This document shows, in pieces, positions 1 to 47,214 of a DNA stretch of 47,214 nucleotides (position 1 is its first letter; every line of letters starts with the position of its first letter). The notes below the pieces were generated by a model. That model ran no database searches and was not told the origin of the DNA. It worked only from the letters and a program-made list of their open reading frames with translations. The DNA is from Candidatus Gastranaerophilales bacterium (GTDB lineage: Bacteria > Cyanobacteriota > Vampirovibrionia > Gastranaerophilales > Gastranaerophilaceae), in the NCBI GenBank assembly GCA_944322725.1, contig CALUPU010000012.1:1-47214 (forward strand), in the 5' to 3' direction. A program made the translations under genes and the position numbers.

Positions 1-77
1 GTGGCCGAGTGGCTAAAGGCGACAGACTGTAAATCTGTTCCCGCGAGGGTACGGTGGTTCGAATCCACCCCTGCCCA
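1..77 (+). tRNA. tRNA-Tyr (anticodon GTA), 5' end cut by the window
   Basis: The anticodon loop CTGTAAATC carries GTA, so the gene decodes Tyr. It has the long variable arm of a class II tRNA, a T arm at 53-69 (GGTGG, TTCGAAT, CCACC) and an acceptor 3' strand CCTGCCC at 70-76 with discriminator A at 77. The first base of the window is tRNA position 7, so six bases of the 5' acceptor strand are missing. CCA is not encoded. The gene is followed by a hairpin and T run. A large serine recombinase frame lies antisense across it, which suggests that this tRNA end is an integration site. Confidence 0.95.
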
Positions 78-1544
78 GTCTTTTTTAAAACATAATCCTT
101 TGACTAATACGTCAAAGGGTTTTTTGTAATCATAGCTTAATTTTCCATCTTTTAAAGTTAAGTTCGAAAGTACAGAATTTATAATTTTTCTTTTATATTC
201 GTCTGTTTCTCCTAAATACAACTCTGGAGCCATTTGTGCTAGTTCGAGAACTGAATTCATTTGCTGCATAGTTTTTAATTCTGCACGATCAAATGCTTCA
301 ATGTATGTGTTATATCTTTCTATTTTTATAGAAATTTTGTTATGCTGTTCATTCCAAAATTCTTCTGTAATTTTACCGTCTAATTTATCAAAATACATTT
401 TTTCAAGATAGTTTTTGCATTTATTTTTTTCTATTTGAAAATGAGAGATTCTTTCTTTTGAAAACTGTTTGTTCTTTTCGTTCGATATTCTTATTGCTTT
501 TACTATCCATTCTCTATGCTTGGGACTCACTTTAATAGCTTTTATTGCTTCATATATTTGTGCTTCAAGTTGTTCTTGTTTTGTGTATTTATTTTGTGAA
601 CATTTAACTTCTTTTTTTCCCAATGAACATTTGTAATATATATATTTTTGTTTTTTAATGTCTCCACAAACTGAACACCCACATTCTCCGCACTTAATTA
701 AGCCATTGAATAAAAATTCTTTAGAATTATACTTAGGCTTATTTGCTTTTCTGTACGCAAGTTGTACTTCTTCAAAAAGTTCATTCGAAACTATTGGTTC
801 ATGTTTGCCCTTATATAAGATTCCTCCATATACAAACATGCCTTTATATAAAGGGTTTTTTAACAAATTATCTAGATGACTTGTTCCTATTTTAGGCTTG
901 TAAGGTTTATAAAAATAACCTTGTTCATATAATTCTTTACGCACTGCTTCTAATGACATTGTACCAATTGCATATAATTCAAATGCTTTTTTGACAAATT
1001 TTGCCTCTTCTTCCTTAATAACAAGATTTTTGTTATCTCCATAAACTCTTGTATAACCATAAGGTGGCTGTGTAGGCCAGTAACCTTGTTCTGCTTTTTC
1101 TCTCAAACCTTTCTTAACTTCATTTGACAAATTTCTAGGCATCATTGCTGATATACCCGTATTTATTGTAAACATGAAAATCTCAAGTGGGTTAGATTGC
1201 TTATTTAATATCATTGAATCTTTTACAAGATGAATATTTACATTGGTAGTCTTTGCCAAATTTATAATAATTGCAAAGTCAATTTCATTTCTCATTAATC
1301 TATCATTTTTTTCAACTAATATATGTTTAATACTTTTATTTTTTTCCACAAAAGAAATCATTGATTGAAATTCTGCTCGTCCTGCATCTTTTGCCGATAT
1401 ATTTTCTGAAAAATTTTTAACAATTTGATAATTATGCTTTTTAGCATATTCTTGTAAAAATTTTTCTTGTGCCGGTATAGAAAACCCGCTTTTTGCTTGC
1501 TCTTGACTTGATACTCTTGTATAAATGACAGCTTTTTCAGGCAT
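1..1544 (-). CDS. Large serine recombinase (integrase), 3' end not closed in window
   Basis: The frame opens at an ATG with AAGGAG five bases upstream and reads 514 codons to the window edge without a stop. Residues 1-150 are a resolvase-type catalytic domain with YTRVSSQEQ, the nucleophile being Ser12. A Recombinase domain follows (about 165-275), then a zinc ribbon with Cys285, Cys288, Cys290, Cys293 and two later cysteines, and a coiled-coil region, as in phage and ICE large serine integrases. The expected C-terminus is reached near base 90, yet the frame runs on antisense through tRNA-Tyr, so the last ~30 codons are host tRNA sequence. It presumably integrates and excises the element. The true stop lies outside the window. 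Confidence 0.93.
   Translation of the reverse strand, partial: MPEKAVIYTRVSSQEQAKSGFSIPAQEKFLQEYAKKHNYQIVKNFSENISAKDAGRAEFQSMISFVEKNKSIKHILVEKNDRLMRNEIDFAIIINLAKTTNVNIHLVKDSMILNKQSNPLEIFMFTINTGISAMMPRNLSNEVKKGLREKAEQGYWPTQPPYGYTRVYGDNKNLVIKEEEAKFVKKAFELYAIGTMSLEAVRKELYEQGYFYKPYKPKIGTSHLDNLLKNPLYKGMFVYGGILYKGKHEPIVSNELFEEVQLAYRKANKPKYNSKEFLFNGLIKCGECGCSVCGDIKKQKYIYYKCSLGKKEVKCSQNKYTKQEQLEAQIYEAIKAIKVSPKHREWIVKAIRISNEKNKQFSKERISHFQIEKNKCKNYLEKMYFDKLDGKITEEFWNEQHNKISIKIERYNTYIEAFDRAELKTMQQMNSVLELAQMAPELYLGETDEYKRKIINSVLSNLTLKDGKLSYDYKKPFDVLVKGLCFKKDWAGVDSNHRTLAGTDLQSVAFSHSA
97..125 (+). terminator. Rho-independent terminator after tRNA-Tyr
   Basis: An eight-base stem CCTTTGAC/GTCAAAGG with a six-base loop is followed by G and six T. 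It fits termination of tRNA-Tyr transcription. It lies inside the antisense coding frame of the recombinase, so it either arrived with the element or serves both strands. Confidence 0.7.
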
Positions 1545-1719
1545 AATAACTCCTTTAAATTAAAACTATTTTATGATTATTTATAGAGTTAATCAATGGG
1601 TTTTAAGTAAAAAAGTATTCAAAATATATTTTGGAGGGGTTAAAAGAGCTTACAGAGGGTGCAAATAAAATGTTTGAAAATTTATAATATAATGAAATAT
1701 CATAATAAGGAATATTTGT

Positions 1720-2058
1720 ATGTTAAAAGGTCAACTAAATCAAAGAGAAAAAGAGTTCTTAGCTGCACTTGATGATGGTATTGAAAAATCTAAAGAAAGA
1801 GGATATGTACCAACACGTTTTATTGAGTTAAGAAAAAAAGTTAAAGATAGTAATGATATTCAAGATTTGGTCAAAAGACTGCTTTTTAAAGAGCACTCTG
1901 ATGGAGTTACTAAAATGTGGGAATTATCATTATTAAATGAAACAATGGAAGCAATAATTTGTGAACGTTTTCACGATTTATTTGATAAAAATATTGTTAA
2001 TTGTTGTAGAAATAAATTAATAAAATTAGGTTATAGTCCTAAAGAATTTCAAAAGTAG
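1720..2058 (+). CDS. Hypothetical 112-residue helical protein
   Basis: A small, charged, mostly helical protein without signal peptide or membrane segment. I do not recognise a family. It starts downstream of an AT-rich region with a weak AAGGAA ribosome site. Its last 20 bases overlap tail-to-tail with the Xre regulator on the other strand. Its position next to the recombinase and a regulator suggests an element-borne accessory or regulatory protein, but nothing in the sequence shows a function. Confidence 0.6.
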   Translation: MLKGQLNQREKEFLAALDDGIEKSKERGYVPTRFIELRKKVKDSNDIQDLVKRLLFKEHSDGVTKMWELSLLNETMEAIICERFHDLFDKNIVNCCRNKLIKLGYSPKEFQK

Positions 2059-2311
2059 TAATATCCTTTAATTCTAATCCTAAGTAGTGCGCAATTGTAA
2101 AAAGACAATAAATTGACGGACTCCTTTTACCTTGTTCGATAGCCCCTATATACGTACGGTCAACACCAATCTCAAAGGCTAATTTTTCCTGCGAAATACC
2201 ATTTTGTTGTCGCAGTTCTTTAACTCTTGCTCCAAGAGCCTTTAAAATTTTACGTTTCAACCTTATTTTTGTCTTCATAAGGTTTATTATCCATCTCTTA
2301 CTATTTGTCAT
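2039..2311 (-). CDS. Xre-family helix-turn-helix regulator
   Basis: A 90-residue protein with a Cro/CI-type HTH spanning about residues 24-85: LGARVKELRQQNGISQEKLA, then VDRTYIGAIEQGKRSP, the usual five-helix fold with recognition helix TYIGAIEQG. An internal Met12 could be the real start, since neither start has a strong ribosome site. It is transcribed away from the secreted repeat protein at 2472, so the 2312-2471 gap holds divergent control sequences it may bind. Likely the repressor of element genes. Confidence 0.88.
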   Translation of the reverse strand: MTNSKRWIINLMKTKIRLKRKILKALGARVKELRQQNGISQEKLAFEIGVDRTYIGAIEQGKRSPSIYCLFTIAHYLGLELKDITTFEIL

Positions 2312-2396
2312 CTACAGACAAATAGACACGTATAAAAATACACCAAAAAAGCCTATATATCATGGATTTACAGATATAATGCTAAAAAATTATTAC

Positions 2397-2443
2397 TTGT
2401 ATTTTATTTTAAAAAATGTTATACTCTTTTTCCAAAAGAGTAT
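2397..2443 (+). promoter_or_regulatory. Promoter with overlapping inverted repeat before the repeat protein gene
   Basis: A -35 like TTGTAT (2397-2402), a 17-base spacer and a -10 TATACT (2420-2425) precede the gene at 2472. A perfect inverted repeat with ten-base arms, ATACTCTTTT (2421-2430) and AAAAGAGTAT (2434-2443), and a three-base loop covers the -10 box and probable start point. It could be an operator, for example for the divergent Xre protein, or a 5' hairpin in the transcript. Confidence 0.5.
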
Positions 2444-2471
2444 TTAAAAATATTGTCATTTAGGAGAAAGT

Positions 2472-2714
2472 ATGCAAAAGTTATTTCTTGTAATTTTAAC
2501 AATATCGATTTTTGCAAATATAACTTTTGCAGAAACTATATATAAATATGACAAATACGGCAAAAAAATCGGAAGTTACAAAACAAACCAAAGTAATGGA
2601 ACAACAACAATTTATGATAAGTACGGTAAAAAGACCGGTTCGCTAAAGACAAATTCTTCTGGTTTGACAATACAATATGATAAATATGGTAAAAAAGTTG
2701 GAAGCTATAAGTAG
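2472..2714 (+). CDS. Small secreted protein with three YDKYGKK repeats
   Basis: Eighty residues. Residues 1-20 form a signal peptide (MQKLFLV, hydrophobic core, TFA/ET cleavage). The mature ~60 residues are three near-identical units built on YDKYGKK followed by a Gly-Ser and KTN turn (IGSYKTN, TGSLKTN, VGSYK). The ribosome site is TAGGAGAAAGT. The mature chain is strongly basic and rich in Tyr and Lys. The repeat is reminiscent of short YD-type or beta-solenoid repeats, but I do not recognise a family. It is probably exported to the periplasm or surface; its role is unknown. It lies just upstream of two zinc-ribbon membrane proteins and may be co-expressed with them. Confidence 0.75.
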   Translation: MQKLFLVILTISIFANITFAETIYKYDKYGKKIGSYKTNQSNGTTTIYDKYGKKTGSLKTNSSGLTIQYDKYGKKVGSYK

Positions 2715-2788
2715 AAGGACTGTCAAAAAAATTATAATCTATCTAATGTATGCAAAATGTTCACTGTAAAAATTATTTGGAGTAAATA

Positions 2789-3631
2789 ATGGAAATAGAA
2801 GTATTTATTTTTTTCGTAATTCTTATAATATGTGTTATAATAGCTATTTACCATTTTCTTTTTAAGGAAATAGATAAAGTTGATACACCAATAAATCCAA
2901 TACCTAAAATAAAAAAATCTCCAGATATACAAGAAGATAAAATAGAACATTCTATTGAATATTCTGTTACCGATGATAAAGAGACTAGTGAAGAATCTAT
3001 AGCTAAGTCAGACAACCTTGCTATAGTCGATATATTTTGCCCAAATTGCGGTACCAAATTATATTCTGATTCTTTATTTTGTACCAATTGTGGAACTCCG
3101 GTTAAAGAAGAATTCTCCACAATCTGCCCAAAATGCAAGAAAGAAAATGATAAGGGAAGTAAATTTTGCAAATATTGTGGTGAATCTTTGTCTATAAAAA
3201 CACAACAATTAAACAAAAAATCATATGAACATAATAATATTTATTCAGCTGAACAGTCAACAAATACCGTCCCAACAAAGAAATGCCCTTACTGTTTAAA
3301 AGAATTGCCCATAAATGCTAAAAAATGCACCAGTTGTGGCGAATGGGTAGAAAATAGACCTCAATATGGCTGCTACAGCATTCTGTCAATAATAGTTTTC
3401 TTAATTACTTTATTCATTTCATATAATTTCAACAATGATTGGTTTGCCTCATTTTTGATAGCAATATTTGGAGCTATTGGTTTGTGGATATATTTTCTAC
3501 CGTCGTGGATTGCTGAAATAAAGCAAAATCCATACTCTACAGCAATTTTTGTGATTAATTTACTTTTTGGCTGGAGTATAATAGGTTGGTTTATTGCCTT
3601 AGTATGGTCTTTTTCAAGTGGGAGGCGATAA
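2789..3631 (+). CDS. Membrane protein with three zinc ribbons and a C-terminal Imm (superinfection immunity)-like domain
   Basis: A 280-residue protein. A membrane segment at residues 4-25 is followed by a polar linker, three CxxC..CxxC zinc ribbons (Cys84/87/98/101, Cys113/116/127/130, Cys166/169/180/183) and three hydrophobic segments from about 197 to 276. The C-terminal part, with YFLPSWIAEI, FVINLLFGWS and IIGWFIALVWSF, closely follows the pattern I know for the superinfection immunity (Imm, PF14373) family, related to phage T4 Imm, which blocks DNA entry. This assignment is from memory of the motif. The next gene follows after two bases, so the two are an operon. The likely role is exclusion of incoming phage. 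Confidence 0.75.
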   Translation: MEIEVFIFFVILIICVIIAIYHFLFKEIDKVDTPINPIPKIKKSPDIQEDKIEHSIEYSVTDDKETSEESIAKSDNLAIVDIFCPNCGTKLYSDSLFCTNCGTPVKEEFSTICPKCKKENDKGSKFCKYCGESLSIKTQQLNKKSYEHNNIYSAEQSTNTVPTKKCPYCLKELPINAKKCTSCGEWVENRPQYGCYSILSIIVFLITLFISYNFNNDWFASFLIAIFGAIGLWIYFLPSWIAEIKQNPYSTAIFVINLLFGWSIIGWFIALVWSFSSGRR

Positions 3632-3633
3632 TT

Positions 3634-5340
3634 ATGATTTGCAAGAACTGTGGAAACGAAGTAAATAAAGAACAAAAATATTGTTCTAAGTGCGGAGAAA
3701 AGATATGTTTTGACAAATTTGTCATTTCTCAAAAAGCAATTATATTCATTTGTTCTATAGCTGCCATTGCATTCTTGCTTGTATCCCCAAAACTCTATAC
3801 AACCGCTAGTGAATATAAATATTATCTCGATAATGTCAAAAACAAAGATATTACTTTAATATATGATTTTTCTGATTATGAAAATTCTATTGATTATTTT
3901 AAAAAGTTAGCTAAATATACAAAATTAGCTTTAAAATATGGAAATTTGACCAAAGAAGACAAATTAAAGATATTTAAAAATTATAGAGAATACATAAATA
4001 CAATTGCTCAAAATTCGGATAGTTTTTACGTTTATCAGGGAGAAACAATAGAACAAGGTGATGAACAGAGAGAAAACTATTGTAAGCAAATTATCGATTC
4101 TGATATAAATTATCAAGATTTTAAATGTTGTTTGGCTGGTGATGGTGCTTACAATCAATTATTAAATTTCAGAAAAGAATTTGAAAAAACAGGTCTTTAT
4201 CCATCAACATATTTTGGAATTAATTTTTTCTTTGTCGAAGATTCTGAATTTCTTTACAACACTTTTTCAAAATATTTACCGGAAGATTGGCAAGAATTTT
4301 TAAAAATTCGTTCACAAGAAAAACTACCTTATATGGGAGATGGCAGTTCGGTTTTAAAACCTTCTGTTTTAGGAGATAGAATTGCACGATGGGAGGGATT
4401 TATAAAAAAATATCCTTATTGGGACAACTCAAAAGAAGTCCATTTGTTGCTGCATGATTATAGCGAGGAATATGTTTGGGGTAAATATCATAAATTGTAT
4501 ATATCAGATACACAATATAGATTAGACAAAAAGTGGGTAGATGAGTACAATCGTTATATTTTCAAATATCCAGATTCCAAATTTGTTCCTTTTCTACAAA
4601 AAATTATTTCGAACCCTGATAAATTCGCAAATAGTTTATATAAAATTGATTGGTATCCATACTTGAAAGCTTATTATGAACAGTTTCCAGAAGAAGAACC
4701 ATATTTTGAAATGCCAGTACAACAAAAAACACAAAAAGAAGATACCGATATAGACGAACAGAACAATAGTTATATTTACTCTATATCAACCAAAATCTGG
4801 AAAATTAAACAAGCTAATCAAATAATAAATCAAGATGAAATTGAACTAAAAGAAAATCCCCCCGAAGGCAGTATGGGCTATACAACGTTTTCTATCATTA
4901 GAAAAGATAATCAATCACAAGAAATTTTTTCACCTTCTGATGTTCCAATAGTATTTATTAAAAATAATAATTTATACTATTTAGGTATAACTGAAAATAA
5001 ATTTTATAGCGTTAATTTTGAAAATAATAATTTTCAATCAAAAGAGCTTTCAATAAATGAAGTTAAACAATTATTCCCTGACTATGAAATCATCACATGT
5101 GCAGATAGAAAGAATGATATAATAAACTTTAATCACAGTTCTAAAAATAAGTATATGCTTTTATCTTGTAGCTATAATACAAAGTATATGTTTTCTAGTG
5201 ATGACCCAACATTTTCTAAGGAAAAATTTAATAATACTTTTAGTATAAAAAATAAAAATGCTTGGGTTTTATTTGCACCATTTGGTTCTGAACAAGATTG
5301 CGATGAATATGAAAAATGTTTATATATTCATATTAATTAA
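3634..5340 (+). CDS. Zinc-ribbon, single-pass membrane protein of unknown function
   Basis: A 568-residue protein starting at the ATG two bases after the Imm-like gene, with GGAGG eight bases upstream. An upstream in-frame ATG at 3586 overlaps the previous gene and has no comparable ribosome site. Residues 3-21 form a zinc ribbon (CKNCG, CSKCG), residues 34-55 a membrane segment, and the remaining ~510 residues a soluble Tyr/Asp/Lys-rich domain I do not recognise. The ribbon-membrane-large-domain layout and tight coupling suggest that it works with the Imm-like protein at the inner membrane. The side on which the large domain lies cannot be decided from the sequence. Confidence 0.8.
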   Translation: MICKNCGNEVNKEQKYCSKCGEKICFDKFVISQKAIIFICSIAAIAFLLVSPKLYTTASEYKYYLDNVKNKDITLIYDFSDYENSIDYFKKLAKYTKLALKYGNLTKEDKLKIFKNYREYINTIAQNSDSFYVYQGETIEQGDEQRENYCKQIIDSDINYQDFKCCLAGDGAYNQLLNFRKEFEKTGLYPSTYFGINFFFVEDSEFLYNTFSKYLPEDWQEFLKIRSQEKLPYMGDGSSVLKPSVLGDRIARWEGFIKKYPYWDNSKEVHLLLHDYSEEYVWGKYHKLYISDTQYRLDKKWVDEYNRYIFKYPDSKFVPFLQKIISNPDKFANSLYKIDWYPYLKAYYEQFPEEEPYFEMPVQQKTQKEDTDIDEQNNSYIYSISTKIWKIKQANQIINQDEIELKENPPEGSMGYTTFSIIRKDNQSQEIFSPSDVPIVFIKNNNLYYLGITENKFYSVNFENNNFQSKELSINEVKQLFPDYEIITCADRKNDIINFNHSSKNKYMLLSCSYNTKYMFSSDDPTFSKEKFNNTFSIKNKNAWVLFAPFGSEQDCDEYEKCLYIHIN

Positions 5341-5575
5341 AAAGCATTTGAAAATATTTGTTTAATTCCTTGATATCGCAGTTTTCGGGTATATTAATAT
5401 CTTTCCACTGATACAAAGCCTGTTGTGCTTCCTTTTTATTACGTTTTGCATACAAATGTTTTTTATCCTGTAATTGCAACTTTCTTTGTTTTAGCCTATC
5501 CATCTCTTTGTTATGACGGGCTTTTTCGTTTTGAATTTGTTGTTCTACATTGTTTATTTCTTGCTGTATATCCAT
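5333..5575 (-). CDS. Small coiled-coil protein
   Basis: Eighty residues. Residues 1-50 are an uninterrupted, highly charged helix rich in Gln, Lys and Glu (heptad-like IQQEINNVEQQIQNEKA), followed by a short acidic tail. The ribosome site AAAGGAG is strong. It converges on and overlaps the last eight bases of the gene ending at 5340. No family is recognised. It may pair with the adjacent membrane-anchored protein at 5613-6164, which is transcribed in the same direction just upstream. Confidence 0.6.
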   Translation of the reverse strand: MDIQQEINNVEQQIQNEKARHNKEMDRLKQRKLQLQDKKHLYAKRNKKEAQQALYQWKDINIPENCDIKELNKYFQMLFN

Positions 5576-5612
5576 TTTTGCTCCTTTTATTTAATATAAA
5601 AAGAGACTTAAC

Positions 5613-6164
5613 TTATTTAATACTTTTTAATTGTTCAAACAAAGCACAAAGTTTTTTATATGTAGGAAGTAAATTACATACTTTTGAGTTGTATAAACAA
5701 TAATTTACAGAAGCCATATCCTCTTTGTATTTTTCTGTAAACTCAACACCGGGTAAAGCATTTTCATATTTCTTTTCAATTTCTTCAGAAAATTTTATTG
5801 CCTCATTGTTAGATTTTAAGCAATCAATAAAAAATTTTGCTGTTGTATATATAGAAATTATTGTATCTCTAAGTTTGTCGTTATTAATCCTGCCTATTTT
5901 AGAACAATTACTATGATAAATATAAAAATAGTCAGTATCTAAAGGGTATTTATATAATAATGGTGCATCGTCATCTGTAATTTTCTTGCCAAATTCTTCG
6001 CAGAAAATATATTCTAAGTTTTTAATTTCAGACTTAATCGCCTTTATAGTTGCTTTTGTTTCATTCTCTTCTTTTTTTCGTGAAATATGAAGATTAACGG
6101 CATTTGTAATTAATGCACCAATCAAGCCGCTCACTAGAGCTAAAGTAATAGATTGCATGTCCAA
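5613..6164 (-). CDS. Membrane-anchored helical protein, unknown function
   Basis: About 183 residues. A single N-terminal membrane helix (ALVSGLIGALITNAVNLH) is followed by RKKEE and a charged coiled-coil stretch, then a soluble helical domain. Such N-terminal anchors are common in small mobile-element proteins, but I cannot name a family. The start may be TTG at 6164 (AGGAAG five bases upstream) or ATG at 6158. It is the first gene of a minus-strand pair with the coiled-coil protein at 5333-5575. Confidence 0.65.
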   Translation of the reverse strand: MDMQSITLALVSGLIGALITNAVNLHISRKKEENETKATIKAIKSEIKNLEYIFCEEFGKKITDDDAPLLYKYPLDTDYFYIYHSNCSKIGRINNDKLRDTIISIYTTAKFFIDCLKSNNEAIKFSEEIEKKYENALPGVEFTEKYKEDMASVNYCLYNSKVCNLLPTYKKLCALFEQLKSIK

Positions 6165-6265
6165 TTTTTCTTCCTATCTTTTTCTGCATTTTAGCATACT
6201 ACTTATCAATTAAAAACGTTCGTTAAAGATTTATATACCAATAAAACAAAAACGGTCGTAATTTG

Positions 6266-6311
6266 TTTTACGAGAGCGTAAAGTAAAAATATAGTTTATA
6301 CGTTTTTACTT
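6266..6311 (+). promoter_or_regulatory. Inverted repeats upstream of the resolvase gene, possible res site or operator
   Basis: Two nested dyads lie directly before the resolvase. TTTACG (6267-6272) pairs with CGTAAA (6277-6282) over a four-base loop. AAGTAAAAA (6281-6289) pairs perfectly with TTTTTACTT (6303-6311). Further related CGT-containing segments lie at 6213-6260. Small serine recombinases usually act at, and are repressed from, dyad subsites just upstream of their own gene, so this is a candidate res site. Confidence 0.45.
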
Positions 6312-6325
6312 GAAAGGCAGGTATT

Positions 6326-6928
6326 ATGAGCGTTTTTGGCTATATTAGAGTAAGCACAATCGAACAAGATACATCAAAAAACAGGCATGCAATCTTAGAC
6401 TTTGTAAACAACCGTAAATTAGGTAATGTCGAATTTATCGAAGAACACATCACCGGTAAACTTCATTTTAAAGACAGAAAACTAGGCAAGCTATTAAAAA
6501 AAATGCAATCAGGTGATATTTTAATTGTTCCTGAGCTTTCACGTATTGCACGTTCAGTATCACAAATTTTTGAGGTTATTGATTATACAAGCAAAAACGG
6601 CATCATTCTTTATTCTTTAAAAGAAAACTTTTCCAACAACGACAAAACAATTACATCAACAATCACCTCAACTGTTTTTGCGCTTGTTGCACAAATAGAG
6701 CGTGATTTAATAAGCATACGCACAAAAGAAGCACTTAATGCTAAAAAATTAAGCGGTGCAAAGCTCGGCAGACCTCGTGGTAAAGGTAAATCAAAACTTG
6801 ATATACACAAAGATAAAATCTTACAGTTAATAAGATTAAAAGTACCCAAAACAATCATTGCAGAACAGTTTAATACCTCTGTACCCAATTTATACAATTA
6901 TTTAAAACATATTGAGCAGGGTTCATAA
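6326..6928 (+). CDS. Small serine recombinase (resolvase/invertase family)
   Basis: A 200-residue protein of normal resolvase length. The catalytic domain covers about 1-140 with YIRVST (nucleophile Ser10), LIVPELSRIARS and the long E helix QIERDLISIRTKEAL. A basic GRPRGKGK linker leads to a C-terminal helix-turn-helix (KTIIAEQFNTSVPNLYNYL). The ribosome site is AAAGGCAGG. Its stop overlaps the start of the next gene (TAATG), so the two are translationally coupled. It may resolve dimers, invert a segment or act as a regulator of the element. It is distinct from the large integrase at the left end. Confidence 0.92.
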   Translation: MSVFGYIRVSTIEQDTSKNRHAILDFVNNRKLGNVEFIEEHITGKLHFKDRKLGKLLKKMQSGDILIVPELSRIARSVSQIFEVIDYTSKNGIILYSLKENFSNNDKTITSTITSTVFALVAQIERDLISIRTKEALNAKKLSGAKLGRPRGKGKSKLDIHKDKILQLIRLKVPKTIIAEQFNTSVPNLYNYLKHIEQGS

Positions 6929-7473
6929 TGCAAAAAAGTTTTAAAATAAGCACAACAAGTTTTGAGATAAATAAATTAATTACATCAACACAGCTTTTTT
7001 CCAAAATAAAGCTTTCTGTTTCATCTCGTTTAGTTTTACGCTGTATTGTTGATTACTGGAACTTTAAAACAGGTGTAGCTTATCCTACACAAACAACAAT
7101 TGCAAAATGCACAGGCTTAACAGATGTTGCTGTAAGTTCTGCTATAAAACAACTTTTACAACAAAACATAATTACAGTAACAAAACATCACAAGCGTAAC
7201 TATTACAGATTTACCCTAAAATTTTTTACCTGTCTAAATCTCACACCTAAAATCATTTACGGAGATACACCAAAAATTTTGAGTAATATTGCTCAACAAA
7301 ATTTGGACAATAATATATTAAAAGATAATAAAAATACTACGTTTTCTTCTCTCTCTTCATCTATTGAGGAGTTTTCGCCTGTTGAGTTTGCTAAAATTAC
7401 TATTTCTAAATTACAGGGGAATCCTCTCTTCAAGCGCAAAGTAGAAGAACTAAAAACTAAATACAATCTTTAG
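6928..7473 (+). CDS. Winged-helix protein of the replication-initiator-like HTH_36 type
   Basis: 181 residues. The region about 30-95 reads as a winged helix: SSRLVLRCIVDYW, AYPTQTTIAKCTGLTDVAVS, AIKQLLQQNIITVTKHHKR, the order seen in HTH_36 domains of plasmid and phage replication or regulatory proteins. The C-terminal half is Ser/Lys-rich and unassigned. It shares a TAATG overlap with the resolvase gene. It could initiate replication of the excised element or regulate it; the sequence alone does not decide. Confidence 0.7.
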   Translation: MQKSFKISTTSFEINKLITSTQLFSKIKLSVSSRLVLRCIVDYWNFKTGVAYPTQTTIAKCTGLTDVAVSSAIKQLLQQNIITVTKHHKRNYYRFTLKFFTCLNLTPKIIYGDTPKILSNIAQQNLDNNILKDNKNTTFSSLSSSIEEFSPVEFAKITISKLQGNPLFKRKVEELKTKYNL

Positions 7474-7727
7474 ACTATATATTATATATGTTAAAAAAAG
7501 TGTGTGCCTGTATTTTGCAGTAATAACAACAATCAACAAAATTTTATTAATAAAACATTGGTATAAGAAAATACAATATCATTAAGGATTTTTCCTCATC
7601 AAAAATATAATCTACATATTAGAAATCAATATTTTGTTAATAAGTTTTCTTCTTTTTCTTTTTTCTGATTTTTTACAAAAAACAGGTTGAATATTTTGTA
7701 AGGAGTATATTTATAAAATTAGAAATA

Positions 7728-7754
7728 ATAAAACAGAGGGCTAATTTGCCCCCT
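7728..7754 (-). terminator. Probable terminator of the DUF927-like gene
   Basis: On the minus strand the seven-base arms 7754-7748 and 7741-7735 pair (one G-T pair) over a six-base loop, followed by GTTTTATTAT. It lies just after the stop codon of the ATPase gene. The remaining gap 7474-7734 between convergent genes is very AT-rich with no frame or clear structure that I can support. Confidence 0.55.
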
Positions 7755-7758
7755 TATT

Positions 7759-9660
7759 TTAAAAAACACATGAAGATTGTTTGTTTTCTTCTATATCAAG
7801 TTCCAAAGCGTCAACAAACTTTGCGATTTCACTTATTTGTACTAGTGGAATAAATATTCCATGACAACTTTTACCTGAATAATTTGCAGTATCTTTTTTA
7901 CAGCCGTTGTCGATAAGTTTTTTTATATAATAATCAAAATCAAGCGGTTTTTTGTTGTCGTAAAGTCTTTTGTACATAACTTTAAATTGCGTTGAAATTG
8001 TGCTTTGTCTTTTGGGTGTTTTTATATGCAAACATTGTTGATGAATACCTCCGTCGACTTTTTTATAATCGGTATTGTATTTTATAATTTTTCTCTCTAC
8101 AAGTTCTCTCAAAACAGTAAAAAATTTTTCAATTTCTGTCTCATTAAAGTTCTTTTCATAATTTTCTATAAAATTATTTAGCTTTTCTTTAATTAATTTA
8201 GTGCAAAATTTATCCGACAGACCAGTTAATCTTATAAAATATTTCAGTCCAGCTATAGCAATAGCAACATTTATTTTGGAACGTTCATCTTTAATCTTTT
8301 GTATTAATTCACCGTTTCTAATATGTTCAATACTCTGTAAAACTTCTGTTACTGAAAAATCTTCAATGATTTTTTTCGTTATTAATGATAAAGAGCTTAC
8401 CAAAGAATTAAGTTTTTTTGCTTTGTCAATATTAAAATTTTCTTTATCCCATACTGTAAATAGCGTTCGGTTAAAGCTTTCTGTTTTATTTAAAAACATT
8501 GTATTTGTATTTATTATTAAACTTGTATTGACTTCCGTAGTTATTGTTTTTTCACCGCTAGAATTCATTCTCTTTCTTACTCTCTGTTCTTGTATCGGTT
8601 TTATTAAGCACTCCTCAATTTTATTTTCGAGTTCATCTCCAACTTCATCAAGCAATACCGGAATCCCTGAAAATTGTTTTGCAGTGTTTAAAAGTGCTTT
8701 AAACGTATCATTGCCCGAACATATAATATTTTTATCAAGACCATAAAGACCAGCAATAATATTAAGAATATTGCTTTTACCACTAGTTGATTCACCAAAT
8801 AGCACAGCAACAGGAAAGCCATGAAACTCTGAATGGATTTCTTTAATAAACGGAAACATTAAAGCAAAACCGACAATTAGAAATGGCTCAATCACGTTAT
8901 TATAAGCTTTTTGTAGAGTATAAAACAAAATAAGACAAATTTTCTGTAAAAGCTCTTTGCTTTCAATACAATATTCTCTCTGAATTTCTTGTATAAATAA
9001 TTCAGCTTCCTCTGATAACAACAGTTCTGTACAAAATCGAGGACGACAAGAGGCGTATTTATAAAGTCTTAACTCTGTTTTGCTATTATCATTATCTTTA
9101 TATTTTATAATTTTATTCGTAGTTACAAAATACTTTTGCTCTTGAATGGAGTTATATCCTGCTTTTACAAACTCAATTATCTCATCAACTTCTGATTTAC
9201 TGATATTTTCATTCATAAAGTCGGCAAATTCTTCATCAGTCCATTTGCTATTATTGAAACAGATTTCATCAAGTTTTGATAGAACTTTACGTTTATCAAT
9301 AATTTCAGAACACAGACATGAAAATTTGCCTTGTGATTCTTCCCTTTTAATAACTTCCAACTCAAAAAAATATTTTTTTGAAGAGTCTTGAATATCTTGT
9401 AACTGCAAAATTTGTGCTGACAAAGTTAAACAATAATCCGAAAGCCGTTTTATGTATATTTGCTTTGATTTTGAGTTATATCCGATTTTATAAATCCCAT
9501 CTTTCATTTGATAAAAGCCTAACGCTTTTTTAAGTTCATTTAAGTCTTCTTCTTTAATATTTTCAATACCTAAAGTGAAGTTTGTTCTGATTTCGCCTAC
9601 ACAAATTGGTTCTTGTTGCAAAATTTGTTGTAAAATAGATTTTGTATTATTTATCGACAT
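7759..9660 (-). CDS. DUF927-like AAA+ ATPase/helicase of the element
   Basis: 633 residues. An N-terminal region of about 260 residues is unassigned. The core has a Walker A GESTSGKS (289-296), a Walker B IPVLLDEVGDE (336-339 for LLDE), an Arg-rich stretch and a sensor-like SLIINTNT. This order matches the DUF927 helicase-like group found in phages, plasmids and integrative elements, often beside or instead of a primase. The ribosome site is AAAGGGA. It is followed by a terminator. Likely the replicative or mobilisation ATPase of the element. No separate primase or relaxase is visible. The family name rests on motif layout, not a search. Confidence 0.75.
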   Translation of the reverse strand: MSINNTKSILQQILQQEPICVGEIRTNFTLGIENIKEEDLNELKKALGFYQMKDGIYKIGYNSKSKQIYIKRLSDYCLTLSAQILQLQDIQDSSKKYFFELEVIKREESQGKFSCLCSEIIDKRKVLSKLDEICFNNSKWTDEEFADFMNENISKSEVDEIIEFVKAGYNSIQEQKYFVTTNKIIKYKDNDNSKTELRLYKYASCRPRFCTELLLSEEAELFIQEIQREYCIESKELLQKICLILFYTLQKAYNNVIEPFLIVGFALMFPFIKEIHSEFHGFPVAVLFGESTSGKSNILNIIAGLYGLDKNIICSGNDTFKALLNTAKQFSGIPVLLDEVGDELENKIEECLIKPIQEQRVRKRMNSSGEKTITTEVNTSLIINTNTMFLNKTESFNRTLFTVWDKENFNIDKAKKLNSLVSSLSLITKKIIEDFSVTEVLQSIEHIRNGELIQKIKDERSKINVAIAIAGLKYFIRLTGLSDKFCTKLIKEKLNNFIENYEKNFNETEIEKFFTVLRELVERKIIKYNTDYKKVDGGIHQQCLHIKTPKRQSTISTQFKVMYKRLYDNKKPLDFDYYIKKLIDNGCKKDTANYSGKSCHGIFIPLVQISEIAKFVDALELDIEENKQSSCVF

Positions 9661-9715
9661 TTTATTCCCTTTCTATTATTTGTAATGTATTAATTAGGCA
9701 GTAAAACTTAAGCAA

Positions 9716-9910
9716 TCAAGAGACATCACCTACCTCTCTTTGCTTTTTGCGTTCTAAACAGTCTTGAAGTAAATTAAAAAAACTGCTGACATTTGTAATA
9801 ATTTCTTCTGCTTCGTATTCAGAAAGAAAATTACTATAGCAATTACTCCAATATACTTGAGTTTCAGATATAAAATTTTGATAATCATTTCTCTGCATAG
9901 TATTCATCAT
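9716..9910 (-). CDS. Small hypothetical protein upstream of the ATPase
   Basis: Sixty-four residues, acidic and aromatic-rich at the N-terminus, with a basic RKKQR motif near the C-terminus. No signal peptide, membrane helix or family is recognised. The ribosome site is weak. It lies between a repeated GGTTAC-type motif cluster and the ATPase gene, on the same strand, so it is probably the first gene of that unit. It may be a small DNA-binding or regulatory protein. Confidence 0.5.
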   Translation of the reverse strand: MMNTMQRNDYQNFISETQVYWSNCYSNFLSEYEAEEIITNVSSFFNLLQDCLERKKQREVGDVS

Positions 9911-9926
9911 CTACGCTGAGAAAAAA

Positions 9927-9956
9927 GTTTGGTTACTAAGTTACCAAACGGTTACC
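9927..9956. promoter_or_regulatory. Dyad plus third half-site (GGTTAC motif), operator or origin-like
   Basis: GTTTGGT (9927-9933) and ACCAAAC (9943-9949) form a perfect dyad around TACTAAGTT, and GGTTACC follows immediately at 9950-9956. Thus three copies of a GGTTAC half-site lie in 30 bases. It is upstream of the small gene and the DUF927-like ATPase (minus strand), so it could be a repressor operator or a binding array for a replication protein. Confidence 0.45.
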
Positions 9957-9964
9957 ACATAAGT

Positions 9965-11038
9965 TTAAAGTTGACAGCTTTTTACTTTATAATCAGTACT
10001 AATCAAATATTCGGATTCTTTTTTATCATTCATTTCCGAAATAATAAAATTTTTTATTTCAGAAAAATTTAATTCTTTCTGAATATCTTTAAATTTTTTA
10101 TTAAGTTTTGATATTGCTGTTTTCAACGGTAACTTTGTAGAATTTGGATTTGCTATAAGTTTTTCAGCTAATTCTCTATGATTTTTGGCATTAAAAAGCC
10201 CAGAAACAATAAACATTTCATTTTTTGATAGTTTTATTGTTTTTTTACAATACTTAATTTCTGTAACTGTACTACCATTTAAATAAAAATAAATAATTTG
10301 TTTATCATTATCAGAAAATTCTTTAACATTTTTATGAAAATGTATTTCAAATTTCGACAAATCATTATACAAAAAACATCCTTGTGGTTCTAAATAATTG
10401 AATTTATCAATTTTATATTCATCTAATCCATAATTGTATGCAATATATTCTAAAACCGCGACAGGATATTTATTGTTAATTTTCAGTAATTCATCATAAC
10501 TTAATATTATATAATTATTACCAGCTTTTTGTATATATTTGCTAAAAATTTCTTCTAATATCTTTTTTTGTTCTAGATATTTATATACTTTTTTCCCTTT
10601 AAATCTTGATTGTGCATACATTTCTAAATAGTCTTCAAAATTTTGAAGAAAATCTGTATTGTCACTAGCCATTTCAAAAAAGTGTTTAGTTATTTCATGA
10701 ACAAAAGGATCATTATCGTCTATAACTTCATCATATAGATTTACTTTTTCAAACATACTATGTTCTTCGTAATGTTCATATTTAAGCTTAAAACGTTCTT
10801 CAAGCTCAGGAAAGATATTTTTAAGCAACTTAAAATCAAAATTACTAGAAAGATTTTGCCAATACTCTTCAGCTTTTTTAGTTTCAAACTTTTCACGTAG
10901 TTCAGAAAAAAGCACTTTAAATGTTCGAAGTGTTAAAATTTTTTTTAATTTACTATTTTTGTTTAATTCTGTTTCACGGAGCTTATAATAAATCAATAGT
11001 GCAAACAGTATTGTGTCAAAAGGTAGATAAGTGTGCAT
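9965..11038 (-). CDS. Hypothetical 357-residue protein divergent from the AbiL-like pair
   Basis: A charged, Phe/Lys/Glu-rich, largely helical protein without signal peptide. A weak hydrophobic patch at residues 7-18 is too short to be a sure membrane segment. I recognise no domain. Residues ~290-340 (KTAISKLNKKFKDIQKELNF) look like a helical C-terminal region, perhaps a DNA-binding helix pair as in some regulators. Its start lies 116 bases from the AAA ATPase gene, transcribed the other way, so the two probably share a control region. It could regulate or belong to the defence module. Confidence 0.65.
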   Translation of the reverse strand: MHTYLPFDTILFALLIYYKLRETELNKNSKLKKILTLRTFKVLFSELREKFETKKAEEYWQNLSSNFDFKLLKNIFPELEERFKLKYEHYEEHSMFEKVNLYDEVIDDNDPFVHEITKHFFEMASDNTDFLQNFEDYLEMYAQSRFKGKKVYKYLEQKKILEEIFSKYIQKAGNNYIILSYDELLKINNKYPVAVLEYIAYNYGLDEYKIDKFNYLEPQGCFLYNDLSKFEIHFHKNVKEFSDNDKQIIYFYLNGSTVTEIKYCKKTIKLSKNEMFIVSGLFNAKNHRELAEKLIANPNSTKLPLKTAISKLNKKFKDIQKELNFSEIKNFIISEMNDKKESEYLISTDYKVKSCQL

Positions 11039-11153
11039 ACTTTAGTCTATCATACACAATAAATTAATGTATAATTTTTAATTTTAGGTTAATTGACTTT
11101 AGTGAATTTAAACGTTATATTAACAATAAATCGTTAAATTTTGGAGAAAATAA

Positions 11154-12371
11154 ATGATTTTAAATTTTAAGGTAGAAAATTATTTAAGTATATTAGATTT
11201 ACAAGAAATTGATTTTACAACAAATAAAATTTTTAATAGTAGTACAGCTGAACTAAAAAACAACTTATTGATTAACAAAATAAATTGCATGGTTGGTGCA
11301 AATGGCTCAGGAAAAACAAAACTATTAAATGCAATGTGCTTTATTCTTTGGCTTATGGAACAATCATATTATAAAGGTAATATAAAAACCATTTTACCTT
11401 TGTCAACACATAAATTAGCACAAAATAAACCTACAAAACTGGAATTGATATTTGAGCAAAATAACAAAATATTTAAAATACAATTTGAAATATTTGAAAA
11501 TGTTATTTTAAAAGAAAAATTAAGTATTAAAGCTACAAATAAATTTAGCAGAGTTTATGAAGCAACAAGACAAGCAGACAAATTTAGCGTTATTTTTTCA
11601 GAACACTTTCCTGCTATTAGTAAAAAAAGTAGAGACGAATTTGCTCCAAGGAAAAATGCAAGTTTTTTCTCTTTTTTATTAGGATTGGGCTTGCTTTCTA
11701 AAATAGGTATTGAGCATTTGTCTTTTAAATGTAATTTTAATTATATTGCTGGTATTGATATAGTACCACATATTATCAATGCATTTAATCTTTCCGAATT
11801 TTTAATAGAAAATAAAAATTTACAAAGACAAATTTTAAAATATTTAAAAGCATTTGATTTTGGAATTCAAGGTATTTCACAAAAAACTAAAAAAGCTGAA
11901 ATTGTTGCAGTAAATGGAAATATAGAGAACAAAATGCAGCAAGATTTGCTAATTTTTACACATGGCAACAATGAACATAATTTTGATATATTAATTACAG
12001 ATGAATCGGAAGGTACAATTAAAGCTTTAGACTTATTATGTAGGTTTCTTTCTGTATTTAACACAGGTTGTGTTGTAATAATTGATGAAATTGAAAGTAG
12101 TATTCATTCTGACTTAGTTGAAGTATTGATTGAAATGTTCGCAGATCACAAACTTAACCAACGCAATGCACAATTAATATTTTCAACACATCAACCTTTA
12201 TTTTTAAAGGATAGAGATAAATCACAAATTTTTATTGTCGAAAAAGAAAATAAAATTAACACAGAAATATATAGATTAGATGAGATTGAAGGTGTTAGAA
12301 ATGATGAAAATTTCTACACAAAATACTTAGCTGGCAGATATGGCGGTAAACCAAATATTAAAGGAATATAG
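11154..12371 (+). CDS. AAA ATPase of an AbiL/RloA-like abortive infection pair
   Basis: 405 residues. It starts ILNFKVENYLSI, the usual opening of RecF/OLD-like ATPases that recognise DNA or phage proteins. Walker A GANGSGKT (48-55), an ABC-type signature ESEGT (284-288), Walker B VVIIDE (307-312) and STHQP (344-348) are all present, so it should be an active ABC-type ATPase. The ribosome site is GGAG. The partner RloB-like gene follows after two bases. Known AbiLi/RloA proteins pair with RloB in the same way. Predicted role: a phage-triggered sensor that unleashes the partner. No nuclease domain is fused to it. Confidence 0.85.
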   Translation: MILNFKVENYLSILDLQEIDFTTNKIFNSSTAELKNNLLINKINCMVGANGSGKTKLLNAMCFILWLMEQSYYKGNIKTILPLSTHKLAQNKPTKLELIFEQNNKIFKIQFEIFENVILKEKLSIKATNKFSRVYEATRQADKFSVIFSEHFPAISKKSRDEFAPRKNASFFSFLLGLGLLSKIGIEHLSFKCNFNYIAGIDIVPHIINAFNLSEFLIENKNLQRQILKYLKAFDFGIQGISQKTKKAEIVAVNGNIENKMQQDLLIFTHGNNEHNFDILITDESEGTIKALDLLCRFLSVFNTGCVVIIDEIESSIHSDLVEVLIEMFADHKLNQRNAQLIFSTHQPLFLKDRDKSQIFIVEKENKINTEIYRLDEIEGVRNDENFYTKYLAGRYGGKPNIKGI

Positions 12372-12373
12372 TA

Positions 12374-12997
12374 TTGGGCAAAGCAAAGAAAAAAGTCAAA
12401 AAAACTAGGTATATTTCACCCGAAGGGTACAGTGAAATGTATTTTATTGAGTTTTTAAGAGATTTATATGAATGTGACAAAAATAACATAATAATAGCAA
12501 TGCCTAAAACACCCCCAGGAGGAAATCCAGATGTAATTATCGCTGGAGCATTAAAAAGTAATCATTATGATTATTCCCTTGCTTTTCTTGATGAAGATAA
12601 AGAAATTGATATAAAATCTGATTATAATACCATTTTTCAATTAAAAAAGTGTTGGCTTAATGATGATGTAAACATAGATATACCTTTACGAAACTTACAA
12701 GAACTTAATATAAGAAAAAGAAAACCCATATTAATAGTTTCACAACCAGTAATGTTCGAAGGTTTCATGATACGTATTTTAGGAAAAAAATTACCAGAAT
12801 TAAAAACGCCATTTACTGATATGGAATGTGCAAAATATAATAAACATGTATTAAAATCAGCATTTAAAGGAATTATACATAATACTGGAAGAGAAAATGA
12901 AATAGAATTTTATAAAAATAATTTAACTATAAATTATCTTGAACAAAAAGCAAAAGAAATTCCAGAATTAGCATTACTACTAGCTGCATTTAAATGA
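12374..12997 (+). CDS. RloB-like (AbiLii) protein, putative Toprim-type effector
   Basis: 207 residues starting at TTG with AAGGAA seven bases upstream and two bases after the ATPase stop. After a basic N-terminus, SPEGYSEMYFIEFL matches the Glu-containing first motif of RloB/Toprim-like proteins, and SLAFLDEDKEID the acidic D-x-D motif, suggesting metal-dependent cleavage of nucleic acid. The length matches RloB (about 200-230). With the ATPase it forms an AbiL-like two-gene anti-phage system at the right end of the element, the usual cargo position. Confidence 0.8.
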   Translation: MGKAKKKVKKTRYISPEGYSEMYFIEFLRDLYECDKNNIIIAMPKTPPGGNPDVIIAGALKSNHYDYSLAFLDEDKEIDIKSDYNTIFQLKKCWLNDDVNIDIPLRNLQELNIRKRKPILIVSQPVMFEGFMIRILGKKLPELKTPFTDMECAKYNKHVLKSAFKGIIHNTGRENEIEFYKNNLTINYLEQKAKEIPELALLLAAFK

Positions 12998-13034
12998 ATT
13001 TTATTTATTTTATGCAATCTGTTGAAGGAAAAAA

Positions 13035-13063
13035 GTTCGAAATTCTTCCACCAGACTCCACCA
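13035..13063 (+). repeat. tRNA/tmRNA 3'-end-like remnant at the right element boundary
   Basis: GTTCGAA (13035-13041) repeats the T-loop of tRNA-Tyr (57-63). Further on, TTCCACCAGACTCCACCA (13046-13063) reads as a T-stem 3' strand, acceptor strand, discriminator and encoded CCA, as in a tmRNA or tRNA 3' end. It is followed by a terminator. No D or anticodon arm lies upstream, so it is a fragment. The acceptor strand AGACTCC does not match tRNA-Tyr, so it is not a copy of the left tRNA end. It probably marks the host side of attR. Confidence 0.55.
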
Positions 13064-13066
13064 TTT

Positions 13067-13094
13067 AAAAGACTCCGTAAGGGGTCTTTTTTTT
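13067..13094 (+). terminator. Rho-independent terminator after the tRNA/tmRNA-like end
   Basis: GACTCC (13071-13076) pairs with GGGGTC (13081-13086), one G-T pair, around a GTAA tetraloop and is followed by eight T. It is what would be expected downstream of a stable RNA gene and would also stop the AbiL-like transcript. Confidence 0.8.
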
Positions 13095-13130
13095 GTTATG
13101 CGGGGCGGATTCGAAATTTAATCTCTATAC

Positions 13131-13161
13131 GGCAAGCAGAAACTGTGTTTCTGACTTTGCC
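13131..13161. other. Stem-loop in the boundary spacer
   Basis: GGCAA/TTGCC (outer) and CAGAAAC/GTTTCTG (inner, seven pairs) are joined by a small internal loop with a three-base apex. There is no T run, so it is not a classical terminator. It lies in the gap between the element terminator and the 47-residue minus-strand gene; the rest of 13,095-13,223 shows nothing I can support. Confidence 0.4.
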
Positions 13162-13223
13162 TGCCTCTATTCAAACTAGTCATATCTCTCATTGCCATAT
13201 GTCAAAATCGTATTATTAATTTT

Positions 13224-13367
13224 TTATTTTAGCAATTTTTCAAAAGCATCTGTTTTGATTCTTTCATGCATTGGCAAAGTGCTGATATCGTGTCTCTTGG
13301 CAACCTTTTTTGCGCCAAATCCAAAAGGTAAATTTGATAATGTATTATTGTTTATAAAGAAAGTCAT
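13224..13367 (-). CDS. 47-residue hypothetical small protein
   Basis: A short frame with AAGGAAATTGCA before the ATG (good ribosome site) and a clean stop. The protein begins MTFFINNNTLSNLPFGFG and ends with a charged helix (RIKTDAFEKLLK). No signal peptide or membrane helix. Coding is supported only by the ribosome site, ordinary codon use and placement between host genes. I do not recognise it. Confidence 0.5.
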   Translation of the reverse strand: MTFFINNNTLSNLPFGFGAKKVAKRHDISTLPMHERIKTDAFEKLLK

Positions 13368-13452
13368 TGCAATTTCCTTTTTAATCTATCTTTATAAAAC
13401 CTGTAAAAAATTTTATTGCTAAATTATCAACTTATTTTAACAATTTTTTATA

Positions 13453-13818
13453 TTACTGCAAATCTTGCTTCGCATTTATCTTTGCTTTGAGCGCAAGATA
13501 TTTTTTATAATCCGTTCCCCAGCCTGCCATTATCTCCAGCACGGGAGCAAGACTCATACCCACATCAGAGAGCGAATACTCTACTCTGGGCGGTATTTCA
13601 GAATATGCTTTTCTTATAACAATTCCTTCTTCTTCCAGTTGTCTTAAATTCATTGTGAGCGATTTTTGAGACGCACCTGTGAGTTGTTTCAACTCGCCGA
13701 AACGTTTTTTGCCTGCAAGCAAATCCCTGATAATAAAAGCTTTCCACTTGTTTGAAATAACCTCCAGAACAACAGCTATAGGACAATCAGGCAATGTGTT
13801 AATATCTCTCATATTCAA
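13453..13818 (-). CDS. HxlR-family winged-helix transcriptional regulator
   Basis: 121 residues, the normal HxlR length. It shows the family pattern: CPIAVVLEVISNKWK, then LLAGKKRFGELKQLTGASQK, LTMNLRQLEEEGIVIRK and the wing PPRVEYSLSDVGMSL. HxlR proteins usually start with a redox-sensitive Cys as here (Cys12). The start may be TTG at 13818, six bases from AAAGGA, or ATG at 13812. It is first after the mobile block and on the opposite strand from any neighbour it might control; its target is unknown. Confidence 0.92.
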   Translation of the reverse strand: MNMRDINTLPDCPIAVVLEVISNKWKAFIIRDLLAGKKRFGELKQLTGASQKSLTMNLRQLEEEGIVIRKAYSEIPPRVEYSLSDVGMSLAPVLEIMAGWGTDYKKYLALKAKINAKQDLQ

Positions 13819-13872
13819 TATTTATCCTTTTAGTATCAAATTGCAACTAAGGCGCTGTATTATACTAACATA

Positions 13873-15648
13873 TTATTTCTTTTTGTACAAAACAAATTTT
13901 AAAGTGCCTATTACAGAGACCTCTGCTTTGTACTGCGAGAATATGTAATCACAAACATTAGACGCATAATCACAGAATGCACCTACATTGTAAACCCCGT
14001 ACATAATATCACTTAGAAGAAAATATTCCGGAGGATTTTTCTTAAAATCATTGAGAACTCTGTCCTGCCCGAATATATCAATGTTAACAGGTATCAGATA
14101 ATAATACATATTGTCAGAATCTCTCTGAGATAAAAAGTTTATTATTGCTCCTTCTGGCAGAGTCACGATTCTGGCATTTTCAGACGTTTTTTCTCTTAAA
14201 TAATTAATAAGCTCATTCTGAGCCGGATAAACATCCCTTATAGTTACACTTCCCTGCGGTGATTTCACTGTATAGACCTTTTGTTGCGCAAGCCTGTAAA
14301 AACTGCCTGCAAAATACCCGATTATTACAGCAATACAAAACCATTGCACCATCTTAATCCACGCAGCGCGGGCATTTTCTGAAAATTTGCAAGGAACATA
14401 TTTCGCTAAAAAAATTACTACAGGCAAAATCAAAGCTGTAAATGTAAAAGTACCGTAACAGGCAAGTGATACGGAAAACAACCCCTTAAAAGAAACCGAT
14501 ATTGCCGCTGCTGCAAGAAACATGAACATGATATCATCTACAGGTATCTGACTTATAGCAAGCTTTTTATAAAAAATACTGTAAATATATCTGCCTGCAA
14601 AAAACAAAAGAATAAAAATACACGCAATACCGCTCCAGCTGAACATCCAATCACTGTTTTGTATAATCGAATTAAAATTATTTTTAATAAGATATACAGC
14701 AAAGATAAATGCAGCCGCGGCTGATAAATGTTTAAAAAAAGAATCTTTTAAATACTTTGTACTAACATAAAAAAGCATAAACAAAGCAGCACAGGGAATT
14801 ATCAGCACATTGATAAGCTTAAAGAAAAACTTAATAGTAGTATTTACGCTTACAGGATTAAAATACAGACCGTAATTGTGATAAAAATAATTGGTTGCAG
14901 GAGCATTAACCAGTTTTTTTATCAAAACAAATGCGTCCAGCAAATCATTTATGCCAACCCCCTGCAAAAGCAGTATTCCAAATGAAATTACAGGAAAGAA
15001 AAAGAATGCACCTGCAGCATAGAAATATTTTTTCCAATCTTTCTTGAGCCACAGAGGCAGCAGCACAAAAAGCAAACAAAAATACGGCAAATCTTCAATT
15101 TTGTTAGCAAAAGAAAACCCCGCAAACAAATATGAAAGAACAATGTCTCGGGTCTTTTTGCCGCGAATATAAAAAAGAGCAAACAATAATGAGAGCAAAA
15201 ATCCTGATAATGCATATACAGCATTGTATGAATATACAAAGATAAAATTAAAAAAGCCTCTTGCATAAGCACACACCACAAGAACCATGCCTGTAAGCAC
15301 AAGAGACAGCGGCTTGCTTAAAAACTGTCTTGAAATAAAAAATACACTGACAAGAATAATAAGCGAGTTTGCAAACCCCATCAGGTAGAGCGTATTGAGA
15401 TTCACTCCGAACAATGCATAAGCCATCGCATTAATCTGATACCCGAGAGGCCCGTATACATTAAAAATATCTTTATACAGAAGCTTTCCTTTAAGCATCT
15501 GCCAGGGGATATAGGCTTCTCTTCCTACATCCACAAGGTATGCGTCATATTTTCCGTAAAAAAGAAAAAACATAAAAAGCGAAGCTGCAAAAATTAACAG
15601 CAGTTCTTTAATATAATATTTTTGTGCAAATGCTCTAAACTTTTCCAT
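13873..15648 (-). CDS. Multi-pass membrane glycosyltransferase, GT39/ArnT-like
   Basis: 591 residues with about 11-13 membrane segments and a ~100-residue soluble C-terminal domain. The first loop carries VDVGREAYIPWQMLKGKLLY and DIFNVYGPLGY, matching the acidic first periplasmic loop of polyprenyl-phosphate-sugar dependent transferases (Asp at the catalytic position). It probably moves a sugar from a lipid carrier onto an envelope acceptor. It is divergent from a GT2 gene that could make the lipid-linked sugar. The exact substrate cannot be told. Confidence 0.75.
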   Translation of the reverse strand: MEKFRAFAQKYYIKELLLIFAASLFMFFLFYGKYDAYLVDVGREAYIPWQMLKGKLLYKDIFNVYGPLGYQINAMAYALFGVNLNTLYLMGFANSLIILVSVFFISRQFLSKPLSLVLTGMVLVVCAYARGFFNFIFVYSYNAVYALSGFLLSLLFALFYIRGKKTRDIVLSYLFAGFSFANKIEDLPYFCLLFVLLPLWLKKDWKKYFYAAGAFFFFPVISFGILLLQGVGINDLLDAFVLIKKLVNAPATNYFYHNYGLYFNPVSVNTTIKFFFKLINVLIIPCAALFMLFYVSTKYLKDSFFKHLSAAAAFIFAVYLIKNNFNSIIQNSDWMFSWSGIACIFILLFFAGRYIYSIFYKKLAISQIPVDDIMFMFLAAAAISVSFKGLFSVSLACYGTFTFTALILPVVIFLAKYVPCKFSENARAAWIKMVQWFCIAVIIGYFAGSFYRLAQQKVYTVKSPQGSVTIRDVYPAQNELINYLREKTSENARIVTLPEGAIINFLSQRDSDNMYYYLIPVNIDIFGQDRVLNDFKKNPPEYFLLSDIMYGVYNVGAFCDYASNVCDYIFSQYKAEVSVIGTLKFVLYKKK

Positions 15649-15707
15649 ACAAATTGTGTTCTCCGTCTCTTTTGATTATACTATGAATGGAAATATGAGG
15701 GGTTAAA

Positions 15708-16496
15708 ATGATTAATAACAAAAAAATCGCTGTGATTATGCCTGCATATAATGCAGAAAAAACTCTTGAACAGACATATAACGAACTGTATAAAGACATA
15801 GTGGATGAGATTATTCTTGTAGATGACAACTCCTCGGACAAAACAAAAGAAATTGCAAAAAGGCTCGGAATAACCACAATCGTACACGACAAAAACAAAG
15901 GCTACGGCGGAAATCAGAAGACCTGCTATACTGCTGCACTAAAAACAAATGCAGATATAGTAATCATGGTGCACCCTGATTATCAGTATACCCCCAAACT
16001 CGTCCCCGCAATGGCAGCAATGCTGGCTTTTGATGAATACGATGCCTGTATTGCCTCAAGATTTATAGGCAAAGGCGCACTGGAAGGCGGAATGCCTCTG
16101 TATAAGTTCATTGCAAACAAATTTCTCACGCTTTTTCAGAATTTAATGATGGGAGAACGCCTCACGGAATACCATACGGGTTTTAGGGCTTTTTCAAGAG
16201 AGGTGCTGGAAAAATGCCCGCTCAAAGATTGCGACGATGATTTTGTATTTGATAATGAAATGCTCGCCCTGATTTTTTATAAAGGGTATACAATCGGGCA
16301 GATAAGCTGCCCCACAAAATACTTCCCCGATGCTTCTTCCATAAACTTTATGAGAAGCTGTAAATACGGGCTGGGAGTGCTAAAAACAAGTATTTTGTAC
16401 AAGCTTGCAAAAACAGGGATTTATAAATCAAAAATCTTTAAAAATGACGCCAAAACTCTGGATAAAAACGAAGAATTACCTTATTTTCAAGGGTGA
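15708..16496 (+). CDS. Family 2 glycosyltransferase, dolichyl-phosphate-mannose-synthase-like
   Basis: 262 residues. GT-A fold signs: AVIMPAYNAEKTL at the N-terminus, EIILVDDNSSDKT (nucleotide binding), NKGYGGNQKT and VIMVHPDYQY at the metal-binding position. TEYHTGFRAFSRE is the usual acceptor-side motif. It lacks C-terminal membrane helices. It likely charges a polyprenyl phosphate with a sugar for the neighbouring membrane transferases. GAGGGG precedes the ATG. The DUF2142 gene follows after 16 bases, so these form an operon. Confidence 0.88.
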   Translation: MINNKKIAVIMPAYNAEKTLEQTYNELYKDIVDEIILVDDNSSDKTKEIAKRLGITTIVHDKNKGYGGNQKTCYTAALKTNADIVIMVHPDYQYTPKLVPAMAAMLAFDEYDACIASRFIGKGALEGGMPLYKFIANKFLTLFQNLMMGERLTEYHTGFRAFSREVLEKCPLKDCDDDFVFDNEMLALIFYKGYTIGQISCPTKYFPDASSINFMRSCKYGLGVLKTSILYKLAKTGIYKSKIFKNDAKTLDKNEELPYFQG

Positions 16497-16512
16497 TTGA
16501 CGGAGAAGCTTA

Positions 16513-17955
16513 ATGATTAAAAAACTAAAAAATGTTTTTAATAAGCCGGAGCGCATCTTTCTTGTGCTTTGTCTTTTCTGGGGACTAATCCTGACTTTTA
16601 TAAATCCTCCATTTATGAGTTTTGATGAACCCGAACATTTTTATAAAATATATTCTTTTAGCGAAGGCACGTTGAACTACAAAAAAATTACTTCATACAC
16701 TGACGGTACTTTGATGTTTAACGAACCAAAAACCTTTTCAGCCCAAATTATACCTGTCAGTATAGTAAGGATAGTTGTAGAAGTAAGAAAGCTTAACCCT
16801 TACTTTGATGAAAACCGTATCATATACAAACCCTCCAAAATAACCTTTAAAGAAACTCTTGCTCAAACACAATACAAACTCGATAAAAATTTAAAAACCA
16901 TTGCGGTACACATGGTGCCATCCTATACTGTTGTTTCATACGTGCCGCATATCATTGTCTTGACTATACTAAAAGCCTTTAACACGGCACCTGTATTTAT
17001 GATGTTTATAATGAGGCTGTGCTCGTTATTTTTATATACAGCATTGATATATACTGCAATTAAAATAACACCCGTAAAAAAATTTATGTTTTTGCTGACA
17101 GCAGCTGCTCCACTGCCTTTGTATCTGTCTGCAACCATAAATACAGACCACCTGGTAATAGGCTTGAGTTTTTTGCTTACCGCTTATGTATTAAAACTCT
17201 GTTATGACGACAGTATTGAAAAAATTCAAAATAAACATCTGTTTATTTTTTTCCTTTTAATATTTTTAATATGCATAGCAAAATTTACATATCTTCCTTT
17301 AATATTGTTGTTTTTTATTCTGCCCAAAGAAAAGTTCCAAACACAAAAAACAAGAATTACTGCTTTTGTTTTGACAGCAGTATTTTGCGTTGTTTATATA
17401 ATCTTGTTCCTTGCTTATAATATACATATTTTCAGCGGAATTTTTTCGTATTACAACAAAAGTTCTGCGGAAATGATTTCGTATATTTTGCACAATCCGT
17501 TATCATATCCGGCTGTTTTAATAAAAACAATTTTTATAAACGGTTTTCAATATACACAGCGTATGCTTGCGGATTTCGGCTGCTCAGACACAAGCATTAA
17601 CCCGTTTATTGTATCCGGTTATCTTATATTACTGATTATCCATACAATGTTTTATGACAAACAGAAAAACGCTTTGACATTGAATAAAAAACTGATTTTA
17701 TGCTTTATAATAATTTCGGTTATTTTTATAACTCTGAGCGCTAACTATATAACTTTTGAACTTGATACACAAAACCTGATAGCAGGATTTAAAGGAAGAT
17801 ATATCCTTCCTGTTCTGCCTTTATTCTTGCTGCTTTTTGACAACAATAATTTTAAACCCTGCAGATTTAATTTCACTGCTTTTACTTTGTTCTATTCGAT
17901 TGTGTTTATGATTGTATTTGTCATTACTCTGGTTAATAGGTATTATATTATATAA
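16513..17955 (+). CDS. DUF2142-type multi-pass membrane protein (putative glycosyltransferase)
   Basis: 480 residues with about ten membrane helices. The first external loop contains NPPFMSFDEPEHFYKIYSFS, the DEPxHFY hallmark of DUF2142, a family grouped with GT-C transferases in O-antigen and cell-wall polysaccharide loci. It is downstream of the GT2 gene in the same transcript and is closed by a strong hairpin. It presumably uses the lipid-linked sugar made by the GT2 enzyme. Confidence 0.82.
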   Translation: MIKKLKNVFNKPERIFLVLCLFWGLILTFINPPFMSFDEPEHFYKIYSFSEGTLNYKKITSYTDGTLMFNEPKTFSAQIIPVSIVRIVVEVRKLNPYFDENRIIYKPSKITFKETLAQTQYKLDKNLKTIAVHMVPSYTVVSYVPHIIVLTILKAFNTAPVFMMFIMRLCSLFLYTALIYTAIKITPVKKFMFLLTAAAPLPLYLSATINTDHLVIGLSFLLTAYVLKLCYDDSIEKIQNKHLFIFFLLIFLICIAKFTYLPLILLFFILPKEKFQTQKTRITAFVLTAVFCVVYIILFLAYNIHIFSGIFSYYNKSSAEMISYILHNPLSYPAVLIKTIFINGFQYTQRMLADFGCSDTSINPFIVSGYLILLIIHTMFYDKQKNALTLNKKLILCFIIISVIFITLSANYITFELDTQNLIAGFKGRYILPVLPLFLLLFDNNNFKPCRFNFTAFTLFYSIVFMIVFVITLVNRYYII

Positions 17956-17959
17956 AATA

Positions 17960-17993
17960 CCAAAAGGCAGAGATAAAAATCTCTGCCTTTTGG
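17960..17993. terminator. Strong bidirectional terminator between convergent genes
   Basis: Fifteen-base perfect arms (17960-17974 and 17979-17993) around an AAAA loop, rich in G and C in the middle with A and T runs at both ends. It lies between the DUF2142 gene and the 1235-residue gene and can serve both. Confidence 0.85.
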
Positions 17994-18011
17994 GTTTATT
18001 TATTATATATA

Positions 18012-21000
18012 TTATGCTAATCCCATTGTTTGAAGGAATGTCATATACATAGAATCAATTGTATTAAAGAAATTATTAAACAATGTTTGCACATGATACC
18101 TGTATTGATAATGGCCTTTACCACCGATTTCTGAATATGGATACCCATCAACAACATTAGAAATAGCATTATTTATTATTTTATTAATTGCTGTTTCATC
18201 ATAGTTGTTTCCAAGTTTAGACTTAATCTGGGCCAAAATAGCTGTACGCAAAGCTTCCAGTTCAGTTCTTGCTTTATTTTTTATGTCATCTCTTGCTATT
18301 GGAGAAGCATTATGACCTTCATGTCTACCTTTTGTGCTGGTTTTTATACCATCTACATTTCCTGCAGTATATCTATTACCTAATGCCTCTATAAGGAGTA
18401 TTCTATCTAATTTCGTTTCATCAGTCTGTACGGATACATTTTTAAGACCTTTTGTTGCGATTTCGTCAAAGCGTTTAATTAAATCATCAACAAGAACTGA
18501 TACTTTTACTGCAGAATTAACATTTGACTGACTCAAAGCCAATTCCTGCATTGCTTGTTCAATAAAGCCGTCTATTTGTGCCTTGTTATATATGTCACCA
18601 AGCTGTGCAGATAATTTTCTATGTATCCTGTCTTTCAACTGGATTATTGTTTTATTGAAATCACCATCAAGCCATATAACTTTACCATTTTCAATTTTAA
18701 AGCATCCTGTCACAAGATCATCACCGCCTGCGGTATCATTAGCATTATAGCCCCATAGGTACGCTACTACTGTAGTATCACCTTTCAGATTGATAATTAA
18801 TTTCGCCTCTTCTTTTTCTGCAGCAATTATATTATCCGCAATCTTTTCAGCACCTGTATTATCTATCATTTCTTTTATAAGTTCTTCAATTCTATACCAG
18901 TCATCTTCCGGCGTTGCAGAAGTGGAAATATTTTTCATAAGTGTATCGGCTTCTTTAAAAAACTCATTATCTTTATAACCAGGTAGCATTTTTTCTGTTA
19001 TAGCAGTATTACCCGATATAAACTCTTTCATGACAATAAGATAAGTATTCGCAATAAAATCATCTCTTTCTTTATCGGTAAATCCGTCGTTTTTATAATC
19101 CGAAAGTAATCTACTCAGGGAAGTTTCCAATTGTGGCATTGAATATTTGTCATATTCGGGAATGATAGAAAATCTTAAATTGTCATATCCGTCTATTGCA
19201 CCATTTTGTGCAAATACCCTGAATTCTTTATCAACATTGCTCACATCGCCGTTATAACTTTGAATAAAAGCAGTTTTAATATTTTCCATTCTTTTTATAT
19301 AATCCGATAATTCTTGTTCGGATGGATTTGTCTTCTTGTAATTATCAATCATACTTTGAGCCGCATTTTCAACTGAACTACGGATCTGCGTTCTTATTAC
19401 CTCTCCATCTTCAAAGTCATGAGCTTCCTGCTGAAGTTCCTCAACCGTTTCTACTGATGGAATTTGACCCTGCAGCTTACTGATTTCATTTTCAAGTTCT
19501 TTAACTTCTTCAACCAGTTCAGAAAGTACGGTAGACGAAGGATAGGATTTTTTCATATCATTTATATCAAGCAGAGTGTGTTTGGCATCCTTTGCCTTAG
19601 ACACAGCTTCTTCTATAGCTTTCTTAATGGCATCAACCAACGCATCTATTGAATTTATATTTGCATGATTGTTTATCGCACTTCTAAGACTATTTATCTG
19701 AGTATTTATATTATCAATAGAACTTGGCAACTCATTTATAGTCTTTTTTACATTTTCAATGCTATTTTGAGCAGTTTCTTCAGCATTTTTCTGGTTTGTA
19801 TCCTCTACAGCAATAGATTCGGCAATTCCCTTTGCCATATTGAGTTCTCGTGCGGCAAAGCTTTCAAAGTCACCGCCTTTGAGCACCATTGTCGAAGTAG
19901 AATCAAACTGTGCAAGAACTGTTTGTACAAAAGAAGAAATAGAAACTTCCGTTCTTACATTCGATGTTTCATTCAAAGCTGCCATTATAGAATAGTTAAA
20001 CCATTCAGAAACCTGTTTTGCATCATAAGCAGCGCCCATGTGTTCTTTCATTGCAGCTTGTACTCGTTTTTCGAGTTCGGTAAATACTTTATTCAAATCG
20101 TCTTTACCTTCTTTATCTGCCCATACAACTTTTTCGCCTTTAATAGTATAGGCTAATGACACTTTAATGTCTTCGCCTATTGTATTTTCAATCAAGCCGT
20201 CAGTCAAAGCAGGATTTTTATCTATATCAACATTGCTTAGTTCTTCCTGAGCCTCAACAAGTGCAAAAATTTTGTTAGCGCCTGCTTCTGTAAGCATTTC
20301 TGTAATCAGTTCCCTAATTTTGTTATAGTCATCCATTGGTGTGACTGAATTTTCTATGCCTTTAAGAAGTGATGTGACTTCTTTATATCTGTCATCTTTG
20401 CTAAAGCCCAGAGCTACAAGCATATTGCCTGATTCATTGCCTCTGACAATATCGCTCAATACATAACCTGTTGCCTGGTCAATTACTTCCTGTCTGTCAG
20501 TCTCGTCAAGGTAGTTATCCAATTCGCCATCTTCTTTACAAGCCTCAAGAAGCTGGTTATAGTATGCTCCGAATTTTTCTTCAAGTACGTCAAGACCCTT
20601 AAGTATTGCAGAAACATTTTCATGCTCTTTGATTACAGACTGAGCATAATCGCTGAATTCTTCTTTTATATTTGTGCCGTCACCTTCATACTGTGCTATA
20701 AAAGCTGCTTCGATAGCATTTACAAATTCTACGTATTTATCTACTTCTTCTTTTTCAGGCTTTGGCGAACCATCGGCATAAGCCTCGCACAATTCATCTT
20801 TTACAGCACCGGTTTCTTTTGTACATTTTTCATAAAAAATCTGCTGCTGTCTGTTTTCAATAGCGGTTCCGATTTTTGAAGAACCGCCGAGATTTCTTGC
20901 ACCAAGAAATCTTCTGAGTGCTGCATCAACTTCATTGAGATATTTTTGCGCATCCTCAGGAGTTTGTGCATTTGCCAGTTTCTGAATATTTGAAACTGCC

Positions 21001-21719
21001 GTTTTATAATCAGTGTTTATAGAATAACCGCCGGAGCCGTTAGCTTTGGGCGGGATAATACCTGCAAAAAACGCATTGTCATAATCACCGTTTAAAAGCA
21101 CACCCATAAGATAATCAACTGCCATATTAATAACGACTGCGTATTCGGCAGAATTAATATAACCGTTATCACCCTGTGCCTCAGCATACGCTGCCATAAG
21201 AAGTTCAAAATTATACTCAACATTTTCTTTTAAACCTGTTGTTTTATCTTTAACAGATTGAGATATAGATTGTTTTTCGGTTATCTGTTCTTTTATAACA
21301 GGAAGAAATTCATTAAAAGCAGCACTTACATTAAAAGGAGGATTTTTCTGAGTCTGCAAATAATTACTTATATAGTTTCTGCCCTGATTTTCTATATATT
21401 CGGCATATTCTACCATTTCATCATTAGCCTCAATCCAGGCTTCCAGTCTGTATAAAAAGTATGTAACAGCATCTTTTGTGTTATCTGCAGTATCAGGAAT
21501 ATTTTCCGGAATACTTCCCTGATCTTTTAAAATACCAAGCGCCTCTCCGTAAGCATCGCTGATATCAGAATTTGATACGCTTTCCGAACCTGATGAAGAA
21601 GATGAAGACGAATTTGAACCTGCAGGTTTTGTATCCGTCGATGTAGTATTTCCCACTCCTGATGTGGATGGGTTTTTTGTAAAAATGTTGTTAAAAATAG
21701 TCCAATCAATATCCGGCAT
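18012..21719 (-). CDS. 1235-residue protein of unknown function with internal duplications
   Basis: Start chosen at 21719, where AGGAG lies six bases upstream; an ATG 48 bases earlier has no ribosome site. No signal peptide or membrane helix. Residues 30-53 are a Ser-rich low-complexity stretch. Two ~290-residue units (about 325-615 and 803-1095) are clearly homologous: AAFIAQYEGD/TAFIQSYNGD, SVTPMDDYNKI/SATPEDDWYRI, AAYDAKQV/DIYNKAQI. Partial copies lie at about 165-275 (AQTPEDAQKY) and 1146-1232 (NNYDETAI). Residues 640-775 look coiled-coil. It is acidic and helical. I recognise no family; a large structural, adhesion-like or effector protein is possible, but nothing shows export. Confidence 0.85.
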   Translation of the reverse strand: MPDIDWTIFNNIFTKNPSTSGVGNTTSTDTKPAGSNSSSSSSSGSESVSNSDISDAYGEALGILKDQGSIPENIPDTADNTKDAVTYFLYRLEAWIEANDEMVEYAEYIENQGRNYISNYLQTQKNPPFNVSAAFNEFLPVIKEQITEKQSISQSVKDKTTGLKENVEYNFELLMAAYAEAQGDNGYINSAEYAVVINMAVDYLMGVLLNGDYDNAFFAGIIPPKANGSGGYSINTDYKTAVSNIQKLANAQTPEDAQKYLNEVDAALRRFLGARNLGGSSKIGTAIENRQQQIFYEKCTKETGAVKDELCEAYADGSPKPEKEEVDKYVEFVNAIEAAFIAQYEGDGTNIKEEFSDYAQSVIKEHENVSAILKGLDVLEEKFGAYYNQLLEACKEDGELDNYLDETDRQEVIDQATGYVLSDIVRGNESGNMLVALGFSKDDRYKEVTSLLKGIENSVTPMDDYNKIRELITEMLTEAGANKIFALVEAQEELSNVDIDKNPALTDGLIENTIGEDIKVSLAYTIKGEKVVWADKEGKDDLNKVFTELEKRVQAAMKEHMGAAYDAKQVSEWFNYSIMAALNETSNVRTEVSISSFVQTVLAQFDSTSTMVLKGGDFESFAARELNMAKGIAESIAVEDTNQKNAEETAQNSIENVKKTINELPSSIDNINTQINSLRSAINNHANINSIDALVDAIKKAIEEAVSKAKDAKHTLLDINDMKKSYPSSTVLSELVEEVKELENEISKLQGQIPSVETVEELQQEAHDFEDGEVIRTQIRSSVENAAQSMIDNYKKTNPSEQELSDYIKRMENIKTAFIQSYNGDVSNVDKEFRVFAQNGAIDGYDNLRFSIIPEYDKYSMPQLETSLSRLLSDYKNDGFTDKERDDFIANTYLIVMKEFISGNTAITEKMLPGYKDNEFFKEADTLMKNISTSATPEDDWYRIEELIKEMIDNTGAEKIADNIIAAEKEEAKLIINLKGDTTVVAYLWGYNANDTAGGDDLVTGCFKIENGKVIWLDGDFNKTIIQLKDRIHRKLSAQLGDIYNKAQIDGFIEQAMQELALSQSNVNSAVKVSVLVDDLIKRFDEIATKGLKNVSVQTDETKLDRILLIEALGNRYTAGNVDGIKTSTKGRHEGHNASPIARDDIKNKARTELEALRTAILAQIKSKLGNNYDETAINKIINNAISNVVDGYPYSEIGGKGHYQYRYHVQTLFNNFFNTIDSMYMTFLQTMGLA

Positions 21720-21834
21720 AAAAAACTCCTTTTTTGTTCCCTGAATATAATCATGTATTCGACCCATTTTTTAATAACTTTAGAATTTTATGACACTTGA
21801 TTAACATATCTTTACATTGTTTAAAAAACATGTG

Positions 21835-21863
21835 TTGACATTTTATAGACAAACGTCTATAAT
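21835..21863 (+). promoter_or_regulatory. Consensus promoter with embedded palindromic operator of the lexA-like gene
   Basis: TTGACA (21835-21840), a 17-base spacer and TATAAT (21858-21863) are perfect sigma-70 boxes. A perfect dyad TTATAGAC-AAAC-GTCTATAA (21843-21862) fills the spacer and overlaps the -10. The AGAC-N4-GTCT core has the same geometry as the Gram-positive LexA box GAAC-N4-GTTC. The ATG begins seven bases after the -10, so the transcript is probably leaderless. Confidence 0.85.
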
Positions 21864-21869
21864 AAAAAT

Positions 21870-22457
21870 ATGACAAACCAAAATTTGAGTGAAAAACAAA
21901 AGAACTTCTTTGAAAATCTCAAGAAAGCCTACGGAAAAGAACCGCTGCCAAGCTTTGAAAAAATAGCACAGGCATTCGGGTTCAAACACAAAAATTCTGT
22001 CTGGCAGTATTTCAATAAACTCAAAGAGTGCGGATTGATTAAAGAAACAAACGGAAAATTTGTTATAAATCCCGAATGCTTCGGCGCAATTCTTTTCACA
22101 TCTTCTGTAAGAGCAGGCTTTGCCACAGTGGCGGAGGACTCTATCGAAAGACGTGTTTCGCTGGATGAAAAATTTGATTTGGACAACCCGTCCGTATTCA
22201 TGTTTACTGTCTCAGGAGACTCTATGGTGAATGCGGGTATATTTGACGGGGACAAAGTTATAGTCAAAAAAACACCCTGCGCAAAAGACGGCGACATTGT
22301 CCTTGCATTCATAGACAACGGATATACGCTCAAGACCTACAGGCAAAAAAACGGCAAAGTATGGCTCCAGCCTGAGAATCCGGAATATCCGATTATCGAA
22401 CCGAAAGAATCTTTGACAATTTTCGGTGTCGCAACAGGTATTACAAGACAATTTTAA
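21870..22457 (+). CDS. LexA-like SOS repressor (winged helix plus S24 peptidase)
   Basis: 195 residues. A winged-helix domain (about 1-65, with PSFEKIAQAFGF and NSVWQYFNKLKE) is followed by a self-cleaving peptidase: cleavage site Ala82-Gly83 (SVRAGFATV), nucleophile Ser118 (VSGDSMVNAGIFDGD) and general-base Lys155 (YTLKTYRQ). All catalytic parts are intact. It likely represses itself through the dyad in its promoter. The umuC gene downstream is separated by an inverted-repeat insertion, so the pair works like UmuD-UmuC, although this protein keeps a DNA-binding domain that UmuD lacks. Confidence 0.9.
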   Translation: MTNQNLSEKQKNFFENLKKAYGKEPLPSFEKIAQAFGFKHKNSVWQYFNKLKECGLIKETNGKFVINPECFGAILFTSSVRAGFATVAEDSIERRVSLDEKFDLDNPSVFMFTVSGDSMVNAGIFDGDKVIVKKTPCAKDGDIVLAFIDNGYTLKTYRQKNGKVWLQPENPEYPIIEPKESLTIFGVATGITRQF

Positions 22458-22493
22458 ATCTAAATTATAAACATCCTTCCTAATAAAATCCAA

Positions 22494-22532
22494 AAAGCGG
22501 GGATGCTCATGTCAAATCCCCCGCTTTATTTT
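22494..22532 (+). terminator. Terminator of the lexA-like gene
   Basis: AAAGCGGGG (22494-22502) pairs with CCCCGCTTT (22519-22527) and is followed by ATTTT. The 16-base loop is long. It separates lexA transcription from the inverted-repeat element and umuC. Confidence 0.7.
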
Positions 22533-22580
22533 CCTTGAAGAGAACAAACTATGAAGAACGATAAAAATTTAACAGACTTA

Positions 22581-22757
22581 TGTCAAAATAAAATTGAATT
22601 TTAAATCCTATACGAAGCTTTGTAGAACAACTTATCGAAACAACTTCAAGGCGAGTGTGTCTGAGGCTGTGCAACAGCCGAGTTCGCGAGCCTTGGGTTG
22701 AGATTAGTTGGTCTAAAAGCGTAGTATCGAGATTTAAAATTCAATTTTATTTTGACA
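22581..22757. mobile_element. 177-bp MITE-like element with perfect 27-base terminal inverted repeats
   Basis: Bases 22581-22607 are the exact reverse complement of 22731-22757. The arms continue inward as an imperfect match to roughly 75 bases a side, ending at an apex with GGCTG/CAGCC, so the whole unit folds into one long hairpin. It encodes no protein I can support. The inner part is richer in G and C than the arms. The right arm ends in TTGACA. No target-site duplication is obvious. A miniature inverted-repeat transposable element fits best; a long hairpin RNA is an alternative. It occupies most of the otherwise gene-free 22,458-22,796. Confidence 0.75.
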
Positions 22758-22796
22758 AATACGATAAACACTCAAAAACTCCAACAGGTACAAAAA

Positions 22797-24008
22797 ATGG
22801 CAGAAATAGCACTTGTCGATTGCAACAACTTTTTCGTCTCATGCGAACAGCTTATGAACCCGATGCTCAAAAACCGCGCTGTATGCGTTTTGAGCAACAA
22901 TGACGGATGCATAATAGCGCGCTCAAAAGAAGCAAAAGAAATAGGAATTCCCATGGGTTATCCGCTTTTTAAAGCAAAAAAAGAATTCAAAAATGTAATC
23001 TATATCTCAAGAAATTTCGGACTATACCACGACATCTCAAACAGAATCATCATGAAGCTTTTAAGCTATACACCGGATGTCGAACAGTACTCGATTGATG
23101 AAGCATTTCTGGATTTGACGGGACTCAAAAAGCTGTACAGATGTTCTTATGAAGAAATCATTGCAAGAATAAAAAAAGAAATTGAGCAGGAAATCGGAGT
23201 ACCAGTGTCAATAGGTCTTGCACCGAGCAAAACTCTTGCAAAGCTCGCCTGTGAGCAGGCAAAGAAAAACCCTGCCCTGAACGGATTATGCAGAATAAGA
23301 TTCAAAGATATAGATAAAATCCTTGCAAAAACCTATATAGAAGATGTCTGGGGCATAGGCAAAAATACGGCTGCACTTTTTCACAAATACGGGATTTATA
23401 AATGCAGCGAAATAGTAAAACAAAACGAATTCTGGCTGAAAAAAATATGGGGCAAAAGAGGATTGGAACTAAAAGCAGAACTCTCCGGCATAAGCGCCTG
23501 TCCTGTGAACAGCAAAGCCGAACTGCCAAAATCAATCCAAAAAACAAGCGCCTTTGGCAGTTTTACAAGCAACAAAGAATATATAAAAGGCTCTTTGCAT
23601 TACCATTGCCATCAAGTTTGTTCCAAACTGCGCAAACTGGGGCTTCAGACGGAAATCATTTTTGTAATGCTGAGGACAAAAGATTTTCAGGTCTTTACGG
23701 AAAAAATGGTTCTGCCCGAGGCAACAGACAGCGAGTTTCTCGTTAATCAGTATGCGGACAAACTGCTGGATAAAGTTTACAGACCGGGAATAATCTACCG
23801 TTCATCAGGTATTTTTGCAGAAAAGCTTACGGAAAAATCCGCTTCCCAGTTGTTTTTGTTTGAGGATGAAAAGACAAGAAAAGCACAAAAACTTGCACAG
23901 CTGTGGGATAAATTTGAGAACAAATATGGCAAAAACTGTTTTCAGATAGGAGTAAATCAAGACCCGCAGGAGGAAAGCAAGAAACACGGACAAAATTTCT
24001 TTTCGTAA
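22797..24008 (+). CDS. umuC: Y-family DNA polymerase, UmuC-like
   Basis: 403 residues from the ATG at 22797 (weak AGGT site); an earlier TTG at 22752 lies inside the inverted-repeat arm and is less likely. It opens MAEIALVDCNNFFVSCEQ, with Asp8 as a metal ligand, then NNDGCIIARS, the catalytic EQYSIDEAFLD and IGLAPSKTLAKLA, followed by an HhH region (DVWGIGKNTAALF) and the little-finger domain. The C-terminal UmuC tail ends with FEDEKTRKAQKLAQL. It performs error-prone translesion synthesis, likely with the upstream LexA/UmuD-like protein. Confidence 0.93.
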   Translation: MAEIALVDCNNFFVSCEQLMNPMLKNRAVCVLSNNDGCIIARSKEAKEIGIPMGYPLFKAKKEFKNVIYISRNFGLYHDISNRIIMKLLSYTPDVEQYSIDEAFLDLTGLKKLYRCSYEEIIARIKKEIEQEIGVPVSIGLAPSKTLAKLACEQAKKNPALNGLCRIRFKDIDKILAKTYIEDVWGIGKNTAALFHKYGIYKCSEIVKQNEFWLKKIWGKRGLELKAELSGISACPVNSKAELPKSIQKTSAFGSFTSNKEYIKGSLHYHCHQVCSKLRKLGLQTEIIFVMLRTKDFQVFTEKMVLPEATDSEFLVNQYADKLLDKVYRPGIIYRSSGIFAEKLTEKSASQLFLFEDEKTRKAQKLAQLWDKFENKYGKNCFQIGVNQDPQEESKKHGQNFFS

Positions 24009-24072
24009 AATTTTAACAAATGCTATTGATAAATACCTTTCTGTTTCTAATTTAAAAATCAAAACCAATTTC

Positions 24073-24894
24073 TTAATTCACAAGCTTAAAAATATCATTG
24101 CAAACAGCAAAAACATCGCGCGCCATGTCAATAGAAAGCATATTCGGTCCGTCACATAGCGCTTTGTCAGGGTCAGGATGAACTTCAAAAAACAGCGCTT
24201 TTGCACCTGCTGCAATTGCGGCTTTTGCAAGTGTAGCAACATACTGTCTCTCGCCTGACGAACATTCACCGGCACCGCCAGGAAGCTGTACACTGTGAGT
24301 GGCATCAAAAACAACAGGAATACCTGTTTCCTGCATTATAGGAATGCCTCTCATATCAACAACAAGATTGTTGTAGCCGAAACTTGTGCCTCTGTCCGTA
24401 AACAGCACCCTGTCATTGCCGGAATCAATAACCTTTTGTGCAAGGGGCTTCATCTGGGCAGGGGCAAGAAACTGACCTTTTTTTATGTTTACGATTTTGC
24501 CTGTTTTTGCGGCAGCAACGAGCAAATCAGTCTGTCTGCATAAAAAAGCCGGTATCTGCAAAATATCCGCAACTTCCGCAACAGCCTCCGCCTGATCGGG
24601 CGTATGTATGTCAGTTACAATCGGCAAATCAAACTCCTTTTTTACTTCGGCAAGCATCTCAAGCCCCTTCTCCAGCCCGGGTCCGCGATACGATTTTATC
24701 GAACTTCTGTTTGCTTTATCAAAAGAGGATTTAAACACATAATTTATCCCGAGTTCCTGCGTAAGTTTTTTGAGCGCTTCTGCAACTGTGAACAAGATAT
24801 CTCTGCTTTCTATTGCACAGGGGCCCGCAAGAATTGTGAGTTTGTCGGAACCTATTTCAAAATCATTTAATTTTACCGGTTTTATAACAGCCAT
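24073..24894 (-). CDS. kdsA: 3-deoxy-8-phosphooctulonate (Kdo-8-P) synthase
   Basis: 273 residues from ATG at 24894, seven bases after GGAG. It joins phosphoenolpyruvate to arabinose-5-phosphate in Kdo synthesis for lipopolysaccharide. Family signatures are complete: TILAGPCAIES, FKSSFDKANRSS, LQIPAFLCRQTDLL, NIKKGQFLAP, DRGTSFGYNNLVV, DATHSVQLPGG and EVHPDPDKALCDGPN. Cys26 in AGPC marks the metal-dependent class (as in Aquifex), unlike the E. coli type with Asn. It stands alone and is divergent from pilT. Its presence argues for an LPS-bearing outer membrane. Confidence 0.97.
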   Translation of the reverse strand: MAVIKPVKLNDFEIGSDKLTILAGPCAIESRDILFTVAEALKKLTQELGINYVFKSSFDKANRSSIKSYRGPGLEKGLEMLAEVKKEFDLPIVTDIHTPDQAEAVAEVADILQIPAFLCRQTDLLVAAAKTGKIVNIKKGQFLAPAQMKPLAQKVIDSGNDRVLFTDRGTSFGYNNLVVDMRGIPIMQETGIPVVFDATHSVQLPGGAGECSSGERQYVATLAKAAIAAGAKALFFEVHPDPDKALCDGPNMLSIDMARDVFAVCNDIFKLVN

Positions 24895-24997
24895 AAATCT
24901 TCTCCATATTTTCTTTGACAATAATTGTTTAGAATTGTAAAATCTTCATTAGAAGATTTGATAATAATTATACCATCAATAATAGTAGGAGCATGAA

Positions 24998-26065
24998 ATG
25001 TTAATAGAAGAATTATTGGAATCAGCTGTCTCACAGGGAGCCAGTGATATTCACATCTCGGCAAACCTTCCTCCTGTGTTTCGTATTGACGGCAAATTAG
25101 TAAGAACAAACACAGGTGCTCTTACTGCGGAAAATGTCGAATCACTTGTTTTCCCGATACTCAACAATGAACAGAGAAGAAAACTTGAGCAGGACTGGGA
25201 ACTTGACCTTTCATACGGTATCCATGGTCTTGGCAGATTCCGTGTTAACGTATACAAAAACAACGGCACATACGCTGCCGCTTTCAGAACAATCAATACA
25301 CAGGTTCCGACCTTTGAGTCTCTGGGACTCCCGCCTATTGTAAGAAGAATCACCGAAAAACCCAGAGGTCTTATCCTTGTAACAGGGCCTACAGGTTCGG
25401 GTAAATCTACAACTCTGGCGTCAATGATTGACTATATAAACGAAAACAGAAACGAACACATTTTGACAATCGAAGACCCTGTTGAATTTGTTCATAAATC
25501 TAAAAAGAGTGTTGTTCACCAGAGAGAACTCGGTCAGGATACACGTTCTTTTGCAAATGCGCTTAAATCAGCTTTGCGTGAGGATCCTGATATTATTCTC
25601 GTAGGTGAGATGCGTGACCTTGAGACTATTTCTCTTGCTATTACGGCAGCAGAAACTGGCCACTTAGTAATGGGTACTTTGCACACATCTTCCGCAAGCC
25701 AGACTATTGACCGTATTATTGACGTATTCCCGCAGGGTCAGCAGCAGCAGATTCGTATTATGCTTTCCAACTCGCTCGCAGCAGTATTTTCACAGACACT
25801 TTTGCCGAAAATCACAGAATCAGGCGAGAAAAAAGGCCGTGTTATGGCTCAGGAAATCATGGTCGTTAACGGTGCTATTGCAAACCTTATCCGCGAAGGC
25901 AAAACTTCACAGATGTATTCCGCAATCCAGACAGGCGCGCAGCACGGAATGCAGACACTCGAAACGGCTCTCGCAAACCTTTATAAGAAAAATCTTGTTT
26001 CGGCAGAAGATGCTCTTGCTAAATCAAGCCGTCCTGATGAACTGAGAAGATTAATCGGTATGTAG
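24998..26065 (+). CDS. pilT: Type IV pilus retraction ATPase PilT
   Basis: 355 residues, typical PilT length. The N-terminal PAS-like domain has ASDIHISANLPP; the ATPase has Walker A GPTGSGKS (130-137), Asp box LTIEDPVEF, Walker B DPDIILVGEMRD, His box TGHLVMGTLHT and the AIANLIREGK motif diagnostic of retraction ATPases. The ribosome site is AGGAG. It depolymerises pili for twitching or DNA uptake at the inner membrane. No pilin or pilB is in the window, so it is an isolated pilus gene here. Confidence 0.97.
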   Translation: MLIEELLESAVSQGASDIHISANLPPVFRIDGKLVRTNTGALTAENVESLVFPILNNEQRRKLEQDWELDLSYGIHGLGRFRVNVYKNNGTYAAAFRTINTQVPTFESLGLPPIVRRITEKPRGLILVTGPTGSGKSTTLASMIDYINENRNEHILTIEDPVEFVHKSKKSVVHQRELGQDTRSFANALKSALREDPDIILVGEMRDLETISLAITAAETGHLVMGTLHTSSASQTIDRIIDVFPQGQQQQIRIMLSNSLAAVFSQTLLPKITESGEKKGRVMAQEIMVVNGAIANLIREGKTSQMYSAIQTGAQHGMQTLETALANLYKKNLVSAEDALAKSSRPDELRRLIGM

Positions 26066-26869
26066 TTACTGCTTATCTTTTGGCAGGATAATTTTCTTTT
26101 TAATGTATTCCTGTACATTAGACGGTATTTGTATGTTCTGGAGTCCAAGATTATACTTTTTCATCTCGGCAAGTTTATCCTGCTCTGTCATCAAATCCTT
26201 TTTGGGGAGTTTTATGGAATTTTTTATTTCCTCAAAAGCACCGGACTTGCCTGCAAAAGAAGCTTTCAGAATAATCTCGTCAATGTTGTCGGAGTTCATG
26301 GCATATTTTTGCGCCAGTTCTTTAACGGATATGCCATAGGGAAGCTTGTAAAGCCACTGCAAAGAGTTTGCATCACGCGCTGAAAGCAAAACTACACCGT
26401 ATTTATGCGGAGTGTACATAATATCCGTGTCATAAGGACTGTGCCCGAGACCCAGCGCATGCCCGATTTCGTGCAAAATCGTATGATAAACCTCGTTTTC
26501 ATCCTGATACTGCTGATGAAGAATCCCATCCGATAAACCAATCTGCACCTCTGCAGAATATAGCCTTCCGTCATTATCAAAATGGAAATAACAATGCCCC
26601 AGAGCCCGTCTGTCCACACGTTTCCAGTCGAGGTTTACCTGTGACTCGTTCAGTGTTGAAACAATTTTGAATTTTACTTTTCCCTTGGAGACCTTCTCCC
26701 ACTCGGATAGAGCGCGATGCACCATTGCCTGATAACGGTAAGAATCGTTTCCCTGCTTTGCATACCAGCGAAACGGCGCTACATAAAACCGGAGCGGAAA
26801 ACAGTTGTCAGGCCACCTGATTATGCGGTTTTCTTTTAAATTGTCCTGAAGATAAGTTAAAAGTTCCAT
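26066..26869 (-). CDS. Matrixin-like (M10) zinc metalloprotease
   Basis: 267 residues. HEIGHALGLGH (133-143) gives three His ligands and the catalytic Glu, and DIMY (149-152) provides the Met-turn, as in matrixins. The region before it (AMVHRALSEWEKVS, NLDWKRVDRRALGHC) matches the bacterial M10 fold. No signal peptide or cysteine-switch propeptide is seen, and ~110 residues follow the protease domain. The gene abuts pilT tail-to-tail and lies nine bases after the RseP-like gene, so it is probably in that operon. Substrate unknown. Confidence 0.88.
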   Translation of the reverse strand: MELLTYLQDNLKENRIIRWPDNCFPLRFYVAPFRWYAKQGNDSYRYQAMVHRALSEWEKVSKGKVKFKIVSTLNESQVNLDWKRVDRRALGHCYFHFDNDGRLYSAEVQIGLSDGILHQQYQDENEVYHTILHEIGHALGLGHSPYDTDIMYTPHKYGVVLLSARDANSLQWLYKLPYGISVKELAQKYAMNSDNIDEIILKASFAGKSGAFEEIKNSIKLPKKDLMTEQDKLAEMKKYNLGLQNIQIPSNVQEYIKKKIILPKDKQ

Positions 26870-26877
26870 AAGTTTAG

Positions 26878-28248
26878 TTAAATTTGTTTTGTTATTATTG
26901 CGAATATATCATTAAATATAAGCACCATCATCAAAATAATCAAAAGCAGGAAAAAGAAATTGCTGACTTTTGCCATAACTTTTTCATCAACCGGCTTGCC
27001 TTTAATCTTTTCAATGATAAGAAACATCAAATGTCCGCCATCCAGCGCAGGAATAGGCAGAAGATTCATAACCGCAAGGTTTATGCTGATGATGGCAGTA
27101 AGAAGAATGCCGTTAAGTATTCCCGAATGCTCAATCATGTCGCCGCCCATCTTGGTCGCAGCAACAATACCTCTAAGTTCTTTTACGGGAATCTGTCCTG
27201 TAATAAGCTTTTCCAGACCTATTAAAGTGTATTTTGTGTTTATCCAAGTGTACTGCAAAGAGCCTGTTATAATTGTTTTAGGCGAAGTTGTGTGTATCAA
27301 AACACGCTCGCCGTCACGCTCGATTCCTATCAAACCTTCTTCGTTAGAGTATATCGGTTTTAATTCAAGAACCTTTTCTCCTCTTTTGACCGTAAAAATC
27401 ATAGGCTTTCTTGTATCAGCATAGGCTTTTGCAAGGTCAGAGAGAGTCATTTCACCGTCAGAGACAATCTGTTTTTTGCCCTGAATACTGTTACGCAGTT
27501 TTGTTTGATATGAATTCAGCTTTATCGAATCATTTTTTATTTTCTCAATGCCCATCAAAGCAGCTGCCGAAAGCTTAATCGGAGTTTCGTCTTTTGATGG
27601 AATCAGATTAAGAGCAGTGCCTTTTGCAACAGGCTGATTAATATTTTTAATATCGGGATTCTTTGCCTGAAGTTCTTTTAAAACGTTGTTATAAGCGTCA
27701 TTTGAAACATACCCGTCAAACTTTTTGCTTGCTTTTGCATATATATTTGTCTGAAACGGCTGGATTATGTCAGAACCGTTAATTTTCAGAATAATATCGC
27801 CTTTTTGCAATCCCGAATCTTTTACAGAAGCGCCCTTTGCCTCCTGAATACCTTTTACATAGACGATTGCTCTGTCTGTAGGGAGTTTGTGAGTAACAGA
27901 AGCAGTCACCATAACAAGAGCAATTGCACACAGCATATTTGCAATAACCCCCGCAGAAAGGACTATAGCACGCTTCCATGCCGGCTGATTGTGGAAGAAT
28001 TCCATGGAATCCTTAGGTAAATCGGTATTTTCCTCATCATCGGGAAAAGATACATAACCGCCCAGCAAAAATGCATGCACAAGTATTTCTATGTCTCCGA
28101 TTTTGCCTTTAAACAAAGTAGGCCCGACAGGAAGCCCGAAACCAAATCTTGTCACCTTAAACCCGAGTGCCTTTGCTGTAAGAAGATGCCCCAGTTCATG
28201 CACAAGGATTAAAAAACTTATCAGCAAAATCATTATAATAATATTCAT
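26878..28248 (-). CDS. rseP: RseP/SpoIVFB-type site-2 membrane protease (M50)
   Basis: 456 residues. The first membrane helix contains HELGH (17-21) and the last region LPIPALDGGH, the zinc ligands of M50 intramembrane proteases. A periplasmic PDZ domain starts with GASVKDSGLQKGDIILKING near residue 139 and is interrupted by an insert of roughly 130 residues before the strand FTVKRGEKVLELKP. RseP-type enzymes cut anti-sigma factors or signal-peptide remnants inside the membrane. A short gap to the matrixin-like gene downstream suggests co-transcription. Confidence 0.93.
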   Translation of the reverse strand: MNIIIMILLISFLILVHELGHLLTAKALGFKVTRFGFGLPVGPTLFKGKIGDIEILVHAFLLGGYVSFPDDEENTDLPKDSMEFFHNQPAWKRAIVLSAGVIANMLCAIALVMVTASVTHKLPTDRAIVYVKGIQEAKGASVKDSGLQKGDIILKINGSDIIQPFQTNIYAKASKKFDGYVSNDAYNNVLKELQAKNPDIKNINQPVAKGTALNLIPSKDETPIKLSAAALMGIEKIKNDSIKLNSYQTKLRNSIQGKKQIVSDGEMTLSDLAKAYADTRKPMIFTVKRGEKVLELKPIYSNEEGLIGIERDGERVLIHTTSPKTIITGSLQYTWINTKYTLIGLEKLITGQIPVKELRGIVAATKMGGDMIEHSGILNGILLTAIISINLAVMNLLPIPALDGGHLMFLIIEKIKGKPVDEKVMAKVSNFFFLLLIILMMVLIFNDIFAIITKQI

Positions 28249-28284
28249 ATAAACTGCTCTTTCATTTCTCTATCGATTAGTATT

Positions 28285-28313
28285 TTATCATAGTTTGTAT
28301 GGTCTGGTATAAT
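28285..28313 (+). promoter_or_regulatory. Promoter of comF-like gene giving a probable leaderless mRNA
   Basis: TTATCA (28285-28290), a 17-base spacer and a perfect TATAAT (28308-28313) precede the ATG at 28320 by six bases. The start point should coincide with the ATG. No ribosome site is present. Confidence 0.65.
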
Positions 28314-28319
28314 TATCTT

Positions 28320-28985
28320 ATGATTAAATTTTTATCACAATTACTCGACTTAATATATAAAAAGCGCTGTTATTTTTGCAGAAGTACTGATTCGGGCAAT
28401 TTGATGTGTGAAAACTGCTTTGAAAGCATTGAATTTTTGCCCTGTAAAATTTTTAGAAATATTAACGGGTGTCAGGTTTTCTGCGCCTCTGTATACAAAG
28501 ACAACCTGCAAAAACTCATCCGCGGTTTAAAATATCACAACAAAAAGGAACTAGCTTACTTTCAGGCAAAATTAATGTACGAATACTGGAAGAAGTTAAC
28601 AGTGTCAGAAAAAAAGTTTGTTATAGTGCCTGTTCCTCTTTACAGCAAAAGGGAAAAACAGCGCGGATACAACCACATGCTGCTTGTTGCGCATGAGTTT
28701 GCAAAACTTGCGGGAGAAAATTATATAGTAGAAAACAATCTCATAAAACGAATAAAAAATACAAAACCTCAATACAAACTCTCAAAAGCACAGCGGGAGC
28801 AAAATCTGAAAAACGCCTTTGAGATTACAAAAAATTGTGACAAATTTAAGAACAAAAATATTTTGATTTTTGATGACATTCTAACAACAGGCAGCACTCT
28901 TGAAGAGATGATTAAAGTGTTTAAGCAAAACGGTTTTGAAAATCTGTACGCCTTCACAACAAGCTGTGCAAAGCACAGTTTTTAA
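28320..28985 (+). CDS. comF: ComF-family phosphoribosyltransferase-like protein
   Basis: 221 residues from ATG at 28320; a second ATG at 28299 lies upstream of the promoter's -10 box and is unlikely. An N-terminal zinc finger (RCYFCRS, MCENC) is followed by the phosphoribosyltransferase domain with VPVPLYSKREKQRGYN and the PRPP loop ILIFDDILTTGST. ComF proteins assist DNA uptake in competent bacteria by acting with the ComFA helicase and DprA. Together with pilT nearby it hints at natural transformation, though other competence genes are not in view. Confidence 0.9.
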   Translation: MIKFLSQLLDLIYKKRCYFCRSTDSGNLMCENCFESIEFLPCKIFRNINGCQVFCASVYKDNLQKLIRGLKYHNKKELAYFQAKLMYEYWKKLTVSEKKFVIVPVPLYSKREKQRGYNHMLLVAHEFAKLAGENYIVENNLIKRIKNTKPQYKLSKAQREQNLKNAFEITKNCDKFKNKNILIFDDILTTGSTLEEMIKVFKQNGFENLYAFTTSCAKHSF

Positions 28986-29064
28986 CTAAACCTCCGCTGA
29001 AAAATATACAGTACTTTTATAAATTCTATGCTTGCGTTAATATTGTGGTAAAAGGGAAATAATT

Positions 29065-30147
29065 ATGAAAGATATGTTAGACAAAATTCTTCAAATCGAA
29101 GAAAAATATACAGAACTCGGGACAATTTTATCAGACCCCGATGTTATTGCAGACTATGAAAAATTCAGAGACCTTTCCAAACAAAGAAAGGCTATGGAAG
29201 AAACCGTTGAAGTTTACCATCAATGGAAAAATAATACTGATGCAATAGATGATGCAAAAGAACTGTTGAAATCCGAATCTGACCCGGAGATGAAGCAGTT
29301 TTTGCATGCGGAAATTGAATCTAATGAAGCGAAAAATCTTGAACTCGAAGAAAGAATGAAAGTTCTTCTTCTGCCGCGCGACCCCATGGATGACAAGGAT
29401 ATCATGCTTGAAATCAGAGGCGGTGCAGGCGGAGACGAAGCAAACATTTTTGCAGGCGATTTGATGAGAATGTATCTTCGCTATGCTGACAAACAGGGCT
29501 GGCAGTCTCAAATTTTAAGCAAAACAGACTGCGAGGCAGGCGGGGTTTCCGAAGTAATCATTTCTATCAAAGGCGACAGTATTTATTCAAAACTCAAATA
29601 CGAATCAGGTGTACACCGTGTTCAGCGTGTACCGCAGACAGAATCTCAGGGACGTGTGCATACTTCTACCGCTACAGTTGCAGTAATGCCCGAGGTTGAT
29701 GACGTTGAGGTTGAATTGAACCCCAATGATTTAGAAATTTCAACAGCACGTTCAGGCGGCGCGGGCGGTCAGAATGTAAACAAAGTAGAAACTGCCGTAC
29801 GTGTTTTTCACAAGCCTTCGGGAATTATGATTTTCTGTACGGAAGAACGTTCGCAATTACAAAACAAAGAACGTGCATTACAGATTTTGAAAGCAAAATT
29901 GTACGACATGGAAGTGCAGAAACAAATGCAGGAAATCACAGACCTTAGACGTTCACAGGTAGGTACAGGAGACCGCTCCGAACGTATCAGAACATACAAC
30001 TTCCCGCAGGGACGTCTTACTGACCACCGTATCGGACAAAACCTCAATGTATGGACTGTTATCGAAGGTGAATTAGATGAACTTATCAATCTGCTGATGG
30101 AACATGACCAGAAATTGAAACTGGAAAAACTGGCACAGATTAACTAA
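29065..30147 (+). CDS. prfA: Peptide chain release factor 1
   Basis: 360 residues, the standard length. The GGQ motif (234-236) triggers peptide release. The codon-recognition tripeptide is PQT (190-192) in [13 protein letters not shown], the PxT form of RF1 that reads UAA and [19 protein letters not shown] and [12 protein letters not shown] are also typical. The ribosome site is AAAAGGGA. The ZIP transporter gene follows after 12 bases, so they may be co-transcribed. Confidence 0.97.
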
Positions 30148-30159
30148 GGACGTCATAAA

Positions 30160-30957
30160 TTGATTATCGAACATCATCACATAATAGCTTTTATTTTGAC
30201 CGTCATAGCAGGTCTTGCAACTATTGTCGGCGGTTCAATGTCATTCTTTGTAAAAAGAAAAAATCTAAGAATCCTCGCAATAGGACTCGGTTTTTCTGCG
30301 GGTGTAATGATATACATGGCCCTGACGGAAATTCTCAAAGACTCGCGTGAATATACAAATATTTATTTTGGAAGCAACTCGGCATTAATTACTTTCATAG
30401 GTTTTTTTCTGGGCATTGGCATTGCAGCGCTTATTGACTATTTTCTTCCGGCTCACTTTGGTGATGACATGATAGACAAGGCACCGCATGATATTTCCGA
30501 AGAAGATGAAAAGATTAAAAAAGCAGGGCTTTTGACAGCAATTGCAATCTCTTTACACCGCCTGCCCGAGGGTTTAACAATGTTTCTGGTGGCAAGCAGC
30601 GACTTAAAACTCGGAATCCCTCTTGTTGTTGCAATGGCAATTCACAACCTGCCCGAGGGTATTGCTATCGGGCTGCCGATGTATCATGCAACGGGCAAAA
30701 GAAGATATGCCATGCTTTTCTCCGCTATTGCCGGAATTTCGGGTCCGATAGGTGCATTAATCGGCTTCGGACTGATAAAAATATTTATGCCGCAGATGGC
30801 TATAGGTATTCTTTTTGCAATAGTTGCAGGGATTATGGTTTATATTTCTCTTGATACTCTTATGCCCACGGCACGCGAATACGGTGAAAACCACGATGTT
30901 ATGGCGGGTATTTTCGCGGGAATGTTCTTTATCGGCTTAGGAATGCTGCTTGTATAA
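30160..30957 (+). CDS. zupT: ZupT-like ZIP family metal transporter
   Basis: 265 residues beginning with TTG (AAGGA nine bases upstream), eight membrane helices. The second signature HNLPEGIAIG (His162) is intact. The first, usually HNxPEG, reads HRLPEG at 133-138, replacing a metal-binding Asn by Arg. The His-rich N-terminus IIEHHHIIA and an acidic loop between helices III and IV (DISEEDEKIK) are normal for the family. It imports zinc or other divalent metals across the inner membrane. Confidence 0.9.
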   Translation: MIIEHHHIIAFILTVIAGLATIVGGSMSFFVKRKNLRILAIGLGFSAGVMIYMALTEILKDSREYTNIYFGSNSALITFIGFFLGIGIAALIDYFLPAHFGDDMIDKAPHDISEEDEKIKKAGLLTAIAISLHRLPEGLTMFLVASSDLKLGIPLVVAMAIHNLPEGIAIGLPMYHATGKRRYAMLFSAIAGISGPIGALIGFGLIKIFMPQMAIGILFAIVAGIMVYISLDTLMPTAREYGENHDVMAGIFAGMFFIGLGMLLV

Positions 30958-30979
30958 ATCTTAAGACTTTTTTGACACT

Positions 30980-31618
30980 TTAGATAGAATTATTGCTGCC
31001 AAAATAGCAATTGTATTTTTTCTCATAGCCGATAGATGTTTTTGAATCGTGACCGGGGTAAACATCTATATTATCATCCAGCTTAAAGAGTTTTTCTTTA
31101 ATAGAATTGCTCAACTGCGCAAAGCTTCCGCCCTCAAAGTCTGTTCTGCCCACAGATGTATAAAATAATGTGTCACCCGAGAACAGGCTGTTTCCGGTTA
31201 AAAAGCATACACTGCCCGGAGTATGCCCCGGGGTATGGATAACTTTAATTTCCGTATCGCCCAGTTTAAAAACATCTTTTTCCGTAAATGTCTTGATATT
31301 TTCAGGAGGTAAAGCGTTATTTACAAATCCGAAACGCTCCAGCTGCAAAGGAAGATTTTGCGCAAGATAAAGGTCATTTTCGTGAATATACACAGGTACG
31401 GCAGAAGCTTTTTGCGCATCATACTCACCCATGATATGGTCAAAGTGGCCGTGGGTATTCAAGATAAATTTCAATTTTGCGCCATAGCTTTCTATTTCAT
31501 CAAAAATTGCATGGTAATCACCGCCAATATCGATTATTGCGGCTTCTTTTGCAGCTTCATCAATAAGAAGATAAGCATTGGCACCTATTAATCCGAGCGG
31601 AAAAGTTTTTATAATCAT
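30980..31618 (-). CDS. Metallo-beta-lactamase-fold hydrolase, glyoxalase II-like
   Basis: 212 residues. THGHFDH (55-61) gives the zinc ligands; HTPGHTPGSVCFL, LFSGDTLFYTSVGRTDF and VYPGHDSKTSIGYEKKYNCYF complete the pattern of small YcbL/GloB-like hydrolases, which cleave thioesters such as S-lactoylglutathione or related substrates. It lacks the C-terminal substrate domain of true glyoxalase II. It converges with the ZIP transporter gene. Confidence 0.9.
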   Translation of the reverse strand: MIIKTFPLGLIGANAYLLIDEAAKEAAIIDIGGDYHAIFDEIESYGAKLKFILNTHGHFDHIMGEYDAQKASAVPVYIHENDLYLAQNLPLQLERFGFVNNALPPENIKTFTEKDVFKLGDTEIKVIHTPGHTPGSVCFLTGNSLFSGDTLFYTSVGRTDFEGGSFAQLSNSIKEKLFKLDDNIDVYPGHDSKTSIGYEKKYNCYFGSNNSI

Positions 31619-31646
31619 TTAATATCCCCTGTGTACTATACGCAGA

Positions 31647-31952
31647 TTATACCATATAATTCATACCCGCAGGATTCATTGTTTTCCGGTTAGCTTCATA
31701 TTCAGCCTGCTCGGACGGTGTTCTTTGTTCGGGAGATTTTTCCTCAAGTTTTTTTATTCTGTATTCTACAAGCCAAGACTTTAATTTTTCAATAAGTCCT
31801 TTCGGCTCTTCATAGACAACACCGTCATGTGTTTCCACAACATCACCTACTTTTACACTTGCTACGGCAGGGAGAGTAACTTTGGGCTGTGATGATTGAG
31901 CCTGTGCTGAGGCAGAGGGCATTTGAGAAATTAAACTTGCATTTACTGTCAT
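31647..31952 (-). CDS. 101-residue hypothetical protein
   Basis: AAAGG lies eight bases before the ATG, and two TATAAT-like boxes lie upstream. The N-terminus is Ala/Ser/Gln-rich (residues 5-25), followed by DVVETHDGVVYEEPKGLIEK, which looks like a short beta strand, and a basic helix. No signal peptide or family is recognised. It is next to the flagellar operon and divergent from flhA, but no link to motility can be shown. Confidence 0.7.
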   Translation of the reverse strand: MTVNASLISQMPSASAQAQSSQPKVTLPAVASVKVGDVVETHDGVVYEEPKGLIEKLKSWLVEYRIKKLEEKSPEQRTPSEQAEYEANRKTMNPAGMNYMV

Positions 31953-32101
31953 ACAAAAAACCTTTCACATTATATACCATTATAAACCCTAAACAGGATT
32001 TTTTTTGCTATTATTTCTGCTAAACTTAAAGTTTGGTAAACAATTCGATAAATATATATATCTAGGCTATTATATTAGTGGGAAAGAGTACTTAAAAAAC
32101 A

Positions 32102-34228
32102 ATGAACTTAGGCGGACTGGCAAGCTTACTTAAGAATAACGATATTATAATGGCAATCGGTATTGTCATAATCGTTGCCATGATGATTATACCGCTTCCT
32201 CCGATGCTGCTGGATATCCTGCTTACTCTTAATATTTCTCTTTCCGTAATTATTCTGCTCGTATGTCTGTTTATAAAAGAGCCTCTGGAGTATTCATCTT
32301 TCCCGATTATACTTCTTGTCGCCACTATTTTTCGTCTGGGTTTAAACGTCAGTTCAACAAGGCTCATCCTCTTAAACGGATCTGCGGGTGAAGTTATCAA
32401 CTCGTTCGGACAGTTTGTTGTCGGCGGCAACTACATTGTCGGTTTCATTATCTTTATCCTGCTTGTTGTTATCAACTTTATGGTAATCACAGGCGGTGCA
32501 ACAAGGGTTGCAGAAGTATCGGCAAGGTTCACGTTGGACTCCATGCCGGGCAAACAGCTTTCTATTGACGCAGATTTGAACTCCGGCTTGATTAACGAGG
32601 AGCAGGCAAAAGCCAGAAGACGAAAACTGGAACGTGAAGCGGATTTCTATGGTACCATGGACGGTGCTTCAAAATTCGTAAAAGGTGATGCCACAGCAGG
32701 TATCATCATTACTGTAGTGAACATTTTTGCAGGTATTGTTATCGGTTTGTGGCAGATGAAAATGGATATCATGACCGCATTAAACACATTTACCATCCTT
32801 ACTGTCGGTGACGGTCTTGTTTCTCAATTGCCTGCACTTTTAATCTCTTTCTCAACAGGTTTGATAGTATCACGTGCAAGTGGTCAGGAAGACTCTTTGA
32901 GCGATGATATTAAACAGGAAATGTTCTCAAACCCGATTGTTCTGGCAATTGTATCTGTTCTTCTTTTCCTCTTAGGTATGGTGCCGGGTATGCCGACAAT
33001 ACCGTTTATACTCGTATCTCTGGGGCTCGGATGGATGGCTTATAACAAAAATAATGCCGCAAAAGCGCAAAAAGCACAGGAAGCAAAAGCAAAAGAAGAA
33101 GCAGAAAAGCAGGAAGGCGCTTTTGGCGGAGCACCCGGCAAAGTTGCAAAGAAAAAGAAAAAAGCTACCCGCGAAAGCGTTATGGAACTTTTAAATGTCG
33201 AAACCATCGAAATGGAAATCGGCTACAGACTTGTTCCTTTGCTGGATGTTGAGCAGGGCGGGGATTTGCTTGAGAGAATCGCGCAGATAAGACGCCAGAC
33301 CGCGCTGGATTTGGGTATTGTGCTGCCTTCTATCAGAGTAAGAGACAACCTTCAATTGCCGCCAAATACATACCAGATTAAGCTAAAGGGCGTGCCAATA
33401 GAATCAGGCGAAGTATACCCTGACAGAAGTCTTGCAATGAACGCCGGAGGCTCTGACAATGACCTTGGTATCAACGGCATAAGCGCTATTGAGCCTGCAT
33501 TTGGACTGCCTGCCATCTGGGTAGAAGAAAAAGACAAAGAAATTGCAGAAACATACGGCTACACTGTTGTAAGCCCCTCTGCCGTAATTTCCACACACCT
33601 GACAGAAGTTATAAAGAAAAATGCCGCAGAAATAGTCTCCCGTGCTGATATACAGCAGCTTATAGACAATTTAAAAAAAGAAGTTTCGGAAGAATACGTA
33701 ACAGACCTTATGAAAGACCTTACTGTTGCAGAGGTTCAGCAGATTGTGTACAACCTGTTAAAAGAAAGAGTTTCTGTAAGAGACCTCAAGACTATCCTCG
33801 AGGTTTTGAGCCTACAGTCGCGTGTAAGCAAAAATGCAGACTACCTGACAGAGCAGGTAAGACAGGCGCTTTCAAGAAGCATTTGCAAACAGAATCTTGC
33901 AGATACGGGCGAATTGCTCGCTGTTACGCTTGATCCCGAGGTGGAAAATACTATTGCTCAGGGTGTAAGTCCCGACGGCACAAGTCTTACGCTTGACCCT
34001 GAATTTACAAGAAGGCTTTTAGACAGTCTCAATTACGAACTGGAAAGAGCCATCTCCACTTCCGGCAATCAGCCTGTACTTTTATGTTCTTCACCTATCA
34101 GGCTTCCTTTCAGAAGACTTATTGAAAGAACATACCCGCAAATCGCGGTTATGTCGTATAATGAAATCAGCAATAACGTAAAAGCTAAATCTATCGGTGT
34201 AATCAGAATTGCACCGGCAAATGTATAA
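32102..34228 (+). CDS. flhA: Flagellar export gate protein FlhA
   Basis: 708 residues, normal FlhA length. Eight membrane helices occupy residues 1-330, with FRLGLNVSSTRLILL and KGDATAGIIITVVNI, the FHIPEP signature. A Lys/Ala-rich linker (AKAQKAQEAKAKEEAEKQ) leads to the cytoplasmic ring domain. It forms the nonameric gate of the flagellar type III secretion system at the inner membrane, working with FliI and FliH encoded at the right end of the window. It heads an apparent operon with PilZ, a small membrane protein, a kinase and an HD-GYP regulator, an unusual grouping for flhA. Confidence 0.97.
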   Translation: MNLGGLASLLKNNDIIMAIGIVIIVAMMIIPLPPMLLDILLTLNISLSVIILLVCLFIKEPLEYSSFPIILLVATIFRLGLNVSSTRLILLNGSAGEVINSFGQFVVGGNYIVGFIIFILLVVINFMVITGGATRVAEVSARFTLDSMPGKQLSIDADLNSGLINEEQAKARRRKLEREADFYGTMDGASKFVKGDATAGIIITVVNIFAGIVIGLWQMKMDIMTALNTFTILTVGDGLVSQLPALLISFSTGLIVSRASGQEDSLSDDIKQEMFSNPIVLAIVSVLLFLLGMVPGMPTIPFILVSLGLGWMAYNKNNAAKAQKAQEAKAKEEAEKQEGAFGGAPGKVAKKKKKATRESVMELLNVETIEMEIGYRLVPLLDVEQGGDLLERIAQIRRQTALDLGIVLPSIRVRDNLQLPPNTYQIKLKGVPIESGEVYPDRSLAMNAGGSDNDLGINGISAIEPAFGLPAIWVEEKDKEIAETYGYTVVSPSAVISTHLTEVIKKNAAEIVSRADIQQLIDNLKKEVSEEYVTDLMKDLTVAEVQQIVYNLLKERVSVRDLKTILEVLSLQSRVSKNADYLTEQVRQALSRSICKQNLADTGELLAVTLDPEVENTIAQGVSPDGTSLTLDPEFTRRLLDSLNYELERAISTSGNQPVLLCSSPIRLPFRRLIERTYPQIAVMSYNEISNNVKAKSIGVIRIAPANV

Positions 34229-34250
34229 ATATAAGGAATAAAATACCGGT

Positions 34251-34856
34251 ATGAAAAATTTAATAAAAAACGGACAAAAAATATTTATGGTGCCAAAAGA
34301 TATTAAAGGCGGTCTTTCAACCGTTATTAACAAAATTGTCGGCACTACAATCGAAGTTAATGTAAAAAAAGAAGACATCCAATATTACAAATCCGGCGAA
34401 GTCATAGAGATGTTTACGGTTATAGATGACGGTATGCTCTACTTCAAACCCAGAGTGGTAAATATTGATTCCGTTGAAAACACGATTAAAGTTGAATTTG
34501 ATAAAAATAAATACGACCAGCTTCAAAGAAGAGAGTACACAAGAATAGATATGCACAAAGAGTTTACTCTCAAAGACGAAGAAAAATCCTATATCTGTAC
34601 CTGTCTTGACCTCAGTGCAGGCGGCATGAAAATCGAAACAGAGGCTGAATTGGAATGTGCAAAAGATTATGAGATTGAATTCTCACTTGAGAGCAAAATC
34701 CCGATAGAATGCTTCTTTAAACCTATCAGGACAAGCAAAGATGCTTCCACGGGCAAAAATATTGTATCCGGACGATTTATCGCTTTGAAAAATATTGATA
34801 AGATAGCAATTGTCCAGTTCTGTTTTAAGAAACAAATGGAAAATACAAACAAATAA
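34251..34856 (+). CDS. PilZ-domain c-di-GMP receptor, YcgR-like
   Basis: 201 residues. An N-terminal YcgR-N-like beta domain (1-85) is followed by a PilZ domain with the two c-di-GMP motifs QRREYTR (Arg93, Arg94, Arg98) and DLSAGG (120-125), so ligand binding should be intact. YcgR-like proteins slow flagellar rotation when c-di-GMP is high. The gene begins 22 bases after flhA with AAGGA upstream, which supports a flagellar brake role. Confidence 0.9.
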   Translation: MKNLIKNGQKIFMVPKDIKGGLSTVINKIVGTTIEVNVKKEDIQYYKSGEVIEMFTVIDDGMLYFKPRVVNIDSVENTIKVEFDKNKYDQLQRREYTRIDMHKEFTLKDEEKSYICTCLDLSAGGMKIETEAELECAKDYEIEFSLESKIPIECFFKPIRTSKDASTGKNIVSGRFIALKNIDKIAIVQFCFKKQMENTNK

Positions 34857-34859
34857 ACT

Positions 34860-35117
34860 ATGAGCGCAAAAAAAATCAGTTATTCACACCAAATAAGCGG
34901 TATGCTGGCAAGTTTGACAGCATTTGTGTGCACTGCAATGATTTTTTTTAACAATAGAGTCATGACTCTTGGAACCCTTATTTATGCTTTGAGTATTATA
35001 GTTCCGGCTGTCATTGTTGTCGGGTATCTCGGGTTTCAGATAGGAAAAATCTTCGATTCAACCAAAAAGAAAAAATCTTTAACAAGTATGATGGGGAAAA
35101 AATCTAAGGCAAAATAA
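34860..35117 (+). CDS. Small two-helix membrane protein
   Basis: Eighty-five residues with two membrane helices (about 14-31 and 40-63) and a basic cytoplasmic tail ending GKKSKAK. It starts three bases after the PilZ gene without a clear ribosome site, so translation is probably coupled. No family is recognised. Its place between the PilZ and kinase genes suggests a membrane accessory of this flagellar signalling operon. Confidence 0.7.
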   Translation: MSAKKISYSHQISGMLASLTAFVCTAMIFFNNRVMTLGTLIYALSIIVPAVIVVGYLGFQIGKIFDSTKKKKSLTSMMGKKSKAK

Positions 35118-35118
35118 G

Positions 35119-36723
35119 ATGAAAACGCAAAAGTCTACGAAAAAATTCAGAACAAAACTTAGCACACAGTTTGCAGCGTTTACAACAATGCTTATTGCAA
35201 CTACAGTTTTTTGTATTGCGTGGTATTCGATTGCTACCGTAAACAATCTGGCAAAGCAGATTACCGAACAGTCAAAAGACCTGAATGATTCTATTTCAAT
35301 TACTCTGTTTCAGACCTTGAGTGAAGCTATAAACAGCGGAGATATGCACAAACTCGAAACTTCCGCACAAAAAATGGTCGACAGCAATATTGTCGCACTG
35401 GTAATAATCAAAGATGCCTATACGGGCAAACCTGTTATTACTACAACACCGAGCGAAAAATTAAGACAGGTATTTAAAGAAAACAAAATATCAGACAAAT
35501 CTTTAAAAAAGAAAAAACCGCTCTCTGAAGCAATATACAAACAATCAGTATACAAAGACGGCAAAATTATAGAACTGGGCTTTTACAACGAGCCCATTAC
35601 AAAAATATATCTCGATATGCTCAGAGACAACATGATTGCCATGGTATTTATATTTATATTCCTCGGCTTTTTCCTGTCAAACTTAATCTCCGGTATATTG
35701 ATTAAACCCATTAACATACTCATAAAGAGTCTGGGTGATTTTGCAAAAGGGAATTTCTCCCACCGTCTTGAAGAGTCAAATTATCTTGAAATAAACCGTC
35801 TTATCCGTTCATACAATGATATGGCGGAATCGCTGGAAAAACTTTACCAGTCTTTAGAACAGCAGGTGAAAGACCGCACAAAAGAATTGGAGGCAGCATA
35901 CTCCGAACTGAAAAGCACACAAGCAATGATGGTTCACTCGGAAAAAATGAAATCTCTGGGCGAACTTGTTGCGGGAATTACGCATGAAATCAACAATCCG
36001 GTAAATTTTATTTACGGCAACCTTATCCATCTAAAGAATTACACTGCGGATATGATGTCCGTAATTAATCAGTACACGGAATTTGATTCTGATTTGTCAG
36101 AAGAACATAAGAAAAAAATTCAGGAACTTAAAGAAGAAATCGACCTTGATTTCTTAAAAGATGACCTGCCCGAACTTATCAGAAGCTGTCAGGAAGGTAC
36201 GGAAAGAACAAAAAATATTGTGCTGGATTTGAAAAACTTCTCACGTCTGGAAGAAGCTGTTATCAACAACGTAGACCTTCCAAGAGAAATCGACACCACA
36301 CTCAACATTCTGCATAACAAATTTAAAAACAAAATTACCGTTCACAAAGAATATCAGGAAAATATGCCTCATGTAGAAGGATTCGGCGGACAGTTGAATC
36401 AGGTATTTATGAATATTCTCGATAATGCTGCATTTGCTATTCAGGAAAAAGGCGATGTATGGATTCGTCTGAAATCAGACGGCAAAAATGCTATAATAGA
36501 ATTTGAAGACAACGGCTGCGGTATGGACGAAAACACCCGCAAAAAAGTCTTTGACCCGTTTTTTACAACAAAAGAAGTCGGTCAGGGCACAGGTCTCGGT
36601 ATGGCTATAAGCTACAAGGTTATTAAAAACCACCACGGCAATATTGAACTTGTATCACAACCCGGTAAAGGAAGCAAGTTCACAATTACACTCCCGCTAA
36701 AAATGACTCTGGAGCATAAATAA
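35119..36723 (+). CDS. Membrane sensor histidine kinase
   Basis: 534 residues. Membrane helices at about 20-40 and 171-193 enclose a ~130-residue extracytoplasmic sensor domain, followed by HAMP (about 193-245), a coiled coil, HisKA with the phospho-acceptor His289 (GITHEINNPV), and the ATPase with N box NQVFMNILDNAAFA, G1 DNGCG, F box PFFTTK and G2 GTGLGMAI. The layout suits a kinase sensing a periplasmic signal. It begins one base after the small membrane protein and precedes an HD-GYP regulator that is its likely partner. Confidence 0.93.
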   Translation: MKTQKSTKKFRTKLSTQFAAFTTMLIATTVFCIAWYSIATVNNLAKQITEQSKDLNDSISITLFQTLSEAINSGDMHKLETSAQKMVDSNIVALVIIKDAYTGKPVITTTPSEKLRQVFKENKISDKSLKKKKPLSEAIYKQSVYKDGKIIELGFYNEPITKIYLDMLRDNMIAMVFIFIFLGFFLSNLISGILIKPINILIKSLGDFAKGNFSHRLEESNYLEINRLIRSYNDMAESLEKLYQSLEQQVKDRTKELEAAYSELKSTQAMMVHSEKMKSLGELVAGITHEINNPVNFIYGNLIHLKNYTADMMSVINQYTEFDSDLSEEHKKKIQELKEEIDLDFLKDDLPELIRSCQEGTERTKNIVLDLKNFSRLEEAVINNVDLPREIDTTLNILHNKFKNKITVHKEYQENMPHVEGFGGQLNQVFMNILDNAAFAIQEKGDVWIRLKSDGKNAIIEFEDNGCGMDENTRKKVFDPFFTTKEVGQGTGLGMAISYKVIKNHHGNIELVSQPGKGSKFTITLPLKMTLEHK

Positions 36724-36724
36724 T

Positions 36725-37735
36725 ATGGATAAATACAATATTTTACTTGTAGATGATGAAGAAGACAATCTGGCGCTTTTGTACAGAACACTGAGGGGCA
36801 CATACAATCTCGAGAAAACAACCTCTCCTTTGAAAGCTCTTGAAATACTCAAAGAAAAACCTTTTGAACTTGTTATCTCAGACCACAAAATGCCCGAGAT
36901 GGACGGTGTGGAATTTTTAAAACGCGTTCAGCTTGAGCACCCGCAGGTCATGAGGATTCTTCTCACTGCATATTCTGATGCAAATATACTTATTGATGCA
37001 ATCAATTATGCCAAAATCTACCGCTATGTAAAAAAACCGTTTAACCCTGAAGAACTCCAGCTTATTGTCTCGTCAGCACTGGAATACTATCAGCTGAAAT
37101 ACGATAATGACAAGCTTATTCAGGATTTAAAAGAACTTTTTTCAGGCACCATCAAAGCTATCATGGAGGCGCTGGACGCCAAAGACTCCTTTACCTCGGG
37201 CAGAAGCAGAAGAATAACCTATTACTCCATTATCATTGCAAAGCAGCTTGGCCTTTCTACAATAGATATCGGAAAAGTAGAACTCGCAGGTATGCTTCAC
37301 GACATAGGTATGATAGGTGTTTCTGACGAAATACTGTACAAAATTGATGCCCTGACTCAGGAAGAATATGATGAAATCAAAAAACACATTACTTACAGTG
37401 TAAAAATTCTTGAGGATATAAAACAGCTTAAAGATGTTGTTGAAATAATAAAATACCACCATGAAAAATACGACGGCACAGGCTATCCTTACGGAATCAG
37501 AGGAGACGAAATCCCTATGGGTTCCAGAATCATTGCCATTGCAGATGCTTTTGACAGCATAATCTCAAACAGAATCTACAGAAACAGCATAGAACTCGAC
37601 GAAGCTCTTGCAAAAATTAAAGAAGGCTCGGGAACACAGTTTGACCCTGTTGTGGTAAAAGCTTTTGAAGACTGTTTTGAAACCATAAAAACTACCGTAA
37701 AAAAAGAAAATAAAACCGGCGTAGAAAATAACTAA
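36725..37735 (+). CDS. Response regulator with HD-GYP c-di-GMP phosphodiesterase output
   Basis: 336 residues. The receiver domain (1-125) has the acidic pair Asp10-Asp11, phospho-acceptor Asp53 (ISDHKMPEMDG) and Lys103 (YVKKPF). The HD-GYP domain holds LHDIG (His192-Asp193), HHEKYDGTGYP (from 245) and ADAFDSI, so the catalytic site appears complete. It likely degrades c-di-GMP when phosphorylated by the kinase encoded one base upstream, opposing the PilZ brake. The PilZ protein, kinase and phosphodiesterase thus make a closed local c-di-GMP circuit. Confidence 0.95.
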   Translation: MDKYNILLVDDEEDNLALLYRTLRGTYNLEKTTSPLKALEILKEKPFELVISDHKMPEMDGVEFLKRVQLEHPQVMRILLTAYSDANILIDAINYAKIYRYVKKPFNPEELQLIVSSALEYYQLKYDNDKLIQDLKELFSGTIKAIMEALDAKDSFTSGRSRRITYYSIIIAKQLGLSTIDIGKVELAGMLHDIGMIGVSDEILYKIDALTQEEYDEIKKHITYSVKILEDIKQLKDVVEIIKYHHEKYDGTGYPYGIRGDEIPMGSRIIAIADAFDSIISNRIYRNSIELDEALAKIKEGSGTQFDPVVVKAFEDCFETIKTTVKKENKTGVENN

Positions 37736-37804
37736 AAAAGAATTACTCTTTGCGACAATGTTTTTAACTTCACTATTATTTATTATATTAGTGAAGGAGC
37801 AGTT

Positions 37805-37993
37805 ATGCAGGAAAATCTGTTAAACAAAAAAGACAACAACGTAAAATCAGCCGAAAAATACGTAAAAAAATACGTACAGGATCTTCAGAACCATTTCAGT
37901 CTTAATGACATGCAGATTATAAAAATTCTGCAAAACTCCGCTAACTTCCTGAAAAAAAGAAATAAAACAAAAAAATGGTGGCAATTTTTGTAA
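37805..37993 (+). CDS. 62-residue basic hypothetical protein
   Basis: GAAGGAG lies before the ATG, and a TATATT box before it. The protein is helical and Lys/Asn-rich, with SLNDMQIIKILQNSANFL in the middle and a C-terminal KKWWQF. It has no membrane segment or family that I recognise. It may be a small partner of the response regulator that follows. Confidence 0.65.
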   Translation: MQENLLNKKDNNVKSAEKYVKKYVQDLQNHFSLNDMQIIKILQNSANFLKKRNKTKKWWQFL

Positions 37994-38042
37994 AAAACAT
38001 TTATTATAGTATTGATAAATGAAAAAACGGTATTAAGGATTT

Positions 38043-38660
38043 ATGAGTGAAGAGTCACCAAAACGTACAATAGAAGTAGACATGGATTTTCTCGAGTCTT
38101 TATACGGACTGGTGGGCAAAATTCCTCCAGGAGAAAAAAACATCAATGTTGATTTGCTCAAGGATTTGATTCTGGATATCAAAAGGAAAATGGACAGAAT
38201 CAAAACCGAAACAATCGAGTCAATGACCTCGCCGAGAAAAGGAAGGGATACTATTGTCGAATCCGGCGATGAAGAAGACGGAGAAGTCAATACAAAAACC
38301 GTTCTTATCGTCGATGACCTCGGGGTAATAACATACCAGCTGGGGGTAATGTTCAGAAACCTCGGATACGAAGTAGTGATTGCAAAAGAGATTTACGACG
38401 CAATAACCAAATTTAAAAAACAAGAATTCAAACTCGTGATTATGGACTTGTTCATTCCGACAGACAGAGAAGGTTTTATACTTCTTGATGAACTCGTAAA
38501 ACTTTCCAAAATGCACGAAAAAAGTACTATAATAGGGGTTATGACCGCATCTTCGAAAAAAGAACACCGCCAGCTGTGTATGAAAAAAGGTGCTGATTTT
38601 TATATTGAAAAAGTTGAAGACTGGCAGAATGAACTTATTGAATATTGCGAAAAGAATTAA
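38043..38660 (+). CDS. Response regulator with C-terminal receiver and unknown N-terminal region
   Basis: 205 residues. Residues 1-80 form an acidic, helical extension without a known domain. The receiver (about 84-205) shows LIVDD (Asp91, Asp92), phospho-acceptor Asp135 (IMDLFIP), Thr168 region TASSKKE and Lys194 (EKVED). It lacks a DNA-binding output, so it probably acts by protein contact, like CheY-type or adaptor regulators. The ribosome site AAGGAT precedes the ATG and a strong hairpin terminates it. Confidence 0.85.
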   Translation: MSEESPKRTIEVDMDFLESLYGLVGKIPPGEKNINVDLLKDLILDIKRKMDRIKTETIESMTSPRKGRDTIVESGDEEDGEVNTKTVLIVDDLGVITYQLGVMFRNLGYEVVIAKEIYDAITKFKKQEFKLVIMDLFIPTDREGFILLDELVKLSKMHEKSTIIGVMTASSKKEHRQLCMKKGADFYIEKVEDWQNELIEYCEKN

Positions 38661-38663
38661 TAA

Positions 38664-38691
38664 AAAACCCGCCTTAATAAAGGCGGGTTTT
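38664..38691. terminator. Terminator between convergent response regulators
   Basis: AAAACCCGCCTT and AAGGCGGGTTTT form twelve perfect pairs around AATA. The symmetric A and T ends suit termination from either strand. Confidence 0.9.
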
Positions 38692-38706
38692 AAAATCCTC
38701 AGATAA

Positions 38707-39393
38707 TTATATAATATTTTCTTTAATAGCTTTAACAGCTGCCTGAACACGGTCATCCACGCACAATTTTTGCAAAATGCTGCAAACATGTGCTTTTGCC
38801 GTATGTACTGACACAATCAGTTCTTTTGCAATTTCAGTGTTGCTTTTACCTTTAACCAGCAGTCGAAGAACCTCAAATTCTCTTTCAGTAAGCTGTGCTC
38901 TTGCATCAGACATTTCTCCATTGTTTTGAAGATTTGTGTTTTCAGGTTTCGGGAAAAGATTCAACGCAACCTGTGCAACAGCAGAATCCAGCCAGCATGC
39001 ACCTTTAGCAACATTTCTGATTACCGAAGCAAGCGTCTTGGGGTCAATATCTTTGAGACAGTATGCAGAAGCACCTGAACCGAGAGCCGCCAGTACTTCT
39101 TCTTCTCTGTCATGAGATGTCAGGATAATAACTTTTGTGTCCGGAGAAATGACTTTTACTTTTTGAGTAGCTTCTATACCGTTCATCTCCGGCAGACCTA
39201 AATCCATCAGCACAACCTGCGGCTTTTCTCTTTCAATTATCTCAAGACCTTTGATTGCGTCTTCAGCTTCTCCTATTACCTGTATATTTTCAAATTCGTT
39301 AATAGTAGAACGTAATCCTACTCTTGTCAGTTTGTAGTCCTCTACTATTACTACATTAATTGTCTCCTTAACTTGATCAACCATGGTTTCCAT
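38707..39393 (-). CDS. NarL/FixJ-family response regulator
   Basis: 228 residues. Receiver domain with Glu18-Asp19, phospho-acceptor Asp64 (VLMDLGLPEMNG), Thr92 and Lys114 (YCLKD). A LuxR-type helix-turn-helix at about 165-225 (LTEREFEVLRLLVKGKSNTEIA, then VSVHTAKAHVCSILQKL) binds DNA. The ribosome site is AAAGGA. No kinase is adjacent; the nearest is at 35119-36723, but that one has its own partner, so this regulator is orphan here. Confidence 0.95.
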   Translation of the reverse strand: METMVDQVKETINVVIVEDYKLTRVGLRSTINEFENIQVIGEAEDAIKGLEIIEREKPQVVLMDLGLPEMNGIEATQKVKVISPDTKVIILTSHDREEEVLAALGSGASAYCLKDIDPKTLASVIRNVAKGACWLDSAVAQVALNLFPKPENTNLQNNGEMSDARAQLTEREFEVLRLLVKGKSNTEIAKELIVSVHTAKAHVCSILQKLCVDDRVQAAVKAIKENII

Positions 39394-39466
39394 GCAAAAC
39401 TGTCCTTTCTGTTTTAAGATGCCTGTATTAAATTTTTAATTCATGACATTATTGTCGATAAAAAAT

Positions 39467-40747
39467 TTAATAGATATTATCCACCCCGGCAATATTTTGA
39501 AAAAAACTGCTCTTTTTTAATATCTGACCGAGCATATAAAATGACCCGGATATTACTATCAGAGAGTGATTGTTCTCCGCAGAAAGGTACTCCAGTTCTT
39601 TCAAATTAATCCTTGACGGCTTGTTATTTAAGTTTACATTTTTACACAATTCATCATAAGACACTGCACTACAGTAATCAAAATCGTAAAAATAAACTTC
39701 ATCAGCATCTGTGAACAGTGTTTGCATAACTTTTTTGTAATCCTTTGTAGATATAGACCCATATATCCAGATTCTTTTTTTATCAGGAAAATAATAATCC
39801 AGACTTTCTTTCAAAACCCTTGCCCCGTCAGGATTGTGGGTGCCGTCTATAAGAATGTTGTACTTTGGAATATACTGCATACGACATATCCAGTTTACTG
39901 TTTTTAAACCCTTTTCCACCGCTTTTACAGGAATATCATACCCCTGTAAACAAAGACGTCTGACAGCCTCAAATACAAGTTCAAGGTTCTCTTTCTGCCA
40001 CAAACCAAGCAGGTTAAACTCATATTTTTTACCGTTATACACAGCATAGTTTTTACCGTTTTCAAAACTCAATTCCACATTATACAAAGGTGTATAAATT
40101 TCACTATTCTTTTGCAGAGCAATATTTTTTATAGTTTCAAAACCTCTGTTTTCAGAACTCAACAGCACAGGACAGCCATTTTTTATAATCCCTGCTTTTT
40201 CAAAAGCAATTTTTTCAATCGTATCACCGAGTCTGTCAACATGGTCAAGGCTTATCGAGGTGATTATTGAAAAAATATTACTGCTTATGGCAGAGGTAGC
40301 ATCCAGCCTTCCGCCCAGTCCTGTCTCGATTATACAGATATCTGTGTCTCTGTCTGCAAAATACTTATAAGCACACACAGTAAGCAGTTCAAACTCGGTC
40401 AGATAAATATTGTTTTCCTTTGCAAGAGTGCTTATCTCAAAAATTAAATCCGCAAAATCATTTTGTAAAATATCTCTGCCATTAATCTTTATACGCTCTG
40501 TATATTCAATAATATGCGGACTTGTATACAAACCTGTCTTAAAACCCGATGCAGTAAGTATTGCAGATAAAATTGCACAGGTCGAACCTTTACCGTTAGT
40601 GCCGGCAACATGAATTATATTTAAAGAATCCTGCGGATTGCCGAGCAGTTCCAGCACCTTTGACACACGCTCCAGCCCGAGACAGATATGGAATTTCTCC
40701 CGTGAGGTCAAAAGATTTATTGCATTTGTATAGTTTTCATTCTCCAT
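39467..40747 (-). CDS. folC: Folylpolyglutamate synthase / dihydrofolate synthase
   Basis: 426 residues with Mur-ligase-like ATP-binding GTNGKGSTCAIL, FKTGLYTSPH, ETGLGGRLDATS and SLDHVDRLGDTIEKIAFEKAG (Mg and folate loop). It adds glutamate to folates. The gene is divergent from murT, another Mur ligase relative, with just 28 bases between the start codons. A TAAAAT box lies six bases before the ATG, so its mRNA may be leaderless; no clear ribosome site is seen. Confidence 0.95.
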   Translation of the reverse strand: MENENYTNAINLLTSREKFHICLGLERVSKVLELLGNPQDSLNIIHVAGTNGKGSTCAILSAILTASGFKTGLYTSPHIIEYTERIKINGRDILQNDFADLIFEISTLAKENNIYLTEFELLTVCAYKYFADRDTDICIIETGLGGRLDATSAISSNIFSIITSISLDHVDRLGDTIEKIAFEKAGIIKNGCPVLLSSENRGFETIKNIALQKNSEIYTPLYNVELSFENGKNYAVYNGKKYEFNLLGLWQKENLELVFEAVRRLCLQGYDIPVKAVEKGLKTVNWICRMQYIPKYNILIDGTHNPDGARVLKESLDYYFPDKKRIWIYGSISTKDYKKVMQTLFTDADEVYFYDFDYCSAVSYDELCKNVNLNNKPSRINLKELEYLSAENNHSLIVISGSFYMLGQILKKSSFFQNIAGVDNIY

Positions 40748-40775
40748 ACAACAATTTTACGATATAATCATTGAT
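40735..40775 (+). promoter_or_regulatory. Overlapping divergent promoters of folC and murT
   Basis: TATAAT (40763-40768) lies seven bases before the murT ATG with only a weak -35 (TTCTCC, 40740-40745). On the other strand TAAAAT lies six bases before the folC ATG. Both start points would fall at or next to the start codons, which predicts leaderless transcripts and mutually exclusive polymerase binding. Confidence 0.55.
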
Positions 40776-42131
40776 ATGAACAAGATGGATAAAATCAGTT
40801 TTTATGCAGCGCTTTTCAGTGCCAAAATAATCAACAAAGGTCTGCACCTCATTAAAAGTGCAGGCACTTCTCTGCCTGGTGTTGCTGCAATGAAAATTTC
40901 CAAAAACTTTCTGTCTTTTTTATCCAAATATTGCAAAAATGACATTATTACAATTACGGGCACAAACGGAAAAACCACAACGGCAGGGCTTCTTGCTCAT
41001 ATACTGAAATCTGCTGACAAATCCGTACTGCATAATGAAAAAGGCGCAAACATGCTCTCGGGTATTGCAAGCGCTCTTGCCGTAGATTACAAACCGTTCT
41101 CCCGCTTTGATTATGCTGTTCTCGAAAGCGATGAGGCTTATCTGACAAAACTTTATGACTATCTGAAAGCTGATTATCTGCTTGTGACAAACCTTTTTCG
41201 CGACCAATTGGACAGATACGGAGAACTGGATACAACAGCAAAAAAAATACAAAACGCTATCAGTAAAAACTCTGATTTAAAAGTCTTTATAAACGCTGAT
41301 GACCCGATGCTATCGGAATTGGGCACAAATAACAGGAGAGTATACTTCGGATTTGACGATATAACATACAAAACATCTCAAAAAGAATCTCTTGCTCCGG
41401 CCGAAACAGTATCATGCCTGTGCAAGTCCGAATTGGCTTACGAAAAAAGATACTATGCTCATGTCGGCAGATATTTTTGTGAAAAATGCGGACGCAAAAG
41501 ACCCCAACCCGATTACAAAGGCTATGCGGTAATCTACGATGATTATTCAGAGATTTATGTAAAATTCATACGGGAAAATCAGGAAAAGGAACTCGCTTTT
41601 AAAACAGGTCTTGTCGGCTTGTATAATGCCTATAACGCACTGGCAGCAATAAGCATGGCTCTGGAAACCGGTATAAGTGCCGAAAGCATTCAAAAAGGTC
41701 TGGACACTTACAAATCAGTGTTTGGCAGGGCAGAAAGGCTCAATATAGACGGCAGAAACATTCTTGTTCAGCTTATTAAAAACCCCACAGGAGCCTCCGA
41801 AGTCCTGAGAACAGTAAACCATGAAACCTGTTCAAAGCTTTTGATTATAATAAACGACAACTACGCCGACGGCAGAGATGTTTCGTGGCTGTGGGACACA
41901 GACTTTGAACTGCTCAATGATTACCGCGGGAATATTGTCGTAAGCGGAATACGAGCCTATGACATGGCAGTAAGGCTGAAATATGCAGGTTTTGACGAAT
42001 CACGTATTGAAGTGAAAAAAGACATCAAAGAAGCTATAAATTACAGCCTCAAAAGCATAGAACAGGGCGGACAGCTTTTGATAATGCCTACATATACCGC
42101 ATTGCTCGATATGCAGAAGATTCTGAAATAA
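40776..42131 (+). CDS. murT: MurT-like lipid II isoglutaminyl synthase, Mur ligase subunit
   Basis: 451 residues. ATP-binding ITGTNGKTTTAG (62-69), then NEKGANMLSGIAS, a CxC/CxxC zinc ribbon (Cys214, Cys216, Cys235, Cys238) peculiar to MurT, and the DUF1727 end with NDNYADGRDVSWLWDTDFE. MurT activates the gamma-carboxylate of D-Glu in lipid II, and GatD supplies ammonia for amidation. No gatD glutaminase lies next to it in this window, unlike the usual murT-gatD operon. Confidence 0.92.
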   Translation: MNKMDKISFYAALFSAKIINKGLHLIKSAGTSLPGVAAMKISKNFLSFLSKYCKNDIITITGTNGKTTTAGLLAHILKSADKSVLHNEKGANMLSGIASALAVDYKPFSRFDYAVLESDEAYLTKLYDYLKADYLLVTNLFRDQLDRYGELDTTAKKIQNAISKNSDLKVFINADDPMLSELGTNNRRVYFGFDDITYKTSQKESLAPAETVSCLCKSELAYEKRYYAHVGRYFCEKCGRKRPQPDYKGYAVIYDDYSEIYVKFIRENQEKELAFKTGLVGLYNAYNALAAISMALETGISAESIQKGLDTYKSVFGRAERLNIDGRNILVQLIKNPTGASEVLRTVNHETCSKLLIIINDNYADGRDVSWLWDTDFELLNDYRGNIVVSGIRAYDMAVRLKYAGFDESRIEVKKDIKEAINYSLKSIEQGGQLLIMPTYTALLDMQKILK

Positions 42132-42169
42132 AACTTTTCGATATATTAAGTTTTGTAAACCTCAATAGC

Positions 42170-42185
42170 CCTTTAGTACTAAAGG
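42170..42185. promoter_or_regulatory. Perfect 16-bp palindrome after murT
   Basis: CCTTTAGTACTAAAGG is self-complementary and followed by TTTTAAA. It could be a weak terminator for murT or an operator for the ribbon-helix-helix protein encoded 143 bases downstream. The rest of 42,132-42,327 is AT-rich leader with no other supported feature. Confidence 0.45.
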
Positions 42186-42327
42186 TTTTAAAGCTTGGTA
42201 TATATTTTGTAGATAAATTTTAGCAATAATTTATTTCAAAATTACTTTATATAAGAGTAAGGCAAACACAAGCCGAAACACAAACCACAAAAGAGATTAC
42301 AGAATTAACATATTGGAGGAACCGACT

Positions 42328-42516
42328 ATGGCAAGAGTTTTGATTTCAATGCCCGAAGAATTTTTAAACAAGATTGATGGAGTTGCAGAAGTAGAAAACC
42401 GCACAAGAAGCGAACTTATCAGAGAAGCACTCAGAACATATATTCACAAACAAAAAGTAAGAGAAAATTCACTGGCTACAAAAAATGCCAACATTTTAGA
42501 AGCACTGCTTGATTAA
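42328..42516 (+). CDS. CopG/ribbon-helix-helix DNA-binding protein
   Basis: Sixty-two residues from the ATG at 42328 with GGAGG eight bases upstream. ARVLISMPEEFLNKIDGVAE gives the ribbon, and NRTRSELIREALRTYIHKQK the helix pair of the CopG/Arc fold. No toxin gene follows, so it is not evidently half of a toxin-antitoxin pair. Such stand-alone proteins often repress their own gene. A ~130-base structured non-coding region and a terminator follow. Confidence 0.88.
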   Translation: MARVLISMPEEFLNKIDGVAEVENRTRSELIREALRTYIHKQKVRENSLATKNANILEALLD

Positions 42517-42643
42517 ATAATAAAGGGGCAAAGCTATTCGATTTGGGGAATTGAAACAACGGCAAAATTAGACTAATAAAAAGCAAAACGGACTAATAGA
42601 GGAAAAGCAAATTTAATTAGGCAATACTGGATTTGGGGAAAAC
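42517..42643 (+). other. Non-coding 3' region with imperfect direct repeats
   Basis: GATTTGGGGAA occurs at 42540-42550 and 42630-42640, each preceded by GGCAA about ten bases earlier. GACTAATA occurs at 42571-42578 and 42591-42598. No reading frame or ribosome site is visible. With the terminator right after it, this may be a long 3' UTR or a small RNA. Confidence 0.4.
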
Positions 42644-42677
42644 AAAAATCGGCTCACTGAAAAGAGCCGATTTTTTT
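42644..42677 (+). terminator. Rho-independent terminator
   Basis: AAAAATCGGCTC (42644-42655) pairs with GAGCCGATTTTT (42664 on), loop ACTGAAAA, ending in a seven-T run. It ends the ribbon-helix-helix transcript and may also serve the convergent flavoprotein gene. Confidence 0.9.
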
Positions 42678-42695
42678 AATCTAGTGTCGGACATT

Positions 42696-44066
42696 TTATG
42701 AAGCATATATCCTGTTATTAATAACAAGTGCAGCCGACAAAAGGGGGTCAACCGCCGTAGAAAACGGCGGAGCATAAGTCATATCAAGATGTAAAAACTC
42801 ATCTACTGTCTGGTCTGCCATAATTGCAGACGCCACAGTATTGATTCTTTTGTCCGCATCACCGCTGCCTATTGCCTGTGCACCGAGAATTTTTTTCGAA
42901 CGTTTATCCGCAATCAGTTTGATTGTAATATTCTCTGCCTGAGGCATATAGCCTGCTTTGTCTTTTTTGGTCATGGTCGAAGATATTGTATCAAACCCGA
43001 ATTTTTTTGCTTCTGTTTCATTGAGACCTGTCAGAGATATGGTCAATCCGTCATATCTTGTCACAGCAGAACCAAGAACCCCGGGGAAGGCATCATACTG
43101 CCCTGCAATATTTATTGCGGCACATCGCCCTTCTTTATTAGCAGAAGACCCCAGAGGAATCCACGCATAATTCTTTGACACAAGGTGGAAATTCTCTATA
43201 CAGTCACCTGCTGCATAAATATCCTTTATATTTGTCTGCATGCGATTATTAACACGTATTGCATTGCTCACACCGAGTTCTATACCTGCTGCCTTTGCAA
43301 TCTCGGTATTGGGTGTAACACCCACCGCAACAATAACCATGTCGGTATCGATAATCTGTCCTTTTGCCGTTATTACTCTTTGTACCCTCTCGCTGCCTTC
43401 AAAAGCTATAACTCCGTCACCTGTAGTGATTTCAACTTTACCCTTACTCATTTTAAGAATTTCATCTTTAATCAAATCACTAATTTCAGGGTCAAAAATA
43501 GGAAGAATATGCTCATTCATTTCTATCAAATGAGTTTCAATATTATTCAGGTACAAAGCCTCGAGCATTTCTATCCCGATATAGCCGCCGCCCACGATAA
43601 CCGCCTTTTTGGTTTCCGGTTCGCGCATTTTGTTTCTTATGTCAATGCCGTCTTGCAGTTTTCTGACGGTAAATATATTTTTAAGATGAAAATTCATAAT
43701 CGGAGGCAAAATCGGTCTTGCACCCGTTGTGATAGCGAGTTTATCATACTCGACCTCCTGCGTTTCTCCGTTTTTAACATCTTGAACAAGAATCTTATGT
43801 TCGTCAGGCATTATTTTTATACATCTTTTGTTCAGGTGTATATTAGCGCCCTGTTCTTCAAACTGCTCCGGACGGCGTACAATCAGTCTTTCAGGGTCTT
43901 CTATCAAACCCTCTACAAAATAAGGAAGACCGCATGCAGAGTATGATATCATATTTTCCTCCGTATAGAGGTCTATTGTGCAGTCAAATTCTTTTATTCT
44001 CAGAAGTTTGGCAGTTATTTTAGGTCCTGCGGCAACACCGCCTATTATTACTACTCGTGTTTTCAT
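42696..44066 (-). CDS. FAD-dependent disulfide oxidoreductase, CoA-disulfide reductase / NADH oxidase-like
   Basis: 456 residues. FAD-binding VIIGGVAAGPKIT at the N-terminus, single redox Cys45 in SYSACGLPYF, NAD(P)-binding VIVGGGYIGIEMLEA and a second FAD site DIYAAGDCIE. The one-cysteine active site fits CoA-disulfide reductases and water-forming NADH oxidases, rather than glutathione-reductase-like enzymes with two. No rhodanese domain is fused. It likely helps maintain thiols or oxidise NADH under low oxygen. Confidence 0.9.
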   Translation of the reverse strand: MKTRVVIIGGVAAGPKITAKLLRIKEFDCTIDLYTEENMISYSACGLPYFVEGLIEDPERLIVRRPEQFEEQGANIHLNKRCIKIMPDEHKILVQDVKNGETQEVEYDKLAITTGARPILPPIMNFHLKNIFTVRKLQDGIDIRNKMREPETKKAVIVGGGYIGIEMLEALYLNNIETHLIEMNEHILPIFDPEISDLIKDEILKMSKGKVEITTGDGVIAFEGSERVQRVITAKGQIIDTDMVIVAVGVTPNTEIAKAAGIELGVSNAIRVNNRMQTNIKDIYAAGDCIENFHLVSKNYAWIPLGSSANKEGRCAAINIAGQYDAFPGVLGSAVTRYDGLTISLTGLNETEAKKFGFDTISSTMTKKDKAGYMPQAENITIKLIADKRSKKILGAQAIGSGDADKRINTVASAIMADQTVDEFLHLDMTYAPPFSTAVDPLLSAALVINNRIYAS

Positions 44067-44228
44067 AGTGTTATTTTAAAAACCGTTGTGGAGTTTGTCT
44101 ATTGTCCGCAAGTCTTACCACTTTGTTTGTTTTTTAAACTACATCAAATGAATGATATTGTAACTAAAGTTGTAAAGAATATTTTATTTAATTCGATAGT
44201 AAAGGAGTAAGAGGTATATTAGAGAGAA

Positions 44229-44609
44229 ATGATTAACAAAACATCCATACTGTTAATACAAGATGACATTCAGGCACTTTCTTCTTTGACGGAAAAATGT
44301 CTGGACGCAGGAATCTCTGAAAGAAATATTTTCGCTGTTTCAGAAGCTGATTCTGCACAGAGATATCTTGAGATTGCAGGAATCTCTTATGTGATTATAG
44401 ATGCTGACCTTTACAACTATGTTGTGGCAGAAACAATAAACAAATTCTCCGAATATTTCCCCATCCAGACCGTAATCACAAACGCAAAACCCGAGCAGAA
44501 GACATTGAGAATGATGAACGACAAATCCCTTATATTTCTCAATTCTTACGATGAACTGCCGGAAATTTTGTACAGAAGAAATACTCCTGTAATATCTTAC
44601 GGGTATTAA
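44229..44609 (+). CDS. Receiver-like protein without clear output
   Basis: 126 residues. The fold pattern of a receiver is visible: ILLIQDD (acidic residues at 14-15), ISYVIIDADLY (possible phospho-acceptor Asp near 57) and QTVITNAKPEQK, but the conserved C-terminal Lys with a following Pro is not evident. It could be a degenerate, ligand-independent receiver. AAAGGAG and GAGAG lie upstream. It is followed by a strong terminator and stands alone. Confidence 0.6.
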   Translation: MINKTSILLIQDDIQALSSLTEKCLDAGISERNIFAVSEADSAQRYLEIAGISYVIIDADLYNYVVAETINKFSEYFPIQTVITNAKPEQKTLRMMNDKSLIFLNSYDELPEILYRRNTPVISYGY

Positions 44610-44643
44610 AAAAGATTTATTTTATCATCCCTGTTTAGACTGT

Positions 44644-44676
44644 GCTGTTGAACCCCTAATTCAACAGCTTTTTTTT
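44644..44676 (+). terminator. Rho-independent terminator of the receiver-like gene
   Basis: GCTGTTGAA and TTCAACAGC make nine perfect pairs around CCCCTAA, followed by eight T. Confidence 0.92.
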
Positions 44677-44690
44677 GTTTTATATTGTCG

Positions 44691-44767
44691 AGAGTTAAGT
44701 ATTCTTTTTTGAGTGCTTTTGGAGGACGGAGGACGGAATCAGCACGAAAAAAAGAATACTTAACTCT
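44691..44767. repeat. 77-bp inverted-repeat unit with 26-base arms
   Basis: Bases 44691-44716 pair with 44742-44767, almost perfectly. The 25-base loop contains GGAGGAC twice in tandem. Arms are AT-rich and do not match those of the 22.6-kb element. It lies 58 bases past the fliI stop (minus strand). It could be a second miniature element, a hairpin RNA or an unusual 3' structure of the fli operon. Confidence 0.65.
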
Positions 44768-44824
44768 AAGACTTAAATAACGCCTTGGAAGTTATATTCT
44801 CAGTCAAAAAACAAAAAATTTTCT

Positions 44825-46144
44825 CTACAGATTAATCATATTCCCGAGCTGCATCAGGGTTTCTATAGTTGTCTCGTAAGTTGTTTTTTCATCAACCTTC
44901 TGCTGCAAAAACTCATTAATCTGCGGCATAAACCTTATCGCCTGGTCAGTAACAGGGTCTGCACCGTTGACATACGCACCAATGTTAATCAAATCCTCAT
45001 TCTTCTTGTATCCTGCAAGAAGTGTCCTTATCTTACCCGCAGCGTTGACGTGTTCTTTTGAGGTTACTTCTTTCATAACACGGCTGACGCTCTGGAGCAC
45101 ATCGACAGCAGGATAATGGTTTTTGTGTGCAAGGTCGCGGGAAAGCATAATGTGACCGTCAAGGATACTTCTTGCCGTGTCAGAAATAGGCTCGTTAAAA
45201 TCATCACCCTCGACCAGTACAGTGTACAGACCCGTGATTGTACCGTATTCATTGCTGCCCGCACGTTCAAGCAGCTTTGGCATAAGTGCAAACACAGACG
45301 GCGTATAACCTCTTGTTGCCGGAGGTTCTCCTACAGCAAGCCCTACTTCCCTTTGCGCCATAGCAATACGAGTAACACTGTCGAGCATAAACAGTACGTC
45401 TTTTCCCTGATCTCTGAAATACTCGGCAATAGCAGTAGCAACAAAACCTGCTTTAATTTTTACAAGAGAAGGCTGTTCTGATGTAGCAACAACAACAATT
45501 GAGCGTTTCATACCCTCAGGTCCCAGCGTAGTTTCAATAAACTCTCTTACCTCACGTCCGCGTTCCCCTATCAGTGCAATGACGTTCAAATCAGCGTTTG
45601 TATTTTTTGCCATCATGGCAAGGGTTGTAGACTTACCTACACCTGAACCAGCAAACACACCAAGCCTCTGCCCCTTACCTGCCGTAATAAATCCGTCTAT
45701 TGCACGAATCCCGAGCGACAGCGGTGTCCTGATAAGCTGTCTGTTAAGGGGATTGATAATCTCTGCCTGTGTGGAATACAAAGACTGTGAGTTTATCTCG
45801 CCCAGATTGTCTATCGGTCTGCCTAGCCCGTCTAAAACTCGTCCCAGAAGCTGAGGACCCACTTTAATCTGCATGGAAGAACCTGTATTTATTACAACAG
45901 CACCCGGCATAAGCCCATCCATAGACCCCAGAGGCATAAGAAGAATCTTCTGTGTCTTAAACCCTACAACCTCAGCCCATATCGGCTCTGCGTCAAGCTT
46001 ATTATATATATAACAGAGGTCTCCGATGCTTGCTTTGGGCCCGTCAGCCTCAATTATCAAGCCGATAATCTGTATAACCTTGCCGACTTCCTGCAAGGTT
46101 TTTGTCCGGTTAATTATATTTTTATATTTCGAAAGGTCTATCAT
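44825..46144 (-). CDS. fliI: Flagellum-specific ATPase FliI
   Basis: 439 residues, typical for FliI. Walker A AGSGVGKS (165-172), IGERGREVREFIE, Walker B KDVLFMLDSVTR and the signature PSVFALMPKLLERAG place it in the FliI/YscN family; flagellar neighbours decide for FliI. It energises export of flagellar subunits at the membrane with FliH. Its start overlaps the end of fliH by 23 bases, so translation is coupled. Confidence 0.96.
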   Translation of the reverse strand: MIDLSKYKNIINRTKTLQEVGKVIQIIGLIIEADGPKASIGDLCYIYNKLDAEPIWAEVVGFKTQKILLMPLGSMDGLMPGAVVINTGSSMQIKVGPQLLGRVLDGLGRPIDNLGEINSQSLYSTQAEIINPLNRQLIRTPLSLGIRAIDGFITAGKGQRLGVFAGSGVGKSTTLAMMAKNTNADLNVIALIGERGREVREFIETTLGPEGMKRSIVVVATSEQPSLVKIKAGFVATAIAEYFRDQGKDVLFMLDSVTRIAMAQREVGLAVGEPPATRGYTPSVFALMPKLLERAGSNEYGTITGLYTVLVEGDDFNEPISDTARSILDGHIMLSRDLAHKNHYPAVDVLQSVSRVMKEVTSKEHVNAAGKIRTLLAGYKKNEDLINIGAYVNGADPVTDQAIRFMPQINEFLQQKVDEKTTYETTIETLMQLGNMINL

Positions 46145-46982
46145 CCGTCAAATCATCCGGTTCCTGCGTTTCAAAGTTTGTCAGTGATTTTGAAATTTCT
46201 TTTATGTTATCCTCAGGCTCCTCATCAGCAAGTTCTTTAACAAGCTGTCTTTCGGGTGTTGAGTTCAATGCATCAAAAAGTTTGTGAGAAATTTGCTCAA
46301 TCTGCGCACTAATTCTTGCATCAATTCTTGAACCAACCGACTCTACTATTGTACCGTCAGGAGAAACCGAGGAATCTTCCACAATTTTTATGTGCTCAAG
46401 ATTGTGAATAGAGTTTTTCAAATTATCTGATATGGCATAAATCTTTTCAGCCATTTCAGGGTTCACAATAATTGTTACGCTCTCTTTTTCCTTCAAAAGC
46501 GAGATTGCCTCTTTTACAAGATTTTCCAGTACATCTTTATTTTCTGAAAGCTGAACCTTGCATATTTTTTCAGAAATATTCAGTACAAGATCAAGAATAT
46601 CAGCATGAAGCGATTTGATAATTCTGTTTTTCATCTCAAAACGGCATTTTGCAAAATTATCAATATTGTAAATTAAATCTTCCATCTCGGTGGTAATTTT
46701 TTCCTTACCGTCAGCATAACCTGCCTCATAGCCTTTTTGTCTTGCTTCTCCTACAATTTCTTCTTTAGAGGCTTCTGCCTGCTGAGCAGCACCGGAAACC
46801 GTCTTTTCCGCCTGTGATTTTGCCTGTGCAATAATTGCATCAGCCTGTTTTTTTGCTTCTGCAATTATAGAGTCTGCAATAAACTTTGCATCAGAAATTT
46901 CCTTGTTCAGCTGTGCTTTGCCTTCGGCATTTAAAACAAAAGAATTGCCGAGATTAATTTTTCCGCTCTCTATCCTACTCAA
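46122..46982 (-). CDS. fliH: Flagellar assembly protein FliH
   Basis: 286 residues. An Ala/Gln/Glu-rich coiled coil (about 20-85, with AKKQADAIIAQAKSQAEKT) precedes the C-terminal V-ATPase-E-like domain with DILDLVLNISEKI and PDGTIVESVGSRIDARI. FliH holds FliI and docks it to the export gate. It overlaps fliG by eight bases and fliI by 23, giving the usual fliG-fliH-fliI order. The acidic C-terminal tail is longer than the domain needs. Confidence 0.9.
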   Translation of the reverse strand: MSRIESGKINLGNSFVLNAEGKAQLNKEISDAKFIADSIIAEAKKQADAIIAQAKSQAEKTVSGAAQQAEASKEEIVGEARQKGYEAGYADGKEKITTEMEDLIYNIDNFAKCRFEMKNRIIKSLHADILDLVLNISEKICKVQLSENKDVLENLVKEAISLLKEKESVTIIVNPEMAEKIYAISDNLKNSIHNLEHIKIVEDSSVSPDGTIVESVGSRIDARISAQIEQISHKLFDALNSTPERQLVKELADEEPEDNIKEISKSLTNFETQEPDDLTDDRPFEI

Positions 46983-47214
46983 TGTATTCGTCCTCAGCAG
47001 TGTCTCTGGTTATAACAATTTCACCCGCAGATTCCAGTGCACGGATAATACCAACAATCTTTGTCTGTTTTTCCTGTACTTCTTTTGCACGAACAGGACC
47101 CATGTACTCAAGTTCTTCTTTAAGCATAGCCTGAGCACGTTCTGACATGTTGCTGTAAATCTTTTCTTTAATTTCTTCACGCACACCCTTCAAAGAAATC
47201 GCAAGGTCTTTTGT
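46975..47214 (-). CDS. fliG: Flagellar motor switch protein FliG, C-terminal part
   Basis: Seventy-nine codons are visible and the frame stays open to the window edge, so the gene continues outside. KDLAISLKGVREEIKEKIYS, SNMSERAQAMLKEELEYMGP and VRAKEVQEKQTKIV match the FliG C-terminal domain, which contacts stator proteins and sets rotation direction. A TTG at 47193 could look like a start but lies inside the domain. Right end of the flagellar operon. Confidence 0.95.
   Translation of the reverse strand, partial: TKDLAISLKGVREEIKEKIYSNMSERAQAMLKEELEYMGPVRAKEVQEKQTKIVGIIRALESAGEIVITRDTAEDEYIE

Follow-up and report, generated by a model that had tools for sequence, protein, structure and literature searches.

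A zinc-ribbon/Imm protein with an anchored exported partner: a candidate exclusion module on a defence-bearing integrative element of Gastranaerophilales

The window analysed here, a 47,214-nucleotide stretch of the 1.9 Mb genome of a Candidatus Gastranaerophilales bacterium, encodes two adjacent proteins, P1 and P2, that are best explained as a membrane module on a defence-bearing integrative element, made up of a zinc-ribbon (ZnR)-fused Imm protein and an anchored, exported partner. There is good support for such a membrane module of Imm and an anchored partner. Homology and genomic context further suggest, tentatively and with a likelihood somewhat short of even, that the pair excludes phage or other incoming DNA, and the module may be the counterpart of phage exclusion on a bacterial mobile element. 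The Imm domain itself is of a known kind, and its fusions to zinc ribbons are recurrent and apparently undescribed in the literature searched. A first-pass annotation had presented the two genes as a possible new superinfection-exclusion system. The novelty lies in the coupled, partner-swapping Imm module on defence-carrying elements and not in the fusion, as ribbon–Imm proteins are already encoded in many IMG/VR contigs.

P1 joins three zinc ribbons to an Imm-family domain

P1 (280 aa; positions 2789–3631, forward strand, as are all of its parts) was delineated by its open reading frame, by Pfam and PHROG profiles and by tblastn against phage genes. Its reading frame is intact from the ATG at 2789 to the stop codon at 3629–3631. 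An N-terminal hydrophobic segment (residues 3–21; 2795–2851), assigned by hydropathy, precedes exactly three four-cysteine ribbons. Ribbon 1 (C84/87/98/101; 3038–3091) and ribbon 2 (C113/116/127/130; 3125–3178) are supported by Pfam and the cysteine pattern, and ribbon 3 (C166/169/180/183; 3284–3337) by the UPF0547/Zn_ribbon types; across P1, the ribbon profiles PF12773 and PF13240 score E 1e-18 and E 8e-17, respectively. The Imm domain (residues 234–275; 3488–3613) lies at the C-terminus and was identified by profile and alignment. The first-pass annotation had read three ribbons and an Imm C-terminus from the sequence pattern, and this architecture is borne out: the search against PF14373 that it had recommended gave an Imm match at E 2e-15 (56.8 bits, curated cut-off 27.9) covering the full profile, positions 1–42.

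P1 also matches PHROG 1039, 'immunity to superinfection', at E 5e-17. In tblastn searches of phage genes, P1 aligned with T4-type Imm (39% identity over 59 aa, E 1e-5) and with a Klebsiella T4-like Imm (51% identity over 56 aa, E 6e-9), and genuine T-even Imm proteins are matched by the same PF14373 profile. Because of these direct matches to phage imm genes and the shared profile, the Imm label of P1 is more than an inherited annotation, and the strong profile and phage alignments rule out a chance or weak motif. When P1 is aligned with other Imm sequences, residues Y235, P238, N257, G261, W267 and W273 are invariant, and alignment and hydropathy show that P1 has the Imm hairpin signature Y-[FL]-P ... 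GW..GW..ALVW. Three hydrophobic segments follow that of residues 3–21, the last two corresponding to the Imm domain, with hydropathy as the sole basis for these segments. On sequence grounds, P1 carries a true Imm-family domain that is a relative of T4 Imm, and this homology, seen directly by tblastn to T4-type imm genes, argues for exclusion by the pair. A sequence search of solved structures with P1 returned only zinc-ribbon proteins and chance matches, and the Imm part of the profile had no match among solved structures.

P1 and the T-even phage Imm proteins (PF14373) share a homologous C-terminal membrane domain. Unlike T-even Imm, P1 is 280 aa long, bears three zinc ribbons plus a further hydrophobic segment at its N-terminus, and is encoded on a bacterial integrative element, where it is coupled to P2.

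P2 combines a ribbon, a membrane helix and two exported domains

P2 (568 aa; 3634–5340, forward strand, as are its parts) is a zinc-ribbon, one-TM, exported protein defined by its open reading frame, Pfam and a structural model. Its ribbon (C3–C20; 3640–3693; PF13240, E 9e-6) is followed by a membrane helix at residues 36–54 (3739–3795), assigned by hydropathy and contained within helix 33–67 of the model. A helical exported domain (residues 82–350; 3877–4683) is supported by the model and by tblastn to Fusobacterium relatives, and a C-terminal beta domain (residues 376–568; 4759–5337) by the model and by its occurrence as a common stand-alone secreted protein. The AlphaFold model of P2 (pLDDT 76, pTM 0.54) contains the ribbon, a long TM helix, a helical part extending to about residue 350 and the beta domain from residue 376; modelled alone, the beta domain reached pLDDT 86 and pTM 0.82. 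The ribbon and single membrane helix ascribed to P2 by the first-pass annotation were correct. The unknown domain of about 510 residues that it also described proved to be two separate domains, helical and beta, and a single unknown domain can be ruled out, with relatives found in host chromosomes and in Fusobacterium.

Structure searches with P2 and with its beta domain gave no significant fold match, a result that counts against exclusion by the pair. The likeness of the C-terminal half of the beta domain to the chagasin (Ig-like) fold (Z 6.1–6.7) and that of its first half to a propeller blade both lie within the usual noise, and a sequence search of solved structures with P2 gave no matches. 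A spackle or lysozyme-inhibitor fold was also considered, and the fold searches yielded nothing significant for either; P2 likewise has no Pfam or PHROG match to spackle, a relation that fold searches alone cannot exclude. The reading of P2 as a phage protein was rejected after searches of 50,697 phage records and of IMG/VR gave no match.

Relatives of P2 were found in the host lineage. The profile of its beta domain matches 165 of 239 host-family genomes, in which the domain is widespread as a stand-alone exported protein. Full-length relatives that share the P2 order of parts are found repeatedly at chromosomal positions in genera g34 and g69. Six of these, all from g34, were inspected; they neighbour genes such as rimO, def/fmt and ispE, and an Imm gene lay beside none of the six. 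As full-length relatives are chromosomal, the six inspected lack an Imm gene beside them and the C-domain is commonly secreted, the membership of P2 in a dedicated exclusion family, as first suggested, is unsupported.

The same observations weigh against exclusion by the pair and favour another explanation, that P1 and P2 are a general envelope cassette. Its ribbon-anchored proteins would sense or maintain the envelope as accessory cargo and would take no part in exclusion, and Imm would be a short two-helix membrane domain common to phage and bacteria. This explanation is possible, though on the improbable side. Also in its favour, the P2 helical domain is related, over part of its length, to Fusobacterium exported proteins that occur in tandem arrays (tblastn 2e-7, plasmid collection). 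The anatomy of P2 also resembles the staphylococcal TcaA type in its order of N-terminal ribbon, TM helix and exported domain, and weak, sub-threshold TcaA-type matches were obtained at L068, a related locus described below. Unlike P2, TcaA-type proteins carry other exported domains, and the NCBIfam TcaA equivalog does not match P2.

One Fusobacterium locus (L211, 3605–8422) encodes three tandem exported proteins, two of about 540 aa and one lipoprotein-like, that share the P2 helical domain. Its 2.1 Mb source record is labelled as a plasmid and looks chromosomal.

P1 and P2 are coupled

The stop codon of P1 is separated from the ATG of P2 at 3634 by 2 nt, the spacing given in the first-pass annotation, and the GGGAGG ribosome-binding sequence of P2 is located within the end of P1. 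Across the whole 1.9 Mb genome, PF13240 has three matches at E ≤ 0.001, a count that leaves out weaker ribbon types, and all three lie in P1 and P2. Since PF13240 ribbons occur nowhere else in the genome at this threshold, the adjacency of two ribbon genes is not expected by chance.

The 2-nt spacing and the confinement of these ribbons to P1 and P2 argue for exclusion by the pair and against the proposal that P1 alone excludes, like T4 Imm, with P2 an adjoining passenger envelope gene. This proposal, which is decidedly unlikely, is consistent with T4 Imm being a single small protein, with the existence of P2 relatives without Imm and with the narrow occurrence of the exact P1–P2 combination, found here and in altered form at L068, while the remaining ZnR-Imm loci have different partners. 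It is further opposed by the anchored or exported neighbour that recurs throughout the P1 clade and by the joint loss of Imm and partner from two sister elements (L246 and L236).

L068, from isolate Lapin-004, appears from its sequence to be the nearest thing to a second P1–P2 pair, albeit in altered form. There, a gene for a multi-ribbon Imm protein precedes a ribbon-TM-WG gene by 1 nt, and the latter runs on, across a frame change, into a P2-type beta domain (profile E 6e-8). Lack of any Imm match and homologues never found side by side would have told against the first-pass annotation; P1 has the match, and at L068 the relatives are 1 nt apart, with the C-domain in another frame. The ribbon-TM-WG gene and the beta domain together (4790–6492) look like one gene split by the frame change.

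The host element carries anti-phage genes

The left end of the element is marked by a tRNA-Tyr at the contig edge. A large serine recombinase (3–1559, reverse strand) abuts this tRNA at the contig end and has an open 3′ end. Its frame crosses the tRNA-Tyr antisense and reaches the contig end without a stop codon, so the true C-terminus of the recombinase may depend on integration. An HTH regulator of the Cro/C1 type (2039–2311, reverse strand; PF01381, E 4e-15) is divergent from the module and occupies the same place in sister elements. It is followed by a gene for a small exported protein of 80 aa (2472–2714, forward strand), the first of a probable operon, which takes the position of a 162-aa exported gene in the sister elements.

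Beyond P2 lie a resolvase/invertase-type serine recombinase (6326–6928, forward strand; PF00239), which serves as the marker of the element family, a Rep-like HTH_36 protein (6928–7473, forward strand) and a DUF927 helicase/primase-like ATPase (7759–9660, reverse strand), the last two identified by Pfam and PHROG. The statement that the element bears anti-phage genes holds, in the form of an AbiL-type pair: an AbiLi-type AAA ATPase (11154–12371, forward strand; PADLOC AbiLi, E 6e-66) and a 207-aa partner in the AbiLii position (12374–12997, forward strand) with no profile match. PADLOC models matched P1 and P2 with 0 families for either, which counts against exclusion by the pair.

The right end of the element probably lies between 12997 and 13453; a direct-repeat att site was looked for and not found. 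Near this likely end, a CCA-ended stretch (13033–13066) resembles the 3′ end of a tRNA or tmRNA; it matches nothing in Rfam and occurs only once in the genome.

Sister elements exchange cargo and swap the partner of Imm

Elements marked by the resolvase occur in 18 of the 99 genomes searched, and sister elements have a shared backbone with two variable slots. In the closest of them, a defence slot lies between the HTH gene and the resolvase. It holds PARIS AriA/AriB in genome G021, SIR2-STAND in G004, HNH in G123 and, in G011, a large protein with weak nucleoside-transferase and AAA matches. AbiE, type I and type IIG restriction and a Hachiman-like pair occur in more distant members of the resolvase family. 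Two of the elements, those of G021 and G123, come from different genera and are 97.7% identical over 6.8 kb, yet one carries PARIS and the other HNH, which indicates recent transfer and cargo exchange. The defence genes of the element family and the PARIS/HNH exchange, together with a patchy distribution of ZnR-Imm (11 of 286 genomes), argue for exclusion by the pair.

Across loci L233–L250, many defence systems (AbiE, type I/IIG restriction, Hachiman-like, SIR2-STAND and PARIS) are found near the resolvase. The 97.7% identical pair in which PARIS and HNH are swapped at one slot corresponds to loci L052 (1–12001) and L056 (1–11001).

The second slot, which receives Imm, follows the 162-aa exported protein in the sister elements. 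Its occupants in G021, G123 and G011 are ZnR-Imm, an exported protein of 256 aa with a TM anchor, and a WG-repeat protein. G004 has ZnR-Imm there, along with a TPR protein and a ribbon-TM protein of 330 aa that is a homologue of the 256-aa protein (33% identity, E 1e-38). In G019 and G014 the slot contains the WG protein only, with both ZnR-Imm and the TM partner absent; the WG proteins of G014 and G123 are 56% identical. The HTH and exported block adjoining the slot is 99.3% identical between G014 (L246) and G123 (L250); L250 has Imm and partner, whereas both ZnR-Imm and the TM partner are missing from L246 and L236. Comparison of the slots of G014 and G019 with that of G123 thus indicates that these elements have either both Imm and its anchored partner or neither. 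Between elements that carry it, ZnR-Imm is kept and the partner is swapped. A point against exclusion by the pair is that the slot of G034 and G015 (L233 and L240), in the same element family, holds ribbon-TM exported proteins without Imm.

A different target has also to be weighed, in that the module might stop a second related integrative element or plasmid, rather than phages. The sharing of ZnR-Imm, recombinase, resolvase and Rep by diverged elements, next to a defence slot that varies, would fit such entry exclusion of its own kind, and a partner that differs between elements is what would be expected of a specificity part. The possibility is nonetheless a long shot, as the element has no identified conjugation machinery and sister elements without the pair exist (L246 and L236). 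Under a more general proposal, rather unlikely as a whole, the loci would form a modular, element-borne exclusion class in which a constant ZnR-Imm core docks interchangeable anchored exported partners, some of them ribbon-bearing, and the partner sets which incoming phage or element is recognised.

Distribution and phylogeny of Imm proteins

A tree was built from 117 Imm domains over 57 columns, in which the starred branches are trusted and the deep branches are not. P1 groups with the proteins of the sister elements (support 97/82), within a wider group (97/84) that also includes L068, L025, L074 and one Acidobacteria protein. A group of chromosomal stand-alone Imm proteins (99/96) and the T-even Imm proteins both fall apart from the P1 group. 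An exported or anchored gene adjoins Imm at seven of seven Gastranaerophilales loci of the P1 clade, and a divergent HTH gene is present at six of the seven, L068 being the locus where it was not seen. The constant exported or anchored neighbour and the joint absence at L246 and L236 argue for exclusion by the pair.

Strong ZnR-Imm proteins are rare and patchy: of 286 genomes of the order, 11 encode one at a threshold of E ≤ 1e-20. Of 117 family genomes, 22 encode PF14373 in some form, frequently as stand-alone proteins of 67–93 aa in chromosomal positions, and in many relatives the neighbouring genes are those of a CBS-domain transporter, NagZ or TsaB/TsaE. Such ordinary chromosomal surroundings count against exclusion by the pair, and stand-alone PF14373 genes in housekeeping positions favour the envelope cassette, as does the existence of ribbon-TM2/ribbon-TM/ribbon-Imm operons. 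Against the envelope cassette, the P1 clade is mobile, patchy and constantly beside variable defence genes, and many Imm relatives occur in viral contigs and T-even phages.

The name 'superinfection immunity' may be misleading for stand-alone Imm proteins beside NagZ or TsaB/TsaE. In L015, L016, L021 and L026, a stand-alone Imm gene lies beside a CBS-domain transporter gene and NagZ, and in L018 and L028 beside TsaB/TsaE; the proteins of these six loci are 76–85 aa long.

In IMG/VR, 157 stretches encode an Imm relative, and 17 of 70 distinct Imm proteins have at least one ribbon-like cysteine pattern. These fusions resemble P1 in combining a ribbon pattern with Imm and differ from it in falling outside the P1 clade in the tree. 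The ribbon-TM2, ribbon-TM and ribbon-Imm genes form a conserved group at L069 (4990–6555) and also at L071, L072 and L055; in several loci this group lies downstream of a divergent HTH gene.

Proposed mechanism and comparison with known systems

It is proposed that the ribbons are cytoplasmic and would serve to join P1 to P2, or one copy of P1 to another. The hairpin of the Imm domain would act at the inner membrane, at the point where the DNA of a phage or competing element crosses, a site of action also proposed for T4 Imm. The exported part of P2 would lie beyond the inner membrane, where it could detect an arriving injection apparatus or stand in its way. This role of P2 is modelled on the periplasmic Sp protein of T4, which complements Imm. 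The exported partner may decide what is blocked, and the likely outcome would be that incoming DNA is excluded.

Kiwa, Zorya and other membrane defence systems are multi-part, membrane-associated anti-phage modules. P1 and P2 resemble them in being a multi-part membrane module, and differ in having no PADLOC match.

T4 Imm and Sp (spackle) resemble P1 and P2 in pairing an inner-membrane Imm with a second protein that acts outside the inner membrane. Unlike Sp, P2 is membrane-anchored and ribbon-bearing, and it has no detectable relation to Sp. T4 imm and sp block genome translocation and leave adsorption unaffected (PMC6832632, PMC11436027), and their joint action on translocation (PMC6832632) argues for exclusion by the pair. 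T4 Imm was described decades ago, and its mechanism is still called hard to understand (PMC6832632). A ZnR-Imm whose partner varies between near-identical elements offers a natural genetic handle on Imm, one that would reveal its working partner and whether mobile elements trade exclusion proteins as they do their defence repertoire. If the role is other than exclusion, the label 'superinfection immunity protein' is misleading on many bacterial proteins.

A literature search found no phage phenotype for bacterial or ribbon-fused Imm, a point against exclusion by the pair, and no paper that names PF14373 or pairs 'superinfection immunity protein' with 'zinc ribbon'. The imm and sp genes of T4 itself are not known to be adjacent. 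In the record of Mosigvirus AlbertHofmann (L198, 518–1118), the spackle gene directly follows imm.
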